Shown one piece after another: positions 1 through 64,000 of a DNA stretch of 64,000 nt. Position 1 is the first letter of the stretch. Every line of letters starts with the position of its first letter. The position numbers were made by a program, and so were the translations under genes. The notes below the pieces were generated by a model that was not told where the DNA came from, did not search any database, and saw only the letters and a program-made list of their open reading frames with translations. The stretch is from Candidatus Chloroploca asiatica (GTDB taxonomy: Bacteria; Chloroflexota; Chloroflexia; Chloroflexales; Chloroflexaceae): contig NZ_LYXE01000080.1 in assembly GCF_002532075.1 (NCBI RefSeq), forward strand, positions 1-64,000. The letters run 5' to 3'.

Positions 1-2
1 GT

Positions 3-392
3 GCCTACCTGGATTGGCCCGGTGCGACCGTCATCATCCGCCGTACGTGTGAGCGGCACGTGTATCGTACGCAACAGACGACCCACACCGTGCTCTATGG
101 CGTGACGAACCTGCCGGGGCAGGAGACCAATGCCGCAGTGCTGGAACAGCTCTGGCGCGGCCACTGGACGATTGAAAGCGCGTCCCATTATGTGCGGGAC
201 GTGACGCTTGGGGAAGACCGCAACCATATGCGCACAGGACAAGCCCCACAGACGCTCGCGGCGCTGCGCAACAGCCTCCTGGCGCTGTGGCGGCGCGCGG
301 GTTGGACGAATATCGCCGATGCCGTGCGCGCGACCGCCGCTTCCGTGGGGGCCGCACTTGCCCTGATCGGTGTCCCTACCACTTTGACGTAG
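3..392 (+). CDS. ISAs1-family transposase, C-terminal part (5' end outside window)
   Basis: The reading frame is open from the first bases of the window and ends at 392, so only the last ~130 residues are seen. The segment with HWTIESASHYVRDVTLGED followed by RTGQAP and a Leu-rich tail is the conserved C-terminus of ISAs1 (H-repeat-associated) DDE transposases. It resembles the corresponding part of the degraded ISAs1 copy at 47655-48701 but is clearly divergent from it, so the two are different elements. No terminal inverted repeat could be recognised downstream. Whether the element is intact cannot be judged from this window. Confidence 0.8.
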   Translation, partial: AYLDWPGATVIIRRTCERHVYRTQQTTHTVLYGVTNLPGQETNAAVLEQLWRGHWTIESASHYVRDVTLGEDRNHMRTGQAPQTLAALRNSLLALWRRAGWTNIADAVRATAASVGAALALIGVPTTLT

Positions 393-456
393 CCCTAGCG
401 ATTGACGACATCCCGGTGACGGCGGCCTTTGATGGCTTATCTTCCCAGAAGGGGCA

Positions 457-465
457 TGGTATAAT
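457..465 (+). promoter_or_regulatory. Extended -10 promoter upstream of the kinase gene
   Basis: TATAAT at 460-465 is preceded by TG at -15/-14 (TGGTATAAT), an extended -10. No good -35 hexamer lies 16-18 bp upstream. It is 28 bp ahead of the kinase start, so a short leader is implied. Inference from sequence only. Confidence 0.45.
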
Positions 466-492
466 GCCTGCGGCGTTGCCCATTATCAGTCT

Positions 493-1908
493 ATGCCCGG
501 GACGAGAGCTTTGATAACACTGGATCAGCTTGCCCCAAACACGGTGGTACAGGGTGGTATTGATCGCTATACGATCCTCCATACCATTGGTCGTGGCGGG
601 ATGGGGGTCGTCTATCGCGTCACCCGTTCGAGCGATGGTACCATCTGGGCACTCAAGGAGATGCGCCCTCAGGGGGAACCTTCGCCTGAAGAGATGGTGG
701 ATAACCGCCAGTTGTTTGAGCGTGAGGCGCTGTTGCTCAAATCGCTCCAGCATCCGGCCTTGCCTGTAGTGCTGGAACTCTTTGAGCACGCAGGACGCCC
801 GACCATGGTGATGGAGTTTGTCCCTGGGCAGACGCTCGAGAAACGCATTCACGATGCCAATGCCCCGCTGCTCAGGCGTGATGTGATAGGCTTTGGCATC
901 CAGCTTTGCCGGGTGCTCGGCTATCTGCACCGCCAGACACCCCCGATCATCTATCGGGATTTGAAGCCCTCGAATGTGATGTTGACGCCCGAGGGTGTGC
1001 TCAAATTGATTGATTTTGGGGTAGCGCGAACCCACAAGCAGGGCAAAAAGAAGGATACGATTGCGATGGGGTCGGCGGGCTATGCGCCACCCGAGCAGTA
1101 CGGGCGCGGTCAGACCGATGCACGCAGCGATGTCTATGCGCTGGGAGCTACCCTGCTGCATCTGTTGACAAACCTCCCGCCGGTACCCCTGCAGAGCCCT
1201 CTGCCGGGTTCGCTCCGCAAGCTGAATCCTTCGGTGGACGAGCGCACCGAGGCGGTGGTGATCAAGGCAATGGCCTTGCAGCCCGAGCATCGCTTTGCGA
1301 GTTGTGTTGAGTTCGAACAAGCGCTCTTGCAGTGCCTCGATGGGCCTTTTGTTGATCCGACGCAGCGGGTTAGTCCTGTGCCGCCGACGCCCCAACCAGC
1401 GCCACAAACTGCGCCCCCGGTGCCACCACGACCAGCACCGCTGCCGAGCCCACCGGTGGCGGCCCCAAAACCACAACCCGCCCCGGTCTTTGATACGGCA
1501 ACCACCACCGCCTGCCCGAGTTGTGGGCGGTTGAATAAGCCGCGCGCCCGTTTTTGTGCAACCTGTGGGACACCCCTCGCACCGCCGCCAACGGCACGCC
1601 TGGTGGTCAGGTCGCCCCATCGCACCTGGGAACTGAAACTCGGCACCACCCCGATGCGGATTGGACGCCGTGACCCACGGCAGAATCATTATCCTGAAAT
1701 TGATCTCGCCGAGCATGACCGTGGCATTGCTTCACGCCACCACGCTACGATTCGGCGCGATGGTGATTTTTATACGGTCACTGACCTGGGGAGTACCAAT
1801 GGCTCCCTGGTCAATGGCACCTTGATCACGCCACGCATTCCTCATCGGCTGCGTCAGGGTGATCGGATCAAGATTGGTGAAGTTGAGATCGAGTTCCGCT
1901 GGAGTTAA
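493..1908 (+). CDS. Serine/threonine protein kinase with zinc ribbon and FHA domain
   Basis: 471 residues. The kinase domain spans about 26-290: glycine loop GRGGMG near 33-38, invariant Lys in ALKEM (K55), catalytic loop YRDLKPSN (about 154-161, Tyr in place of the usual His) and DFG at 174-176. A Pro-rich linker follows, then a two-CxxC zinc ribbon (CPSCGRLNKPRARFCATCG, about 340-360) and an FHA domain (about 380-470) with the RIGR, SRHHA and TNGSLVNG signatures for phospho-threonine binding. There is no membrane segment, so it is a cytoplasmic kinase that can probably bind phosphorylated partners or itself. The stop is 2 bp before purQ, so it probably heads a kinase-purQ-lgt transcript. 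Substrate unknown. Confidence 0.92.
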   Translation: MPGTRALITLDQLAPNTVVQGGIDRYTILHTIGRGGMGVVYRVTRSSDGTIWALKEMRPQGEPSPEEMVDNRQLFEREALLLKSLQHPALPVVLELFEHAGRPTMVMEFVPGQTLEKRIHDANAPLLRRDVIGFGIQLCRVLGYLHRQTPPIIYRDLKPSNVMLTPEGVLKLIDFGVARTHKQGKKKDTIAMGSAGYAPPEQYGRGQTDARSDVYALGATLLHLLTNLPPVPLQSPLPGSLRKLNPSVDERTEAVVIKAMALQPEHRFASCVEFEQALLQCLDGPFVDPTQRVSPVPPTPQPAPQTAPPVPPRPAPLPSPPVAAPKPQPAPVFDTATTTACPSCGRLNKPRARFCATCGTPLAPPPTARLVVRSPHRTWELKLGTTPMRIGRRDPRQNHYPEIDLAEHDRGIASRHHATIRRDGDFYTVTDLGSTNGSLVNGTLITPRIPHRLRQGDRIKIGEVEIEFRWS

Positions 1909-1910
1909 CT

Positions 1911-2702
1911 ATGCATGTCCGAGCTTTGATCCTGCGCGCCCCTGGTATCAACCGTGATCGCGATGCGGCACTGGCCTGTGAATTAGCTGGGGCGACCCCT
2001 GAGCGGGTTCATATTAACCAGTTGGCTGGAGGGGCGGTTCGTCTCGCCGATTATGGCATGGTGCTGATCCCTGGTGGGTTTTCGTATGGCGATCATCTGG
2101 GGGCCGGTCGGCTGCTCGCCATTGATCTCGTGCATCGGCTTGGTGAGGCCTTGCACCGTTTTGTGGAGGATGGCCGCCCCGTCATTGGGATCTGCAATGG
2201 GTTTCAGGTGCTCGTCAAAGCGGGCTTGTTGCCAGGATGCCTGGCTGAGCCTGACTGTACGCCGGCAGTCACCTTGACCGACAATGCCTCGGAACAGTTT
2301 GAGTGTCGTTGGGTGACGCTTGAGGCTAACCCTGGGACACGCTGCTCGTTTGCCCGCGATCTCACGCGTCCGATCGAGGTTCCGGTCGCCCACGGTGAGG
2401 GCCGGATCGCCCTGCGCGACGAAGCGACGCTGGCGCTGCTTGAAGCCCAAGGGCTGATTGCCTTGCGCTACACGACGACAATGGGCGATCAAGCCATCAG
2501 CTATCCCGCCAATCCGAATGGCTCGGTCGGCCATATCGCCGGGCTTTGCAATGCGCAAGGCAATGTGCTCGGCCTGATGCCGCATCCCGAAAATGCCATC
2601 TTGCCACAGCAACATCCACGCTGGACCCGTGAAGCAGCCCGCGACGAAGGTGACGGCTTGCAGCTCTTTCGCAATGCGGTGCGCTACGCCGCAGCTTTAT
2701 AG
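1911..2702 (+). CDS. purQ: Phosphoribosylformylglycinamidine synthase, glutaminase subunit PurQ
   Basis: 263 residues of the class I glutamine amidotransferase fold. The nucleophile elbow GICNGFQ contains the catalytic Cys, and the C-terminal MPHPE supplies His/Glu of the triad. PurQ hydrolyses glutamine and passes ammonia to PurL for FGAR to FGAM conversion in de novo purine synthesis. It is longer than the ~225-residue Bacillus type. The partner purL lies 25 kb away (28136-31081) and carries a PurS-like N-terminus, so the complex is split between two loci. Start ATG sits 2 bp after the kinase stop, with GGAG in the end of the kinase gene. Confidence 0.93.
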   Translation: MHVRALILRAPGINRDRDAALACELAGATPERVHINQLAGGAVRLADYGMVLIPGGFSYGDHLGAGRLLAIDLVHRLGEALHRFVEDGRPVIGICNGFQVLVKAGLLPGCLAEPDCTPAVTLTDNASEQFECRWVTLEANPGTRCSFARDLTRPIEVPVAHGEGRIALRDEATLALLEAQGLIALRYTTTMGDQAISYPANPNGSVGHIAGLCNAQGNVLGLMPHPENAILPQQHPRWTREAARDEGDGLQLFRNAVRYAAAL

Positions 2703-2710
2703 ACGAGACT

Positions 2711-3553
2711 ATGATACTCTATCCGCCTGACGATCCATTTCTCTTTTATTTTACGCTCTTTGGTTTGCCCATCGCAGTACGTTGGTATGGCGTCTTGATC
2801 ATGAGTGGGGCCCTGCTCGGGGCCTACCTTGCCTCGCGTCGGGCGGTAGCCCGTGGTTATGATCCCGATCATGTCTGGAACCAATTGATGCTCGGGTTGA
2901 TCATGGGCATCGCCGGAGCACGCATCTATTATGTCATCTTTGAGTGGAACCGTTTTGCCCCCAATCCGTGGAGTGTGCTCAACCTGACGACAGGCGGGTT
3001 GGCGATTCACGGCGGCCTGATTGGCGCGGTGCTCTCGGTCTTGATCTACACGCGCTGGAACCGCCTGCCCTTCTGGGAGTGGCTTGATATCTGTGTCCCG
3101 GGCTTTATGCTAGGGCAAGCGATCGGGCGTTGGGGCAACTTCTTTAACCAGGAGGCCTACGGGCGACCGACGGATCTGCCGTTTGGGGTACGGATTGACG
3201 CCAACTATCGGCTACCGCCCTACACCAACCTGCAAGAATACCCGCTCGACACCGTTTTTCACGCGACGTTCCTCTACGAGTCAGTCTGGAGTTTCATCGG
3301 GGTCGGGCTCTTGTTGTTGCTCGATCGGCGGCTCGGCCATGGCGCACCTTCCAAGCAGCGCCGGTTACGCCCGGGGGATCTCTTCTTCATCTACGCCATC
3401 TTTTACTCGGCGGGACGCTTCTGGATCGAAGGGTTACGGCTTGACAGCCTTTATCTCGGGCCATTGCGCACAGCGCAGGTCATTAGCCTGGTGCTGATGG
3501 CGGCAGGGGCGCTTGGTTTGCTGATCAATCACTGGCGGCGAGCGTCGAGGTGA
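2711..3553 (+). CDS. lgt: Prolipoprotein diacylglyceryl transferase
   Basis: 280 residues with about seven membrane segments. The Lgt signature GRWGNFFNQEAYG is present, together with HGGLIGA and the conserved early RWYG. The enzyme transfers diacylglycerol from phosphatidylglycerol to the lipobox Cys of preprolipoproteins in the cytoplasmic membrane. Several of its likely clients are in this window (9847, 43066, 58530 and 60247). It follows purQ by 8 bp and is closed by a bidirectional terminator at 3569-3614. Confidence 0.95.
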   Translation: MILYPPDDPFLFYFTLFGLPIAVRWYGVLIMSGALLGAYLASRRAVARGYDPDHVWNQLMLGLIMGIAGARIYYVIFEWNRFAPNPWSVLNLTTGGLAIHGGLIGAVLSVLIYTRWNRLPFWEWLDICVPGFMLGQAIGRWGNFFNQEAYGRPTDLPFGVRIDANYRLPPYTNLQEYPLDTVFHATFLYESVWSFIGVGLLLLLDRRLGHGAPSKQRRLRPGDLFFIYAIFYSAGRFWIEGLRLDSLYLGPLRTAQVISLVLMAAGALGLLINHWRRASR

Positions 3554-3568
3554 GTGTAAAAAAATCCT

Positions 3569-3614
3569 GCGGTGCGTAAAAAAAGCCAGCGTAGCTGGCT
3601 TTTTTACGCACCGC
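3569..3614. terminator. Bidirectional terminator between lgt and mrpG
   Basis: Near-perfect hairpin: left arm 3569-3590 and right arm 3594-3614, 3-nt loop, with an A7 tract on the left and T6 tract on the right inside the stem. It stops both the lgt run (+) and the Mrp operon (-), which converge here. Confidence 0.8.
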
Positions 3615-3632
3615 AACCGAAGGACTCCGCCC

Positions 3633-3983
3633 CTACAACAAACGTCGCTGCTCATCATAACGGCCAGCGAGTTCATCGGGGGCATTGCTTGGCATAGCCT
3701 TGACCTTGGTGAGATAGGCAGCGCGACCAACCATATGGGCGGCAACGGGCGAGGTCAAGAGAAAAAAGCCAATCAGCGCCAGCATCTTGGCGAGCACCAG
3801 CAGACTGCCAAAATAAAAACCAACCCCAAAGAGCACCCCGATCACCCCGAGGGTACCTGCTTTGCCCACTGCGTGGACACGTGTATAGATGTCAGGCAGA
3901 CGCAGCACCCCAAAGGAAGCCAGCAGGATAAAAGCAACCCCGACCGTAGCAAAAAAGATAGTCAACATTTCCAGAATCGTCAT
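3633..3983 (-). CDS. mnhG: Na+/H+ antiporter subunit G (MrpG/MnhG)
   Basis: 116 residues with three predicted membrane helices, of the PhaG/MnhG/YufB family: ILLASFGVLRLPDIYTRVHAVGKAGTLGVIG near 20-50 is the family core. It is the last gene of the operon. Its ATG overlaps the mrpF stop by one base (TAATG), giving translational coupling. All seven Mrp subunits are needed for Na+(Li+)/H+ exchange in the families studied. Confidence 0.93.
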   Translation of the reverse strand: MTILEMLTIFFATVGVAFILLASFGVLRLPDIYTRVHAVGKAGTLGVIGVLFGVGFYFGSLLVLAKMLALIGFFLLTSPVAAHMVGRAAYLTKVKAMPSNAPDELAGRYDEQRRLL

Positions 3984-4252
3984 TAGCTGCGACCCTCCTC
4001 AATATAGCGAGCGACAGCAACCGTACCGAGGAAACCGAGGATCGCGATCACAATCAAGGCATCAATCAGAATTTCCTGACGCACAAAGATTACATAGAGC
4101 GCAACGAGCGCTGCCACATGGCCCATCACCAGGTCAAGGGCTGCGGCCCGGTCAGGGATGGTTGGGCCAATCAAGAGGCGGATCGTCGTCATCACCAGCG
4201 AGACCGACGTAATTGCCATCAAGACCGCAATAATCGTCTCAAAGAGGGACAT
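3983..4252 (-). CDS. mnhF: Na+/H+ antiporter subunit F (MrpF/MnhF)
   Basis: 89 residues with three hydrophobic helices. The core RLLIGPTIPDRAAALDLV (residues 25-42) is the MrpF/PhaF signature with the conserved Asp. GAGGTG lies a few bases before the ATG as a ribosome site. It is between mrpE and mrpG in the standard order. Confidence 0.92.
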   Translation of the reverse strand: MSLFETIIAVLMAITSVSLVMTTIRLLIGPTIPDRAAALDLVMGHVAALVALYVIFVRQEILIDALIVIAILGFLGTVAVARYIEEGRS

Positions 4253-4291
4253 GTTTCACCTCAGAGCTACAGATACAAAAGACCGTCCATC

Positions 4292-4801
4292 TTAGGGAAA
4301 GAGATCCATCACCCGCCGTTCGAAATTTTCCTTAATTTCGCGACGAGCCGCATCGGGATCGGCAATATCCATAAAATGGACATAGAGCGTCTTGCGGTCA
4401 TGCGAAATATCGAGACTCACTGTACCAGGAGTAAGCGTAATCAGATTCGAGAGCAACGTAATGCCAATCTCGCTCTGGACATCAAGCGGAATCGCGAGGA
4501 TACCGGGTTGAATATTGAGCCGCGGGCTAATAATAAGGCGAGCGACTTCAATATTCGCCTTGATGATGCTCCAGAACATAAAGACCATCAGGCTAAACGT
4601 CTTCATCGTACGCTCGGGATAGCTGGTATAGCTATCCTCAGAGCGCAGTTGAGATGTCCGAATAATCTGATCTTGCAGCACCTTCTGCGAGAGAGCAATG
4701 ATGGCAAAGCCGAGGCCAAAGCCAACAATGAAGTCGATAAAACTAAACTCCTCTTTGAGGGCCATCCAGATCAGCGCAAAGACAAAATTCAAGACCAGCA
4801 C
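4292..4801 (-). CDS. mnhE: Na+/H+ antiporter subunit E (MrpE/MnhE)
   Basis: 169 residues: two or three N-terminal membrane helices, then a cytoplasmic region with SLMVFMFWSIIKANIEVARLI and LTPGTVSLDIS, which are typical of MrpE. It starts with GTG, placed by a GGAGG about 7 bases upstream. Spacing to mrpD is 26 bp. Role in the complex: assembly and stability in other bacteria. Confidence 0.9.
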   Translation of the reverse strand: MLVLNFVFALIWMALKEEFSFIDFIVGFGLGFAIIALSQKVLQDQIIRTSQLRSEDSYTSYPERTMKTFSLMVFMFWSIIKANIEVARLIISPRLNIQPGILAIPLDVQSEIGITLLSNLITLTPGTVSLDISHDRKTLYVHFMDIADPDAARREIKENFERRVMDLFP

Positions 4802-4827
4802 AATTTGCCTCCAACGTTAGTGCAGGA

Positions 4828-6345
4828 TCACCTGATCGCCGTCTGAAAGACAGCCTCACAGCCATCAAGGCCACAGACACTCTGAATATAGCCTGCCTGA
4901 TCAAAGAGTTGCATCCCAGCAACCGTCGTATAATCAACCAGCACACTAGCCCCAAGACCGAGGGCGAGACTAACGATCACAAGCAGCGCCCCGGGCAGCA
5001 ACAAACCAGGTGAAACCCTGGGCAACTTACTCACATCGGCATAGGACTTCTTCCAGAAGACCTCATTCCAGATCTTGAGCATCGAGAAGAGCGTAAGGAT
5101 GCCGGTCAGGGTTGCGACACTCGTGACGAGCCAGGCCCCCTGCGTAACCCCGGCCTGCAAGAGGGCAAGCTTGCCAAAAAAGCCACTCATGGGAGGCAGG
5201 CCAGCCAGCGAGATAATACCCAGGAACCAGAAGATCGCGAGGGCCGGTTCACGACGGGCGAGGCCACCCATCTTTTTGATATCACCGGTACCATAGATCT
5301 GCTCGGCAGCGCCCCCAATAAAGAAGAGGGCCGTCTTGACAATCATCACGTGGGCGGTAAAGAGCAGACCGGCGGCGAGACCGAGCGAACTCGCGAGACC
5401 GAGGCCCATCACCGAATAGCCAATCTGGCTCACAATATGAAAACTGAGGATCCGGCGCACATTCATCTGTGCCATCGCCCCAAAGACGCCAACGAGCATC
5501 GTGAGCCAGGCAATCGTCAGAATCCAGGGCGCGAGGTGGATCAATTCATTCTGCATCACCGTACCGAGCAACCGATAGAGCGAATAGGCGCCGACCTTGG
5601 TGAGCAGACCACTGAAAATTGCGGTCACGGCGACGGGGGGCGTATGGTAACTGGTGGGCAACCAGAAGAAGAGCGGCAAGATGGCGGCCTTGCTGCCAAA
5701 AGCAAAGAGAAAGACACAGGCAATGGCCGTCATGATGCCTGGCTGCTGGATCGTCTGCATCCGTTCAGCGATATGGGCCATATTGAGGGTGCCGACAACC
5801 CCATAGACCAGGCCACAACCAATCAGAAACGCAATGCTACCAAAGAGATTGAGCACCACATATTTCAGACCACCCTCAAGCTGGGCGCGGGTACCACCAA
5901 GCGTAATCAGGCCAAACGAGGCCAGCAGCAGCACCTCAAACCAGACATAGAGGTTAAAGAGATCGCCGGTCATAAAGGCGCCACTGACGCCGAGCAAGAG
6001 GAGCAAGAGCAACGGATAGTAAAAATAGCGCTCGTAGCCCTCGTCGAGGGAAGCAAAACTATACAACACGGTCATCAGCGTCAACAGCGACGCCACCGCG
6101 AGCATAATCGCACTCGCGCCATCGGCAACAAACGTAATGCCAAAGGGGGCCAGCCAGCCACCCGCCTGACTCACCTGGCGACCGTGCTCAGCCACAACCC
6201 AGAGCAAGCGCAGGCTATAGACCAGGTGAAAAAGCACACTGCCAACCACAATACCCCGGGCAAGCCAGCGCTGGCGACCAAAGAGCACCGCCAGCGCGGC
6301 CCCGATCATCAATGAAACCAGAGGAAGAAACAGGTGATTTGCCAT
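4828..6345 (-). CDS. mnhD: Na+/H+ antiporter subunit D (MrpD/MnhD), NuoN/M-like
   Basis: 505 residues with about 14 membrane helices, of the proton-pumping quinone oxidoreductase (Nuo L/M/N) antiporter family. Visible conserved stretches are FEVLLLASFGLI (key Glu of helix 5), FGSKAAILPLFFWLP (Lys of helix 7) and HTPPVAVTAIFSGLLTKVG. The acidic and basic helix residues form the ion path in homologues. It is a core exchange subunit with MrpA. Confidence 0.93.
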   Translation of the reverse strand: MANHLFLPLVSLMIGAALAVLFGRQRWLARGIVVGSVLFHLVYSLRLLWVVAEHGRQVSQAGGWLAPFGITFVADGASAIMLAVASLLTLMTVLYSFASLDEGYERYFYYPLLLLLLLGVSGAFMTGDLFNLYVWFEVLLLASFGLITLGGTRAQLEGGLKYVVLNLFGSIAFLIGCGLVYGVVGTLNMAHIAERMQTIQQPGIMTAIACVFLFAFGSKAAILPLFFWLPTSYHTPPVAVTAIFSGLLTKVGAYSLYRLLGTVMQNELIHLAPWILTIAWLTMLVGVFGAMAQMNVRRILSFHIVSQIGYSVMGLGLASSLGLAAGLLFTAHVMIVKTALFFIGGAAEQIYGTGDIKKMGGLARREPALAIFWFLGIISLAGLPPMSGFFGKLALLQAGVTQGAWLVTSVATLTGILTLFSMLKIWNEVFWKKSYADVSKLPRVSPGLLLPGALLVIVSLALGLGASVLVDYTTVAGMQLFDQAGYIQSVCGLDGCEAVFQTAIR

Positions 6346-6363
6346 AAGATCAGATTTCCGTAG

Positions 6364-6714
6364 TTACAGTCGATCCGTTGTCACCATATCGTCAAGATCG
6401 TCACTCTTCACCGCCTGATTCGCCCGATAGGCGAGCGCGAGAATAAAGGCCAGAATGCCAAAACTGATCACAATCGCCGTCAGGATCAGGGCCTGCACAA
6501 GTGGATCGGTCGTCCCTGGTAGCGTTGAGCCATCAGCGGCGGTAATCGGTGGCAACCCACGGCGGAGGCCATCGCCCATGCTAAAGATGAGCAGGTGAAC
6601 GCCGTGGCTCAACAGGGTCAGGCCCAGAAAGAGCTTGACCACACTCCGACGTAAGAGCAAATAGATCGCCCCAGCAAAAAGAGAGCCAATCGCTACGGGA
6701 AGCAAAATACTCAT
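6364..6714 (-). CDS. mnhC: Na+/H+ antiporter subunit C (MrpC/MnhC), NuoK-like
   Basis: 116 residues and three helices, homologous to NuoK. FLGLTLLSHGVHLLIFSMG and DPLVQALILTAIVISFG are the family motifs. It lies between mrpB and mrpD with 18-19 bp spacing on both sides. Confidence 0.93.
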   Translation of the reverse strand: MSILLPVAIGSLFAGAIYLLLRRSVVKLFLGLTLLSHGVHLLIFSMGDGLRRGLPPITAADGSTLPGTTDPLVQALILTAIVISFGILAFILALAYRANQAVKSDDLDDMVTTDRL

Positions 6715-6733
6715 CGCGATTCCTCATGTATGG

Positions 6734-7192
6734 TTATGACAATTCTTCAGTTTCAGCCTGGACATACATTGGAAAGAGTTCTGGTTCTTCGGCGAGCAAG
6801 AGCGCAACGCGGGTTGTCACGCCAATGACAGCCAAAAAGACCCCGACATCAAAGAGAACTGGGGTTCCAATCTTACCAATGCCAGGAATCGGATCATTAA
6901 TCCAGAAAGCATCCATATAGGGCAGATTAAAGAAGAGGGCGGGAAGGCCCCAGAACGCCCCAAAAAAGACCCCAAACGCCGCCATATTCAGATAGCCAAC
7001 GCGGATCACCTTGCGGGCAAACGTCGGCCCAAAGGCAATAATCTGCATAATAATCGCGGCCGAGGCAAGGAGGCCACCAATAAAACCCCCACCAGGCAAA
7101 TTATGGCCACGCAGCAACATAAAGGCCGCCAGCAACAAGAGCAACGGCATCATCACCCGGGCGACCGTGCGCAAAATCACTGACTCATACAT
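6734..7192 (-). CDS. mnhB: Na+/H+ antiporter subunit B (MrpB/MnhB)
   Basis: 152 residues with four helices. [15 protein letters not shown] near 28-42 is the MnhB domain signature. Its start overlaps the end of mrpA by 8 bp, so it is translationally coupled. Length is normal for a stand-alone MrpB. Confidence 0.93.
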
Positions 7193-9677
7193 CGTTTGCG
7201 TCCTTCTCTGTGATAGACTTCCTCAGCCTTTGCGGCTCAACCCCAGCACTGACCTGATGTTCGGCAGAAGGACTGGCACCATTACCCGCGAGAACAGGAT
7301 CCTCACCGGGCATAATCGTCTGCGCATCACGACCGGAAGTACGCACATCGGGTTTCACCCGGCGGAAGCGCAACAAACCATAGATACCGAGCACCGCCAC
7401 AAAGAGCACAACGATTTCACCGAGGGTATCAAAGCCACGGAAATCAACCAGGATCACATTGACCACATTGGTACCCTTGCCCTCGCTCAGGCTATTGGCG
7501 AGGAACCAGGGGGCGAGCGACGGAAAGTCGGTATTTGATGACGTAGCTAGCACCAGCATCGCCATCATCACCCCAAAGACGGTCGCAATGAACGCATCGC
7601 GCCAGCGCACCCACGCAGGCGATAGACTCGCAAAGCGAGAGGGCAAGACCGAAAAGACAAAGAGCAAAAAGACCGTCGAGAGCACCTCGATCAGCAACTG
7701 CGTGAGGGCCAGGTCAGGCGCACTAAAGAGCACAAAGATCAGGGCCACCATTGCGCCAGCGACCCCAAGGGCAATAATAGCCCCGAGGCGTGAACGGGCG
7801 GCAATGGTCGCAATCACCGCAATGGGGATCAGTGCGGTTACCACCACCTCATAGAAGCGCAAATTCTCATCAAGGACAAAACGAATATCATCAAGGCCAT
7901 AGGCCACAAAAGGCGTCCCGACAAAGAGCATAAAGACCAGCACGATGTAGAGCAGGTACGTGCGCAGGCGTCCCGACTGGATCATCCGCGTCATACCTGT
8001 CGCAAAGGCCAGCAAGCCTTCGATCAGTTTATCGAAGACCACGGCCCCATCAATCGAGGCAATGATCTTGTGGGCGGCCAGACGTTGTTGCTGGGTCGCG
8101 AACAGCACCCCAAGCGCAATAGCCCCAAGGCTGATGAGCAACGCCGTATTGACCCCACGATAGAGGTAGAGTTCAAAGGTAAAAGGAGCACCATAGACCG
8201 CCGAGGCGGCTGGACTCAACAACGAACTCACGGCAGGCAACAACCCGAGCGGCAGGATCAGCGAGAGCGCTGAGGGCACCGCCGGACTCAAGAGCATCGA
8301 CCATTTCGGATCGACAAGGTGATGGGTCTGCACCGTAGGCGACGGTTCACCAAGAAACGCATTGCGAAAGAGCCGCCATGCAGCGATAATATAGCCAACA
8401 GCACCAATCACAATCGCAATGAGGGCCACCAGCGGCCACGGATCCGGCAGCGAACTCTCAAGGGCAGCTTTGAGCATCCACTCTTTGGAGACAAAGCCCA
8501 TCAGAATCGGAATACCCATCTGCGACAGCAACGCGATCGCCGTCACGACCATCGTGATCGGCATATAACGCCGCAGCGCCCCAAGCTTATTGAGATCACG
8601 GGTTCCAGCCTCGTGGTCAATAATACCCGCCACCATAAAGAGCGAAGACTTATAGAGCGCGTGAGCGAGAATCCCTGTCACCAAGGCTTCGGCCCCATAC
8701 TTGCCCCCGAGCCCGATCATCATCACCAGACCACCCAACATACTGAGGGTCGTATAGGCAAGCAGCGCCTTGATATCATACTGACGGAAGGCCACAATCG
8801 AACCAAAGACAAACGTAAAGCCACCAACAGCCACCAGTGTCCCATTCCAGAGCAGCGTCTCACCGAGGGCAGGCGAGAGGCGCGCCAGCAGGTAAATCCC
8901 CGCCTTAACCATGGTGGCCGAGTGCAAAAACGCACTGGCGGGTGTCGGAGCCTGCATCGCGCCAGGCAACCAGAAATGGAAGGGGAACTGGGCGGATTTC
9001 GTGAAACAGCCAAGAAAGATCAACGCGACAGCTGGCGCATAGAGTGCCGTCTGACGGATCTGTTCACCAGCGGCAATCAGGGCATCAAAGCGATAGGAAT
9101 CGGCGACGGACACCCCGACCTGCTGAGCTGCGGCAGCGAGGATCAGCAGGCCGAGCAACAGCGCAAGCCCGCCAATGCCGGTAATCAAGAGCGATTGCTG
9201 AGCACCGCGCCGGGCATCAGGATAATCATGTTTGTACCCGATCAGCAGATACGACGTGATCGAAGTCAATTCCCAAAAGACAAACATCGTCAAGATATTG
9301 CCAGCGAGCACCACGCCGAGCATCGCCCCCATAAAGAGGAACATGTAGACGAGGAAACGCCCCAGACCGGCATCGTTCGCCATATAGGCCCCGGCATACC
9401 CCACGATGAGCGTACCAATACCCGTAATAATCAGCGCAAAGAGCATGCCCAGCCCATCCAGGCTAAAGCGCAACTCAAGCCCCATCGCCGGCACCCAGGG
9501 TACCGCTTCGTCAAGGCGACCGCCACTGGCGATCAAGGGAATCTGCAAGGCAAGCAGCACAAAGAGGCTCAACGGGAGCACCGCCAGCCCCCATCCAATC
9601 AGTGGACGCGGCGTCCGCCGGCCGAGCAGGCCAAGCGGCGATGTGACCAACGCAAACAGTACAATCCACAACAGCAT
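7185..9677 (-). CDS. mnhA: Na+/H+ antiporter subunit A (MrpA/MnhA)
   Basis: 830 residues, first gene of the seven-gene operon. The N-terminal ~600 residues are a NuoL-like antiporter module ([15 protein letters not shown] with the key Glu, and [17 protein letters not shown] with the helix-7 Lys). The C-terminal part holds the DUF4040/MbhD-like segment ([18 protein letters not shown]) and an MbhE-like segment ([16 protein letters not shown]), as in canonical MrpA. The complex exports Na+ using the proton gradient and supports pH and salt tolerance. The gene order A-B-C-D-E-F-G is the Bacillus-like group 1 arrangement with nothing missing. Confidence 0.95.
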
Positions 9678-9846
9678 GATGATCCTCTATGCATTCACAA
9701 TCATACACGGGCCGACCCTTTGCTTTCCACGCTCTCGCCAGAGGGGTCGGTCTGCTTGAGACTATTTCTTCTTGTCAAAAGGGGATCTTGTGAAGTATTG
9801 TACTACACTTTTTCGGTATTCTTGCAAGCTATGATGAGGTTGCGCT

Positions 9847-10218
9847 ATGTTTCGTGTCTCTGTGAACCATGTTCGTCGTGTCGTCATCGGTCTGATGCTG
9901 CTAATGCTGCTCGCTGGTTGTGGTCAAGCCCTGCCCCCCGAACGGCTGATCGAATTAACGGTCACTTCTTCAGGCTACGAACCAGCCGAGATCGAGGCGT
10001 ATGTCGGTGAGATTGTTTCCATTCGTTTTCGTAACCGCGATACTATTGCCCACGCCCTAATGCTGGAATTGCCCACCGGCACACGCATTGTTGCAGCTGA
10101 GGCAGGGGTTGATGCGATTATGACCTTTCCAATTAATCAGGCCGGAACGTTTCGCTTTGCTTGTTCTGTGCCAGGCCATCCAGAAGAGGGGGTGCTGGTC
10201 GTGCGACCAGCGCCATAA
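9847..10218 (+). CDS. Cupredoxin-domain lipoprotein
   Basis: 123 residues. A signal peptide ends in lipobox LLAGC (Cys25), so the protein is membrane-anchored by lipid. The mature part is one plastocyanin/cupredoxin domain: conserved His69 after IA, then C106-SVPG-H111. The usual axial Met, expected five residues after the second His, is Val116, so a copper site would have three strong ligands (His, Cys, His), or copper may not be bound as in classical blue copper proteins. It is divergent from the Mrp operon and monocistronic. Possible role: electron carrier or copper handling; which one is not shown by sequence. Confidence 0.82.
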   Translation: MFRVSVNHVRRVVIGLMLLMLLAGCGQALPPERLIELTVTSSGYEPAEIEAYVGEIVSIRFRNRDTIAHALMLELPTGTRIVAAEAGVDAIMTFPINQAGTFRFACSVPGHPEEGVLVVRPAP

Positions 10219-10301
10219 ACGAGCCGTGCCACGCCATGGTCGGCGCTGGCATGGCCCATCGCTGCGCTGGGTTCCCGCGTGCGTGGGCACGGGTGCGACA
10301 C

Positions 10302-10400
10302 AGCTTCCGGGAAGCTCTGCGCGAAGATGTCATGGCGCACCGACGTGCCTGAACCACCGATGAGCCTGCTGCCACCACCGCGCAAGCTTCCCGGAAGCTT
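10302..10400. repeat. Two copies of an AGCTTCCSGGAAGCT palindrome
   Basis: AGCTTCCGGGAAGCT at 10302-10316 and AAGCTTCCCGGAAGCTT at 10384-10400. A third copy (AGCTTCCCGGAAGCT) is at 45790-45804. The 10219-10458 stretch between cupredoxin and nitroreductase holds no gene; it carries these palindromes and the nitroreductase promoter. Confidence 0.7.
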
Positions 10401-10412
10401 TCCATGCCTATG

Positions 10413-10421
10413 GTATACTGC
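10413..10421 (+). promoter_or_regulatory. Extended -10 promoter for the nitroreductase gene
   Basis: TGGTATACT, an extended -10 about 40 bp ahead of the ATG at 10459; no clear -35. Confidence 0.4.
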
Positions 10422-10458
10422 GCAACAGAAGAATTCGCCGGATGAGGAGTATGTAACC

Positions 10459-11274
10459 ATGGGAGTTAGTGAAGCAACCACGGCACGCTATGGCAGTGAC
10501 CTGGCGTTGCCAGCCGAACTCTGGAACGAAACGGTAGATGTTTTGTTGGGCCATCGTTCGGTGCGTGCGTATAGCAACGAGCCGGTGCCCGAGGGTGCGC
10601 TGGAGGTGATGATTGCCGCCGCACAGTCGGCGTCAACAGGGTCAAACCTGCAGTCGTGGAGTGTGATCGCCGTGACTGATCCCGAGCGCAAGGCGCGGCT
10701 TGCTGAGCTTGGTGGCAAGCAGGGATTCATTGCCCGTGCGCCGCTCTTTCTGGTCTGGATCACTGATCTGAGCCGCGTGGCCCGCGCCGCCGAGGCCCGT
10801 GGCATGCCGCATCAGGCGCTTGATTATCTCGAAACCTTTTTGATGGGGTCGGTTGATGCGGCCATTGCGGCGCAGAATGCCGCCGTCGCCGCCGAAAGCC
10901 TTGGCCTTGGCATAGTCTATGTCGGGGCAATGCGCAATAAGCCTGAAGAGGTCGCGGCTGAACTCGGGTTGCCACCACGTACGTTCGCCGTCTTTGGGAT
11001 GGCCGTTGGCTACCCTGATCCCGAACGGCCCGCTGCCGTCAAACCACGGCTGCCCCTCGAGACCGTGCTGCATCGTGAGCAGTATCAGGCTGATCAGGAC
11101 AACCAGATCAGTGCGTACAGTGCGACGATGGCCGCGTTTTACGCCGAACAGCAGATGAAGGTTGAAGGTGATTGGGTTGAGCATTCGGCCCGCCGGGTCG
11201 CTGGCCCTGAGAGCCTGACAGGACGCCATCGGCTGCGTGAGGCGCTGCAAAAACTTGGCTTTGAGTTGATCTAA
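10459..11274 (+). CDS. NfsA-like nitroreductase / FMN-dependent NADPH oxidoreductase
   Basis: 271 residues from the ATG at 10459, chosen because the reading frame further upstream runs through palindromic intergenic DNA. The N-terminal HRSVRAYSNEPVP and AAQSASTGSNLQSWSVIAV are the FMN-binding hallmark of the oxygen-insensitive nitroreductase NfsA/FRP family. The FMN-phosphate-binding Arg/Ser and the helix with MGSVDAAIAAQNAAVAAESLGLG follow. The length fits NfsA (about 240-270). Expected activity: two-electron reduction of nitroaromatics, quinones or flavins with NAD(P)H. The physiological substrate is unknown. Confidence 0.88.
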   Translation: MGVSEATTARYGSDLALPAELWNETVDVLLGHRSVRAYSNEPVPEGALEVMIAAAQSASTGSNLQSWSVIAVTDPERKARLAELGGKQGFIARAPLFLVWITDLSRVARAAEARGMPHQALDYLETFLMGSVDAAIAAQNAAVAAESLGLGIVYVGAMRNKPEEVAAELGLPPRTFAVFGMAVGYPDPERPAAVKPRLPLETVLHREQYQADQDNQISAYSATMAAFYAEQQMKVEGDWVEHSARRVAGPESLTGRHRLREALQKLGFELI

Positions 11275-11302
11275 AACCAAGTCTTTCAACTCAGATGGTG
11301 TT

Positions 11303-11329
11303 TTGACGCAAAGGCGCAAAGGCGCAAAG
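11303..11329 (+). repeat. Dispersed TTGACGCAAAGGCGC repeat, copy 1
   Basis: A TTGACGCAAAGG core followed by further CGCAAAGG-type units. It creates an artificial N-terminal extension (MTQRRKGAK) of the following reading frame, so the real start of that gene is inside, at 11384. Confidence 0.85.
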
Positions 11330-11383
11330 TTTCTGACGTCAGGCATACCAACGCTTCGTGCTTTGGCGGCTCTACGTGAGCTT

Positions 11384-12376
11384 ATGCGATCAGGGGATTC
11401 ACGTTTGCACACCAGGAGTAGTCACGCATTACGATCTTCACTCTGGCTTCTCTTGCGCCTTGCTGTGAGTGGCGGACTCCTGGGGTATCTGGTCTGGCGG
11501 GCGGATCCACGGATGATCTGGGCCCAGTGGCAACAGGCCGATCTGCGCCTGTTGCTGCTGGCGATCGTTGTGCAACTGGGGGGCATTGCACTCAGTAGTT
11601 GGAAGTGGTCGCTGCTGCTACAAGCCAACGAGCGGCCTCAGCCCTATCGCTGGTTGCTCGCAACCTCTTTTCTCGGCCTGTTTGCTAATAATTTTCTCCC
11701 GACCTCGGTTGGGGGCGATGCAATGCGCGTCGTGGCACTAGGGCGGAAGAGCGGGAGTTATGCCCAGGCGAGCGCTTCGGTTTTTATGGAGCGCTTGACG
11801 GGCTTTCTCGCATTGAGCTTGATTGCGCTCGGCACGCTGCTGGTCGGGGCAAGTGCGCTTGTTGGGAGCCATCCCGTCACCGAACCAGTGCTGATCACGG
11901 CAACCGCAGGCTTTGCGCTTGTTGCGCTGGTCGCAACCGGTGGGGCATTAGCCGCACCGTGGCTGCTGCGGCGCTTTGGACACTGGCTACCCGAGTTGGT
12001 ACGCCAACCCTTGAGCACGATTGCACAGGCGCTTGATGAGTATCGTCATAGCAGAGGCACCTTGCTCGCGGTGCTGGTGATCTCGCTGCTGGTGCATGCC
12101 CTCTGGATTGGCATGCACATCATTGCAAGCCGGGCCCTTGGCATCGAGGCGTCATGGTTGATCTATCTGTTGATGGTGCCATTGACCGATATTATTGGGA
12201 TGGTGCCGATCTTTTTCAACAATGTTGGCGCACGTGATCTCGTCTTTACGCTCTATTTACGCCAAGCAGGAGTACCTGATGCCACGGCGCTCGCCCTGGC
12301 CTTCACGGTGTTTAGCATTCGCTTGCTGATCAGTCTGATCGGCGGGGTTGTGTTGCTGGTGCGGAGTACCAAATAG
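11384..12376 (+). CDS. Flippase-like membrane protein (lysylphosphatidylglycerol synthetase TM-region family, UPF0104)
   Basis: 330 residues from the ATG at 11384; an earlier in-frame start lies inside a dispersed repeat. Eight or so membrane segments. FLGLFANNFLPTSVGGDAMRV near 90-110 is the signature of the UPF0104/AglD-like family. It has no lysyltransferase domain, so it is the integral-membrane half only. Members are thought to move or handle lipid-linked substrates; no specific role can be given here. Confidence 0.85.
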   Translation: MRSGDSRLHTRSSHALRSSLWLLLRLAVSGGLLGYLVWRADPRMIWAQWQQADLRLLLLAIVVQLGGIALSSWKWSLLLQANERPQPYRWLLATSFLGLFANNFLPTSVGGDAMRVVALGRKSGSYAQASASVFMERLTGFLALSLIALGTLLVGASALVGSHPVTEPVLITATAGFALVALVATGGALAAPWLLRRFGHWLPELVRQPLSTIAQALDEYRHSRGTLLAVLVISLLVHALWIGMHIIASRALGIEASWLIYLLMVPLTDIIGMVPIFFNNVGARDLVFTLYLRQAGVPDATALALAFTVFSIRLLISLIGGVVLLVRSTK

Positions 12377-12427
12377 CTTTGCCCGTGGATCAGCATAGCA
12401 TAGCCGCCATCGTTGGAGGGTCACGCG

Positions 12428-13468
12428 ATGACAACCCGGTTGCTTGCGGATGATATGACCGATCGGATCGAACGAGCGGCCTTGCCTGAGTTGTCGCAGC
12501 CGCGGCGGATTATGCTCTGTCGCCGTCAAGGACAGATAACGTCAGTGGACGATCCCAGTACGATTAGTGAGTTGCTCAAGCAGCCCGATGTATTTATCTG
12601 GGTTGATATGCAAAACCCGGAAGAGACCGATATTGAGCTCTTGCGCGAAGAATTTCTTTTGCATCCGCTCACAATTGAGGATGCGACCCGCCACCATGAA
12701 CGGCCAAAACTCGATTCGTACGACCATTATTATTTTCTGGTCTTTTATGTGATCGGCTACGACTCTGAACACGCACGACTGGTCACGCATGCGCTTAATC
12801 TGTGCGTCGGCGCAAACTATATCGTCAGCATCCACGCCGGGACAATGACGGTGCTTGACCAGACGCTCGCCCGTTGGCAGCGCAACGAACAGCAGTTCAA
12901 CCACGGCAGTGGCGGCATCTTGTACGAACTGCTTGATGCAATCGTAGATGACTATTTTCCCGTGATTGATGAACTGGCGGAACGCATCGAGACAATCGAA
13001 GAACAAATCTTTGCCCGGTTCCGCGAAGACGTTGTGCGCGATATTTTCGCCCTCAAGCGCGAATTGCTCCATGTCCGTCGCATTGTCGCCCCACAACGCG
13101 ATGTACTCAATGTCTTGATCCGCCGCGATGTGCCCATCTTCGAACGAACGAACGTTATCTATCTCCAAGACATCTACGATCATATCGTCCGCATCACCGA
13201 TAGCATTGACACCTACCGTGAGCTACTCTCCAGTGCGCTTGATGCTTTTCTCTCGGTTCAATCAAATCAACTCAACCAGATTGTCAAAGTCCTTACCATC
13301 ACCTCGATCATTCTGATGTCAGCCGCCCTCATCGCTGGCATCTATGGCATGAATTTTGCCTATATGCCCGAGCTACAATGGCGCTTCGGGTATCTCTGGG
13401 CACTTGCTTTGATGATCATGACTGGAGTAGGGCTTTTGATCTTTTTTCGCCTGCGTAAATGGTTATAA
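12428..13468 (+). CDS. corA: CorA-like Mg2+/Co2+ transporter
   Basis: 346 residues. Start ATG at 12428 has GGAGGG 7 bases upstream, preferred over an in-frame TTG at 12413. A long soluble N-terminal domain precedes two C-terminal helices. The pore signature YGMNF is present, followed by a periplasmic loop (MPELQWRFGY) and a basic C-terminus (RLRKWL). CorA channels are pentamers that admit Mg2+ down its gradient. The gene ends 2 bp before a hairpin at 13470-13502. Confidence 0.93.
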   Translation: MTTRLLADDMTDRIERAALPELSQPRRIMLCRRQGQITSVDDPSTISELLKQPDVFIWVDMQNPEETDIELLREEFLLHPLTIEDATRHHERPKLDSYDHYYFLVFYVIGYDSEHARLVTHALNLCVGANYIVSIHAGTMTVLDQTLARWQRNEQQFNHGSGGILYELLDAIVDDYFPVIDELAERIETIEEQIFARFREDVVRDIFALKRELLHVRRIVAPQRDVLNVLIRRDVPIFERTNVIYLQDIYDHIVRITDSIDTYRELLSSALDAFLSVQSNQLNQIVKVLTITSIILMSAALIAGIYGMNFAYMPELQWRFGYLWALALMIMTGVGLLIFFRLRKWL

Positions 13469-13469
13469 T

Positions 13470-13502
13470 GCTAGCACCTGTCGGATAACAACAGGTGCTA
13501 GC
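13470..13502. terminator. Hairpin between convergent corA and the nucleotidase gene
   Basis: Perfect 12-bp arms GCTAGCACCTGT / ACAGGTGCTAGC separated by 9 nt. There is no T tract on either side, so the terminator role rests on position between converging genes. Confidence 0.6.
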
Positions 13503-13555
13503 AAACCGTAGGCCCTCTGCGCCGCCTATGAGCGGGCGCCAACGTACCGCATGTT

Positions 13556-15502
13556 TCAGCGGACGGTCACAAACGCTGGTGTAGCGACAGCCGGCTGGGC
13601 CACGAAAGGTAGATACGCGTACCGAATTTCGGTGATGCGACCTTCGACCTCCGGGCTGACAATGCCTCCCGGTTGGGCGCGAATATAATCAATCACGGCA
13701 TCAACCATCAGCAGTTTGGTATCGACCTGATTGGTACCGCCCCCAACCGTCGGATCAGCGCGATCGCCGCCTGCAGTGAAGACAAAGTAGCTATCTCCGC
13801 CGCGCACCATAAAGTCGTTGGTCACCACCCGATAGACCTTCGCAAGATCAAGTGGCTGGAAGGTGGTACCTTCGAGCACCTCGACACTCAGCACACGCTC
13901 ACCGCGTTGCGCTGCGACCGGGGGCGTCCCCGTGGGATTGCCCTGAATAGCTGGCAGACGGGTGCGTGCAAACTTGAAGCGCAGACCGGCGACCTGGGCA
14001 AACCGTCCCGTTCCGGCGGTTCCGCCCAGGGCGCTGACGCCATTTTCGAGGGCCGCCAGGAGTTGCGCCCCCGTCAGGTCAACCAGGGCTACCGTATTGC
14101 CAAAGGGCAAGACTTCGAGCATGCTTCCTACCGTAATATCACCAACCGGGATCGTCGAGCGCAAGCCACCACCGTTGATGATCGTCACAATCGGGAAGTT
14201 CTGAGGATTGCCGCCAAAGCCCAGTGCCAGTTCGCGCAGCGCGTCGGCAACCAAATTGCCAAGCGGGGCCTCGCGCTCACGGACGACCGAAGATGCATTG
14301 CTAAGCAGCACCGTGGTTTCACCGATCTTCGTGCGGCGCAACTCATCAAGCGGGCCGGCCAACTCGGCAATACGGGTCTCGAAGGCTGCATTGGTTGGGA
14401 TTTCAGCCCCTTCGCCCGCAATCAACTCGCGTCCATCCCTGATCCCACCGGCCCAGACCGGACGGATCAAGGTGGCATCTGAGACGACCTCGCGGATTTC
14501 GTTGGTAGCGGTAAAGCTGACGAGCAGATCACCCACCCACTTGCCATGCTCCCAGTCGGTGACGACGATCACGCTCTTGCCGTCGAGATCTTCGACGACG
14601 GTAGGATACGGGCCATCGACCCGAGGTGCCCCGGTGGGTTGCGTACTCTGCGCAGCGCTGAGCAGCGACGAGTGCGAGTGACCACCAACAATCAGGTTCA
14701 GCCCACGCACGCCCTCAGCCAGCGCAACGTCATCGAGGTAGCTGATGTGGGTAAGCGCAATGACGATGTCACACCCAAGGTCAGTGCGTAGACGGTCGAT
14801 GCGATCCTGCGCCACGGCAACGTAATTGCCATTGAAGGTGACCGCCGCGCTGGGGCTGCTGATATTTGCGGTGTCACTCGTCGTCAAACTAAAAATACCG
14901 ATCTTCTTGCCACCAGTCGCCGTATTATCAATAATCGTCCAGGGGCCCCACTTGCCGCCTGTGACACTGCCCTCTTCATAGAGCGCCGCGAGGGGTGAGG
15001 CTGCTCCAGCGGTGATATTGGCGGCAAGAATAGGGAAATTTGCCCCGGCAATGAAATCGGCGAGCACCTGATCGCCCGAGTCAAACTCGTGGTTCCCAAT
15101 TGCCATGGCGGCATAGCCAAGCTGATTGTAGAACTCGAGATCGGCCTGGCCTTGATACTGGTTAAAATAGAGCGTGCCCTGGAAGACATCGCCAGCATCG
15201 AGGAAGAGCAGATCGCGTGGAATACCGACAGGAGGCGTATTGTCGGCAATAATCTGATCAAACAGCGTTTTCCGGCGCGAAACACCGCCAAGGTCACGGG
15301 TAACCCCCGAGGCAATCGTGACGCTGAGGGTCGGCTCGATCCGTGCGTGATGATCATTCGTATGCACAATGCGCAACTGATAGGCTTCGTCACCATTGGC
15401 AGCCGTGGCAATTGACCATCCATTGGCAAACTTGTAGAGAATAGCTCCGGCACCGAGCGCAACGGTGCCGCGCAAAAACGAGCGACGTGACATCCTGGTC
15501 AT
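13556..15502 (-). CDS. Secreted 5'-nucleotidase / 2',3'-cyclic phosphodiesterase (UshA-like) with Tat signal
   Basis: 648 residues from the ATG at 15502, which has GAGGGAG 6 bases upstream. The N-terminus SRRSFLRGTVALGAGA is a twin-arginine signal. A metallophosphoesterase domain follows (VHTNDHHARIEP, LDAGD, GNHEFDSG, ALTH, GGHSH: the two-metal ligands), then a 5'-nucleotidase C-terminal domain (NLVADALRE, NGGGLRSTIPVGDIT, FGNTVALVDLTG). Expected reaction: dephosphorylation of extracellular nucleotides for P and nucleoside salvage. The C-terminus contains YAYLPFVAQ, which is related to the last residues of three other secreted proteins in the window. Confidence 0.92.
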   Translation of the reverse strand: MTRMSRRSFLRGTVALGAGAILYKFANGWSIATAANGDEAYQLRIVHTNDHHARIEPTLSVTIASGVTRDLGGVSRRKTLFDQIIADNTPPVGIPRDLLFLDAGDVFQGTLYFNQYQGQADLEFYNQLGYAAMAIGNHEFDSGDQVLADFIAGANFPILAANITAGAASPLAALYEEGSVTGGKWGPWTIIDNTATGGKKIGIFSLTTSDTANISSPSAAVTFNGNYVAVAQDRIDRLRTDLGCDIVIALTHISYLDDVALAEGVRGLNLIVGGHSHSSLLSAAQSTQPTGAPRVDGPYPTVVEDLDGKSVIVVTDWEHGKWVGDLLVSFTATNEIREVVSDATLIRPVWAGGIRDGRELIAGEGAEIPTNAAFETRIAELAGPLDELRRTKIGETTVLLSNASSVVREREAPLGNLVADALRELALGFGGNPQNFPIVTIINGGGLRSTIPVGDITVGSMLEVLPFGNTVALVDLTGAQLLAALENGVSALGGTAGTGRFAQVAGLRFKFARTRLPAIQGNPTGTPPVAAQRGERVLSVEVLEGTTFQPLDLAKVYRVVTNDFMVRGGDSYFVFTAGGDRADPTVGGGTNQVDTKLLMVDAVIDYIRAQPGGIVSPEVEGRITEIRYAYLPFVAQPAVATPAFVTVR

Positions 15503-15637
15503 GCTATACTCCCTCATACTAGTAGGTATTGATCCCGATACCTCTATCGGGGTGGTTCCATGAACCATGATCCTACGCGCCTCATACTAACAAATGTTTG
15601 TCGGTTTGTTAAGCTTTTACAAGATTCTGGTTAAGCG
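15503..15637. promoter_or_regulatory. Divergent control region nucleotidase / acyl-CoA ligase
   Basis: AT-rich 135-bp gap between two divergent genes. It holds the palindrome ACAAATGTTTGT (15590-15601) and a related TTTGT downstream. No confident -35/-10 pair was found. Confidence 0.35.
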
Positions 15638-17176
15638 ATGAGTCAATTCTCTTCTCTTCTGGCGGCGACAAGCACATGGGCCGCGACTGATCCCGAGCGA
15701 CCATGTGTCATCTGGGAAGACACGACGATCACGTATGGTGCGTTGCTGGCAGCGGCCAGGCAATGGGCGTTGCACTATCGTGCCAACGGGATACGCCACG
15801 CTGATCGAGTCGCACTCTATCTTACCGGCGGGCCGGCCTTTCTCGGGGCATATCTGGGCGCCCATCTTGCCGGGGCGACGGTGGTGCTCATCAATACGCA
15901 GTATCGCCGGGTCGAACTGGATCATATTCTCGGCGATAGCGAGCCACGGGTGGTCGTGTGTGAGGCCGAAGGGTCAATGCATCTGGGGGAACTCGCTCAA
16001 CAACCCTGGGCACAGTTGCTGACCGACCCGACTCAACTGAAACCTGCTGCCATTGAACTAGCACCAGGATCGTCGCCTCATCACAGCGGCGAGGATACGG
16101 AGGACCTGCCCAGGCCCGAGGATCTGGCGATCCTCGCCTATACCTCAGGAACGACGGGGCGCGCGAAGGGGGCGATGCTGACCCACGGTTGCCTGGTTGC
16201 CAATAGCGAGGCTGTTTGCACAGCCTGGAACTGGGGGGCACGTGATCGCTTGCTGCTCGTGCTGCCGCTTTTTCACATCCACGGGCTAGGGGTTGGCGTG
16301 CATGGCACCCTGTTGCGCGGGGCAAGTCTGGTGCTACGGCCCCGTTTTGAGCCTGAAGAGACCCTGGCGACGCTGCGCGACGGTCGGTGTACGATGTTTT
16401 TTGGCGTACCGACGATCTATACCCGGTTGATCAACACGGTTGGGGCGGGCGAGGCGCTGCGCGACGCCGGCAAGCATGTCCGGCTTTTTGTGTCAGGCTC
16501 GGCGGCGCTCAGCCCGCAGACCTTTGCCGATTTTGCGGCGCTAGCCGGTCAGCCGATCCTTGAGCGTTACGGCATGACCGAAACCGGGATGAACCTGACG
16601 AACCCGTATACGGGCGAGCGGCGTCCGGGAAGCGTGGGCGGCCCCTTCCCAGGGCAAGAGGCGCGCATTGTTGAGGTGCAGAGTCGGCAACCGGTGCCGG
16701 CGGGCAAAATTGGCGAGATCCAGGTACGCGGCCCGCACGTCTTTGCCGGGTATTGGCGTAACCCAACGGCAACCGCCGAAGTGCTGGCCGAGGATGGCTG
16801 GTTTAGCACCGGCGATCTGGGTCATTGCAGTAACGATGGCTACTATACGATCACCGGGCGCGCCAAAGAGTTGATCATCAGCGGGGGCTATAATATTTAT
16901 CCGCGTGAGGTGGAAGAGGTGCTGCTCGATCACCCCGGAGTAGCCGAGTGTGCCGTCTTTGGGCTACCTGACGCGACCTTTGGCGAACAGGTGGTGGCGG
17001 CAGTTGTGCCACGTGATCCGGCGCATCCGCCGACTCAAGATGAACTCGAACACTTTTGCCGTGAACGGCTGGCGGCTTACAAACGCCCCCGCCAGATCCG
17101 GCTTCTCGCCGCCTTGCCACGGAATGCGATGGGCAAAGTCCAGAAACATGTGCTCAAGCAAGAAAACGCAGGATAA
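15638..17176 (+). CDS. Acyl-CoA synthetase, malonyl-CoA synthetase (MatB)-like
   Basis: 512 residues of the ANL adenylating superfamily. P-loop-like YTSGTTGRAKGAMLTH (about 167-182), ERYGMTETGMN (A5), STGDLGH, GRAKELIISGGYNIYPREVEE (hinge) and the catalytic Lys near the end in PRNAMGKVQKHVLK are all present. The segment after A5 (LTNPYTGERRPGSVGGPFPG) closely follows the pattern of malonyl-CoA synthetases, so MatB activity (malonate + CoA + ATP) is the best guess; a medium-chain or methylmalonate ligase is possible. The next gene starts 5 bp later, suggesting co-transcription with the M23 peptidase. Confidence 0.85.
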   Translation: MSQFSSLLAATSTWAATDPERPCVIWEDTTITYGALLAAARQWALHYRANGIRHADRVALYLTGGPAFLGAYLGAHLAGATVVLINTQYRRVELDHILGDSEPRVVVCEAEGSMHLGELAQQPWAQLLTDPTQLKPAAIELAPGSSPHHSGEDTEDLPRPEDLAILAYTSGTTGRAKGAMLTHGCLVANSEAVCTAWNWGARDRLLLVLPLFHIHGLGVGVHGTLLRGASLVLRPRFEPEETLATLRDGRCTMFFGVPTIYTRLINTVGAGEALRDAGKHVRLFVSGSAALSPQTFADFAALAGQPILERYGMTETGMNLTNPYTGERRPGSVGGPFPGQEARIVEVQSRQPVPAGKIGEIQVRGPHVFAGYWRNPTATAEVLAEDGWFSTGDLGHCSNDGYYTITGRAKELIISGGYNIYPREVEEVLLDHPGVAECAVFGLPDATFGEQVVAAVVPRDPAHPPTQDELEHFCRERLAAYKRPRQIRLLAALPRNAMGKVQKHVLKQENAG

Positions 17177-17181
17177 GGACA

Positions 17182-19023
17182 ATGAAACGTCTCGCTTCAG
17201 CCGCTTACACTCTGCCAGTCACCATCGGATTGGTGCTGACCGTTGGCCTGGTCGCCACGTTGCGTTTGCCTGGCGACCGTGCAACAATGAGTCGGGTTGC
17301 CGCAACCCAGGCGACCCAGTGCCTGCCAACGATACCAATTGATGATCCAGCGTGGGACGAACCGACCGCACGCCTCTTTACGGCCAATGCACCACCCGCA
17401 ACGAGCCTGGTCAATGTCACGTCCGCACCGGCACCGGCAGCGAGCGCAGCCACAACCAGTGCAACATCGGCCTATCCTGATACCCTGTTGCTCTACAGCA
17501 ACGGCTGGTACGGCGAACCCCTGACCAGGGCGGCCCAAGAGCTTGGGCTTGAGTTGGCACCGGATCAATTGCAAACGCTTGAACGAGCGGCGATGTTGCA
17601 TGGCGTCAATACGCGTCTGTTGCTGGTGATGGCCGTGCTTGATCAGGCCGCACCGGCGCACGACGAAGCGGCGTGGCAGCGCTGGCTGGCGGTGCAAATT
17701 GCCCGTACACGGGCAGCGCTTGGGCCACATGCGAGCACGCATGTCCATCCTGGCGACTGTGATGCCGACCTAGTGGTACCCGCCAGCCATACAACCGAAC
17801 TCGGGCTAGCCCTGCTGTTGAGCCCGCTGGCGCAGAATAGCAACATTGCACCGCTGCAAGAACGCTTTCTGACACTCTATCGCGAACATTTTGGCGACCC
17901 GACGGTTGACGAATTTGTGCCGCAGCAGACCCGCGAGCCCTTCTTGATCCGCCCCTTCAACGTACCACTACTCTCGCGGGCCTACTACGACCACACCTAC
18001 CCATCGGTTGACAACAACAAAAGCCCGAACGTCCCAGGGATGCTCGACTATCTAGGGCGCACGACGACGACGTACGACACACACGATGGAGACGACTTTG
18101 GCATGCCAATTGGCACACCGATCATCGCGCCGGCGGGCGGCCTGCTCTACAACCGGCTCCCGAGCGGGGCCAGCGACGGCGGCCTCGTGATTGTCACTGG
18201 GCAATACGAACTGGTGATCTGGCATATGAACGCGGTCTACATCGGCCAACCGGGCTCGCAGGTGGGCGTAGCCGTCACACAGGGGCAAACCATCGGACTG
18301 AGTGGCACCGCCGGCGGGCTCCCGCACATCCACTTTGAAGTCCGCTACGGTGGGCGCCAAACAAACCCAATGGGCTGGTACGGAGGGGGTCCCGATCCGT
18401 GCCCGCTCGGGCCTGGGCCTGGCGGAGCGTACAAAGGCTGCGTCGCAAGTGTCTGGCTCTGGCTTGACCAAGAGCCACCGGGGGTATCGGCGCCGACCGC
18501 GACGCCATCGCCAACGAGAACCCCAGCGCCGACAATGACTGCCGAGCCATCACCAACGGCGACCTCCTCACCAACGGCGACACTTGAGCCATCGCCGACA
18601 CCTTCGCCGACAGCAACGCCAGAGCCGGTGGTGCAACCGATGCTTACATTGAGTGCCAACGGAGTTACGCCGGGTAGCGAGATTCTGGTTCAGGGAACCA
18701 ACTTCGAGCCATACAGCGAACTATGGCTCAGCATCAACGGCAGCGACCTAGGCATCGTCGCCAGCCTGGGCGGCGGCGAAGTCGAACTGATCCTTGTCAC
18801 CGACCCGAGTGCGCCTGAAGGTTACTACCGCGTTGAAGTACGAGCGAGCGGGATAGTGAGTGGGGAAACCGGAGCGGCGCAGGCGCGGGCGATCTACAAA
18901 CTGAACAGCAATGGAGCAACACACAGTGTCGGCCCAGGGGCGATCATCCGCTTCGCCGTACCACCCGACATTGTGCCCTACACGCACGAACCGTTTACCT
19001 GGATGCCGTTGATCCGGCGGTAG
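17182..19023 (+). CDS. Secreted M23-family metallopeptidase with C-terminal IPT-like domain
   Basis: 613 residues. An N-terminal signal/anchor segment (about 8-28) and a low-complexity Ala/Thr stretch precede an all-helical region. The M23 lysostaphin-type domain (about 295-395) holds the zinc motifs HDGDDFGMPIGTPI, WHMNAVY and HIHFEVR. A Thr/Pro/Ser-rich linker (about 435-480) leads to a beta-sandwich like IPT/TIG domains. The last residues FTWMPLIRR match the C-terminal motif shared with other secreted proteins here. Expected role: cleavage of peptidoglycan cross-links or other cell-wall peptides outside the membrane. The first motif has Asp rather than the classic HxxxD spacing, so activity is likely but not certain. 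Confidence 0.88.
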   Translation: MKRLASAAYTLPVTIGLVLTVGLVATLRLPGDRATMSRVAATQATQCLPTIPIDDPAWDEPTARLFTANAPPATSLVNVTSAPAPAASAATTSATSAYPDTLLLYSNGWYGEPLTRAAQELGLELAPDQLQTLERAAMLHGVNTRLLLVMAVLDQAAPAHDEAAWQRWLAVQIARTRAALGPHASTHVHPGDCDADLVVPASHTTELGLALLLSPLAQNSNIAPLQERFLTLYREHFGDPTVDEFVPQQTREPFLIRPFNVPLLSRAYYDHTYPSVDNNKSPNVPGMLDYLGRTTTTYDTHDGDDFGMPIGTPIIAPAGGLLYNRLPSGASDGGLVIVTGQYELVIWHMNAVYIGQPGSQVGVAVTQGQTIGLSGTAGGLPHIHFEVRYGGRQTNPMGWYGGGPDPCPLGPGPGGAYKGCVASVWLWLDQEPPGVSAPTATPSPTRTPAPTMTAEPSPTATSSPTATLEPSPTPSPTATPEPVVQPMLTLSANGVTPGSEILVQGTNFEPYSELWLSINGSDLGIVASLGGGEVELILVTDPSAPEGYYRVEVRASGIVSGETGAAQARAIYKLNSNGATHSVGPGAIIRFAVPPDIVPYTHEPFTWMPLIRR

Positions 19024-19055
19024 GCGCAAGAGTTTGCAACAAAGGTTGAGCTGTA

Positions 19056-19092
19056 TTGACGCAAAGGCGCGAAGGTGCGAAGGTGCGAAGGT
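19056..19092 (+). repeat. Dispersed TTGACGCAAAGGCGC repeat, copy 2
   Basis: TTGACGCAAAGGCGCGAAGG followed by two more TGCGAAGG units, in the gap between the M23 peptidase and the TRIC-type channel gene. Confidence 0.85.
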
Positions 19093-19130
19093 TGGTATTC
19101 TGCAAGCGTACTTGGGGATAAGGAGATCCT

Positions 19131-19736
19131 GTGCTGCTCTACTACCTGGACTTGATCGGCGTGGCGGTCTTTGCGGCAAGTGGTGTGCTGGCGGCGCGTG
19201 ATCGTCAACTCGATATCTTTGGGATGATCATTGTGGCAACCCTGACCGCGATTGGGGGCGGCACCATCCGCGATCTCCTGCTCAACCGCCATCCCATCTT
19301 CTGGATCGTTGATACGTGGTACCTCACCACAATTATCGGGGCGGCTCTCGTGACGATCCTCTATGTATGGTGGCGACCAGCCCCCGGGTTCATGTTCCTG
19401 GTTGCCGATGCGCTCGGACTAGCCCTGTTTGCGATGTCGGGGGCCACCTTGGCCTTTGCGGCAAACTACGCCCCGATCATCGTAGTTATCATGGGCACGA
19501 TGACCGGCGTAGCTGGCGGTGTTTTGCGCGATGTCATCACGGCGCACGTGCCCCTGATCTTGCAACGCGAGATCTACGCAACGGCGGCAATCAGTGGCAT
19601 TGTGCTCTACCTGGTACTCGACTACTTTGCCGTAACGCACGACATCGCCTTCTGGTCGGGCTTTGGCCTGATCGTCGCCTTGCGCGTGCTCGCGATGCGG
19701 GGCAATATCCATTTGCCGGTCGTACGGGTAGCGTAG
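19131..19736 (+). CDS. Trimeric intracellular cation (TRIC)-family membrane protein (UPF0126, YicG-like)
   Basis: 201 residues with about seven helices as two homologous repeats of the UPF0126/glycine-transporter fold. FGMIIVATLTAIGGGTIRDLLL and GTMTGVAGGVLRDVI are the paired repeat motifs with GG kinks. Starts at GTG 19131, about 5 bases after AAGGAGA. Bacterial members have been shown to be trimeric K+/cation channels, and some are annotated as amino-acid exporters; substrate not predictable. Confidence 0.88.
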   Translation: MLLYYLDLIGVAVFAASGVLAARDRQLDIFGMIIVATLTAIGGGTIRDLLLNRHPIFWIVDTWYLTTIIGAALVTILYVWWRPAPGFMFLVADALGLALFAMSGATLAFAANYAPIIVVIMGTMTGVAGGVLRDVITAHVPLILQREIYATAAISGIVLYLVLDYFAVTHDIAFWSGFGLIVALRVLAMRGNIHLPVVRVA

Positions 19737-19761
19737 GGGCACGAGCACGGTCGCCCCGTAG

Positions 19762-19847
19762 TGACGCAAAGGCGCAAAGGCGCGCAGCGGCGCGCAGCGG
19801 CGCATACAGTCCACCAAACCTTTGCGCCTTCGCGCCTTTGCGTCAAA
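19762..19847. repeat. Inverted pair of dispersed repeats, copies 3 and 4
   Basis: TGACGCAAAGGCGCAAAGG on the plus strand (from 19762) faces its reverse complement ending TTTGCGTCAA (19817-19847). A CGCGCAGCGG direct doublet lies between. The pair can fold into a long hairpin between convergent TRIC and arsM genes and may act as their terminator. Confidence 0.8.
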
Positions 19848-19861
19848 CAACCCGTCTAATA

Positions 19862-20683
19862 TCAGGCCAGAGGCCGCCAGGCCGTAATCGTCATGCTCGT
19901 CACGCGGCCCTCAAGCAGCGGCAGAACCTCGTCGGGCAACCCGACGAGCATTTCGGACCCCTGGGCGCGCAGGTCGTCGAGCGTGTAACGCTGGGTCACG
20001 AGCAGATCAACGCGCTCGAAGCCAGCCTCGGTCAGCATCGTATGATACTCGTTGCGCGTCAGGGCACCGGCGAAACAGGCGGCCCAACTCAACGCGGCGC
20101 GTAGTTGCGCTTCGCTGACCGGCAGATCGGCGAGATCGCCGTCAAAGACAATATCTGAGACCGAGAAGCGGCCACCTGGCTTGAGTACCCGGAACGCCTC
20201 CTGGAAGACGAGGCTCTTGTCGGGAACAAGATTGATCACGCAGTTCGAGATGATTACGTCAACCGAGTGATCCGGCAACGGGATCGCCTCAATATCACCC
20301 TTGAGGAAGTCTACATTGGTCGCGCCAGCTTTGGACGCATTGGCCCGCGCCGTTTCGAGCATCGCATCGGTCATATCCAGACCATAGGCAAAACCCGTCG
20401 GCCCGACACGCTGCGCCGCGAGCAACACCTCGAGGCCACCGCCAGAACCCAGGTCAAGCACGACCTCACCGGGGGCCAGGCTTGCCAGCGCCAGCGGATT
20501 GCCACAGCCAAACGATGTCGTCACCACACCCTCGGGCAATGAGGCCAGTGTCTCGGCCCCGTGGAGCAAAATCTCCGTACTCGTCTCGCCGCCACAACAA
20601 CTTGAACCGGCACGGATCGCCTTGCCATAGTGGGCCTGGACTGCGGCCTTGACTGCCATCGGATCTTGTACGGACTGCGTCAT
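19862..20683 (-). CDS. arsM: Arsenite S-adenosylmethionine methyltransferase
   Basis: 273 residues from ATG 20683, selected because GAGGAGGAA sits just upstream. The N-terminal GSSCCGGE, then the SAM motif EVVLDLGSGGGLE, ISNCVINL with the mid-protein Cys and SWAACFAGAL with the third conserved Cys: the Cys set that binds As(III) in ArsM enzymes. It methylates arsenite to methyl- and dimethylarsenicals, a detoxification route. It follows arsR on the same strand after 168 bp but has its own ArsR-type operator (20697-20718), so it can be derepressed independently. Confidence 0.93.
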   Translation of the reverse strand: MTQSVQDPMAVKAAVQAHYGKAIRAGSSCCGGETSTEILLHGAETLASLPEGVVTTSFGCGNPLALASLAPGEVVLDLGSGGGLEVLLAAQRVGPTGFAYGLDMTDAMLETARANASKAGATNVDFLKGDIEAIPLPDHSVDVIISNCVINLVPDKSLVFQEAFRVLKPGGRFSVSDIVFDGDLADLPVSEAQLRAALSWAACFAGALTRNEYHTMLTEAGFERVDLLVTQRYTLDDLRAQGSEMLVGLPDEVLPLLEGRVTSMTITAWRPLA

Positions 20684-20696
20684 CTCTTCCTCCTCA

Positions 20697-20718
20697 TACA
20701 TTGATAAACTTCGATATA
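20697..20718 (-). promoter_or_regulatory. ArsR-type operator in front of arsM
   Basis: On the minus strand: TATATCGA-AGTTTA-TCAATGTA, an imperfect dyad that matches the arsR operator (21246-21267) at 17 or 18 of 22 positions. It ends 13 bases before the arsM ATG and overlaps a possible promoter (TTATCG-N16-TATCAA). Confidence 0.65.
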
Positions 20719-20793
20719 TAACCGATAAAAAACCCTGCCAACCCGATTGCTTCGCAGGAAGCGAGCCAGGCGCTACCTTGCAGGAGACCCCTA

Positions 20794-20824
20794 TTGACGC
20801 AAAGGCGCAGAGGCGCGAAGGTTT
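20794..20824 (+). repeat. Dispersed TTGACGCAAAGGCGC repeat, copy 5
   Basis: TTGACGCAAAGGCGCAGAGG plus a further CGCGAAGG unit, lying between arsR and arsM. Confidence 0.85.
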
Positions 20825-20851
20825 GCGGGATCTGCATGCGCCGCGTTGCGC

Positions 20852-21190
20852 CTACCCAAGAAACGCGAACTGGGCCATAACACGCTCGCGCATCGTCTGC
20901 ACGGCGTCACAGCAGATCGAATAATAGATCCAGAGCCCCTGGCGTTCGGCGGTAATCAGCCCTGCTTCACGGAGAATTTTGAGATGATGGGAAACCGTGG
21001 GCTGCTTGACCGGGAGCGCCGCTTCGAGATCGCAGACACAGACCTGGCCCTGGTATTGCGCCAGCAGATCAAGGATCTGCAGCCTGATTGGATGGGCCAG
21101 GATCGCAAGATCATTGCTGATCCGCCTGGCCTCGGCAGCATCAAGGCGTGGGGCAAGCTTGGGAAGACAACAACCAGCACGTTCAGCCAC
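20852..21190 (-). CDS. arsR: ArsR-family arsenic-responsive repressor
   Basis: 112 residues. Winged helix with the recognition helix KQPTVSHHLKILREAGLI. The As(III)-binding box VCVCDL is at the start of the DNA-binding helix, and extra Cys pairs occur near the N-terminus (GCC) and the C-terminus (ICCDA). Starts at GTG 21190 with GAGGAGG upstream. Expected to repress itself and arsM and to leave DNA on binding arsenite or antimonite. No arsenite efflux pump (arsB/acr3) or arsenate reductase is in the window. Confidence 0.92.
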   Translation of the reverse strand: MAERAGCCLPKLAPRLDAAEARRISNDLAILAHPIRLQILDLLAQYQGQVCVCDLEAALPVKQPTVSHHLKILREAGLITAERQGLWIYYSICCDAVQTMRERVMAQFAFLG

Positions 21191-21234
21191 CGTAGCTCCT
21201 CCTCTTCTCGGGCAGGACAGTCAGGGTTACGTGC

Positions 21235-21267
21235 AGGATAGCATATATATTGAAGGTTGTCAATATA
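21235..21267 (-). promoter_or_regulatory. arsR promoter with overlapping perfect operator palindrome
   Basis: Minus strand: -35 TTGACA (21263-21258), 17-bp spacer, -10 TATCCT (21240-21235). The operator TATATTGA-N6-TCAATATA (21246-21267) has perfect 8-bp arms and covers the -35 and spacer, so bound ArsR would block RNA polymerase. Confidence 0.78.
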
Positions 21268-21640
21268 CAGCAGGGGCACGGGCAAGCCGTGCCCGTACGG
21301 GGGGCGTGGCGCGGGGGGCACGGCAGGGGCACGGGCAAGCCGTGCCCGTACGGGGGGCGTGGCGCGGGCACGGCATCGCGGGGGCACGGCATCGCGGCGC
21401 GGCGGCGCGGCGGCGGTAGGGGCACGGCGCCGCCGTGCCCGTACGGGGGGCGTGGCGCGGGGGGCACGGCGGGGGGGCACGGCGCCGCCGTGCCCGTACG
21501 GCGGCGCGGCGCGGGCACGGCATCGCGGGGGCACGGCATCGCGGCGCGGCGGCGGTAGGGGCACGGCTTGCCCGTGCCCGTACGGGGGCGCGGCGGCGCG
21601 GCGCGGCGGCACGGCACGGGCACGGCGCCGCTGCGCCCTT
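21268..21640. repeat. GC-rich palindromic repeat block
   Basis: About 370 bp of degenerate tandem units built from GGGGCACGG-loop-CCGTGCCCGTACGG, with loops CAAG or CGCCG, joined by GGCGTGGCGCGGG and GGCATCGCGGGG spacers. At least six units. Every frame stays open because of low complexity; no gene is credible. It lies upstream of arsR and downstream of the 21639-21950 gene. Confidence 0.8.
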
Positions 21641-21950
21641 AATCAATGCGGCGGCGATCCGGCCACGCCGAAGGCGTGCGATCTGCAGGCTGATCCAACA
21701 CCGTAAGCGCACCACGTGTAAGCGCCTGATTGACGGTCAGGATCGTCTGGTAGACCTGGCACGTAATGGTAGACTGGATCTGCTCGACGACACGCACAGG
21801 TCCAGCGAGCGGGCCAAGCAAGGCAAAGGGTGCATAGACCTGGCGGACGATCGTCTGGTGCGCGTCGGCAATCCGAGTCACGGTCACGTCGACAGCATCG
21901 GTAGCAAGTTCGACGGCACCACGTAGTTGATGAAGCGTATCCGGTTGCAT
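21639..21950 (-). CDS. Small helical protein, stand-alone counterpart of an N-terminal region in PGAP1-like hydrolases
   Basis: 103 residues. It starts directly after the TAG of the upstream hydrolase gene, with AAAGGAG seven bases before the ATG, so it is translationally coupled. The sequence (LRGAVELATDAVDVTVTRIADAH, then an amphipathic stretch with VVEQIQSTITCQVYQTILTVNQAL) resembles, from memory of the family, the helical segment found at the N-terminus of many esterase/lipase proteins (LAVDATxGVTDLVExxH pattern). Here it is a separate, downstream gene. No enzyme motif. Its 3' end runs to the edge of the GC-rich repeat block, which may have altered the tail. Confidence 0.65.
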   Translation of the reverse strand: MQPDTLHQLRGAVELATDAVDVTVTRIADAHQTIVRQVYAPFALLGPLAGPVRVVEQIQSTITCQVYQTILTVNQALTRGALTVLDQPADRTPSAWPDRRRID

Positions 21951-22949
21951 CTAGGCACTCCTTTCGTGAGTTGCACACCACTGGTAGATCTGTTGGTACA
22001 CCATCGGGTCACAGGCCAGTTGGAGGTGATCGGTCTGCGGGAAACAGGCAAGCTGGTTCGGCAAAATAGGATAAAGATCCGACTTCTTGGGCGACATGGG
22101 TGGGATAGAGGGCACCACTACCAATCCATCGCCAAGCAAGAGCGACACCAGATGCTCGGGGTCACTTGCGAGCGTCCCATAGATCAGATAGTGCTGCACA
22201 CTGCTAATCCAGGGCAGCGTCTGGTGTGGCGGAGCATCGAAATGAGCATGTGCATGAGGCCTTGGGGCAGCACGTAGCTCCTTGATACCCTGACTACGGA
22301 CATTGAAGACATCACCAATGAGTCTGGTGATCGGATGGGGCACCGCACAGAGCACTTGCGCGGCGACATCACTCAGCCAGGCCAGTGGGGCGCCCTCGTG
22401 GGGGCTGCCGAGATAGAAAGCTTTGCGCACATGCTGTACCCAGGCATGATGGTGCTGAGTGCCAACATAACAGGCGTGTCGAATCACCAGACCACCCATG
22501 CTATGCCCAATGAGCACAAGCTCCTCGATCGGCACAGGATAGACTTCCAGCAGGGCCGTCAGCAACGCAGCGAGCGACTGACCATTGCGAGCGATCGACA
22601 ACCCGGTATTGTAGCGCACGAAGAGCGGGGTAAAGCCAAGATCAGCGGCAAGCTCAGCTCCATATGACGTTTCGCGTTCAAGGCCTGAGGAGTCACGATA
22701 CGACCAACTGCCTTCATTGCAGCCAAGGCCATGCACCAGCAGACACACCTTCGGCGTAGGGCGAGGATAAGCCTGCAGGAAGGCCTCACGGGTCATAGGG
22801 AGAGGACGATGCTCGGCATACAGCGCCATATCAATGCCGAGACCATTTTGGCGGGCAACGAGATAGTCACCAACCGCACCATTCACAATGCTCTGAGCCC
22901 ATACCGTCCACGGTATAGCCGACGTCGACGCACAGCGATAATCAGACAA
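21951..22949 (-). CDS. Alpha/beta hydrolase, PGAP1-like esterase/lipase
   Basis: 332 residues. CLLVHGLGCNEGSW provides the oxyanion His-Gly, and GHSMGG (about 168-173) is the nucleophile elbow with the catalytic Ser. A GSPHEGAPLAW segment and a C-terminal region with LLGDGLVVVPS containing the probable acid follow. The first 50 residues (QSIVNGAVGDYLVARQNGLG) correspond to the interior of longer family members, whose preceding helical region is encoded by the next gene. No signal peptide. Likely an intracellular or membrane-associated esterase; substrate unknown. Confidence 0.82.
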   Translation of the reverse strand: MSDYRCASTSAIPWTVWAQSIVNGAVGDYLVARQNGLGIDMALYAEHRPLPMTREAFLQAYPRPTPKVCLLVHGLGCNEGSWSYRDSSGLERETSYGAELAADLGFTPLFVRYNTGLSIARNGQSLAALLTALLEVYPVPIEELVLIGHSMGGLVIRHACYVGTQHHHAWVQHVRKAFYLGSPHEGAPLAWLSDVAAQVLCAVPHPITRLIGDVFNVRSQGIKELRAAPRPHAHAHFDAPPHQTLPWISSVQHYLIYGTLASDPEHLVSLLLGDGLVVVPSIPPMSPKKSDLYPILPNQLACFPQTDHLQLACDPMVYQQIYQWCATHERSA

Positions 22950-23276
22950 TGGGGCTCTCCACAGACGTTAGGTAAGGTACACTTGGTGTATCGTACCACA
23001 GATTGCACGCCCCGTACGCATGAGCAAAAGATTTAGGGGATAGAAAGCAGGAAAGAGGCTGCGCGCACCAGGCGCAGCTTTGTCCAGTAGCTTCAAGTTT
23101 GATAGCTCAAACCCTTCAGAAATGAATCCGCTCGATCAGACCACACAAGGTCTGGCAGACCTTGTGTGAGAGACCGCCCCCCCATGGGTAGGCGCGCCGT
23201 AACGAAAGACCAAGGAGGGTTCTCAACGCGGTGAGGTCTAGTCGTCAGATCGTTTGACGCAAAGGTGCAAAGGTTT
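22950..23276. other. Gene-free gap with hairpins and a dispersed repeat
   Basis: No gene seen. It contains the hairpin GCTGCGC-N7-GCGCAGC (23058-23078), a perfect 12-bp hairpin CACACAAGGTCT-ggc-AGACCTTGTGTG (23142-23168) and a TTGACGCAAAGGTGCAAAGG repeat (23254-23275) that directly abuts the next gene. Confidence 0.7.
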
Positions 23277-23978
23277 ATGGTGCTTGACGCGATCATGACA
23301 ACCTGGAGCCAGCCCGAGGTACTGGCCCTCGCCGGGCTCAGCCTGTTGTTGGCGGTGTTCTGGCGCGTGCCGATCTTTGGCTGGCTCTTGTATCCGTTGC
23401 GCCTCCTCGATACCTTTGTCCACGAGATGAGCCACGGGATGGCGGCGATCATGACGGGTGGGCGCTTCGAGCGTTTTGTCGTCTACCCAAATCGCGAGGG
23501 GTTGGCGCATATTCGTGGCGGCAACCGTTTTGTGGTGGTGAGTGCCGGCTATCTTGGCCCTGCGTTGCTCGGTGGGGCGTTGATCTTGCTTTCAGCGACA
23601 GAGCTTGCTGAACAGACGATCTTGATCGGCCTTGGGCTCGGATTGGCGCTGCTCTGTCTGCGTTTTGTGCGCAACCTCTTTGGTTTTGTCGCCGGCTTGC
23701 TCCTTGCAGCAAGCCTCGTTGCCGCAGGATGGTACCTGCCGCCCCAACCAGCCTCGTGGCTCTTTCTCTTGCTGATGATGCACCTACCCCTGACCTCGGC
23801 CAATAGCCTTGTTGACCTGATGCGGTTATCGGTGCGACGTTCGCAACGCGAGCAACGTACCGACGCCGAGGTGCTTGCCGCGATGACGCATATCCCTGCG
23901 CTTGTCTGGGCCTTGTTCTGGTTTGTGCTTGCACTCGCCATTGTCGTCGTCACCGTGACCGTTGCATGGTCAGTTTGA
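23277..23978 (+). CDS. M50-like membrane metallopeptidase
   Basis: 233 residues from ATG 23277; an in-frame GTG at 23265 falls in the dispersed repeat. The zinc motif HEMSH (HExxH) with an upstream Asp-Thr-Phe-Val lies in the first third, followed by GGRFERFVVYPNREGLAHIRGG and a hydrophobic ladder of about five helices: the M50B-like/YwhC-related pattern (FVHExSHGxAA). A distal Asn/Asp motif (SANSLVDLMRL) could provide the third zinc ligand. Probable role: intramembrane or membrane-bound proteolysis; target unknown. Confidence 0.82.
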   Translation: MVLDAIMTTWSQPEVLALAGLSLLLAVFWRVPIFGWLLYPLRLLDTFVHEMSHGMAAIMTGGRFERFVVYPNREGLAHIRGGNRFVVVSAGYLGPALLGGALILLSATELAEQTILIGLGLGLALLCLRFVRNLFGFVAGLLLAASLVAAGWYLPPQPASWLFLLLMMHLPLTSANSLVDLMRLSVRRSQREQRTDAEVLAAMTHIPALVWALFWFVLALAIVVVTVTVAWSV

Positions 23979-24046
23979 ACGCGGACAGAAAATCTGTTCG
24001 TTGCCACAAAAGAACGCAAAGGAACACAAAAAAGAGGGCCTCCCGC

Positions 24047-24128
24047 TGACTGACACCACCTTGCTCCGCCTGCGCGCCCACGACGACAAAGCCGCCGCTC
24101 TCGCTGCGGCCATTGATGCGCTGCGCAG
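24047..24128 (+). pseudogene. Fragment duplicating the start of the 25463 gene
   Basis: 82 bp matching 25464-25545 with three mismatches, followed at once by a stop (TGA at 24130). The ATG is lost. It lies on the other side of the Fic gene from its parent. The rest of 23979-24270 is gene-free and becomes AT-rich towards the Fic start. Confidence 0.75.
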
Positions 24129-24270
24129 ATGAGCAGACCATAGTGTGATGCGCTGAGATATACGACCCTGACGAACATCTTGTTTTACGAAATCGTCATG
24201 TAGTAAAATAAGATAGCTCAGAGAACAATTCTCTTATTGTCGACGAATATATACGCTGCGGATACAATAA

Positions 24271-25470
24271 ATGATGCGTACAGGAGAGTATCTTCCCCAG
24301 ATTGGCGGCTATCGGGCTTTCATCCCACGTCCGCTACCGCCTGAGCCACCGATACAGCTGGACAGTGAGCTGACCAGACTGCTTTCAGAGGCCGACCGAG
24401 CGCTCGGGCGGCTTGATGGCGTCGCTTCAATCCTGCCCAACCCAAACCTGTTTGTGGCGATGTATGTGCGCCAGGAGGCGGTGCTTAGCTCGCAGATCGA
24501 GGGCACCCAGAGTACGCTTGAGGATGTGTTACAGTTTGAGCTTGACGCGAAGGGCCATGAGACACCGAGCGATGTCGCCGAGGTGGTCAATTACGTCCAG
24601 GCGATGAACTACGGCCTGGAACGCCTCACGACGCTGCCCCTTAGCCTACGGCTCATTCGCGAGCTTCACGCCATCCTGCTCACAGGCGTGCGCGGCGGTG
24701 AGCGTACCCCGGGTGAGTTTCGCCGCAATCAGAACTGGATTGGGCCAGCAGGCTGCAGCATTCACGAGGCAACCTTTATCCCGCCGCCAGCCGAGCAACT
24801 GCCAACTGTCCTTGCTGACTTCGAGCGTTTCTTGCACGATACAACGCAACCACTGCTCATCCACTGTGGTCTGGTGCATGCTCAATTCGAGACCATCCAC
24901 CCCTTCATCGACGGCAACGGACGAGTCGGACGTCTCCTCATCACGCTGCTGCTCTGTGAACGTCAGGTGCTCCAACTGCCACTGCTCTATCTCAGCTACT
25001 ACCTCAAAGCGCACCGGGCCGAGTATTATGACCGGCTCATGGCTGTTCGCAACGACGGGAACTGGGAGGGCTGGCTCCGCTTCTTCTTACGCGGCATCAC
25101 CGAAGTCAGCCAGGCTGCGACGACAACGGCACGCGCCATCTTGATCATGCGCGAGGAGCACCGCCAGTTGATTGCCGCACGTATGGAGGGGAGCACTGCG
25201 GGCTTACGCCTGCTTGACCAACTCTTCGAGCAGCCCCTGCTGACGGTGCGGCTTGTCGAAGAGCGCCTGGGCTGCAGCTATGCTACGGCGGCCAAACTGG
25301 TTGAGGCCTTTGTCCAGTTCGGCCTGCTGCGCGAGACTACCGGCTGGCAACGCAACCGTCGCTTTCGCTACGACCCCTACCTGTCCCTCTTCGAGCCCTC
25401 GCTCTACCGCCCGGGAACAGTCTTGCCACCGCCTGCCCACACACAAAACGCCGAGGGCGATTATGACTGA
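24271..25470 (+). CDS. Fic-domain protein, probable adenylyltransferase
   Basis: 399 residues. The N-terminal region carries the intramolecular inhibitory helix SSQIEGTQ (about 73-80, [S/T]xxxE[G/N] type). The Fic core (about 115-250) holds HPFIDGNGRVGR (catalytic His, anion loop and the Gly-Arg of AMPylating Fic proteins). The C-terminus has a winged-helix-like segment (LTVRLVEERLGCSYATAAKLVEAF) often seen in class II Fic proteins. It is expected to AMPylate a protein, possibly itself, when the inhibitory Glu is displaced. Its last 8 bases overlap the next gene. AT-rich DNA on both sides suggests transfer. Confidence 0.9.
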   Translation: MMRTGEYLPQIGGYRAFIPRPLPPEPPIQLDSELTRLLSEADRALGRLDGVASILPNPNLFVAMYVRQEAVLSSQIEGTQSTLEDVLQFELDAKGHETPSDVAEVVNYVQAMNYGLERLTTLPLSLRLIRELHAILLTGVRGGERTPGEFRRNQNWIGPAGCSIHEATFIPPPAEQLPTVLADFERFLHDTTQPLLIHCGLVHAQFETIHPFIDGNGRVGRLLITLLLCERQVLQLPLLYLSYYLKAHRAEYYDRLMAVRNDGNWEGWLRFFLRGITEVSQAATTTARAILIMREEHRQLIAARMEGSTAGLRLLDQLFEQPLLTVRLVEERLGCSYATAAKLVEAFVQFGLLRETTGWQRNRRFRYDPYLSLFEPSLYRPGTVLPPPAHTQNAEGDYD

Positions 25471-25669
25471 CACCACCTTGCTCGGCCTGCTCACCCACGA
25501 CGACAAAGCCGCCGCTCTCGCTGCGGCCATTGATGCGCTGCGCAGCGGCGCTGAGCACCCCGATGTCTACCGCGCCGATCCAGCATCGTTTGCGCAGGTA
25601 CCGGGGAGTCCGATGGCGTACTGGGTGGTGAGGAGCAAGCTTGAGTGGTCGACTCCAGGCCAGCGATGA
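25463..25669 (+). pseudogene. N-terminal remnant, probably of an N6-adenine DNA methylase / type IIG-like gene
   Basis: 68 residues, with start ATG overlapping the Fic stop. The segment ADPASFAQVPGSPMAYWV resembles the region near the start of large N6-adenine methylase/type IIG or PglX-like proteins (family recalled, not searched). It stops shortly afterwards and no methylase catalytic motif (NPPY) follows, so only the front of the gene remains. The 82-bp copy at 24047 shows that this front has been duplicated. 25670-25803 is AT-rich and gene-free. Confidence 0.45.
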
Positions 25670-25803
25670 GCACCTACGGTCACAATTATGAGCGCGGGCA
25701 AACGATGTATGAGCGCGCGTATATAATATGGGCAGATATATCGTGTATTTCGTGTTTCTGGATCGAGAGTGCGTGTTTTTCACGTGATTGAGGAGTACCA
25801 CCC

Positions 25804-26346
25804 ATGCACGAGCAGGAAGCGGCAAAGAACCTGGCCCAGGGCGAGCTTGCCGATACGGGCAATGCGATTGGGGTGCTGCGTCGTCGTGAGATCGAGGCGC
25901 GGATCGTTGGGCCATTATTAGACGCGCTGGGGGCTGAGTTCGGTCGTGAGGCGGTGCTCGAGGTCGCCCGCACGACGATTGTGCGGATCGCCCGCGAGCA
26001 GGGGGCGCAACTGGCAACACAAGTGGGCCACAATGACCTTGGTGCCTTTGAGCAGACGCTGGACGCCTGGACGCAAGACGATGCGCTGCGCATTGAGGTC
26101 GTCGAGCGCGATGCGCAACGCTTTGGCTTCAATGTGACGCGCTGTCGCTATGCGGAACTCTACCACGCGCTCGGTATCCCTGAACTTGGGGCGGTGCTCT
26201 CGTGCAATCGCGATTATGCTCTGATCGAGGGCTTTAATCCTGGGGTTGAGTTGACCCGTACCCAGACGATTATGCAGGGGGCGAGCCATTGCGATTTTCG
26301 TTATCGGCTCGTTGAGGCTGCCGCAGGTGAACCAGAAAAACCGTAG
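25804..26346 (+). CDS. L-2-amino-thiazoline-4-carboxylic acid hydrolase family protein
   Basis: 180 residues. The C-terminal two thirds match the ATC-hydrolase family pattern: [40 protein letters not shown], then [18 protein letters not shown], with conserved Cys and His residues. Named members hydrolyse the thiazoline ring in cysteine synthesis from ATC in Pseudomonas, but most are of unknown function. It appears to be monocistronic and is closed by the hairpin at 26370-26412. Confidence 0.85.
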
Positions 26347-26369
26347 ACGCACTAGCGCAAAACGAACGC

Positions 26370-26412
26370 GGTGAGACCGCACAAGTCTGCTCTAGACCTG
26401 TGCGGTCTCACC
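26370..26412. terminator. Hairpin between convergent ATC-hydrolase and kinase genes
   Basis: Left arm 26370-26388 and right arm 26394-26412, with a single internal mismatch and a 5-nt loop. The GGTGAGACCGCACA arm is similar to the hairpin at 23142-23168, so it may also be a member of a small palindrome family. Confidence 0.65.
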
Positions 26413-26430
26413 GGTGCGCACCCCTGCTCG

Positions 26431-27357
26431 TTACGTAGCGTCTGACGAGCGTTGGAGCAACCGGCGCACGATCAACATCTGGGTCAGCGCGAGGCTACGG
26501 CTATGCTGAGCGGTATCGTCGGTTCGGATCTGCCCAAGATTGACACACTCGGCCAGTTGAAAATCGGGAATACCGACGCCGAGAATCATCGCGGCTGCCG
26601 TCGCTGCTGACTGGCTGATCGTGGCATCAATGGTCACCAGATCGGCGGGCTTGCCATCGTCATCGCGGTCGAGTTGCGTAATGTGCAGGCCGGGCACATT
26701 AGCCTGCTGAAGCCGCGCCAGCAACGGATCGAGTGGGGTCGCACGATCGGCACGGCGCAAGATCAATTCGGCATCAAGATCGGGGTTCGAGCCACTGGGG
26801 CGATCGTGAAAGCGCACCACCACATCGGCCAGCACGCGCTGCACCCGAATAAAGCGCGCCGCGTCACCTTCGCGCCGCTCACGCTGTTCCATCACTTCGG
26901 CAGCCGTATACCCCCGCTCACGCACGTCTCGCGCCAGCCGCCACGCTCGTCGCAGCGCCTGGTCTGGCTCAAGGTAGACCGTCAGATCAAAGAGAGGCAG
27001 CAGATCAGGCAACGCCAGCGTCAACATCCCATATGCCAGCACCAAACCTGTCGCCGCAACCTCTTCGGGGCCACGAAGGGTGCCGGTGCGATGCTCATAG
27101 AAGGGCTTGCGAACCGTGCCGCCGGCGCGCAGGGTCGCAAGGTGCTGCATCATCAATTCGAGATCGTTGGCAGCTGGATCAGCTTCGGTAAGCCCACGGG
27201 CGCGACGATCGGTACGCGAATACCGATAATAGTCATCAAGACAGATCGGCGTCACGCCCTGATTGCCAAGCAGACGCACCACCCCACGCACGAGGGTCGT
27301 CTTGCCGGAAGCCCCATCACCGACAAGCCCTAACATCAATGGCTGCATCGTTTGCAT
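26431..27357 (-). CDS. Uridine kinase / phosphoribulokinase-family P-loop kinase
   Basis: 308 residues from ATG 27357, one base after the transaldolase stop. Walker A GDGASGKTT is close to the start. LDDYYRYSRTDRRARGLTEADP is the PRK/uridine kinase lid with conserved Asp-Asp, and KPFYEHRTG is the substrate region. The C-terminal 100 residues are outside the classical uridine kinase fold. The tight coupling to transaldolase hints at pentose or nucleoside sugar metabolism, and a phosphoribulokinase-like role cannot be excluded. No RuBisCO gene is present in the window. Confidence 0.8.
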   Translation of the reverse strand: MQTMQPLMLGLVGDGASGKTTLVRGVVRLLGNQGVTPICLDDYYRYSRTDRRARGLTEADPAANDLELMMQHLATLRAGGTVRKPFYEHRTGTLRGPEEVAATGLVLAYGMLTLALPDLLPLFDLTVYLEPDQALRRAWRLARDVRERGYTAAEVMEQRERREGDAARFIRVQRVLADVVVRFHDRPSGSNPDLDAELILRRADRATPLDPLLARLQQANVPGLHITQLDRDDDGKPADLVTIDATISQSAATAAAMILGVGIPDFQLAECVNLGQIRTDDTAQHSRSLALTQMLIVRRLLQRSSDAT

Positions 27358-27358
27358 C

Positions 27359-28006
27359 TTAGGTTCGTGATTTCCAATCGGCAAGAAATTGCTCAATCCC
27401 GCGATCAGTCAGTGGATGGCGCATGGCCTGTTGTAGTACCTTGAAAGGGCATGTCGCAATATCGGCCCCGGCAAGCGCCGAATCAATAATATGACGTGGG
27501 TGGCGAATCGACGCCGAGAGGATGAGCGTCGTAATGGCGGGATCCTGGCGATAGATCGTCGCAATTTCGCGGATCAGTTGCATCCCATCAACACCCGTAT
27601 CATCAACCCGCCCAACAAACGGACTAATAATGAAGGCCCCTGCCCGCGCCGCCATCAGCGCCTGGGCTGCGTTGAAACAGAGGGTTACGTTGGTACGGAT
27701 GTCACGTTTCGCCAGTTCATACACCGCCTTGAGACCCTCGGTGGTACTGGGTACCTTGATGATGACATTCGGATGCCAGGCTGCATATTCCAGGCCCTCT
27801 TTGAGCATACCCGGGGCATCGAGCGAGATGGTTTCGGCACTGATGGGCCCATTCACCAGTTCGGCGATCTCGCTAATCGTCTGCTTGAAATCCGCCCCCT
27901 TCTCGCGTGCAATCAGGGTTGGATTGGTCGTGACCCCACTCAAGATACCCCAACTCGCTGCTTCGCGAATCTCATCGAGGTTCGCGGTATCCAGATAGAG
28001 CTGCAT
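27359..28006 (-). CDS. tal: Transaldolase (small TalC/Fsa type)
   Basis: 215 residues, the compact TalC/fructose-6-phosphate aldolase class. [23 protein letters not shown], the Schiff-base Lys in [19 protein letters not shown] and SPFVGRVDD are all present. It transfers dihydroxyacetone units between sugar phosphates in the pentose phosphate pathway; the Fsa activity is an alternative. AAAAGGAG lies before the ATG, with a small GTTGC-ttcg-GCAAC hairpin and a TATAAT (28043-28048, read on minus) upstream. Confidence 0.92.
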
Positions 28007-28066
28007 GACGTCTCCTTTTGCGTTGCTTCGGCAACATTTTGGCTATTATAGCATGCTCCTCATTGC

Positions 28067-28096
28067 TTGACGGGCTTGCAACTGATCGGCTACAAT
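28067..28096 (+). promoter_or_regulatory. purL promoter
   Basis: TTGACG (28067-28072), 18-bp spacer, TACAAT (28091-28096). GGAGG at 28123-28127 is the ribosome site for ATG 28136. No riboswitch-like structure was recognised in the short leader. Confidence 0.6.
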
Positions 28097-28135
28097 CGCC
28101 TCCATCCTTGACGATCCCCGCCGGAGGCAAAACCT

Positions 28136-31081
28136 ATGGCTCAGTTCCTGGTCACAGTTGTTCCACGCGAGCCGACCGCGTATCACGAGCAGTTGCATCT
28201 GCTCTATTTGCTTGCTGGTGAAGCGTTGGACGCTGCATCAGTTGCCCGCCTGACCGAAGAGTTGTTGCACGATCCCGTGGTGCAGACAGCGACCTGGTGT
28301 GCGCTCGATCGAGTGGCGCTGGCGACCGAGCCAGTACTGGCTGCGGCTCATATCATTGAGGTCGCCTATCGTCCGGGGGTGACCGATAACGAAGGGGAAA
28401 GTGTGCGTATTGGTGCCCACCGCCTCGGTATCGAAGAGGTAGAACGAGCGCGCGCCCTGCGACGCTATCTCTTGCCGCCCGGCGGCGATCCCGCGCAACG
28501 AGCCAGCGAGCTCGCCATCGACCTGGTGCAGACAACCTTGATCTATCAGCCCGGCGGCGCGTTTGATGAGCGCCTGGGCTTCTATGAAACCCTGCTGGCG
28601 GCCCCAACCGAGCACGCCCTCCATGTGATGGCGGTGCCCTTGCTTGCCGCCGATGATGAAACGTTGCTGCGCATTAGCCGCGAGGGCGTGCTTGCGCTCG
28701 ATCTTGCCGAAATGCGCGCCATCCGCGACTATTTTGCGCACCTCGGGCGCGACCCGAGTGATGGTGAGCTCGAGACGCTGGCTCAGACGTGGAGTGAGCA
28801 TTGCAGCCACAAGACGTTCAAGGCTGAAGTTAGGTACCAACAGGATCTTCGTGGCGAGATCGCAGCGCCGCCCCCCGGGGCTTCAACGCTCTATCCGATG
28901 TGGCACGAGCTTGCCGGTGCGCCGGTGACGATCACGAGTCTGATCCGCCACTATTTGATGACGGCAACCGACACGGTGCTCGCCGACCGCGCGGCGCACA
29001 CCAACGCGCCGTGGGTCTTGAGTGCGTTTGTTGATAACGCGGGTATTCTCGCCTTTACCGATGAGCACGAGGTTTCGTTCAAGGTCGAGACGCACAATCA
29101 TCCGAGTGCGCTGGAACCCTTCGGCGGGGCAAATACGGGGGTCGGTGGGGTGATCCGTGATGTGCTCGGTGTTTCCGCTGAGCCAATCGCGAATACTGAT
29201 GTGCTCTGCTTTGGGATGCCCGATACGCCCCCCGAGCGCTTGCAGCCAGGGGTGTTGCATCCCCAGCGTGTCGCCACCGGGGTTGTTGCTGGCGTGCGCG
29301 ACTACGGCAATAAGCTCGGCATTCCGACGGTGAATGGGGCGGTGCTCTTTGATCCGGGCTACACGGCCAACCCGCTCGTTTATGCCGGCACCGTGGGGTT
29401 GGCCCCACGGGGCTACCATCCCCGCCAGGTTGCCCCAGGGGATGCCGTGGTTGTGCTTGGCGGGCGCACGGGGCGCGATGGCATTCACGGGGCGACGTTT
29501 AGCAGTATCGAGTTGACCCACGACACAGCAACTACCGTCGGGAGTGCAGTGCAGATCGGCGACCCAATTACCGAAAAGAATATGCTTGATGTGTTGCTGC
29601 AGGCCCGTGACCGTCGCCTCTACAGCGCCATTACCGACTGTGGCGCGGGCGGGCTCTCTTCAGCGGTTGGCGAAATGGGCGCCGAGTGCGGCGCAACGGT
29701 GGAACTATCACGAGTACCGCTGAAGTACGCCGGTTTGCAACCCTGGGAAGTCTGGCTCTCAGAGGCGCAGGAGCGCATGGTGCTTGCCGTCCCCCATGCG
29801 AACCTCGATGAATTCCTGGCGCTCTGCGCAGCCGAGGATGTCGAGGCAACGGTGATCGGGCAATTCACCAACGACAAACATCTGCGGGTCACGCACAGTG
29901 GGCTCAATGTGGTTGATCTCACGATGGACTTTCTGCACGATGGAAGGCCCCAACGCATCCTTGAGGCCCGCTGGTCGGGGGAAGGAAAAACCGCCCCTCT
30001 ACCGGCAACCGCCCCGTCCGACCAAAGTGCGGGCGATCTCCTGATGGCCTTGCTCGCACACCCCAATATTGCCTCAAAAGAGGCCATCGTGCGCACCTAC
30101 GATCACGAAGTGCGTGGCGCAACGGTGATCAAGCCACTGGTCGGGGCACAGATGGATGGCCCCGGCAATGCGGCAGTGTTGCAACCCGTGCCAACGACAA
30201 CCCGTGGCCTCGCCCTTGGATGTGGCATCAATCCACGTTACGGGTACATTGATCCCTACTGGATGGCGCTCGCCGTGGTTGACGAGGCCCTGCGCAACGT
30301 CGTTGCCGTCGGCGGCGACCCCGCACAGACAGCGATCCTCGACAATTTCTGCTGGGGCGATCCACGCCAACCTGATCGTATGGCCGGGTTGGTGCGCGCC
30401 ACCGCAGGTTGTTATGATGCCGCCGTCGCCTTTGGCACGCCCTTTATCTCGGGCAAAGACTCGCTCAACAACGAGTACCGTGACGCTGAGGGCAACCGGG
30501 TCGCCATTCCACCGACGCTGCTCGTCTCGGCGCTGGCCTTTGTACCCGATGTACGCCACTGCGTCACGATGGATCTCAAGCACCCAGGCAATGCGCTCTA
30601 TCTTGTCGGCACGACACAGGCTGAACTCGGGGGCAGTCACCTCGGCCTCGTGGATGCCCATGCGTATCCCGGTAGCACCCAAGTGCCCCGGGTCGACCTA
30701 GAGACAGCGCGCACAACCTTCAAGGCCATGCATGCGGCGATCAAAGGCGGACTGGTCGCCGCCTGCCACGACCTGAGTGAGGGCGGGCTTGGCGTGGCCG
30801 CTGCCGAGATGGTCATTGCGGGCCAGCTTGGGCTCGACCTGACGCTTGATCCGATCTTGCTGCCCGAAGGCGTCGTCGTCACCTTGTACAGCGAAAGTCC
30901 GAGTCGTTTTCTGATCGAAGTGCCGGTAGAAGAGCGTGAAGCTTTTGAAGACACCTTGCGCGGGGTGCCGCTGGTGCGTCTTGGGCGGGTGACCGTTGAA
31001 CCACACCTGCGGATCGAAGCCGAGGGGGCGAGCGTGCTTGACCTGCCGGTTGAAGCATTACGCACAGCGTGGAAGAGGTAA
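28136..31081 (+). CDS. purL: Phosphoribosylformylglycinamidine synthase PurL with PurS-like N-terminus
   Basis: 981 residues, between the ~740 of small PurL and ~1300 of large PurL. Residues 1-115 look like a PurS-type module (HIIEVAYRPGVTDNEGESVRIGAHRLGI). The ATP/FGAM synthase core starts near 200 (TWSEHCSHKTFKAEV, the catalytic His segment), with VETHNHPSALEPFGGANTG, GGRTGRDGIHGATF and SEAQERM, then a second half with GDPAQTAILDN, GKDSLNNEY and HDLSEGGLGVA. No glutaminase domain is present, so ammonia must come from the separate PurQ (1911-2702). No stand-alone purS was found. Confidence 0.93.
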   Translation: MAQFLVTVVPREPTAYHEQLHLLYLLAGEALDAASVARLTEELLHDPVVQTATWCALDRVALATEPVLAAAHIIEVAYRPGVTDNEGESVRIGAHRLGIEEVERARALRRYLLPPGGDPAQRASELAIDLVQTTLIYQPGGAFDERLGFYETLLAAPTEHALHVMAVPLLAADDETLLRISREGVLALDLAEMRAIRDYFAHLGRDPSDGELETLAQTWSEHCSHKTFKAEVRYQQDLRGEIAAPPPGASTLYPMWHELAGAPVTITSLIRHYLMTATDTVLADRAAHTNAPWVLSAFVDNAGILAFTDEHEVSFKVETHNHPSALEPFGGANTGVGGVIRDVLGVSAEPIANTDVLCFGMPDTPPERLQPGVLHPQRVATGVVAGVRDYGNKLGIPTVNGAVLFDPGYTANPLVYAGTVGLAPRGYHPRQVAPGDAVVVLGGRTGRDGIHGATFSSIELTHDTATTVGSAVQIGDPITEKNMLDVLLQARDRRLYSAITDCGAGGLSSAVGEMGAECGATVELSRVPLKYAGLQPWEVWLSEAQERMVLAVPHANLDEFLALCAAEDVEATVIGQFTNDKHLRVTHSGLNVVDLTMDFLHDGRPQRILEARWSGEGKTAPLPATAPSDQSAGDLLMALLAHPNIASKEAIVRTYDHEVRGATVIKPLVGAQMDGPGNAAVLQPVPTTTRGLALGCGINPRYGYIDPYWMALAVVDEALRNVVAVGGDPAQTAILDNFCWGDPRQPDRMAGLVRATAGCYDAAVAFGTPFISGKDSLNNEYRDAEGNRVAIPPTLLVSALAFVPDVRHCVTMDLKHPGNALYLVGTTQAELGGSHLGLVDAHAYPGSTQVPRVDLETARTTFKAMHAAIKGGLVAACHDLSEGGLGVAAAEMVIAGQLGLDLTLDPILLPEGVVVTLYSESPSRFLIEVPVEEREAFEDTLRGVPLVRLGRVTVEPHLRIEAEGASVLDLPVEALRTAWKR

Positions 31082-31097
31082 GGGGGAGGGAGAAGCA

Positions 31098-31150
31098 TTG
31101 CTTTGCGGGTAACACGGCCAGCTTGACGAGCCGTTGTGCCCGCAAAGCAA
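31098..31150. repeat. Long hairpin between purL and the DUF1444 gene
   Basis: TTGCTTTGCGGG (31098-31109) pairs with CCCGCAAAGCAA (31139-31150); an inner CGGC/GCCG also pairs. It could be a purL terminator or a palindromic repeat. Confidence 0.6.
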
Positions 31151-31187
31151 CCGGTTTGAAGAGTGGCAGCCTCGATGTGGTGAAAGT

Positions 31188-31760
31188 ATGCGTGAATATC
31201 CTATCTTTGATGAACTACGGCAGCGGGTCTACCCGATGCTCAAACCGATCCAGTTGCTCGTGGCGGTTCGCGAGCGCAAGCTCCCGATGATTGTCTACCG
31301 CCCCTTTTTGGCGGATCTGATCATTACCTACGTGATTGACGAACAGGCGAGCATTGCCTATCTCAATGAAGATCATCTGGAACGCTGGGAACTAGCGGAA
31401 CATGACCTCCACACGACGGCGATCGACAATCTGCGCGAGCGCACCGAAGAAAAGACCAGTTACACGATAGCTGGTGAGGGGGCTTCGCGACTTCTGATCT
31501 ATAATACGCTTGATGGGTTTGATGCAACCCGTCTGCTCTTGCCGAAGCTGCTCGAACGCCATCGCATCGATTTTCCTGGGCAGATAGTGATCGGGATTCC
31601 CAATCGCGACTTTCTGATTGCGTTTAGCGATGCTGACCGCGAGATTCTGACCAACATCGCCCATCAGATCCAACTTGATGCTGCCCAACGCGACCACGGG
31701 CTGACCGATCAGCTCTTTACCCTGCGTGGAGGCCAGATACGTGAGTATGAGTGGGAGTAG
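31188..31760 (+). CDS. DUF1444 (YtpQ-like) protein
   Basis: 190 residues from ATG 31188, the start that gives the family-like N-terminus (MREYPIFDELRQRVYPMLKP). Residues LLVAVRERKLPMIVYRPFLADLIITYVID and VIGIPNRDFLIAFSD fit the DUF1444/YtpQ family. Soluble, no motif of known catalysis. It shares strand with the following membrane protein and aat genes but is separated by 66 bp. Confidence 0.78.
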   Translation: MREYPIFDELRQRVYPMLKPIQLLVAVRERKLPMIVYRPFLADLIITYVIDEQASIAYLNEDHLERWELAEHDLHTTAIDNLRERTEEKTSYTIAGEGASRLLIYNTLDGFDATRLLLPKLLERHRIDFPGQIVIGIPNRDFLIAFSDADREILTNIAHQIQLDAAQRDHGLTDQLFTLRGGQIREYEWE

Positions 31761-31826
31761 CAGCGTCGACGCACGCCTCTGTGCTTTTACCAGGGTGGGA
31801 CTCAACCTGACCTGTCGCAACGGCTT

Positions 31827-32555
31827 ATGAGCGAATTTCTAACGATTCTCCTGTTGCTGATCTGGTATGCAGCCATCGGCTCTTTCAGTTGGACGCAACG
31901 CACGCCCATCTACCTCTTTACGCTGCTCGCCGGTCATGTGAGCGCCCTGGCTATCCCCCTCTGGAGCGCTGTGTATGGTCTTGAGTATCGCCTTGATGTG
32001 GTGACGGTTCAAATCCTGGCCGCTGAACCTGTTCCTTTAGGTATTATGTTAAGTAGCGCCTGGTTAATCCCCCTACCGGCTCTAGCGGTCTTTACGCTCT
32101 ACCGATTCCGCTGGTGGTTCCCGGGCCAGTTCACCGGTCTCCTCACCTATCTGGTCTTTCTGCTCTACCACCTGCTCATCGAAGTGGTTGGTATGCGCCT
32201 CGGGTTCTGGAGCTACGCAAGCAACGGCGAACTGCCACTCGGGTTCAGTACGTCGGTTCTCGCGGCAATGATGGCGAGCATGATCAGCTACGGTCTGCTC
32301 TACCTGTTGCTGGTCGTGCAGCGTTTTGCGTGGTCAAGCATGCTCATCGCGTTACTTCCAGCGATCCTGGGCTTGAGTCTGCTGATCTACGGTGTGTTGG
32401 GGGCGCCACTCTGGCTGGCGCTGGTGCTGAACGGGGCCGACTGGACGATCACGGCCGGCCTGGCGAGCACGTTGCTCTTGCTCATCTGGGGGGGACAGAT
32501 TATCACCAGAGGGCTCAAGCAGACTGAAGAGAGGCGTGGCGAGGGTCGGCGGTGA
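31827..32555 (+). CDS. Polytopic membrane protein of unknown function
   Basis: 242 residues with about seven hydrophobic helices and a basic C-terminal tail (KQTEERRGEGRR). I do not recognise a family with certainty. The central HLLIEVVGMRLGFWSYA is the only motif-like stretch and loosely recalls carotenoid-biosynthesis membrane proteins of the DUF422 type. Its stop overlaps the aat start (GTGA), so the two are translationally coupled. Confidence 0.75.
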   Translation: MSEFLTILLLLIWYAAIGSFSWTQRTPIYLFTLLAGHVSALAIPLWSAVYGLEYRLDVVTVQILAAEPVPLGIMLSSAWLIPLPALAVFTLYRFRWWFPGQFTGLLTYLVFLLYHLLIEVVGMRLGFWSYASNGELPLGFSTSVLAAMMASMISYGLLYLLLVVQRFAWSSMLIALLPAILGLSLLIYGVLGAPLWLALVLNGADWTITAGLASTLLLLIWGGQIITRGLKQTEERRGEGRR

Positions 32556-33139
32556 CACGCTTAACGCCTGACATGCTGATCGCGGCGTATAGCCAGGGCA
32601 TCTTTCCGATGGCGGATGAAGACGGTGCCATTGGCTGGTACGAACCCAGAACCCGAGCCATTATCCCCCTGGACGGGTTTGTCGTACCGCGACGACTGGC
32701 GCGAACCATACGCAGCGGGCGCTTTGAGGTGCGGTACGACACGGCCTTTCGCGACGTGATGCGGGCCTGTGCCGAACCAGCCCCGGGCCGCGAGCAGACC
32801 TGGATTAGCGACGAGATGATCGAGGCCTACACCGTGTTGCAGCAACTCGGCTTTGCGCACAGCGTCGAATGCTGGCGTAACAACCAACTTGTCGGGGGGC
32901 TGTACGGGGTCGCCGTTGGCGGCCTCTTTGCGGGCGAGAGCATGTTTCACTACGAGCGTGATGCGAGCAAAGTGGCGCTGGTGCATTTGGTCGAACGGCT
33001 GCATGCCGGGGGCTTTGTTTTGCTCGATTCGCAGTACATTGTGGGCGACCATATGCTACAATTCGGTACCATCGAGATCTCACGTCATGAATACCATCGC
33101 CGTCTGCGCGCAGCCTTGCGTGTCGCGGCCCGCTTTTAA
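32552..33139 (+). CDS. aat: Leucyl/phenylalanyl-tRNA-protein transferase
   Basis: 195 residues, GTG start overlapping the previous stop. LTPDMLIAAYSQGIFPMADE, WYEPRTRAIIPLD, TWISDEMIEAY, SVECWRNNQLVGGLYG and FAGESMFH are the Aat core motifs. It adds Leu or Phe to proteins with N-terminal Arg/Lys (and Met in some cases), marking them for ClpS/ClpAP. It is shorter than the E. coli enzyme (234), as in many non-proteobacteria. Confidence 0.93.
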   Translation: MTRLTPDMLIAAYSQGIFPMADEDGAIGWYEPRTRAIIPLDGFVVPRRLARTIRSGRFEVRYDTAFRDVMRACAEPAPGREQTWISDEMIEAYTVLQQLGFAHSVECWRNNQLVGGLYGVAVGGLFAGESMFHYERDASKVALVHLVERLHAGGFVLLDSQYIVGDHMLQFGTIEISRHEYHRRLRAALRVAARF

Positions 33140-33145
33140 GGTACT

Positions 33146-33358
33146 ATGGACGATCTGCTGCTTGAAGAATACGAACTGTGCGCAGCCTTGCGCACCTGGC
33201 TGGAACAGGCTCCGCCAACCGCGTTTGCGGTCTCGCTTGAACGGCTCAGCGATGGGCGCGTGTTGCTGCGCCCATTACCTGAAGCAAGCCCGGAATTGCT
33301 CGCCCGCCTGCGCATCACGATGGCAAAATATCGTGAAGCGCTGATGAACCTGACCTGA
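33146..33358 (+). CDS. Small protein in front of two Doc-type genes, antitoxin candidate
   Basis: 70 residues. AAGG lies before the ATG; the gene begins 6 bp after aat and ends 5 bp before the first Doc gene. Acidic N-terminus (MDDLLLEEYEL), no membrane segment, and no recognised DNA-binding fold (Phd-type helices not evident). Position is the only evidence for an antitoxin role. Confidence 0.5.
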   Translation: MDDLLLEEYELCAALRTWLEQAPPTAFAVSLERLSDGRVLLRPLPEASPELLARLRITMAKYREALMNLT

Positions 33359-33363
33359 CACCT

Positions 33364-33756
33364 ATGCACTATCTGGACGCAACCGACCTCCTCATTATCC
33401 ATCAAGCGCTGATCGAGCAGTTTGGCGGGATGCCCGGCATTACCGAGGCGGGCTTTGCCCGTCTGCAAGCTGCCGCCGCGACGCCGCAACAAAGCATGTT
33501 TGAGATCGATTTATATCCTGATCTGGCGAGCAAGATCGGGGCGTTGGCCTATGCGCTTATTCGCGGGCATCCCTTTTCGGATGGGAATAAACGAGTTGCT
33601 GTTGTGGCGCTTGACCTGATGGCAACGCTAAATGGGGCGCGTCTCACCGCGAGTAACGACGAGATGTATACCCTGGCGATTGAGGCAGCTGAACATCGCG
33701 CACGTGCCGAGGTCATTGCCTGGGTACGTGAACATCTGATGGTGACAAACGCATGA
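33364..33756 (+). CDS. Death-on-curing (Doc)-family protein 1
   Basis: 130 residues, almost exactly the length of P1 Doc. Motif HPFSDGNKR in the consensus form HxFx(D/E)GNKR; the GNK in place of GNGR marks the Doc class, which phosphorylates EF-Tu in the studied case. N-terminal LDATDLLIIHQALIEQFGG fits Doc family helix 1. The stop overlaps the next start (ATGA). Stand-alone toxins of this class need an antitoxin, and only the preceding small gene is available. Confidence 0.88.
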   Translation: MHYLDATDLLIIHQALIEQFGGMPGITEAGFARLQAAAATPQQSMFEIDLYPDLASKIGALAYALIRGHPFSDGNKRVAVVALDLMATLNGARLTASNDEMYTLAIEAAEHRARAEVIAWVREHLMVTNA

Positions 33757-34166
33757 CCAACCATATTACACTGGGTGATCTGGTAGATATTCGTGACCGT
33801 ATTGCCGTCGATGATCCATGGCGTTTCGAGATCGTCAACCCCTCGGGGTTACTCTCGGCGCTGACGACACCCTTTCAATCCGCCTTTGGGCAAGAATCGT
33901 TTCCCAGTCTCGCTGACAAGGCTGCCGCCCTCGTCTTTCTACTGATTGCGAATCACCCCTTTCGTGACGGCAACAAACGCATCGCTGGCGAGGCGATGCG
34001 GCTCTTTCTCAGTCGCAATGGCCTGGCCTTGCAAGCAACCAGCGAGGATCTTGATGCCCTGACGAGGCTTGCCACGACGACCCACGACCCCCGTGATCAC
34101 GTGCTCACCACCTGGATCATGCAACACACCATGACAGCCCCCCCAGGTGCGCCTGCTGTCCTGTGA
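33753..34166 (+). CDS. Death-on-curing (Doc)-family protein 2
   Basis: 137 residues, with start overlapping the Doc-1 stop by 4 bp. Motif HPFRDGNKR, then IAGEAMRLFLSRNG. It differs from Doc-1 through most of the sequence, so this is not a recent duplication. It lacks the N-terminal Doc-1-like helix pattern (starts ITLGDLVDIRDRIAVDDPWRFEIVNPSGL). The stop is followed by a perfect hairpin at 34179-34225. Confidence 0.85.
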   Translation: MTNHITLGDLVDIRDRIAVDDPWRFEIVNPSGLLSALTTPFQSAFGQESFPSLADKAAALVFLLIANHPFRDGNKRIAGEAMRLFLSRNGLALQATSEDLDALTRLATTTHDPRDHVLTTWIMQHTMTAPPGAPAVL

Positions 34167-34178
34167 CGTGAGACGTAC

Positions 34179-34225
34179 GTTGCCGGGAGGTGTGGGCGGC
34201 TTCGCTGGCGACACCTCCCGGCAAC
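34179..34225 (+). terminator. Terminator after the Doc pair
   Basis: Perfect 15-bp arms GTTGCCGGGAGGTGT / ACACCTCCCGGCAAC with a 17-nt loop. No T tract, so factor-independent termination is not certain. Confidence 0.6.
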
Positions 34226-34287
34226 GATCTACACCCGTCGCCAGATGGGGAATATGTCACAAATCCCGGTTTCGTGCCATAAATCTT

Positions 34288-34316
34288 TTGACATTTGGCG
34301 ATCAGGGCGTTATAGT
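34288..34316 (+). promoter_or_regulatory. ppdK promoter
   Basis: TTGACA (34288-34293), 17-bp spacer, TATAGT (34311-34316): close to the sigma-70 consensus. Leader of about 38 nt to the ATG at 34361. Confidence 0.75.
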
Positions 34317-34360
34317 TTGAGATGGTTTTCAAGACTACGCCATCAGGAGCAGGAGGCTCT

Positions 34361-36991
34361 ATGAGCAAGAAATGGGTCTACCTCTTTCGTGAGGGTGACG
34401 CGACGATGCGGGATCTTCTTGGCGGCAAAGGTGCAGGTGTAGCCGAAATGACCCGCACCGGTGTGCCAGTGCCACCAGGGTTTACCATCACGACTGAGGC
34501 TTGTAACACGTATTACGATGTTGGACAGCAATTTCCTGAGGGTCTGTGGGATCAGGTCATTGCCGCAATGAAAGACCTTGAGGTACAGACAGGCAAGACA
34601 TTTGGCGATCCCGCCAACCCCCTTCTCGTGGCTGTCCGTTCCGGGGCCAAGTTTTCCATGCCGGGCATGATGGACACCGTGCTCAACCTGGGGCTCAACC
34701 AAGCGACGCGTGAAGGGTTAGCGCAACTGACCGATAACCCACGCTTTGCCGCCGATGCCTACCGCCGTTTTGTGCAACTCTTTGGCAAGATTGTGCTCGG
34801 GGTCGATGGCGAGCGTTTTGAGCATGTGTTGGACGAGGCGAAAGGCCATGGTCAGCGCCAGGACACCGATCTTTCGGCGGAAGAGTTGACCAAGATCGCC
34901 GAGACGTTCAAGGGCATTATCCGCGAAGAAGCAGGCGTCGAATTCCCCGAGGATCCGTACGAACAGTTGCGCGAAGCGATTGCCGCGGTCTTCCGCTCGT
35001 GGAATGGCCGACGCGCCCGCGATTATCGGCGCATCAATAAGATCGCGGATAGCCTCGGCACCGGCGTCAATGTGCAGTCGATGGTCTTTGGGAACATGGG
35101 CAACGACTCGGCCACTGGCGTTGCGTTTACGCGGAACCCCAGTACGGGCGACTCGGCGATTTTCGGTGAATACCTGGTCAATGCCCAGGGCGAGGATGTG
35201 GTCGCCGGTGTGCGGACCCCACAGCCGATTAGCCGGTTGCAAGAGACGATGCCTGAGGTCTATGCCGAGTTTGCGACGATTGCCAAGCAACTCGAGCAGC
35301 ACTACCATGACGTGCAGGATGTCGAATTTACCATCGAGCGCGGCAAGCTCTGGATGTTGCAGACGCGCGCTGGCAAGCGCACCGGGGCCGCTGCGGTCAA
35401 GATCGCGGTCGATCTCGCCCACGAGGGCGTCATTGATAAGGCGACGGCGGTGCAACGGGTTGACCCGCACGCGCTCGATCAGTTGCTCCACCCGATGATT
35501 GATCCCGAGGCCCGCAAGACGGCGACGGTGCTGACCACTGGTCTGCCTGCCTCACCCGGCGCGGCGAGTGGCAAGGCGGTCTTTGATCCCGATGAGGCCG
35601 AATTGCTGGCAAATACAGGCGAGAAGGTGGTGCTGATCCGGGTCGAGACGGCCCCCGAAGATTTCCACGGCATGGTGGCCGCGCAGGCGATTCTGACCGC
35701 CCGCGGTGGCATGACGTCGCACGCTGCGGTGGTCGCCCGTGGGATGGGCAAGCCGTGTGTGGCTGGTGCCGGTGAACTGCGCGTCAGTTACGCCGATCAG
35801 TCGGTCTCGGTCGGGAGCGTGACGATCCGCAAGGGCGATTGGGTCACCCTCGATGGTGGCACCGGCGAGATCTTTGCCGGGGCGATGCCAACCGTCGAAC
35901 CTGAATTGTCCGAAGACTTTGCCGAGTTGATGAGTTGGGCTGATGAGATCCGGACGATGGGCGTACGCGCCAATGCCGATGTGCCTAACGATGCCGAGGT
36001 TGCCCGCCAGTTTGGGGCCGAGGGTATCGGGCTCTGCCGCACCGAGCACATGTTTTTTGAGGGCGACCGCATTGATGCCGTGCGCGAGATGATCCTGGCT
36101 GATACGGTTGAAGAGCGCCGCGCCGCCTTGGCCAAGATCGAACCCTTGCAGCAGAGTGACTTTGAAGGGCTCTTCCGGGCGATGGACGGGTTGCCCGTCA
36201 CTATTCGTACGCTTGACCCGCCGCTGCACGAGTTCTTGCCTCACGACGATCACGAGATCGAGGCCCTCGCTGCCAAATTTGGGGCCGATCCCAGGCGGGT
36301 GAAAATCAAGGTCGAGAGTCTCCGCGAGGCCAATCCGATGCTCGGGTTCCGCGGGTGCCGCCTTGGGATTATCTATCCTGAGATTACTGAGATGCAGGCA
36401 CGGGCGATCTTCAAGGCCGCCGTCGCGGTGAAACGCGAAGGCGTTGATGTGCATCCCGAGGTGATGATCCCGTTGGTCGGCCATCTCAGCGAGCTCAAGC
36501 CGCAAGAAGAACTGGTACGCAAGGTCGCCGCCGAGGTCTTTGCCGAGGCGGGCATCGAGATCCCGTATCTGGTGGGCACGATGATCGAGTTGCCTCGGGC
36601 AGCTCTGACCGCCGATGAGATCGCCGGTGTCGCCGAGTTCTTTAGCTTCGGAACCAACGACCTCACGCAGACGGCCCTCGGGCTCTCACGTGACGACGCT
36701 GGACGCTTCTTGCCCCTCTACGTCGAGCGTAAGATTATGGCCGACGATCCCTTCCAGACGATTGATCAGCGTGGCGTTGGTCAACTTGTCCAGATGGGAA
36801 CCGAGCGCGGACGGAGCACCCGGCCCAATCTGAAGGTCGGTATCTGTGGTGAACATGGAGGCGATCCGGCTTCGGTCGTCTTCTTCCACCAGGTTGGCCT
36901 CAACTATGTCAGTTGCTCACCCTACCGGGTGCCGATTGCCCGCCTCGCAGCGGCGCAAGCCGCGATTGGCGATGCCAAGCGCGATAAATAA
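34361..36991 (+). CDS. ppdK: Pyruvate, phosphate dikinase
   Basis: 876 residues, the family's normal length. Start ATG 34361 has GGAGG six bases upstream and is preferred to an in-frame ATG at 34322. N-terminal ATP-grasp domain (GGKGAGVAEMTRTGVPVPPGF), swivelling phospho-His domain (GGMTSHAAVVARGMGKPCV with catalytic His) and C-terminal PEP/pyruvate barrel (GFRGCRLGI, FFSFGTNDLTQ, GICGEHGGDP with catalytic Cys). It interconverts pyruvate + ATP + Pi and PEP + AMP + PPi. In Chloroflexus relatives it feeds gluconeogenesis from fixed or assimilated carbon. Followed by a small membrane peptide gene. Confidence 0.95.
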   Translation: MSKKWVYLFREGDATMRDLLGGKGAGVAEMTRTGVPVPPGFTITTEACNTYYDVGQQFPEGLWDQVIAAMKDLEVQTGKTFGDPANPLLVAVRSGAKFSMPGMMDTVLNLGLNQATREGLAQLTDNPRFAADAYRRFVQLFGKIVLGVDGERFEHVLDEAKGHGQRQDTDLSAEELTKIAETFKGIIREEAGVEFPEDPYEQLREAIAAVFRSWNGRRARDYRRINKIADSLGTGVNVQSMVFGNMGNDSATGVAFTRNPSTGDSAIFGEYLVNAQGEDVVAGVRTPQPISRLQETMPEVYAEFATIAKQLEQHYHDVQDVEFTIERGKLWMLQTRAGKRTGAAAVKIAVDLAHEGVIDKATAVQRVDPHALDQLLHPMIDPEARKTATVLTTGLPASPGAASGKAVFDPDEAELLANTGEKVVLIRVETAPEDFHGMVAAQAILTARGGMTSHAAVVARGMGKPCVAGAGELRVSYADQSVSVGSVTIRKGDWVTLDGGTGEIFAGAMPTVEPELSEDFAELMSWADEIRTMGVRANADVPNDAEVARQFGAEGIGLCRTEHMFFEGDRIDAVREMILADTVEERRAALAKIEPLQQSDFEGLFRAMDGLPVTIRTLDPPLHEFLPHDDHEIEALAAKFGADPRRVKIKVESLREANPMLGFRGCRLGIIYPEITEMQARAIFKAAVAVKREGVDVHPEVMIPLVGHLSELKPQEELVRKVAAEVFAEAGIEIPYLVGTMIELPRAALTADEIAGVAEFFSFGTNDLTQTALGLSRDDAGRFLPLYVERKIMADDPFQTIDQRGVGQLVQMGTERGRSTRPNLKVGICGEHGGDPASVVFFHQVGLNYVSCSPYRVPIARLAAAQAAIGDAKRDK

Positions 36992-37109
36992 GTGGCTCTC
37001 TGCTGACGCCTGTCTTGATGGGCGTCAGTAGCGACGGTTCATAGCGAGGGGCGCGACAAGCACAATGGTTGCGTGGAGCGTCACCTCGCTGACGTGGAAG
37101 GAGGTCTCG

Positions 37110-37223
37110 ATGAAGCCTGAGTGGAGTGGAAGTTCGGAAGTTGGGCCTACGGTCTTGATGTATACCCTGGCCGGTGCCCTGACGTTTATGTTGTTCGTCT
37201 TTGTCTTTGCCTTCTACTGGTAG
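37110..37223 (+). CDS. 37-residue single-helix membrane peptide
   Basis: Short gene with a near-perfect Shine-Dalgarno (AAGGAGGT) 4-5 bases before the ATG. The product starts with a charged, polar head (MKPEWSGSSEVGP) and continues as one hydrophobic helix ending FVFAFYW. It sits 118 bp after ppdK and directly before a strong terminator at 37240-37280, so it is probably the tail of the ppdK transcript or a separate short transcript. Small subunits of respiratory or photosynthetic complexes have this shape, but no homology is claimed. Confidence 0.6.
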   Translation: MKPEWSGSSEVGPTVLMYTLAGALTFMLFVFVFAFYW

Positions 37224-37239
37224 AGATGGTGACAAGCAC

Positions 37240-37280
37240 CGAACGGCCCGCTCGTCCTTGCAGGACGAGCGGGCCGTTCG
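37240..37280. terminator. Strong terminator after ppdK / small peptide
   Basis: Perfect 19-bp GC-rich arms (37240-37258 and 37262-37280) with a 3-nt loop, followed by GTTTTG on the plus strand. It lies between convergent transcripts, so it probably serves both. Confidence 0.85.
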
Positions 37281-37296
37281 GTTTTGCTAGTTTGCC

Positions 37297-40200
37297 CTAA
37301 GGTTGGATGACGGTGACGGCCTCGATCTTCCCGGTGCGCTCGAAGATGCTGCGACTCGTCGCGAGATCCAGGGTGTCTCCAGGTATCGTCTGTGTGGTGC
37401 CGTCGGTGAGGTGCAGCGTGATCTGTGGCGTGTCGCCACGCTGGTAGACCACCGGCACCTGGCAGAAAGTGAAGGCGAGCGCATCCGCCGGGAGGCTCAG
37501 GGTGCAACGCTGGCCGGCGACATCAAGGTAGTTGAAGACGCTCGCTGCACGCCCCCACTCGGCGGGATCGAGGAGGCTCGGGCGAAAGGTGAGGCGACCA
37601 CCCTCAACCACCAGGCCGAGTTCACCCATCCGCGTGAGCAGTTCCTCTTTGACCTGACCGGTCATGCCCGGCTGCTGCGCCCCACGGCCAAGCGGGGTAT
37701 GCGAATAGGGATCGAACGGAAAAGCCCCGTAGGTGGCCGGATCTTTGCAGAAGCCGAGCCCCGCCCGTACGCTGTGGTACGCTTCGGCAAGCCCGTTGAT
37801 GGTCGCAGCATCAGCACCCTCGGCGATGGCACGCGCATGCGTCTCTTGCACGGCCAGCAACAACTTGGCAACCATGTGCCAGTAGATGCTGCCGAGACCC
37901 TCGTAGGCAAAGAAACTGCCCGAGCGTCCGGTGAATTCGCTGTGACGAAAGACCTCTTCAAAGAGCGCGGCCAGTCTGGGGCCATCGGTGGCAACGGCGG
38001 GGGCAAAGCGTGCGTCGCGACTCAGTTCGTCAAAGAGCGCCTGTAGATCGCGGAGGTTGCGGAGATCGCCGCCAAAGTGGTAATCACCGTTGGCATCGCG
38101 CACAAGCAGTCGGCGGTCACCGGTGGCTTCGAGCGCGGCAACAAGCCCGAGATCCTGCACATGCGTGGCCGCGACATGGTTCTTCTGCAGAAAACCGGGT
38201 AGATCGCGATTCGGGTAGAGCATGTAGCTCTGCTGGTCTGGTCGATAGAGGGCACTGGTGCGCAGCGTTGCGAGCAGTGCCAGACTCGCTTCAGCACTCA
38301 GCAGGCCCGACGAAAGGATCGCGACCTGGCCTTCCAGCATTTCGCCGAGCCGACCGATCGACGCACGATCCCCCTCAAGCCGTAAGAGATTGTAGCTATG
38401 ATAAAGGCCGTCATCGCGCCGATTGACCCGCAGGCTCTGTTCGACAAAGGCAAGCGCAAGCTCGAGACGCTCAACGACAGTGCTGCGTGAGAGCAGGCGG
38501 AAGGCGCCACTCAGCCCAGAGGCATAGAGGCCTTCGCGGTAATGTTCGCCCACAGTGCCAAGCGCATCCATCAAGATGCGGCGGCTCGTATCGTCAAAGC
38601 CAGCAGGCAGCAACAAACAGGCCGACTCTAACAGGCTAAAGACGCTATCGAAGAGCGAGCGCACCTCGGCGGTCACGGTGAGATCACCAGGGCCACTTGC
38701 AAACAGGGTGCGGCAAAAGATCAGGTAGCGCCGCAGGTAGGCGAGGGTGACCACCGAGAGGCCCTTGCCGACGAGGGCGTTGTTGGCATCGTTCCATTCA
38801 GGGCGCTGGGTATTCATCCAGATGCCGCCCTCAGGCACGAAATTGACGAGCTTGGCAAGCAGCAGCACCAGCAACTTTTCGGCCAAGCTCACGTGGAAGA
38901 CATGTCCGTCGGGGCCGGGGAGCAATTTGCCATCGGCACCGCGGGCCGCCACACGTTGCTCGATCAGGCGCTCACGCTCCATGTCAAAAACAATCGTATC
39001 GGTTGGATCGGCAAGCAGCGCCGCATACGGCTTGATGCGATACGGCACATCAACATGGCTATAGCAGCGACGGTTGAGCAGCGTACTGAGCCGCCCCGGC
39101 TCGAAGCGCTCGGTAGCTTCGAGCAGTTTGAGCAGATAGATAATCTGGTGGTCGCTCCAATAGCCAATGTTCGCCCAGGGATTCTCAGGCTCGGGCACTT
39201 CCCATTCAACTCCCGACCGGGCGAGCCGATACGGATTGTAGCCATCAGCAGTCGTGGCATTGAGGAAGAGCGCAACCATGCTTTCGAGGAAGGACGGAAA
39301 GGCATAGCCGAGTGGTTCCCAGTTCTGGAAGAGGTCGCGCCAGTTGCCCTCATACGTGAGGCGGCGGCGTCCATCGTGGGTACGGATATTGATCTTGAAA
39401 CGATTCCACGGGCGACTGGGATCGCCGTGACGACGGCTGAAGGTGAGGGGCAGATATTCGGTGCAAAGGCGTTCGAGATCGGGAAGACCACTGGCCGTCG
39501 CCTTCCTCCGCAGGTCACGGAGCTCAAGCTGACGGGGGAGATGCATAAAAAAGGCGCGGTGCTGGTCAAGCAGGTGCGGGCTCCGCTCGGCCATAAACGC
39601 ACGCAGATCATCAGCATCCAGACGATAGCCATCGGCAAAGACCCCGCCGCGCATAATGTTAAAGAGGGTATTGGCGGCATGGTGGGCAATCGTCATGGCA
39701 TCGGCACTCTGTTGGAGGCCATCGGCGGCAGCGACGAGCGCCTCGACCTCAGCGCGGCTACGGGCAATGTCGGCCTCGAGGTCAGCGACGAGACCCGTGG
39801 GATCATCGCGCAGCGCACGGGCAAGATCAGCGACCGCAGCGGCATCTTGGGCAACATCGGCAACGACACGCCACGTATGGGTCGTACCGGGGGCCAATTC
39901 AATTGTCGTGGCAAGGAGATACGCGCCGCGTTGGCCGCGCACATCGTGCTCGGGGACGAGGGGCTCATTACGGCGGAAGGCCCTGACCTGCGCCGAAGAG
40001 AGCAGCGTCACCGCGTTGGGCAACCCGTGTTGCCAGGTCACCGTCGCCCGGAGCGACTCGCTCGCCTCGGCGAGATCCGTGAGGGTCGAACTGAGCGCAA
40101 AGATCGCCAGGCCACTCGGGTCAAGCACGGTGCGCTTGTAGGCGTCGAGCAGATTGCTCAGCTGTGATTGGGTAAGCCTGGTCACCCCGTGAGGGAGGAT

Positions 40201-40701
40201 ATTTTGCAGGCCATCAAGCAGTCGTACCGTACATGGTGCCCCGGTCAGTTCGTGGAGGCGACACGTACGCACAAAACCAAAACGCGGGCTAGTCTGCCAG
40301 GTCATCGTAAACGCAAGCCCGAGCGCGTGATTGATCGCCTCAAAGACCAGGGTTGTGCTCAACGCATCCTTATAGAGATGCTGCACAACCTTATCATCGT
40401 ACTGGTCACGGCGCACCAGCGGCTCCCATAGATAGGTATCACCCGCACGGGTAACGGCCAAAACGGTGAGTGGGCCAGTGTGGGCCTGACTATCATAGAG
40501 TCGATCAACCGTCTCATACGGAAAGAGCGCCGTATCAGGACTGACGCGGCCAGCGGTAAGCCCGCCGCTACTCGTCACAAACATCCAATGGTCAGCCGCA
40601 CCGACCAGACTCATCAGAAAGGGAGGCATCTGATCGATGTTGCTGATCCGGTAACACGCAAGACCTTCGCGCTCAACAAAGTCACCCTGCACCTCAACCA
40701 T
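37297..40701 (-). CDS. Large GH94-like carbohydrate phosphorylase candidate
   Basis: About 1134 residues; start ATG 40701 has GAGGAG 8 bases upstream (ATG 40707 is too close to it). N-terminal ~300 residues are a beta-sandwich-like region, followed by a helical (alpha/alpha) barrel. In the barrel, RPEWNDANNALVGKG (Asp near 640) echoes the catalytic-acid segment DWNDGMNxxGxxGKG of GH94 phosphorylases, and EGNWRDLFQNWEPLG is strongly conserved-looking. No signal peptide, so it is cytoplasmic. It lies beside sugar ABC permeases and a LacI regulator, which supports a role in phosphorolysis or hydrolysis of an imported oligosaccharide. Substrate unknown; may define its own subfamily. Confidence 0.7.
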   Translation of the reverse strand: MVEVQGDFVEREGLACYRISNIDQMPPFLMSLVGAADHWMFVTSSGGLTAGRVSPDTALFPYETVDRLYDSQAHTGPLTVLAVTRAGDTYLWEPLVRRDQYDDKVVQHLYKDALSTTLVFEAINHALGLAFTMTWQTSPRFGFVRTCRLHELTGAPCTVRLLDGLQNILPHGVTRLTQSQLSNLLDAYKRTVLDPSGLAIFALSSTLTDLAEASESLRATVTWQHGLPNAVTLLSSAQVRAFRRNEPLVPEHDVRGQRGAYLLATTIELAPGTTHTWRVVADVAQDAAAVADLARALRDDPTGLVADLEADIARSRAEVEALVAAADGLQQSADAMTIAHHAANTLFNIMRGGVFADGYRLDADDLRAFMAERSPHLLDQHRAFFMHLPRQLELRDLRRKATASGLPDLERLCTEYLPLTFSRRHGDPSRPWNRFKINIRTHDGRRRLTYEGNWRDLFQNWEPLGYAFPSFLESMVALFLNATTADGYNPYRLARSGVEWEVPEPENPWANIGYWSDHQIIYLLKLLEATERFEPGRLSTLLNRRCYSHVDVPYRIKPYAALLADPTDTIVFDMERERLIEQRVAARGADGKLLPGPDGHVFHVSLAEKLLVLLLAKLVNFVPEGGIWMNTQRPEWNDANNALVGKGLSVVTLAYLRRYLIFCRTLFASGPGDLTVTAEVRSLFDSVFSLLESACLLLPAGFDDTSRRILMDALGTVGEHYREGLYASGLSGAFRLLSRSTVVERLELALAFVEQSLRVNRRDDGLYHSYNLLRLEGDRASIGRLGEMLEGQVAILSSGLLSAEASLALLATLRTSALYRPDQQSYMLYPNRDLPGFLQKNHVAATHVQDLGLVAALEATGDRRLLVRDANGDYHFGGDLRNLRDLQALFDELSRDARFAPAVATDGPRLAALFEEVFRHSEFTGRSGSFFAYEGLGSIYWHMVAKLLLAVQETHARAIAEGADAATINGLAEAYHSVRAGLGFCKDPATYGAFPFDPYSHTPLGRGAQQPGMTGQVKEELLTRMGELGLVVEGGRLTFRPSLLDPAEWGRAASVFNYLDVAGQRCTLSLPADALAFTFCQVPVVYQRGDTPQITLHLTDGTTQTIPGDTLDLATSRSIFERTGKIEAVTVIQP

Positions 40702-40710
40702 ATGCATAGC

Positions 40711-40909
40711 TCCTCACACCTCGCTGTGCGTGGCAACGGCAAAGCCACTGCCCGTCACTCACGCCGACAAGCCACCTCACTCCGCGGTGGGATGGGCAGC
40801 GACAAAGCCGCGGCCACCTCACACCTCGCTGTGCGTGGCAGCGACAAAGCCGCGGCCACCTCACACCTCGCTGTGCGTGGCAGCGGCAAAGCCGCTGCCA
40901 CGCACAGCG
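40711..40909. repeat. Tandem ~42-bp repeats between permease and GH94-like genes
   Basis: Three to four imperfect units of CTCACACCTCGCTGTGCGTG + GCAGCGACAAAGCCGCGGCCAC. The last unit ends in an inverted GTGGCAGCGGC/GCCGCTGCCAC, which can fold into a hairpin. This fills the 209-bp gap completely. Confidence 0.8.
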
Positions 40910-40916
40910 AAAAACC

Positions 40917-41789
40917 TTACCCCTTGACGGCACCTGCGGTCAAGCCAGAAACAATATAGCGTTGCAGGACAAGGAAGAGCAGCAACATCGGCAAAGTCAT
41001 AATCAGCACAGCCGCGGCGAGGGTAGGCCAATCGCTACCATAGACGCCCTGGAAGACAATCATGCCACGGGTGATCGGATAATAATCCTTGTTGGTCAAA
41101 TAGATCGTCGGCAAGATCAGTTCATTCCAAATCCCGATGGCGTGCAGCACCGCGATCGTCGCAATCGCCGGCTGGATCAACGGAAAGACAATTGAGGTCA
41201 CAAAACGGAAGTAACCGCAACCATCCATTGCCGCCGCCTCGTCCAATTCAATCGGCAGGGTCTTGATATAGTTGACCAGGATCACGATGCCAATCGGGTT
41301 GACCAGGAAGAGCATCACATAGCCGAACGGGTTGTTGTAGAGACCCAGGCTGAGCATCAGTTGGAACTGAGGAATCAGGGCGACGGGCAAAAAGAGCGCA
41401 ATGACATAGAGCGTAAGGAGCCAACTCGCGCCCTTGACATAGCCACGGGAAATCGGGAAGGCGACAAAGACCGCCATCACCACATAGGCCACCGTCGCCG
41501 AGACCGTATAGAGCAGCGTATTGGTCATATAGCGCAGGAAGTTGGCCCGCTGCCAGGCATCAATAAAATTCTGAAAGTGCAAGCCAGAGGGCAGCGCCGT
41601 CGCACTCTTCATAAACTCGGGCATCGTCTTGAGTGACGTAATGACCAGCATCATCAACGGCCCGAGGTAGACGAGGGCAAAGAGGCCGAGAATAACATAC
41701 GAGACAAAGCGGATCCAGTTGAAGCGTTTGACCGGAAATGATCGTTGCTCGGGAAGCGCCTTTGTTTCAGGGTTAGTTATGGTACTCAT
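40917..41789 (-). CDS. Carbohydrate ABC transporter permease (MalG type)
   Basis: 290 residues with six membrane helices. The EAA loop ELDEAAAMDGCGYFRFVTSIVFPLIQPA (about residues 180-207) contacts the ATPase. The C-terminus YIVSGLTAGAVKG is typical of the second permease of CUT1 sugar importers. It overlaps the upstream permease gene by 4 bp. No ATP-binding subunit gene is in the window, so a shared ATPase elsewhere is likely. Confidence 0.92.
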   Translation of the reverse strand: MSTITNPETKALPEQRSFPVKRFNWIRFVSYVILGLFALVYLGPLMMLVITSLKTMPEFMKSATALPSGLHFQNFIDAWQRANFLRYMTNTLLYTVSATVAYVVMAVFVAFPISRGYVKGASWLLTLYVIALFLPVALIPQFQLMLSLGLYNNPFGYVMLFLVNPIGIVILVNYIKTLPIELDEAAAMDGCGYFRFVTSIVFPLIQPAIATIAVLHAIGIWNELILPTIYLTNKDYYPITRGMIVFQGVYGSDWPTLAAAVLIMTLPMLLLFLVLQRYIVSGLTAGAVKG

Positions 41790-42715
41790 CCGAGAACCCT
41801 CTTTTCACGCTGCTGGAGGAAATACTGCACCGGCAAACCAATTGCCAACACGATAAAGAAGAGCACAATCGAGGCTGAAGCCGCGTAGCCCTGGCGAAAG
41901 GCACTCGTCACACTCCCTGAGGTCTGACCAAAGCCCTGGGCAAAGATCAGATAGCCGAGCACCTGGGTACCATTGCGATAGCCGATGAGCACCAGGAACA
42001 ACTGCCAGGCCTGGAGCGAGCCGATGATATTGAGCAGCAGATTCGTATTGACACTGGGGGTCAAAAGCGGCCAGGTCACATGGCGGAAGGCTTGCCAGCC
42101 ACTCGCCCCATCAATACGAGCACTCTCATAGAGATCGTTGGGGATCGTCTGCAGACCGGCGATGAAGATCATCATCGTCACGCCAAGATTGGCCCAGATC
42201 TGGACAAAGATCACCCAGGCGATTGCCACCGAGGGCTGCCCACCGAGGAACTCGGAGCGAATGCCGAAGGGGGCAAGCATTGTCGCGAGCGGGCCACCGA
42301 GCGGATAGAGAAAGAGCGACCAGATAAGACCCTGGATCACCGCGCCGAGGATCACCGGCATAAAGAAGATCGTCCGAAAGATATTGACGCCAATCAGGCG
42401 CTGGTTGACCAACAACGCCAGGAAGAGCCCGAGACTAAACTGGATGGTGGTCACAAAAAACGAAAAGACGAGCGTGCGCCAGAGAGCCCCATAGTTATCG
42501 ATGGAAGCCTGGCCCATAAAGAGGAACTCACGATAATTCTCGAAACCGATCCAGTTGAGCTGTGACCCCTGGATGCCACTGGCATCGGTGAACGAATAGA
42601 CCGCCGTTGCCAGCGAAGGGCCGAGCATAATCAGGACGTAAAAGAAGAAGCCGGGCAGTAACAGCAAATAGGGCGCCCACCTCGCCCGACCACGTCCAAA
42701 GTGATAGTTATGCAA
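41786..42715 (-). CDS. Carbohydrate ABC transporter permease (MalF type)
   Basis: 309 residues with six helices. The EAA loop LYESARIDGASGWQAFRHVTWPLL is in the second half. FRTIFFMPVILGAVIQGLIW is the typical MalF/UgpA helix. It forms a dimer with the MalG-type protein. It is separated from the binding-protein gene by 350 bp that contains three inverted repeats, which may reduce downstream expression. Confidence 0.92.
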   Translation of the reverse strand: MHNYHFGRGRARWAPYLLLLPGFFFYVLIMLGPSLATAVYSFTDASGIQGSQLNWIGFENYREFLFMGQASIDNYGALWRTLVFSFFVTTIQFSLGLFLALLVNQRLIGVNIFRTIFFMPVILGAVIQGLIWSLFLYPLGGPLATMLAPFGIRSEFLGGQPSVAIAWVIFVQIWANLGVTMMIFIAGLQTIPNDLYESARIDGASGWQAFRHVTWPLLTPSVNTNLLLNIIGSLQAWQLFLVLIGYRNGTQVLGYLIFAQGFGQTSGSVTSAFRQGYAASASIVLFFIVLAIGLPVQYFLQQREKRVLG

Positions 42716-42761
42716 GCTACACCTCCACGCTGAGTAGTGTGTGAAAGAAGTGTTCCGGATA

Positions 42762-42807
42762 GTGCCGACTGAAGTCGGCTTCCGGCTCAGCCGACTTCAG
42801 TCGGCAC
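42762..42807. repeat. Inverted repeat 1 between binding-protein and permease genes
   Basis: Perfect 19-bp arms GTGCCGACTGAAGTCGGCT / AGCCGACTTCAGTCGGCAC, 8-nt loop. Each arm itself contains an inner GCCGACT/AGTCGGC-like palindrome. Confidence 0.8.
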
Positions 42808-42850
42808 TCCGCATATGCCCAATGTAATGCTTCAGCTTAATGAACCGGCG

Positions 42851-42879
42851 GGGAGCGCGGGCGGGCCGCCCGCGCTCCC
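42851..42879. repeat. Inverted repeat 2, GC-rich
   Basis: GGGAGCGCGGGCG-ggc-CGCCCGCGCTCCC, perfect 13-bp arms. Immediately followed by GGTTGCCG...CGGCAACC (42881-42919). Confidence 0.8.
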
Positions 42880-42966
42880 GGGTTGCCGCAAGGCTCCTTG
42901 CCCTGACGAACGGCAACCCACCGTGAAGCATCATTGAACGCCTAGTTGCACTACTTTTCAAAGAAG

Positions 42967-43037
42967 CTCACGCGAAGGCGCGAAGGGTGAACGTACCTAC
43001 GCGAAAACCCTTGCGCCTTTGCGCCTTTGCGTCAAAA
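42967..43037. repeat. Inverted pair of dispersed repeats (copies 6/7) after the binding-protein gene
   Basis: CACGCGAAGGCGCGAAGGG on the plus strand faces CCCTTGCGCCTTTGCGCCTT ending GCGTCAAAA. It lies 29 bp past the binding-protein stop and can act as its terminator or mRNA 3' protector. Confidence 0.75.
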
Positions 43038-43065
43038 CAACCGCCTTCTTTGCCAGGTATTGCAC

Positions 43066-44391
43066 CTAATTGCTATCGAGGCCCGACTGCAGATCGGACT
43101 GCACGCGATCGGCAAGCGCCTGAGGATCATCAAAGGTACCAAAAGGCTTGAAGTAGGAAGCAAACGGATTGGCATACTCGCCAGCGCCCTTGGGGGCAAC
43201 CCAGTACTGCTCAAACCCTACGCGGAAGTTCGCGAGATAGGGGGCCACTTCCGAGCCGATGAAGGTATCGAGCGTGGCGCCGGGCTGCGTGGGGATAAAG
43301 CCAACCGCATTGATAAAGGCCTGATAGTTGGCTGGCTCTGAGAAGGCTGCCAGATACGCGAGGGCCGCCTCGGTATTGGGGCTCTTGGCGGCAATCGCCC
43401 AGCCCTGGTCATACTTGCCAAAAAGGAAGGAGTTATCAGCAACCTCATTGCTGCCCGGGAAGGGAATATAGCCCCACTCAAACTCAGGCTCAGCCGACTC
43501 GATCGCCGAAGCGTACCAAGTACCACCGGGGAACATCGCGACCGCACCCGAAGCAAAGCGACCAGGCGCAGCATCGCCCGCGATGCCACTCGCCCCTGAC
43601 TCCATCATCTGCTGGGCATAGACCTGCATGCGCTCCCACATCACCATCGACTCAGCATCGTTCCAGCTTCGCGCCCCAGTCCAGAGGCCTTCGACGAGCT
43701 GGCCCTGATCGGGGAACAACGCACCAATCAAACCATAGGCACCGACGAAGATCGGCCAACCATCTTTGCCACCCGCCGTCATACAGGGAACATTGGCCTG
43801 CGTAAAGGTCTCACACGCCAGCACCAACTCGTCCCAGGTGGTGGGTACGGCAACATTGTTGGCGGCAAAGAGATCTTTGTTGTAGTAGATGCCACTGTAC
43901 GAGACACGGCCCAGGTTTACCTGATAGACCTTGTCGTTGTAGGTGCCCGCATCCCTGATCGAAACCGCGTCATAATTCTGGACGAACGGCTGATCAGTGA
44001 TATCGAGCAGCAGACCGGCATCGATGAGCGTCTGCCAGTTGGGAGCCGTCACATTGCTCATGTAGGGTTGCGCCTGATTCGAGAAACCAAAGATATCGAT
44101 CACATCAACATCATTGGCCGTCAGGCGGGTCTGGGTCACTGTGCTCAGTTCGTTCGTGTTAACTACGGTCATGTCAACCTTGACACCAGGGTTGGCTGCC
44201 TCAAACGCCTTATTGAACTCCTCCATAAAAGCGACCATTGGGGGATTTTGATGGACAAGCACGCGAAGGGTTGTTGACGAACCGGCGGTACCCTGACCGC
44301 CCGGGGTGGACGAAGAAGAGGCACCACACGCCGACAGGAGCAGCGCAAAGACAAGGATCATGCCGAACATCGTTGAACGCCATCTAGACAT
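43066..44391 (-). CDS. Sugar ABC transporter binding lipoprotein (CUT1 family)
   Basis: 441 residues. Signal peptide with lipobox LLLSACG (Cys about 22), then a Ser/Gly linker. The body is a solute-binding protein family 1 fold: VLVHQNPPMVAFMEEFNKAFEAANPGVKV, YNKDLFAANNVAVPTTWDEL, MFPGGTWYAS and the C-terminal helix region. The first gene of the transporter operon, it starts about 210 bp from a consensus promoter whose start site is covered by a LacI-type operator. Oligosaccharide identity cannot be told from sequence. Confidence 0.92.
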   Translation of the reverse strand: MSRWRSTMFGMILVFALLLSACGASSSSTPGGQGTAGSSTTLRVLVHQNPPMVAFMEEFNKAFEAANPGVKVDMTVVNTNELSTVTQTRLTANDVDVIDIFGFSNQAQPYMSNVTAPNWQTLIDAGLLLDITDQPFVQNYDAVSIRDAGTYNDKVYQVNLGRVSYSGIYYNKDLFAANNVAVPTTWDELVLACETFTQANVPCMTAGGKDGWPIFVGAYGLIGALFPDQGQLVEGLWTGARSWNDAESMVMWERMQVYAQQMMESGASGIAGDAAPGRFASGAVAMFPGGTWYASAIESAEPEFEWGYIPFPGSNEVADNSFLFGKYDQGWAIAAKSPNTEAALAYLAAFSEPANYQAFINAVGFIPTQPGATLDTFIGSEVAPYLANFRVGFEQYWVAPKGAGEYANPFASYFKPFGTFDDPQALADRVQSDLQSGLDSN

Positions 44392-44490
44392 ACGAAACCT
44401 CCCAGAGCTTTGAGCGACACGTCGCCATTGACTTGCAACGATGCCGTTGCCGGTGCAGCAGTTGCCCGGTATTGGCCCGTTGCCTGATTA

Positions 44491-44504
44491 CGAAAGCGGT
44501 TTCA
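44491..44504. promoter_or_regulatory. LacI-type operator A
   Basis: CGAAAGCGGTTTCA, one base from TGAAANCGNTTTCA. Downstream of the SBP transcription start, in its leader. Confidence 0.65.
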
Positions 44505-44594
44505 GAGATACAACCTTGTAACGGTGGCCTCTTTTGCCAAAAGATGTCAGTATAATATGCGAAATTGCAGCCCTTACGCTGTCGGCCCTTATCT

Positions 44595-44636
44595 TGAAAC
44601 CGATTTCATTATACAAGGTCAAAAGAGTCATGTCAA
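44595..44636 (-). promoter_or_regulatory. Binding-protein operon promoter with LacI operator B
   Basis: On the minus strand: -35 TTGACA (44636-44631), exactly 17 bp, -10 TATAAT (44613-44608): full sigma-70 consensus. Operator B (TGAAACCGATTTCA on the plus strand, 44595-44608) abuts the -10 and covers the start point, so it should repress tightly. Confidence 0.8.
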
Positions 44637-44658
44637 GGTGTTAAGACGTCCAAATATA

Positions 44659-44672
44659 TGAAATCGCTTTCA
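44659..44672. promoter_or_regulatory. LacI-type operator C
   Basis: TGAAATCGCTTTCA, a perfect fit to TGAAANCGNTTTCA. It lies between the divergent promoters, 64 bp centre to centre from operator B. Confidence 0.75.
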
Positions 44673-44690
44673 AAATTACGCGCCTCGGGA

Positions 44691-44760
44691 TTGGCGATCT
44701 TCCGCTTCTATGGTAGAATAGGGGGTATGTTGTGCTCGGCGGTTCTTGAAACCGCCGTCA
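44691..44760 (+). promoter_or_regulatory. lacI promoter and operator D
   Basis: TTGGCG (44691-44696), 17-bp spacer, TAGAAT (44714-44719). Operator D (TGAAACCGCCGTCA, 44747-44760; right half degenerate) lies about 20 bp past the start point, suggesting mild autoregulation. Confidence 0.6.
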
Positions 44761-44779
44761 AAAAACAGGACATGTTCCT

Positions 44780-45784
44780 ATGTCAAAGCAACCAACCGTC
44801 AGTGATATCGCCCGGATCGCCCACGTCTCGCCAAGCACGGTTTCGCGGGTACTCACCGGGAACAGCCGAGTTCACCCGGCCAAGAGTGCGGCTGTGCTGG
44901 CCGCCATCGAGCAGTTGAACTTTCGGCCCAACCTGACAGCCCGTGCGCTCGCCCTTGGCAAGTCAATGGTGATCGGTATTCTGACCCAGAGCATGATGAG
45001 CCAGTTCTATGGCGAACTCGCCCAGGGAATCGAAGAGGGACTGGCGGGCAGTGGGTACCAAGGGGTCTTTGCGAGTGGTCACTGGGAGTCGCTCGATGAA
45101 CAGGCTGCGCTCGATATTCTGCTGGCCCGCCAGGTCGACGGCCTGATCGTGCTGGGGGGCTATCATCCTGATACCGATTTGCGTGCGATCAACAAGCAGA
45201 TCCCGTTGATTGCCGTCGGGCGCCACATTGATGGACTTGAAGATCAGTGCATCCGCGTCGAGAATGCCTCCGGCTCTTTTCAGGCTGTACGCCATTTGAT
45301 CGATCTCGGTCATCGGCGCATCGCCCACATCAGTGGCATTCCGTCGCACCTTGATGCGCGCGAACGGCACCGCGGGTATACCGAGGCGCTTACCTCAGCC
45401 GGGCTTGCCGTGGATGAGCGACTGATCGTTGAGAGCAACTTCACCGAGCAGAGCGGCCTGCTTGCCCTTGAGACGCTCCTGGCGCGGGGGAGTCATTTCA
45501 CGGCGATCTTTGCCGCCAACGACCAGATGGCCTACGGGATCAGGCTCGGCCTTTATCGGCGCGGGCTACGTGTGCCCGATGATATTTCGCTCGTCGGCTT
45601 TGATGATCTGCTCGGCTCGGTCTACACCACCCCGCCCCTCACCACCGTCCGTCAGTCGATGCATGAGCAGGGCCGCCAAGCCGCCCGCGGGCTGCTGAGG
45701 CTGCTTGCCAACGAACCACCCGCGCTTCCCTCCATCACGACCGAACTCGTGATTCGGGAAACGACCGCCCGCGTACGCGGGTAA
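44780..45784 (+). CDS. LacI-family transcriptional regulator
   Basis: 334 residues. N-terminal HTH (VSDIARIAHVSPSTVSRVLTG) and hinge helix (RPNLTARALALGKS), then a periplasmic-binding-like sensor domain with IRVENASGSFQAVRHLIDLGHRRIAHI. It is divergent from the binding-protein gene, with four operator-like sites between. Expected to be the local regulator of the sugar operon with the imported sugar or its phosphate as inducer. GGACATGTTCCTATG precedes the ATG without a clear Shine-Dalgarno. Confidence 0.93.
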   Translation: MSKQPTVSDIARIAHVSPSTVSRVLTGNSRVHPAKSAAVLAAIEQLNFRPNLTARALALGKSMVIGILTQSMMSQFYGELAQGIEEGLAGSGYQGVFASGHWESLDEQAALDILLARQVDGLIVLGGYHPDTDLRAINKQIPLIAVGRHIDGLEDQCIRVENASGSFQAVRHLIDLGHRRIAHISGIPSHLDARERHRGYTEALTSAGLAVDERLIVESNFTEQSGLLALETLLARGSHFTAIFAANDQMAYGIRLGLYRRGLRVPDDISLVGFDDLLGSVYTTPPLTTVRQSMHEQGRQAARGLLRLLANEPPALPSITTELVIRETTARVRG

Positions 45785-45789
45785 GGCTG

Positions 45790-45804
45790 AGCTTCCCGGA
45801 AGCT
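45790..45804. repeat. AGCTTCCCGGAAGCT palindrome, third copy
   Basis: Sits exactly between the convergent lacI and prfC stops, followed by TTTAAGG; may work as a short terminator stem. Confidence 0.6.
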
Positions 45805-47424
45805 TTAAGGGACACGAAGCAGTAACTGGGGACGCTCACGCTCGACATAGGCCAACTCCCATTCGTTGGCAAAGAGGAGCACCGGATCGCCATTGCTATC
45901 GCGCATCTGACGGATCGTTGAAAAGAGCCTCGTCTCAGACAACACCTCGGGTGAGCAGGTCGGCCAGCGAGCAGCGGTATAGGCCAAAGGCTCAAGGGTG
46001 GTCTCGACATTGTACTCGGCAGCCATGCGAGCCTGTACCACATCGAACTGAAGCTCACCGACAGCAGCGAGAATTGTCTCACGCCGCAGGCCATCAGGGT
46101 CATAGAGCAACTGCACAACCCCTTCTTCAACCAGTTGTTCAAGGCCCTTGTGGAATTGCTTGTGTTTGGCGAGGCTGCGATTCTGCAGCACGGCAAAACA
46201 CTCGGGCGCAAAACGCGGGATGGCGGTGAACGTCAAGGGAGATCCGACACAGAGCGTATCACCAATGGCAAAGACCCCGGGATTCGTCACGCCGATCACA
46301 TCGCCCGGAAAAGCCTCGATCACGGTCTCACGCTCACGGGCAAACATGCGGCTCGGGCGGGTGAGCCGGATGCTCCGCCCGAGGCGCGGGTTCTGAACCT
46401 GCATATCCTTGGTAAACCGACCCGAACAGATCCGGATAAAAGCGGTACGGTCGCGATGCTGCGGATCCATGTTGGCCTGAATCTTGAAGACAAAGCCTGA
46501 GAACGGTTCGGTAATCGGATCGATCAACCCCCGGTCACTCATCCGCATCCCAGGCGGCGGGGCGAGTTCAACCAGCGTCTGCAAGAAGGGCTCGACCCCA
46601 AAGTTGTTCAGCGCACTGCCAAAGCAGACCGGCGTCACCTCACCGCGGAGGAAGGTTGCCTCATCAAACGCTGCACCGGCACCTTCCAGCAACGCAACAT
46701 CATCACGCAGGCGCTGGGCAGCCGCATCGCCAATCAGGGTCTCAAGGGCCGGATCAGCGAGATCAGCGACCTGAACCGGCGCACGGTGGGCACCATGGGC
46801 GGTACGCGTAAAACGCAGCACCTGACGCCGAGACAGGTTGTAGACGCCCTGAAAATCGCCGCCCGAGCCAATCGGCCAGTTGAGTGGCGTCGCACCGATT
46901 TGCAGCACCTGCTCGATCTCATCAAGCAGATCGAGCGGCTCGCGCCCTGGTTGGTCGAGCTTGTTGATAAAGGTCAGAATCGGCACCCCCCGGCGGCGGC
47001 AGACTTCAAAGAGCTTGCGCGTCTGTGCCTCAATCCCCTTCGCAGCATCGAGCACCATAACGGCACTATCAACCGCCATCAGCGTACGGTAGGTATCCTC
47101 GCTGAAATCCTGGTGGCCGGGGGTATCAAGCAAATTGATCCGACAGCCGGCATAGTCAACCGCCAGCACCGTCGACGTAATCGAAATGCCACGCTCACGC
47201 TCCATCGCCATCCAGTCAGACGTCGCATGGCGCTGGTGCTTGCGGGTTCGCACCGAACCGGCGAGATCGATGGCCCCCGCGTAGAGCAGCAACTTCTCGG
47301 TTAGCGTTGTCTTGCCTGCATCAGGATGCGAAATAATCGCAAATGTACGACGGCGGGCGGTCTCGGAAACCAACTGCTGATCGGCAAGCGTTTGCTCAGT
47401 TGGTGGGGTGATCATCATAGACAT
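45805..47424 (-). CDS. prfC: Peptide chain release factor 3
   Basis: 539 residues. GTPase G1 SHPDAGKTTLTEKLL, the RF3-specific DWMAMERERGISI, G3 DTPGHQDFSEDTYRTL, G4 NKLDQPGREPLDLLDEIE. Domains 2 and 3 follow with MQVQNPRLGRSIRLTRPSRMFARERETVIEAFPGDVIG and a C-terminus (FANEWELAYVE) as in RF3. It recycles RF1/RF2 from the ribosome after termination. The N-terminal 29 bp overlap the truncated XRE gene, so the true start could be ATG 47418 or 47415. Confidence 0.93.
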   Translation of the reverse strand: MSMMITPPTEQTLADQQLVSETARRRTFAIISHPDAGKTTLTEKLLLYAGAIDLAGSVRTRKHQRHATSDWMAMERERGISITSTVLAVDYAGCRINLLDTPGHQDFSEDTYRTLMAVDSAVMVLDAAKGIEAQTRKLFEVCRRRGVPILTFINKLDQPGREPLDLLDEIEQVLQIGATPLNWPIGSGGDFQGVYNLSRRQVLRFTRTAHGAHRAPVQVADLADPALETLIGDAAAQRLRDDVALLEGAGAAFDEATFLRGEVTPVCFGSALNNFGVEPFLQTLVELAPPPGMRMSDRGLIDPITEPFSGFVFKIQANMDPQHRDRTAFIRICSGRFTKDMQVQNPRLGRSIRLTRPSRMFARERETVIEAFPGDVIGVTNPGVFAIGDTLCVGSPLTFTAIPRFAPECFAVLQNRSLAKHKQFHKGLEQLVEEGVVQLLYDPDGLRRETILAAVGELQFDVVQARMAAEYNVETTLEPLAYTAARWPTCSPEVLSETRLFSTIRQMRDSNGDPVLLFANEWELAYVERERPQLLLRVP

Positions 47425-47608
47425 CAGGCAGGCATCTCCTAGAACCGTCCGCAGCGTTATGTTCCAGCGAGCTCAAGAGTTGGCCGCGAGTGACTCCAAG
47501 GGCACTGGCAATCTTCTCGAGCGAAGCAAGCGAAGGCGAGGCCGCATCTGCCTCAATTTGAGCGATAAAAGAGGGCGAAAAACCGTATTGTACACTATTA
47601 TTGTACAA
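47396..47608 (-). pseudogene. 5'-truncated XRE-type regulator
   Basis: Only the second half of a Cro/C1 helix-turn-helix remains: YGFSPSFIAQIEADAASPSLASLEKIASALGV followed by a polar tail. The preceding helices 1-2 (LRxxRGLSQEELA part) are absent, and the frame is closed by a stop at 47624-47626. It begins with TTG inside a palindrome (TTGTACA-N7-TGTACAA, 47588-47608). It is next to the ISAs1 pseudogene, so the insertion probably removed its front. A functional short protein is unlikely. Confidence 0.55.
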
Positions 47609-47654
47609 ATGTGAAATAAGTGTTCACACTTTTCCATGGCGGTTGCAAAGTCCA

Positions 47655-48701
47655 TTATGTACCAGTTTCAACACGCTTGTTCGCAAGGGTCTGATGCAGG
47701 AACCGATCAAGATGGTAGGCTATCGCTCGTTGCGCCTCCGCCACATTGGTGATCCCTTGACGCCCCAAGAAGCTGAGGGTGATATTGTTGAGTGTCGCTC
47801 ACACATGGGGGGCCTGTCCGGTGCGCGTCCGCATGCTATCCTCCGCCAAGCTACCATCACGACGGCTGTGCAAACCGGTCTCGATTCCCCAGTGGATGCG
47901 CGTGGCCTCAAGCAACGCCTTCGCATCCAGCACCGCGACGGGAGCACTCGTCACCCCATAGCGCACGACGGTTGTTTCTTTCCCAGTGACCGTATCTTTG
48001 CTCCAATACTCCAGTTTGAACACCTGGGCCAAAGAGGGCCAGCCACTATCGTCCGCCAGCATGCTCCTGGTCGTCAGAATCCGCTCCTCAACCCGGCCAT
48101 GTCCGCTTTCTACGATGCGGGCCGTGGTGAAATCGACCGGCGGGGCCGACCAGCCGGCGCTGACGCAGGCCGGTTCAAACAACCGTTCAATCTCCTGGCG
48201 CAACGTGGGCTGGTTGTCCTTGACCATCCAGAGATAATCCCCGCCCGCCTCCACAATCTGGACACTCAAGGCCCGTTGGGTGAACATGGCATCGCCGGTG
48301 ATCAGGCAGCCTTGCAAGGCCAGTTGGCGCAACACAACCGGGGCCGCGACGATCTCGTTCTCTTTGGTGCAGACAACTTGTTCCAATTCCTCCACATCGA
48401 CCGCCATGCCGAGGATACGGCTCCACGTCGTGTGATGGGGCATCTGCGCACGGGGAGTTGCAAAGAGCAGCTGCAACTCCTGACAACGCAGCTTGGCCCA
48501 ATCAGCAATCGCTTCGACACGGCTCTACCCAGCCAATTTCGCCAGCACGGCAACGGTCATGATCAGCGCGAGCGGAGAGCGACGACCACGCGCCTTGCGC
48601 CGATCCGTCAAGGTCGACACTGCCGCAGAGAGCGCTCCCACATCGATCACACACGGTTCGTTCGAGTCGACGAGCGTAAAGGGCACGGTGCTATCCTGCA
48701 T
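47655..48701 (-). pseudogene. ISAs1-family transposase, disrupted by two in-frame stops
   Basis: Read on the minus strand from ATG 48701 (MQDSTVPFTLVDSNEPCV) through GDAMFTQRALSVQIVEAGGDYLWMVKDNQ and HWGIETGLHSRRDGSLAEDSM to TAA at 47657-47655, the frame is continuous except for a TAG at 48527-48525 (after AVLAKLAG) and a TGA at 47801-47799 (after RTGQAPHV). No frameshift is needed. Full length would be 348 codons, normal for ISAs1. Flanking GGTGTGTTC-type repeats occur near 48707 and 48757, but clear terminal inverted repeats were not found. Confidence 0.85.
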
Positions 48702-49288
48702 CGAACACACCTTTTGGTTTGAATGGTTGTTTCTTACCTCCATCATACACTGAAAGGTGTGTTCCTGCATCTTATAGACATAATCTCGATGCCAGCAGTA
48801 TCTTTGCAACAGCCCTGCTGGAAGTGCGCTGTTTGATTGACAAGGGCTGGGTGATGGCATAGCATGAGCATGCTAACGAAACTACCCACGGTCAACGAGC
48901 GATGCAAACGGCTCTGCAACTCCCGCAGATAGCAAAGGGCAGGGATGGTTCCCCAGCCCTGCTACGGCAGCGGCAAACAATAGTAAGGGATATGCACCCT
49001 TGATTACCCAGACCATGGTTCAACGGCATAACGCCCAGTGGGCGCGCAACCATGCAGCGTCTCGATCTGAATGATGACTGGCATAATGATGGTGCGATCA
49101 AGCGTGCCCGTCGTCTTTGGATGCGTGGTGATTGGCATCCGCCCCCTGATGACCCGCGTGAGACCGTTGGATGACGCGGGAGCATGGCTCCCGCACAAGG
49201 TTGCGTTGCGTCGTTCACCGCGACTGATTGGCAGCCGTAACATAGCAAGAAAGCCGTTCCTGAAGCTCTGTGCCTGAAAGGGAAGCCC
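48702..49288. other. Gene-free stretch after the ISAs1 remnant
   Basis: About 590 bp without a credible gene. It contains TAGCATG-AG-CATGCTA (48859-48874) and a hairpin GCGGGAGC-atg-GCTCCCGC (49176-49194). Possibly decayed mobile DNA; no transposase motif could be read in any frame. Confidence 0.5.
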
Positions 49289-52200
49289 ATGCTCGCACGC
49301 TTGCTGCTCGCTAGTCTGGTCGTCACGGCCCTGATCACGATCGTCGTTAGCCTGCCTCAACCGGCGCAACCAACCGCGCTGTCGCATTCTGCTACGGGAC
49401 AAACCTCACCGTTCTGGCAGATCCCCGCTGGCCCTGTGCTCGCCGCCGAACCGCCCGCCGATGATCCCCTGCGCTATGTGACGCTACTTGCGGTGGAAGA
49501 ACCGATCGATGCGGTGCTCAACCGTGCGCCACGCGAGGACAGCCCCCGCGCCTGGGAGCGGGCCGCGATCCTCGATTTGCCCCTGCCCGACGGTAGTGTG
49601 GCTTCTTTTGCCCTGGTGGAAAGTCCGGTCATGGCCCCCGAACTTGCCGCCCGCTATCCGCAGATCCGCACCTACCTCGGGCAGCAGCGCGACGACCCCA
49701 GCGTGACTGCCCGCCTCACCCGCAGCCAAAATGGCTATCACGCCTTCATCATCGGGCCAACAACGAGCAGCTACGTGACGCCGTATGGCGGGCCGGATCG
49801 CACCTTGCATATCGCCTTCGCCTCCAGCGATCTGCCGCCAATCGAATGGCTGCCTGAGCCTGAAGACGATCACGATCATGATGCGCTGAGCATTGCCCAG
49901 AGCGGCAGTAACGGCAGCATGCGCCGCGACTATCGGCTGGCGATTGCCACCACCGGCGAGTATGCCCAGTTTCATGGGGGGACGACGGCGAGTGTCATGG
50001 CCGAAGTCGTTGCGTTGGTGAATGCGACCAATGCAATCTTCGAGCGCGACATGGCGGTGCGCTTTACGCTCGCCGCCAATACCGATCAACTCTTCTTTCT
50101 TGATCCGGCGACCGATCCCTATCCCAATGATCCAGAAGGGGATGATCGGGTAGTGTTGGCGACGATCAACAATACTGAAATGCTGAATCGACTAGGGCAA
50201 GCCAATTTCGACATTGGTCATTTGCTTACCACCGAGAGCGGCGGGATTGGCTTTGGTCTAAATTGTAGCGGCCCACAGCATCAGAAAGCCATCGCTAATA
50301 GTGGCTCAAGCCAGCCAACCGTAGCCAATCTGTTAATAACATTTGCTCATGAAATCGGGCATCAGTTTGGTGCAAGCCATACATTCAACAGCTCAAGTGG
50401 GCTTTGTGGTCAGAATTATGGCGGATTTGGCCCGAATCGTAGTGCAACTTCCGCTTATGAAGCAGCTAGCGGCTCGACGATTATGGCCTACCCCGGCCTC
50501 TGTGCGCCTGAAAACATCCAAAATGGCGCCGATAGCTACTTCCATCTGCTTAGTCTGCTCCAAATGCAGAGCTTTTTGGTGCAGCCATTTGTGACGCCTT
50601 GCGGCGTTCAACTCACGCCCACCGGCAACACCCCGCCCGTAGTAGATGCAGGGTCGAGTTACACCATCCCGGCCCGCACGCCGTTTGAACTGGTCGGCAC
50701 GGCGAGCGATGCAGATGGCGATCCGCTCACGTTTACCTGGGAGCAGTACGACCTGGGGGCAGCCTCGCCGCCGCTGAGCGATGACGGTGCGCGCCCGATC
50801 TTCCGTTCGTTCCCGCCAAGTGCAAATCCGAACCGGCTCTTTCCGCGCTACCTCGACATTGTGACTGGTCAGGAAAGCATCGGCGAAACGCTGCCAACGA
50901 CCAATCGCACGCTCACGTTTCGCTTCACCGCTCGCGATAACCGACCCGGTGCGGGCGCCTTTGCCTTCGATAGCACGGCGCTCACGGTGGTCGCAGCCGC
51001 TGGCCCCTTCCAGATCACGAGTATTGCCGGGGGCGAGCGCTTCGCCCAAGGGGCGAGCCTCAGTGTGACCTGGGATGTTGCCAACACCAACCTCGCGCCA
51101 ATTAGCTGCGCGAATGTACAGATCGATCTCACTGAGGATGCCGGTGCCAGCTACACCACGCTGCTCGCCAGCACGCCCAACGATGGCAGTGCCAATGTCA
51201 CCCTGCCCAACCGAGCCATGCTCGCCGCCAACCTGCGCGTCAAGTGTACCGACAATATCTTCCTTGATCTTTCGCCCACCTTCAGCACGGCAGGTTCCAT
51301 TGTCACCAAAACCAGCGATGACAACGGCACCTGCACGCGTGAGGATTGTGCGCTGCGTGAAGCGGTCAGCCTGACCAACGATCTGCCTGGCGCGAACGTC
51401 CTTGAACTGAACGCCGGGGTGTACCAACTCAGCCTGAACGGGGCAGGGCCACTGGTGCTCAGCGATACGCTGACGATCGAAGGCGCTGGGCCAGATCAGA
51501 CGATCATTGATGGCGGGGGGCTGGATCAGATTATCCGCGTTACCCGCGAGACCAGCGTGACCCTGCGCAATCTGACTCTGCGCAATGGCACAACGACGGT
51601 TGACGGCGGGGGGCTCAGCAATCAGTTTGGCAACGTGACCCTGATTGATGTCATTGTAGAGAACAATCACGCCGACGGACGCGGCGGCGGGGTACATAAC
51701 GATGGGCAGATGCGGATCGAGCGCAGCATCATCCGCAATAATCATGCGAAAACAGATGGCGGTGGTATAGGCAGCAGACTCTCGTTCCGCTTCTTCGATT
51801 ACGATCCGCTCGGTTCGCTAGAGATTGTAGATAGTGTTATTCGTGATAATACTGCCGATAATCGCGGCGGCGGCGTCTACTTCTCCAGTTTCTCAGCTGA
51901 TCCGGCGGCGCACTTGCGTATCGAGCGTAGTGCGCTAGTGCATAACAGGAGTCTCAGCGGCGGGGGTGGTCTCTCATTCCTCACCAATAACTCCACCAGT
52001 CAGAGTGTGATCGAAAATGTTACCTTTAGTGGCAACAGTGCCGACTTTGGTGGCGCTATCGAGACCTTCGCCAGCACGCCCAACGAGGTCCGTTTCGCCT
52101 TTAATACCCTGACAAACAACCGTGCCCGCTTTGTTGGCGGCTTCTACTGGGGTGGCAGTGCAGTCACTGCGACGGGCAACATCATCGCCGCGAATGGCGA

Positions 52201-52903
52201 CCGCGACTGCGGTTTTCCTAGTGATGCCGCCACGCGCCCAGGCAGTCTCACCTCTGGCGGCTCCAATCTCGTTGGCGATGGAACCTGCCTATTTGACGCC
52301 ACCTCAGACCAGAGCGGCACGCGCCAGGCTCCGCTTGATCCCCGCCTCGCCCCGCTCAGCGATTACGGCAGCACCACGCTCACCCACCCGCCCTACGATG
52401 ATAGTCCTGCGCTCGACGCGGCGGGAGCCACCTGCCCCGACACCGATCAACGGGGTATCGCCCGCCCGGTTGGGCCAGCCTGTGATATCGGTGCGGTCGA
52501 GCGCAGCGCCAGTGATCCCCTTGCGCCCACGCCTACGCCTACACCCACCGCGGAGCCGTCAGCCACGCCCACCACCTCACCCACCGCGGAGCCGTCAGCC
52601 ACGCCCACCACCTCGCCCACCGCTGGCCCGTCAGCCACGCCCACCACCTCGCCCACCGCTGGCCCATCAGTCACGCCCACCACCTCGCCCACCGCTGGCC
52701 CGTCAGCCACGCCCACCACCTCGCCCACCGCTGGCCCGTCAGCCTCGCCCACCACCTCACCCACCGCTGGCCCGTCAGCCTCGCCCACCACCTCGCCCAC
52801 CGCAAGTACGACGCCCACGGCTGGCCCGTCGCCTACGCCTGGTGCTTCGCCTACGCCTGACCCTAGCCTCCAGCGGGTCTACATCCCTCTCGTCCGGCGC
52901 TAA
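49289..52903 (+). CDS. Giant secreted zinc metallopeptidase with CSLREA / beta-helix region
   Basis: 1204 residues. Signal peptide (about 1-25), then a propeptide-like region. A reprolysin-like catalytic domain has FAHEIGHQFGASHTF (zinc ligands His354, His358, His364; Glu355) and a distal Met in TIMAYPG. Next comes a beta-sandwich region (PPVVDAGSSYTIPARTPFEL), then a CSLREA-type segment (DNGTCTREDCALREAVSLTN), a right-handed beta-helix of NN/GGG-rich rungs (about 740-1000) and a choice-of-anchor-Q-like block (DPRLAPLSDYGSTTLTH to CDIGAVE). A Thr/Pro/Ser tandem-repeat stalk and a terminal RVYIPLVRR follow. Likely a cell-surface or secreted protease; targets unknown. Confidence 0.88.
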   Translation: MLARLLLASLVVTALITIVVSLPQPAQPTALSHSATGQTSPFWQIPAGPVLAAEPPADDPLRYVTLLAVEEPIDAVLNRAPREDSPRAWERAAILDLPLPDGSVASFALVESPVMAPELAARYPQIRTYLGQQRDDPSVTARLTRSQNGYHAFIIGPTTSSYVTPYGGPDRTLHIAFASSDLPPIEWLPEPEDDHDHDALSIAQSGSNGSMRRDYRLAIATTGEYAQFHGGTTASVMAEVVALVNATNAIFERDMAVRFTLAANTDQLFFLDPATDPYPNDPEGDDRVVLATINNTEMLNRLGQANFDIGHLLTTESGGIGFGLNCSGPQHQKAIANSGSSQPTVANLLITFAHEIGHQFGASHTFNSSSGLCGQNYGGFGPNRSATSAYEAASGSTIMAYPGLCAPENIQNGADSYFHLLSLLQMQSFLVQPFVTPCGVQLTPTGNTPPVVDAGSSYTIPARTPFELVGTASDADGDPLTFTWEQYDLGAASPPLSDDGARPIFRSFPPSANPNRLFPRYLDIVTGQESIGETLPTTNRTLTFRFTARDNRPGAGAFAFDSTALTVVAAAGPFQITSIAGGERFAQGASLSVTWDVANTNLAPISCANVQIDLTEDAGASYTTLLASTPNDGSANVTLPNRAMLAANLRVKCTDNIFLDLSPTFSTAGSIVTKTSDDNGTCTREDCALREAVSLTNDLPGANVLELNAGVYQLSLNGAGPLVLSDTLTIEGAGPDQTIIDGGGLDQIIRVTRETSVTLRNLTLRNGTTTVDGGGLSNQFGNVTLIDVIVENNHADGRGGGVHNDGQMRIERSIIRNNHAKTDGGGIGSRLSFRFFDYDPLGSLEIVDSVIRDNTADNRGGGVYFSSFSADPAAHLRIERSALVHNRSLSGGGGLSFLTNNSTSQSVIENVTFSGNSADFGGAIETFASTPNEVRFAFNTLTNNRARFVGGFYWGGSAVTATGNIIAANGDRDCGFPSDAATRPGSLTSGGSNLVGDGTCLFDATSDQSGTRQAPLDPRLAPLSDYGSTTLTHPPYDDSPALDAAGATCPDTDQRGIARPVGPACDIGAVERSASDPLAPTPTPTPTAEPSATPTTSPTAEPSATPTTSPTAGPSATPTTSPTAGPSVTPTTSPTAGPSATPTTSPTAGPSASPTTSPTAGPSASPTTSPTASTTPTAGPSPTPGASPTPDPSLQRVYIPLVRR
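52551..52812 (+). repeat. 36-bp tandem repeat encoding the Thr/Pro stalk
   Basis: About seven units of a 36-bp sequence coding for TTSPTAGPSATP-type dodecapeptides, with drift (Ala-Glu in the first units; Ser or Val for Ala later). In-frame, so copy-number change would only alter stalk length. Confidence 0.85.
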
Positions 52904-53030
52904 ATGCGCTGGCGTACGCGATCAATCCAAACCCTAAACCGTTACCATCCGCTTACCCTCGCCATCGGTTGGACTTGTTATCCTGGGAGAAACCGGCGTC
53001 TTCGTGCCCAGTGGAAGCAAGACCCAACCG

Positions 53031-53927
53031 ATGGCAGAAACCGATCACCCCCTGAAGCGTTTTGTCGCCCTGGCGGCCCCCGATGTCGCCGCGTGGCTGC
53101 TTGAACAACCCGTCCGTGCCGTCACCACCCGCCAGGGCGAATTGACCGCCCAGCCCGACCCGCTCGATAGTGACCTCGTCCTGTTTGTGACGCTCGACAC
53201 TGGTCACGAGGTAATTCTGCACCTGGAGTTCCAGGGTCCAGGCAGCAAAAAGCCTATGCCTACGCGCATGCTCGACTATCAAACCCGCTTGGCCCTGATC
53301 TACCGTGATCTGCCCATCACGAGTGTGGTATGGTATCTAGGTGGAGCCGGGGCACGTGATGCGGGGATCCACGAGCGGGTGAACCACACCGGACAACCGG
53401 CACTCGCGTGGCGCTACCAGGTCATTCGGCTATGGCAGGTGGATGCCGAGGTTCTGTTGGCGCTCCAGCGACCTGCCCTCTTGGCCCTGATCGGACAAAC
53501 CCGCATTCGGGAGCCGGAACCGATCCTTACCCAAGCCGTCCAGCAATTGATGAAGGGCACCGAAGGCGAAACCCAGGCGCGTCTGCTTGCCGAATTACTC
53601 TTACTCTGTCCTGATGAGGAGCTTGCTGCTATGGCAGAACAGATCATCACCCGTGACTACGGGATGCCCGAAACACCCATGATGCGGAAGTTACGCGAAG
53701 AGGGCCGCGAAGAGGGCCGCGAAGAGGGCCGCGAAGAGGCCGAGCTGAATCTGCTCGTGAAACTGCTGACCCGCCGCTGTGGGCCGTTAAGCGCCGAGAC
53801 CATCGTACAGGTACAGCGCCTTGACCACCACCAGCGCCTCGCCTTAGCCGAAGCCTTGCTGGACTTTTCCGGCGCTACCGATCTGAACCAATGGTTAGCG
53901 CGCGAGCAACCGGCCTCAGAAAACTGA
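53031..53927 (+). CDS. Rpn/PD-(D/E)XK-like protein with DUF4351 C-terminus
   Basis: 298 residues from ATG 53031 (GTG 53004 is an alternative). N-terminal PD-(D/E)XK-like core: DLVLFVTLDTGHEVILHLEFQG with Asp and Glu-Phe-Gln in the usual places of the transposase-associated Rpn/DUF4351 families. C-terminal LLVKLLTRRCGPLSAETIVQVQRLDHHQRLALAEALLDFSGATDLNQWL is the DUF4351 domain. In between lies a REEGREEGREEGREEA charged stretch encoded by four copies of a 12-bp repeat. Probable nuclease linked to DNA rearrangement; unproven. Confidence 0.82.
   Translation: MAETDHPLKRFVALAAPDVAAWLLEQPVRAVTTRQGELTAQPDPLDSDLVLFVTLDTGHEVILHLEFQGPGSKKPMPTRMLDYQTRLALIYRDLPITSVVWYLGGAGARDAGIHERVNHTGQPALAWRYQVIRLWQVDAEVLLALQRPALLALIGQTRIREPEPILTQAVQQLMKGTEGETQARLLAELLLLCPDEELAAMAEQIITRDYGMPETPMMRKLREEGREEGREEGREEAELNLLVKLLTRRCGPLSAETIVQVQRLDHHQRLALAEALLDFSGATDLNQWLAREQPASEN
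53696..53745 (+). repeat. 12-bp tandem repeat in the DUF4351 gene
   Basis: Four GAAGAGGGCCGC units encoding EEGR. In-frame, prone to slippage; links nuclease core and DUF4351 domain. Confidence 0.85.
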
Positions 53928-54104
53928 GCGCAAAGCTAATGGTAGCCCCCCGCACCAGCGTCACCTCACGCCCGCTCGGCGTGGTAGCGCTGGTGCGGGG
54001 GGCGTTCGGCAATGGGTGGCAGCCTCGCCTGGGCCAAAACCAACATCGCGAGTGGGGCGGCAAGGGCCAGCCACGTTAAACCAGCGCATAAAGGCTGACC
54101 TGTG

Positions 54105-54168
54105 TTGACGCAAAGGCGCGAAGGCGCAAAGGTATTTAAACCTTTGCGCCTTCGCGCCTTTGCGTCAA
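54105..54168. terminator. Perfect long hairpin made of two dispersed repeats (copies 8/9)
   Basis: 29-bp perfect arms beginning TTGACGCAAAGGCGCGAAGG on both strands with a 6-bp AT centre. It lies directly past the enolase stop (minus strand) and after the DUF4351 gene, so a shared terminator is likely. Confidence 0.75.
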
Positions 54169-54178
54169 ATAAATACGC

Positions 54179-55477
<1,299 letters not shown>

Positions 55478-55522
55478 CTATAATGCGTCTTGTTTTGCGG
55501 CACCAGGCCACATACGCCCGCC

Positions 55523-55552
55523 AGTATAGCATATCGTATTTTTGGCTGCCAA
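55523..55552 (-). promoter_or_regulatory. eno promoter
   Basis: Minus strand: TTGGCA (55552-55547), 18-bp spacer, TATACT (55528-55523). Confidence 0.65.
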
Positions 55553-55571
55553 TCTTCATGGTAGCTCTTTC

Positions 55572-55614
55572 TGGAACGCGCAAACGCCAGCATTGCTGGC
55601 GTTTGCGCGTTCCA
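55572..55614 (-). terminator. Hairpin after the DUF4397 gene
   Basis: Perfect 20-bp arms TGGAACGCGCAAACGCCAGC / GCTGGCGTTTGCGCGTTCCA with an ATT loop, 27 bp past the stop. No T run. Confidence 0.7.
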
Positions 55615-55640
55615 ACCATTCATTGTTGCGCCTACGGCGC

Positions 55641-58328
55641 TTAGTTGGCAACAAAGGGCAGGTAAACCCTAAAGCGCTCTGCCTCGGGGAGACCGAGCAC
55701 AACCGTGCCCACGTCCTGATTGACCCCATCACCAACCGCAAAGACGGTGATGTCGTCGCCCGCCACCAGCGTAAACGGTGGCAGATCGAGCAGCGTCGTC
55801 GCGCCATCTGGGGTCGCAATGATCAGGTCATACGTCCCAGGAGGCAGCGGGAAGGTGGCGGTGCCCTTGTACGGCACATTGCCCAACCCCGGCACGACGG
55901 TACCGTCCTGCAAGCGGATCGAGACGTTCGCACCGTCACCAGGCGCAAACGGGGCAGCGTGGTAGATCCGGACACGCGCCGTACCAGCGGCAGGCGGGTC
56001 AGTTGGATCGTTCAAGAGCACCAACTCCGGCGCGAAGCCATTGGCCCCGCCAATTGCCATCGCCGTGTAGCGCATCCCCGGCGCAAGCGTCACCGACCCC
56101 GAAATCGCCACGGTATCGGCCAGCGCACGCGGCGCACTCGGAATGACCACATTGATCGGATACGTGCCACCCGGCAATTGGAGGAAGCCAGTCGTCTCGC
56201 CAAAGCCAAAGTCACTCGCCAGGGTCACCGGCGGAACCGTCGGCACGACCACATTCACCGCCGCACGGCCACCCGCAAACGGGGCCAGATGCGCCAGACG
56301 CACTTCTGCCGGGGGCACAATGCCATCGCGTGGCAACACAACAAGCCCTACATCCTGATTGACGCCATCACCAACCGCAAAGACGGTGATATCATCACCT
56401 GCGGCCAGCACAAACGCCGGGATATCAAGCAGCGTCGTTGACCCATCCGGCGTGGCAATGATCAGGTCGTACACGCCAGCAGGCAGTTCCAGCGTTGCCG
56501 TGCCCTTGTACGGCACATTGGCCAACCCCGGCACGACGGTACCGTCCTGCAAGCGGATCGAGACGTTCGCACCGTCACCAGGCGCAAACGGGGCCGCGTG
56601 GTAGATGCGCACCCGCGCCGTACCAGCGGCAGGCGGGTCAGTTGGATCGTTCAAGAGCACCAACTCCGGCGCGAAGCCATTGGCCCCGCCAATTGCCATC
56701 GCCGTGTAGCGCATCCCCGGCGCAAGCGTCACCGACCCCGAAATCGCCACGGTATCGGCCAGCGCACGCGGCGCACTCGGAATGACCACATTGATCGGAT
56801 ACGTGCCACCCGGCAATTGGAGGAAGCCAGTCGTCTCGCCAAAGCCAAAGTCACTCGCCAGGGTCACCGGCGGAACCGTCGGCACGACCACATTCACCGC
56901 CGCACGGCCACCCGCAAACGGGGCCAGATGCGCCAGACGCACTTCTGCCGGGGGCACAATGCCATCGCGTGGCAACACAACAAGCCCTACATCCTGATTG
57001 ACGCCATCACCAACCGCAAAGACGGTGATGTCGTCGCCTGCGGTCAGCACAAACGCCGGGATGTCAAGCAGCGTCGTTGCGCCATCCGGCGTGGCAATGA
57101 TCAGATCATACACACCAGCAGGCAATTCCAGCGTTGCCGTGCCCTTGTACGGCACATTGGCCAACCCGCCGACGACCGCGCCATCCTGCGTGCGGATCGA
57201 GACATTCGCACCGTCACCAGGCGCAAACGGGGCCGCGTGGTAGATCCGGACACGCGCCGTGTCAGTGATTGGTGGCGTGATCGGATCGTTCAAGAGCACC
57301 AGTTCGGGATCAAAGCCATTGGCCCCACCAATTGCCATCGCCGTGTAACGCATGCCGGGCGAAAGCGTCACCGACCCCGAAATCGCTACGGTATCGGCCA
57401 GCGCACGCGGCGCACTCGGAATGACCACATTGATCGGGTAGGTGCCATCAGGCAGGGGCACATAATCAGTCGTATCGCCGAACCCAAAATCATTGACCAG
57501 GGTCAACGGCGTATCGCCCGGCACAACCACATTCACCGCCGCACGGCCACCCGCAAACGGGGCCAGGTGCGCCAAGCGAACCTGCGCAGGGACACGCTGC
57601 GCACCACCCAGGAAGAAGAACTCGGCAGGGTACGTTGCCGTGCCTGTCCCAATGGCAAAGATTGTCGTGATTGACTGGGGCGGAACATTCAAGGTCGCCG
57701 GGCCAATGAGGGGCGGATCAGCCGTAGGATCGCTCGAAGGCACAACCTTGACCGGAATATCGGTAGCGCCGGGGATAGGGAGATAGCCACTGGCAACCCC
57801 AAATTCCACCCCTGTGAGACCACCAATTACTTCATCGGTTGTTGCATTGCGAACATCAACTGCGGTCGCGGCCTGAGCAGCGAACGGCGCCGCATGAACC
57901 ACGCGTACATTCGCATTCGGAGCCGCAGGCACGCTATTATCATCAACCAGAGGGAAGAGACCGAGCGGAATGTTGGTTCCATCACCACCAGCAAAGACCG
58001 TATAATCAACCCCGGCCGCAAGAGTCACCGTTGCCGTAATCGCCGGGGCAACCGTGAGATCGGTTCCCGCAAAGACCTCTACCGTGTAATCACCAGGGGG
58101 CAACGTCGCGGTCAGCGGGGCATCCTTGTACTTGAAATCACTGGCAAGCGTTGCGCCATTGACCACTACCGTCACTGCCGTATCATCAATGGTTGCGGCA
58201 AAGGGGGCGAGATGAAGGATGTTGACCCGCGCATTCGCCTGGGCCCGACTCGGGGTGGAAGCAGCAAATAGACCGACCACCAGCGCGGTAATCATCACAA
58301 CTGCTACCGACAAGACACTCCGTCGCAT
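55641..58328 (-). CDS. Secreted DUF4397-repeat protein
   Basis: 895 residues from ATG 58328, which has AAAAGGAG six bases upstream. A signal peptide (about 1-30, ending SRAQA) is followed by eight or so DUF4397 beta domains in tandem, each with HLAPFA or YHAAPFA, a VNVVV or VSIR strand and a YTVFAxG turn. The repeats alternate between two types, together forming a 639-bp pair. The C-terminus ERFRVYLPFVAN matches the motif of other secreted proteins here. No catalytic residues; probably an extracellular structural, adhesive or cell-envelope protein. Confidence 0.9.
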   Translation of the reverse strand: MRRSVLSVAVVMITALVVGLFAASTPSRAQANARVNILHLAPFAATIDDTAVTVVVNGATLASDFKYKDAPLTATLPPGDYTVEVFAGTDLTVAPAITATVTLAAGVDYTVFAGGDGTNIPLGLFPLVDDNSVPAAPNANVRVVHAAPFAAQAATAVDVRNATTDEVIGGLTGVEFGVASGYLPIPGATDIPVKVVPSSDPTADPPLIGPATLNVPPQSITTIFAIGTGTATYPAEFFFLGGAQRVPAQVRLAHLAPFAGGRAAVNVVVPGDTPLTLVNDFGFGDTTDYVPLPDGTYPINVVIPSAPRALADTVAISGSVTLSPGMRYTAMAIGGANGFDPELVLLNDPITPPITDTARVRIYHAAPFAPGDGANVSIRTQDGAVVGGLANVPYKGTATLELPAGVYDLIIATPDGATTLLDIPAFVLTAGDDITVFAVGDGVNQDVGLVVLPRDGIVPPAEVRLAHLAPFAGGRAAVNVVVPTVPPVTLASDFGFGETTGFLQLPGGTYPINVVIPSAPRALADTVAISGSVTLAPGMRYTAMAIGGANGFAPELVLLNDPTDPPAAGTARVRIYHAAPFAPGDGANVSIRLQDGTVVPGLANVPYKGTATLELPAGVYDLIIATPDGSTTLLDIPAFVLAAGDDITVFAVGDGVNQDVGLVVLPRDGIVPPAEVRLAHLAPFAGGRAAVNVVVPTVPPVTLASDFGFGETTGFLQLPGGTYPINVVIPSAPRALADTVAISGSVTLAPGMRYTAMAIGGANGFAPELVLLNDPTDPPAAGTARVRIYHAAPFAPGDGANVSIRLQDGTVVPGLGNVPYKGTATFPLPPGTYDLIIATPDGATTLLDLPPFTLVAGDDITVFAVGDGVNQDVGTVVLGLPEAERFRVYLPFVAN
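55975..57029 (-). repeat. 639-bp tandem duplication inside the DUF4397 gene
   Basis: 55975-56390 and 56614-57029 look identical by eye over 416 bp at an offset of 639 bp, while the flanking parts of each unit differ by scattered substitutions. A third, more diverged unit starts near 56998. Confidence 0.85.
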
Positions 58329-58363
58329 GCATTGCTCCTTTTGAATGCAGCGCATAGCAGGAT

Positions 58364-58382
58364 ATGACCACAGATCGGTCAT
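58364..58382 (-). promoter_or_regulatory. Palindrome in the DUF4397 gene promoter
   Basis: ATGACC-N7-GGTCAT, 6-bp perfect arms, overlapping a weak promoter on the minus strand (TTGTAT-N16-TATCCT). Candidate repressor or activator site; no regulator is assigned. Confidence 0.4.
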
Positions 58383-58529
58383 ACAAATACCACACGCTCA
58401 GACTTCACCAGATTGCGTTATATAGGCTGCACTCTTCTCTACGTACCCTAACAAGATCTGGATGTATGGTACAGGTGAAAGAGTATAATGTTGGTGATCG
58501 CGTCGAACGATAGCGAAGGAGTAGAGTTT

Positions 58530-59255
58530 GTGAAGCGTTTTTCTTGCTGGATGTTGCTCGTCTTTGTGCTGACCGCGTGTGGCAGTTACGCCCCGCCAGA
58601 AACCTCGGGGGGCACCACCGAGCTACGCCAAACGAGCGTGGCCCTCAATCGGCCCCCCACCATCCCCCCCTTGCCACCCGGGCCAACACCAACACCACGC
58701 CCAGCCTTGACCGAGATCTTTGATCTTCGTGATGACGACCCCCGTGCGCTTGGCGATCCCAATGCGCCCGTGTTGATCGTAGAGTTTACCGACTTTGAAT
58801 GCACCTTCTGTCAACGCTTTTTCCAAGAGACGCGCCCACAGATTTTGAGCGAACTGGTCGAAACGGGCAAAGTTCGCCTGGTTGTCCGCGATCTGCCGCT
58901 GACCACGATCCACCCATCAGCGCTCGTCGCTGCGGTCGCGGCAAATTGCGCCGCTGATCAGGGCCAGTTTTTCCCCATGTACGAGCGTCTGTTTAGCAGT
59001 CATCAGCAAGAATGGGGCGGGGTTCCCCAACGTGATCGGGTTGTGTTCGGCGAATTTGCCGATCAACTGGGGCTCGACGGCGCCACCTTCCGGGCTTGTC
59101 TCGATGACCCCGAAAGCGAAAAAGCGGTCTTGAATGAAATGCAGGCCGCGCTGGCGCTTGGCATTAACTCAACACCAAATTTTGTTATCAATGGGCAACT
59201 GGTGCGCGGTGCCCAACCGTACCGCGTCTTTGAGGAACTGGTCAACCAGCAATAA
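58530..59255 (+). CDS. DsbA-like thioredoxin-fold lipoprotein
   Basis: 241 residues from GTG 58530 (GAAGGAG 8 bases upstream). Signal peptide with lipobox VLTACG. After a Pro-rich linker, the thioredoxin_4/DsbA domain has EFTDFECTFCQRFF with the redox pair CTFC, and the cis-Pro in GINSTPNFVINGQLV. It should oxidise or isomerise disulfides of exported proteins at the membrane outer face. Upstream TATAAT (58484-58489) has no matching -35. Confidence 0.9.
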   Translation: MKRFSCWMLLVFVLTACGSYAPPETSGGTTELRQTSVALNRPPTIPPLPPGPTPTPRPALTEIFDLRDDDPRALGDPNAPVLIVEFTDFECTFCQRFFQETRPQILSELVETGKVRLVVRDLPLTTIHPSALVAAVAANCAADQGQFFPMYERLFSSHQQEWGGVPQRDRVVFGEFADQLGLDGATFRACLDDPESEKAVLNEMQAALALGINSTPNFVINGQLVRGAQPYRVFEELVNQQ

Positions 59256-59294
59256 GGTCTGCTTGCGCCCAAACCGGCGTGTAAGGACGTTCAG

Positions 59295-60227
59295 ATGGAA
59301 CAACAACCCGCACCGCGACAGAAGATCCTCCTCGTTGACGACACACCAGCGAATCTTGTCATTCTTGGTGATGCGCTTCAGGATGAGTATGATCTCTTCG
59401 TTGCCACTACCGGGGTTCAGGCCCTCCAGATGGTTGATGCCAATCCGCCCGATCTGATCTTGCTGGATATTATGATGCCCGTGATGGACGGTTACGAAGT
59501 CTGTCGCCAACTGAAAGAGAATCCGGCGACCAGTGGCATTCCAATCATCTTTATCACTGCGATGGATGCAGAAGAAGATGAAGCGCGTGGGCTCGAAGCA
59601 GGGGCGGTTGACTATATTACCAAGCCCTTTCACCTCCCCATTGTCAAAGCCCGTGTGCGCACCCACAGCGAATTAAAGCGCAAAACCGATATCTTGCAGA
59701 ACCTCTCTAGCCGTGATGGCCTGACGGGAATCTTCAACCGCCGTCGGTTTGACGAAGTGCTCGATCTCGAATGGCGTCGTGCCGCACGAAAAAGACAGCC
59801 TTTGTCATTGATCCTGCTCGATATTGATGAATTCAAGGGCTACAATGATAACTACGGCCACCTCGCCGGCGATCAGTGCTTGCAACAGGTGGCAACGATC
59901 CTGGGTTCTTCACTACGCCGGGCTGGTGATTTCCTTGCTCGCTATGGCGGCGAAGAGTTTGTCATTATCTTGCCCGATACTGCGTGTGAACAGGCTAAGC
60001 ATATCGCCGAGCGCATGCGTCAGGCCGTTGCCGAACAACGCATGGACCATGCCTTTTCGCGTGTCGCACCCTATCTTACGATCAGTGTAGGCGTTGTCTC
60101 CACCGAGCCAGGCCAGACCATCAACCATCAGGCCATGCTCCAACTGGCCGATCAAGCGATGTATCAGGCAAAAAACTCCGGACGGAATTGTGCTGTCTCT
60201 CGGGTGCTGCCCCACAACAGCACGTGA
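59295..60227 (+). CDS. Response regulator with GGDEF domain (diguanylate cyclase)
   Basis: 310 residues. N-terminal receiver (about 12-130): acidic LLVDDTP, phospho-acceptor Asp in LILLDIMMPVMDG, Thr in FITAMD, Lys in YITKPF. GGDEF domain (about 150-305): RDGLTGIFNRRRFDEVL and the active loop YGGEEFVIILP (GGEEF, competent). No inhibitory RxxD is obvious upstream of the loop. It would make c-di-GMP when phosphorylated. It starts the run binding lipoprotein - sensor kinase, whose kinase is the natural partner. Confidence 0.94.
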   Translation: MEQQPAPRQKILLVDDTPANLVILGDALQDEYDLFVATTGVQALQMVDANPPDLILLDIMMPVMDGYEVCRQLKENPATSGIPIIFITAMDAEEDEARGLEAGAVDYITKPFHLPIVKARVRTHSELKRKTDILQNLSSRDGLTGIFNRRRFDEVLDLEWRRAARKRQPLSLILLDIDEFKGYNDNYGHLAGDQCLQQVATILGSSLRRAGDFLARYGGEEFVIILPDTACEQAKHIAERMRQAVAEQRMDHAFSRVAPYLTISVGVVSTEPGQTINHQAMLQLADQAMYQAKNSGRNCAVSRVLPHNST

Positions 60228-60246
60228 GGGCATAAAGTATCAGACC

Positions 60247-61548
60247 ATGAACGAGATCAGGTGTACACCATTCAGAACAACGTTGATCTTCCTGTGCTTC
60301 TTGCTTGTGACGACCTCAGGCTGGGGATGCCAGTTCAGCCCTACACGCTCCGCCGAGCCAATCAAGGTTGGCATCCTCCATTCCCTGACTGGTACGATGG
60401 CCATCAGTGAACAGAGCGTGAGCCAGGCTACGCTGCTTGCCATTGAAGAACTCAATGCCCAGGGGGGCGTGCTTGGCCGCAGGATCGAGCCAGTTATCCG
60501 CGACGGTGCATCTCAGAGCGACATCTTTGCGCGTGAGGCCGAAGCATTGATTGTCAACGAGCAAGTGGCCGTGATCTTCGGCTGCTGGACGTCGGCGTCG
60601 CGCAAAACGGTCAAGCCAATCGTTGAGCAGTATCAGCACCTGCTCTTCTATCCAGTCCAGTCCGAGGGGATCGAGGCTTCACCAAACATTATCTATACCG
60701 GGGCCGCCCCCAATCAGCAGATCTTTCCCGCCGTCAAATGGGCCATGGACAACCTCGGTCAACGCTTCTTCTTGATCGGCTCGGACTATATTTTCCCCCA
60801 CGCAGCCAATGCGATGATGAAAGACCAGATTCGCTCGCTGCGTGGCGAGATCGTCGGTGAACAGTATGTGCTGCTGGGCAGTACCGAAGTCGCCGGCGCC
60901 GTCGAGGCGCTTGTGCGGAGTCGCCCGCAGGTCATTCTGAACACCCTCAACGGCGACAGCAATGTCGCCTTTTTCCAGGCCCTCCGCGCCAAGGGCATTA
61001 CACCACAAGATATTCCTACGATTTCGTTCAGCATTGCGGAAACTGAACTCGCGACGATGGGCACCGCTGCGTTCGCTGGTGACTATGCCGCATGGGGCTA
61101 TTTTCAGAGCCTCGCTGGACCAATCAATGCGGCGTTTGTCCAGGCCTATCAGTCCCGCTATGGTGCCGATGCAGTGATCAGCGACCCGATGGAGGCAGCC
61201 TATCTTGGGGTCAAGCTCTGGGCCGCTGCGGTTGAGCAGGCAGGCAGCCTGGAATTCAACCAGGTGCGCAATGCCCTGGACGGTCTCTCGCTTGAGGCCC
61301 CCCAGGGTGCGATCAGCGTTGACCCAATAAGCCAGCACCTCTGGCGTACGGTGCGGATCGGGCAGATCCAGCCTGATGGTCAGTTTGAGATCGTCTGGAG
61401 TTCGACCAAGCCTGTGCGTCCGTTGCCCTATCCAGCCTATCGCTCGGTCGAACGCTGGGAAGCTTTCCTCACCGATCTTCATACCCGCTGGAAAGGCCAT
61501 TGGCAGAATCCGGCAACCTTCCCAACCATTATCGAGGCCGAACCATGA
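60247..61548 (+). CDS. UrtA/AmiC-like periplasmic-binding lipoprotein, sensor-partner candidate
   Basis: 433 residues from ATG 60247. The signal peptide ends in TTSGWGC (possible lipobox-like Cys about 28, although the -3 to -1 residues are unusual). The mature part is a type I periplasmic-binding fold of the urea/short-chain amide group (VGILHSLTGTMAISEQSV, LFYPVQSEGIEASPNIIYTG, TLNGDSNVAFFQALRAKG). No permease or ATPase follows; the next gene, overlapping by 4 bp (ATGA), is a sensor histidine kinase. Both facts suggest that the protein presents a ligand to the kinase rather than to a transporter. Confidence 0.88.
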   Translation: MNEIRCTPFRTTLIFLCFLLVTTSGWGCQFSPTRSAEPIKVGILHSLTGTMAISEQSVSQATLLAIEELNAQGGVLGRRIEPVIRDGASQSDIFAREAEALIVNEQVAVIFGCWTSASRKTVKPIVEQYQHLLFYPVQSEGIEASPNIIYTGAAPNQQIFPAVKWAMDNLGQRFFLIGSDYIFPHAANAMMKDQIRSLRGEIVGEQYVLLGSTEVAGAVEALVRSRPQVILNTLNGDSNVAFFQALRAKGITPQDIPTISFSIAETELATMGTAAFAGDYAAWGYFQSLAGPINAAFVQAYQSRYGADAVISDPMEAAYLGVKLWAAAVEQAGSLEFNQVRNALDGLSLEAPQGAISVDPISQHLWRTVRIGQIQPDGQFEIVWSSTKPVRPLPYPAYRSVERWEAFLTDLHTRWKGHWQNPATFPTIIEAEP

Positions 61549-64000
61549 TCAAACTCAAATCCATTGCCACCGAACTCGGTCTGATCTTTCTGATAATTGC
61601 CCTTGTGCCAGTCCTGATTGGTTCGGTCGTCATCAATCAAGCCTTCAGCAACGCGATGCAACAAAAAGAGCGTGACGCCCTTGCTGAACGTGCTGATGCA
61701 GACCATATGCGCATCGAAAGCTATGTGCTGAGGATGATCCAGGATACCACGACCCTTGCGCGCTTGCCCGACCTTCCTCCGTTGTTCGCTGCCCCCCCAG
61801 GTATCATCTACCCATCTTATGAACTCATCGCCTACCTGAAAACCTTCATTGCCGAGAAGGGCTACTACGACCTGCTGCTCATTGATCAGGGCGGGACGAT
61901 CCGCTATTCGCTCAAGGCCGAGGCCGATCTGGGCCAGAATATCTACGATGAAATGCTCGGGCCGACCGAATTGGCCCGTACGATTGATGCCGCCAATACC
62001 CTCTTGCAGACCGAAGTCTCTGATTTTAGTTTCTATGCGCCCAGCAATGCCCCCGCCGCGTTCCTCGCTGCCCCGATCTTCCAGGATGGCGTCATTGTCG
62101 GCAATGTCGTCTTGCAAATCGAGCCGAAGGAACTCTATGCGATCGTCAATCGCTTCGCCGGGCTCGGGACAACGGGCGAGATCCTGATGGGGGCCTATGA
62201 CCAAGCGCGTATGATCATCACGGTACCGCCCCGCCATAACCCGGACTTGCCCAATCAGGCGATCGATGAAGCAGCGTTTCTGCCCCTTCGTGAAGCCTTG
62301 CGGGGTGCGCAGGGCAGCGGTATCTATCCAGACTATCGCAACGAGGAGACGCTTGCCGTTTGGCGGTATCTTCCCTCGCTCAACTGGGGCATGGTCGTCA
62401 AAATTGATACCGCCGAACTCTATGCCCCGATTCGGCGCAACGAGATGATCGGGCACTGGATTCTGGGCGGGTCACTTATTCTGGTCATTGGGGCAATGCT
62501 GCTCGCCAATCGACGTATTTCGCAACCAATCATTCATTTTTCCAGAGCAGTCCGTGCCCTGCGCCATGAGCCAATGCCATCACAGGTGGAGATCAAGGCC
62601 CGCCATGAGATCAAGGCGTTAGTTGACGATTTCAACCTCTTGATTGTTGATGTCCGCTCAGAACTCGAACATCTCGTGGAAGATCGAACGCGTACCATCC
62701 AGGAGAGCATAGAACGCCTCGATCAACTGGCCCGCCAGAGTCGCACGGTCACCTGGGAAGTTGACCCAACCGGATGCTTCCGCTTTTTCAGCCCGGTCGC
62801 CGAAGAGGTCTTTGGCTATCATCCAGATGAGATTATCGGCAAGAAGTATTTCTACGACCTGCACCCAGCCGAGGAACGTGAGCGCTTCAAAACCGAGGTG
62901 TTCGCGGCCTTTGACCGCCGCGAGGCCTTTGTCGATCTCGTCAATGCCGTTGTTGCTAAAGATGGACACCATATCTGGGTTGCCACCAATGCCTTACCGA
63001 TGCTCGACCCGGATGGTGAACTGCTTGGCTATCGTGGGACTGACACCGATATTTCGGCACGCAAAGCGCAAGAACAACATCTCCTTGAAACAAGTCGCTT
63101 TCACGCGGCAGCGGCAAAACTCGCAACCGCCAATGCCAATCTGCGCATTGATACGATTGACGAAGGCATCAACGCCTGCCTCGCGATCCTCGGCGAATTT
63201 ATGTCGGCCCAACGAGCGTATATTTTCAGTAACGATTTTACGAATAAAACCTGGTCAAATATCTATGAATGGTGTGCCGAAGGCGTTACTCCTCAGATCG
63301 CCGATCTGCAGAGTACCCCGTTTGACGTCTTTCCGGGGCTGATCGAACGGTTCCAACGTGGTGAGATGCTCGCCCTGGGAAGCCTTGATCAAATTCCACC
63401 CGAGATGCTGAGCGCCTATGAACTCCTTGCGATGCAGCAGATCAAGGCGCTGCTTATGCAGCCAATGATGGTTGATGGTGCCTTGATCGGGTTTCTTGGG
63501 TTTGATGATACGCGCCGCGAGCGTGTCTTTACCAACACCGAGTATGCCCTGCTGGGGCTCGCCGCTGATAATTTTGCCGCCACGCTGGCCCGTCACGAAC
63601 AGTTTATGCGCGAGAAGGTGGCAAACGAACAACTCAAAGATGCCATCGCCCGGGCCAATGAACTGGCCGTACGTGCCGAGGCCGCCAGTGTCGCCAAGTC
63701 TGAGTTTCTCGCCAATATGAGCCACGAGATTCGTACCCCCCTCAATGCGATCATTGGCTTCCTGGAACTGGCGCTCAAAACCGAACTTACCCCCAAACAG
63801 TCTGATTACCTCGTGAAGAGTCGTTTTGCGTCGCAGACACTGCTCAGAACAATTAACGATATTCTCGATTTTTCGAAGATCGAGGCAGGCAAGCTAGAGC
63901 TTGAACAAGCCCCGTTTGTGCTGGCCGAAACGCTCAACAATGTCTCGAATATGCTCGCCGAACGAGCCGCCCTCAAGGGCATCGAATTGTGCCTTCACCT
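61545..64000 (+). CDS. Membrane sensor histidine kinase, PAS and GAF containing (3' end outside window)
   Basis: At least 818 residues. N-terminal helix (about 9-30), an extracellular Cache-like domain (about 35-300: [37 protein letters not shown]), a second helix (about 305-325), a HAMP-like linker, PAS ([23 protein letters not shown]), a GAF-like region (about 530-690), then a coiled coil and the H-box [21 protein letters not shown] with the phospho-His, followed by [14 protein letters not shown]. ATPase and any receiver domains lie beyond the window; this H-box type is usual in hybrid kinases. ATGA overlap with the binding lipoprotein gene implies coupled production. Confidence 0.93.

Follow-up and report, generated by a model that had tools for sequence, protein, structure and literature searches.

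Doc is usually studied as a single toxin paired with one DNA-binding antitoxin. In the window, the 64,000-nucleotide stretch of Candidatus Chloroploca asiatica DNA analyzed here, a small gene (S) is followed by two different doc genes in tandem (Doc A and Doc B), which raises the question of what the small gene encodes and whether the two Docs belong together. An earlier note on this sequence had proposed an unusual toxin-antitoxin module, in which both Docs share one antitoxin or one Doc neutralizes the other.

All features of the locus lie on the forward strand. S (33146..33358) encodes a 70-aa acidic, antitoxin-like protein with a net charge of -3, starts 7 bases past the end of the aat stop codon, and ends in a predicted Doc-binding helix (residues 49-69; 33290..33352). 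Doc A (33364..33756, 130 aa) carries the active-site motif HPFSDGNKR at 33568..33594, and Doc B (33753..34166, 137 aa) carries HPFRDGNKR at 33954..33980; their reading frames share an ATGA overlap. When the open reading frames were re-read, the acidic gene, the two doc genes, both motifs, and the overlap were exactly as the earlier note had given them, and the perfect hairpin it reported after Doc B was also recovered (34178..34226; 16-bp stem, -46.5 kcal/mol, z -8). In the two genus-mates, a C-G pair of the stem is exchanged for A-T, a compensatory change, and the hairpin is not repeated elsewhere in the genome. Lacking a T-run, it departs from the textbook form of an intrinsic terminator. 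A 208-aa open reading frame at 31134-31760 matches NCBIfam PRK13668 weakly (54.7 of 221 bits, below the cut-off).

Both Docs match Pfam PF02661 (E 1.4e-16 for Doc A, 4.7e-13 for Doc B) and the NCBIfam family DOC_P1, TIGR01550 (56.1 and 50.9 bits; cut-off 38.65). HxFxDGNKR is invariant in 18 of 18 aligned Doc A sequences, and HPFxDGNKRIA in 20 of 20 aligned Doc B sequences. The aligned motifs of both include the lysine by which Doc kinases can be told from Fic proteins that AMPylate (PMC5651007). Doc A is a canonical Doc with the flap sequence FGGMxGITE, and it matches PDB entry 9vzc_A by sequence only (E 5.5e-11). Doc B is divergent and lacks the GGxxG flap motif. Its fold was assessed on a model of a natural A-B fusion protein, the B half of which aligned to P1 Doc (3dd7) with Z 14.1-14.4, the next rows being at ∼8. 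How the A and B halves sit against each other is not fixed by that model (pTM 0.48), which was made from a shallow alignment, deeper alignments having put Doc B rows on the A half (two were seen, and one was judged from a summary). Doc A and Doc B match larger candidate-defence proteins in PADLOC only partially; these matches were read as a shared Fic domain only. Both proteins are motif-intact Doc (Fic-fold) enzymes, which by analogy with P1 Doc are expected to be kinases, and we infer that they are toxic.

The S protein itself has no match in Pfam, NCBIfam, PADLOC or PHROGs. The statement of the earlier note that the locus has no Phd-type gene holds, as neither S nor its relatives matched Phd/YefM in Pfam or NCBIfam at E values up to 1-5. 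S as a shrunken Phd was dropped, with no Phd match and an AbrB-type profile that fits, and a ribbon-helix-helix (RHH) type antitoxin was rejected at an hhalign probability of only 0.3%. AbrB-type Doc antitoxins matched S at 93-96%: 95.6% with a score of 44.8 for one set (200 column shuffles gave a mean of 9.9 and a maximum of 19.3), and 92.8% for a second, overlapping set. The alignment begins at position 18 of the AbrB profile, past the GNS strand, and the GNS DNA-binding motif is absent from 20 of 20 S sequences; all 20 aligned sequences are acidic. Restricting the comparison to the first 46 residues lowers the match to 17% (score 19.7); the AbrB assignment thus draws on hairpin and helix together and depends in part on the helix. 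An AF2 model of S is a helix-hairpin-helix (pLDDT 82, pTM 0.52), and its comparison with the PDB gave nothing usable and no DNA-binding family (Foldseek best E 1.0, VIA best Z 2.3).

The C-terminus of S was compared with a profile built from 19 C-termini of genes upstream of unrelated single-Doc loci, none of them from S. Within every S, the last 18 residues score highest against this profile, and the C-terminus of the S in the window ranks first among the 476 open reading frame ends of the window. The upstream genes at single-Doc loci have differing DNA-binding parts but a similar C-terminal helix; the former include MazE/AbrB and HTH domains above Pfam cut-offs, and RHH-like and Phd-like ones by weak matches only. 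A shared helix pattern of approximately xxYxxxLxxLA is found in the Doc antitoxins of loci L138, L139, L142, L172, L198, L209, L217, L222, and others, and the C-terminus of P1 Phd does not fit the profile. Taken at the level of sequence profiles, S appears to be related by homology to the AbrB/MazE-type Doc antitoxins and to have lost the first strand and GNS loop, and it would thus be without DNA binding. The antitoxin of Enterococcus faecalis touches DNA through Lys8, Arg10, and Asn14 in its first hairpin (PMC13034048), a segment that S lacks.

The window comes from the Chloroflexales, an order of green filamentous bacteria. Of the 158 genomes searched in the class, 25 have S (E up to 2e-6), and these fall within four families of this order; a profile search of 400 genomes of the phylum gave nothing above background outside the order (best 8e-4). 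A Doc A profile (E < 1e-50), searched in the order only, returned exactly the same 25 genomes. Doc B occurs in those 25 and in three more (G018, G020, and G062), which are incomplete bins with a frameshifted copy or one at the end of a contig. Wherever the genes are linked, their order is S, A, B; Doc A adjoins Doc B in 23 of the 25 genomes, with S upstream, and the two doc genes overlap mostly by 4-29 nt. In G016, S lies ∼1 kb from Doc A with other open reading frames between them. The cultured carriers are Herpetosiphon species, and the complete chromosome of H. aurantiacus DSM 785 has the triad (L135). The earlier note had asked for the co-occurrence of S with doc pairs to be checked, and S proves to be conserved beside the Docs in 25 genomes of four families. 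These counts come from a single order, so the co-occurrences are not statistically independent. Orthologues with the same gene order in four families place the arrangement far beyond chance.

All three genes are under purifying selection. Across S, Doc A, and Doc B of the three Chloroploca genomes, dN was 0-0.04 against a dS of 0.12-0.31, the Herpetosiphon genes had a similarly low dN relative to dS, and dN was well under dS in every gene wherever dS could be estimated. Pairwise identity/distance matrices of the proteins are strongly correlated (r of 0.94 for S/A, 0.93 for S/B, and 0.96 for A/B; 0 of 2000 permutations as high); because the matrices share the species tree, this reflects joint inheritance and not contact. 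In the phylogeny, Doc B forms one clade (100/99) and Doc A another (90/91), which means that the two kinds parted before the families did. The origin of the pair by a single duplication is neither supported nor rejected, as a sister relationship of Doc A and Doc B was not recovered but passed the AU test (p-AU 0.55).

We consider the evidence evenly poised on whether this is a chromosomal Doc module in which an AbrB-derived, DNA-binding-deficient antitoxin, S, serves two Docs that are inherited together and probably function jointly. S would be a Doc antitoxin descended from the AbrB/MazE type, retaining the latter half of the AbrB domain together with the predicted Doc-binding helix. Having lost the DNA-binding first strand and GNS loop, it should neutralize without repressing its own operon. 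Doc A and Doc B would be fixed partners whose joint divergence began earlier than the separation of the families of the order; they probably form a heteromer or act in one shared pathway. By analogy with the E. faecalis complex (9VZC), helices of S could sit on an A-B heterodimer or on each Doc separately. Of the alternatives that the earlier note offered, two Docs sharing one antitoxin is the best reading, given that S is conserved beside the Docs and carries the helix of a Doc antitoxin.

Besides the gap between S and Doc A in G016, what weighs against this module is the relocation of Doc B in G021 and G022, where it lies elsewhere, after metH, and S and Doc A remain together. S-A may thus be the core, with Doc B separate. 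S and Doc A would then be an ordinary antitoxin-toxin pair. Doc B, merely co-inherited, would be a Doc-fold kinase apart from them, controlled separately and with a target of its own, an alternative we regard as rather unlikely. The divergence of Doc B, its lack of the GG..G flap motif of Doc A, and a tree in which A-B sisterhood is not found, though not rejected, are in line with it. On the other hand, Doc B is present wherever S-A is (25/25) and co-diverges with both. Moreover, Doc A and Doc B are joined in one open reading frame in OHK40 (L068, 273 aa) and Prado088 (L074, 275 aa), and these two fusions lie on separate branches of the tree. Elsewhere, at a contig end of Kouleothrix aurantiaca (L077:3558-4199), Doc B is in frame with an upstream magnesium-chelatase/AAA-like stretch, which may reflect a gene fusion or faulty assembly.

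The surroundings of the triad bear on a further alternative, that of a domesticated, non-toxic module in which Doc A and Doc B would be kinases that regulate some housekeeping process, with S as a scaffold or constitutive inhibitor. We judge this unlikely. It accounts for the spread across the order, the strong purifying selection, and the stable sites next to housekeeping genes. Searches of viral and plasmid sequences are also in line with it: a scan of viral_contigs with Doc A returned only eight weak Docs, none in a triad, and one with AbrB antitoxins found nothing; among plasmid records, 292 hold Doc B relatives, all below 60% identity and one of them covering 80% of Doc B, and there is no close plasmid copy. 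Domestication fits less well with the full conservation of both active-site motifs and with the maintained antitoxin-before-toxin order, and the module is missing from many genera and hence not essential. The three genomes of the genus Candidatus Chloroploca are the only ones with aat beside the triad, and in other genera its place is taken by mgtE, metH, a glutamine amidotransferase with an ECF-type sigma factor, or a DUF2357-PDDEXK_7 (PD-(D/E)XK) nuclease. The suggestion that the set is read together with aat in an N-degron role is therefore not supported. In five members of family f3, the triad lies directly 3' of the DUF2357-PDDEXK_7 nuclease gene on the same strand (L078:4997-6613, L079:5196-6845, L082:5176-6813, L086:5140-6804, and L087:1657-3414). 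No neighbour of the triad matched PADLOC, and a link to defence is possible for these loci.

A sister module is also consistent with domestication. Of the 82 genomes of the order, 64 have one copy of an S-like 71-aa protein (MPRSFTIERENLPAVVQGWL...), which matches S at 73% (E 3e-5). At the ten loci read (L092:4005-4624, corresponding to G000:C169:110004-110617 in the genome of the window, and L242-L249 and L251), it lies beside a Doc whose motif is ruined, except that no upstream open reading frame was picked up by the script at L243, where a search found the S-like protein nearby. The motif is ruined in every copy examined (HPFVGANDAT, RPFVSANEAT, QPFQSNNETT, and the like). In the genome of the window, the S-like gene follows a 498-aa open reading frame which we take, by eye, to be lysyl-tRNA synthetase. 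By its sequences, the sister module appears to be a near-universal possession of the order, an antitoxin-like partner with a catalytically dead Doc. Doc A groups with this dead Doc in the tree (94/74, not starred).

It is very improbable that one Doc neutralizes the other, as Campylobacter fetus Fic1 does Fic2 (PMC5651007), and that S does something else. The tandem overlap, the fusions, and the C. fetus precedent speak for it. Against it, the active-site motifs of both Docs are intact, and the search for the inhibitory motif [S/T]xxxE[G/N] gave a single isolated match, in the Doc A of G070. S itself also bears the Doc-antitoxin helix, and this proposal of the earlier note finds no support in the sequences.

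The module of one antitoxin and two Docs can be set beside several known systems. TasAB, a mazE-doc system of Bacillus thuringiensis plasmid pGI1 (PMC1626090), and the AbrB-Fic/Doc pairs (PMC2701414) likewise have an AbrB/MazE-type antitoxin upstream of Doc, with a conserved C-terminus as in S, but they have one Doc per operon and keep the N-terminal GNS DNA-binding motif, the part S has lost. In the closest solved complex, the chromosomal Phd-Doc of E. faecalis (PDB 9VZC), two Docs are dimerized with one antitoxin helix each and their active sites left open (PMC13034048). Its antitoxin is AbrB-like and binds Doc by a C-terminal helix, as is predicted for S, but that complex has a homodimer of one Doc and a DNA-binding antitoxin, whereas two distinct Docs are encoded here. 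Phage P1 Phd-Doc shares the Doc fold, the motif HxFx(D/N)(A/G)NKR, and the upstream small gene, and differs in its Phd domain, of which there is none here, and its single Doc. The fic1-fic2 genes of C. fetus resemble Doc A and Doc B as two tandem, overlapping Fic-fold genes, and their products act on each other; they encode Fic proteins and not Docs, however, with a cis inhibitory helix in Fic1, a degenerate motif in Fic2, and no small antitoxin gene at the locus (PMC5651007). The class I Fic systems VbhA-VbhT and FicA-FicT also combine a small antitoxin with a Fic-fold toxin, but their antitoxin inhibitory motif [S/T]xxxE[G/N] is missing from S (0 of 20 sequences). We found no report of a two-Doc, one-antitoxin module in the open-access literature.

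A more specific form of the shared-antitoxin reading, which we put forward only tentatively, is that Doc A and Doc B are an obligate heterodimeric Doc enzyme under a DNA-binding-deficient antitoxin, and that tandem Doc pairs are a recurrent kind. By analogy, such an enzyme would correspond, with two different chains, to the Doc homodimer that the antitoxin holds together in E. faecalis. Tandem Doc pairs without a small gene occur in three Chloroflexota genomes outside the order: L144:4923-5790 (labelled Anaerolineae), L154:4587-5483 (labelled Chloroflexi), and L196 (G369:C95:3406-4261). In each pair, the C-terminal tail of one Doc agrees with the Doc-antitoxin helix profile and is possibly an antitoxin helix fused to the toxin. 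These Docs form a paired clade of their own (98/84 and 99/89), so the tandem arrangement seems to have more than one origin.

If the reading of one antitoxin and two Docs is true, Doc can act as a fixed pair, with two distinct Docs and an antitoxin without its DNA-binding part, and Doc dimerization would become testable with two different chains. As the set is found in cultured Herpetosiphon, it is open to such testing. With its sister module and the dead Doc therein, the triad would also show how a toxin-antitoxin module becomes domesticated, and the joint inheritance of its genes, with the two Docs fused twice, suggests that toxins usually thought to be single can work as an obligate pair.
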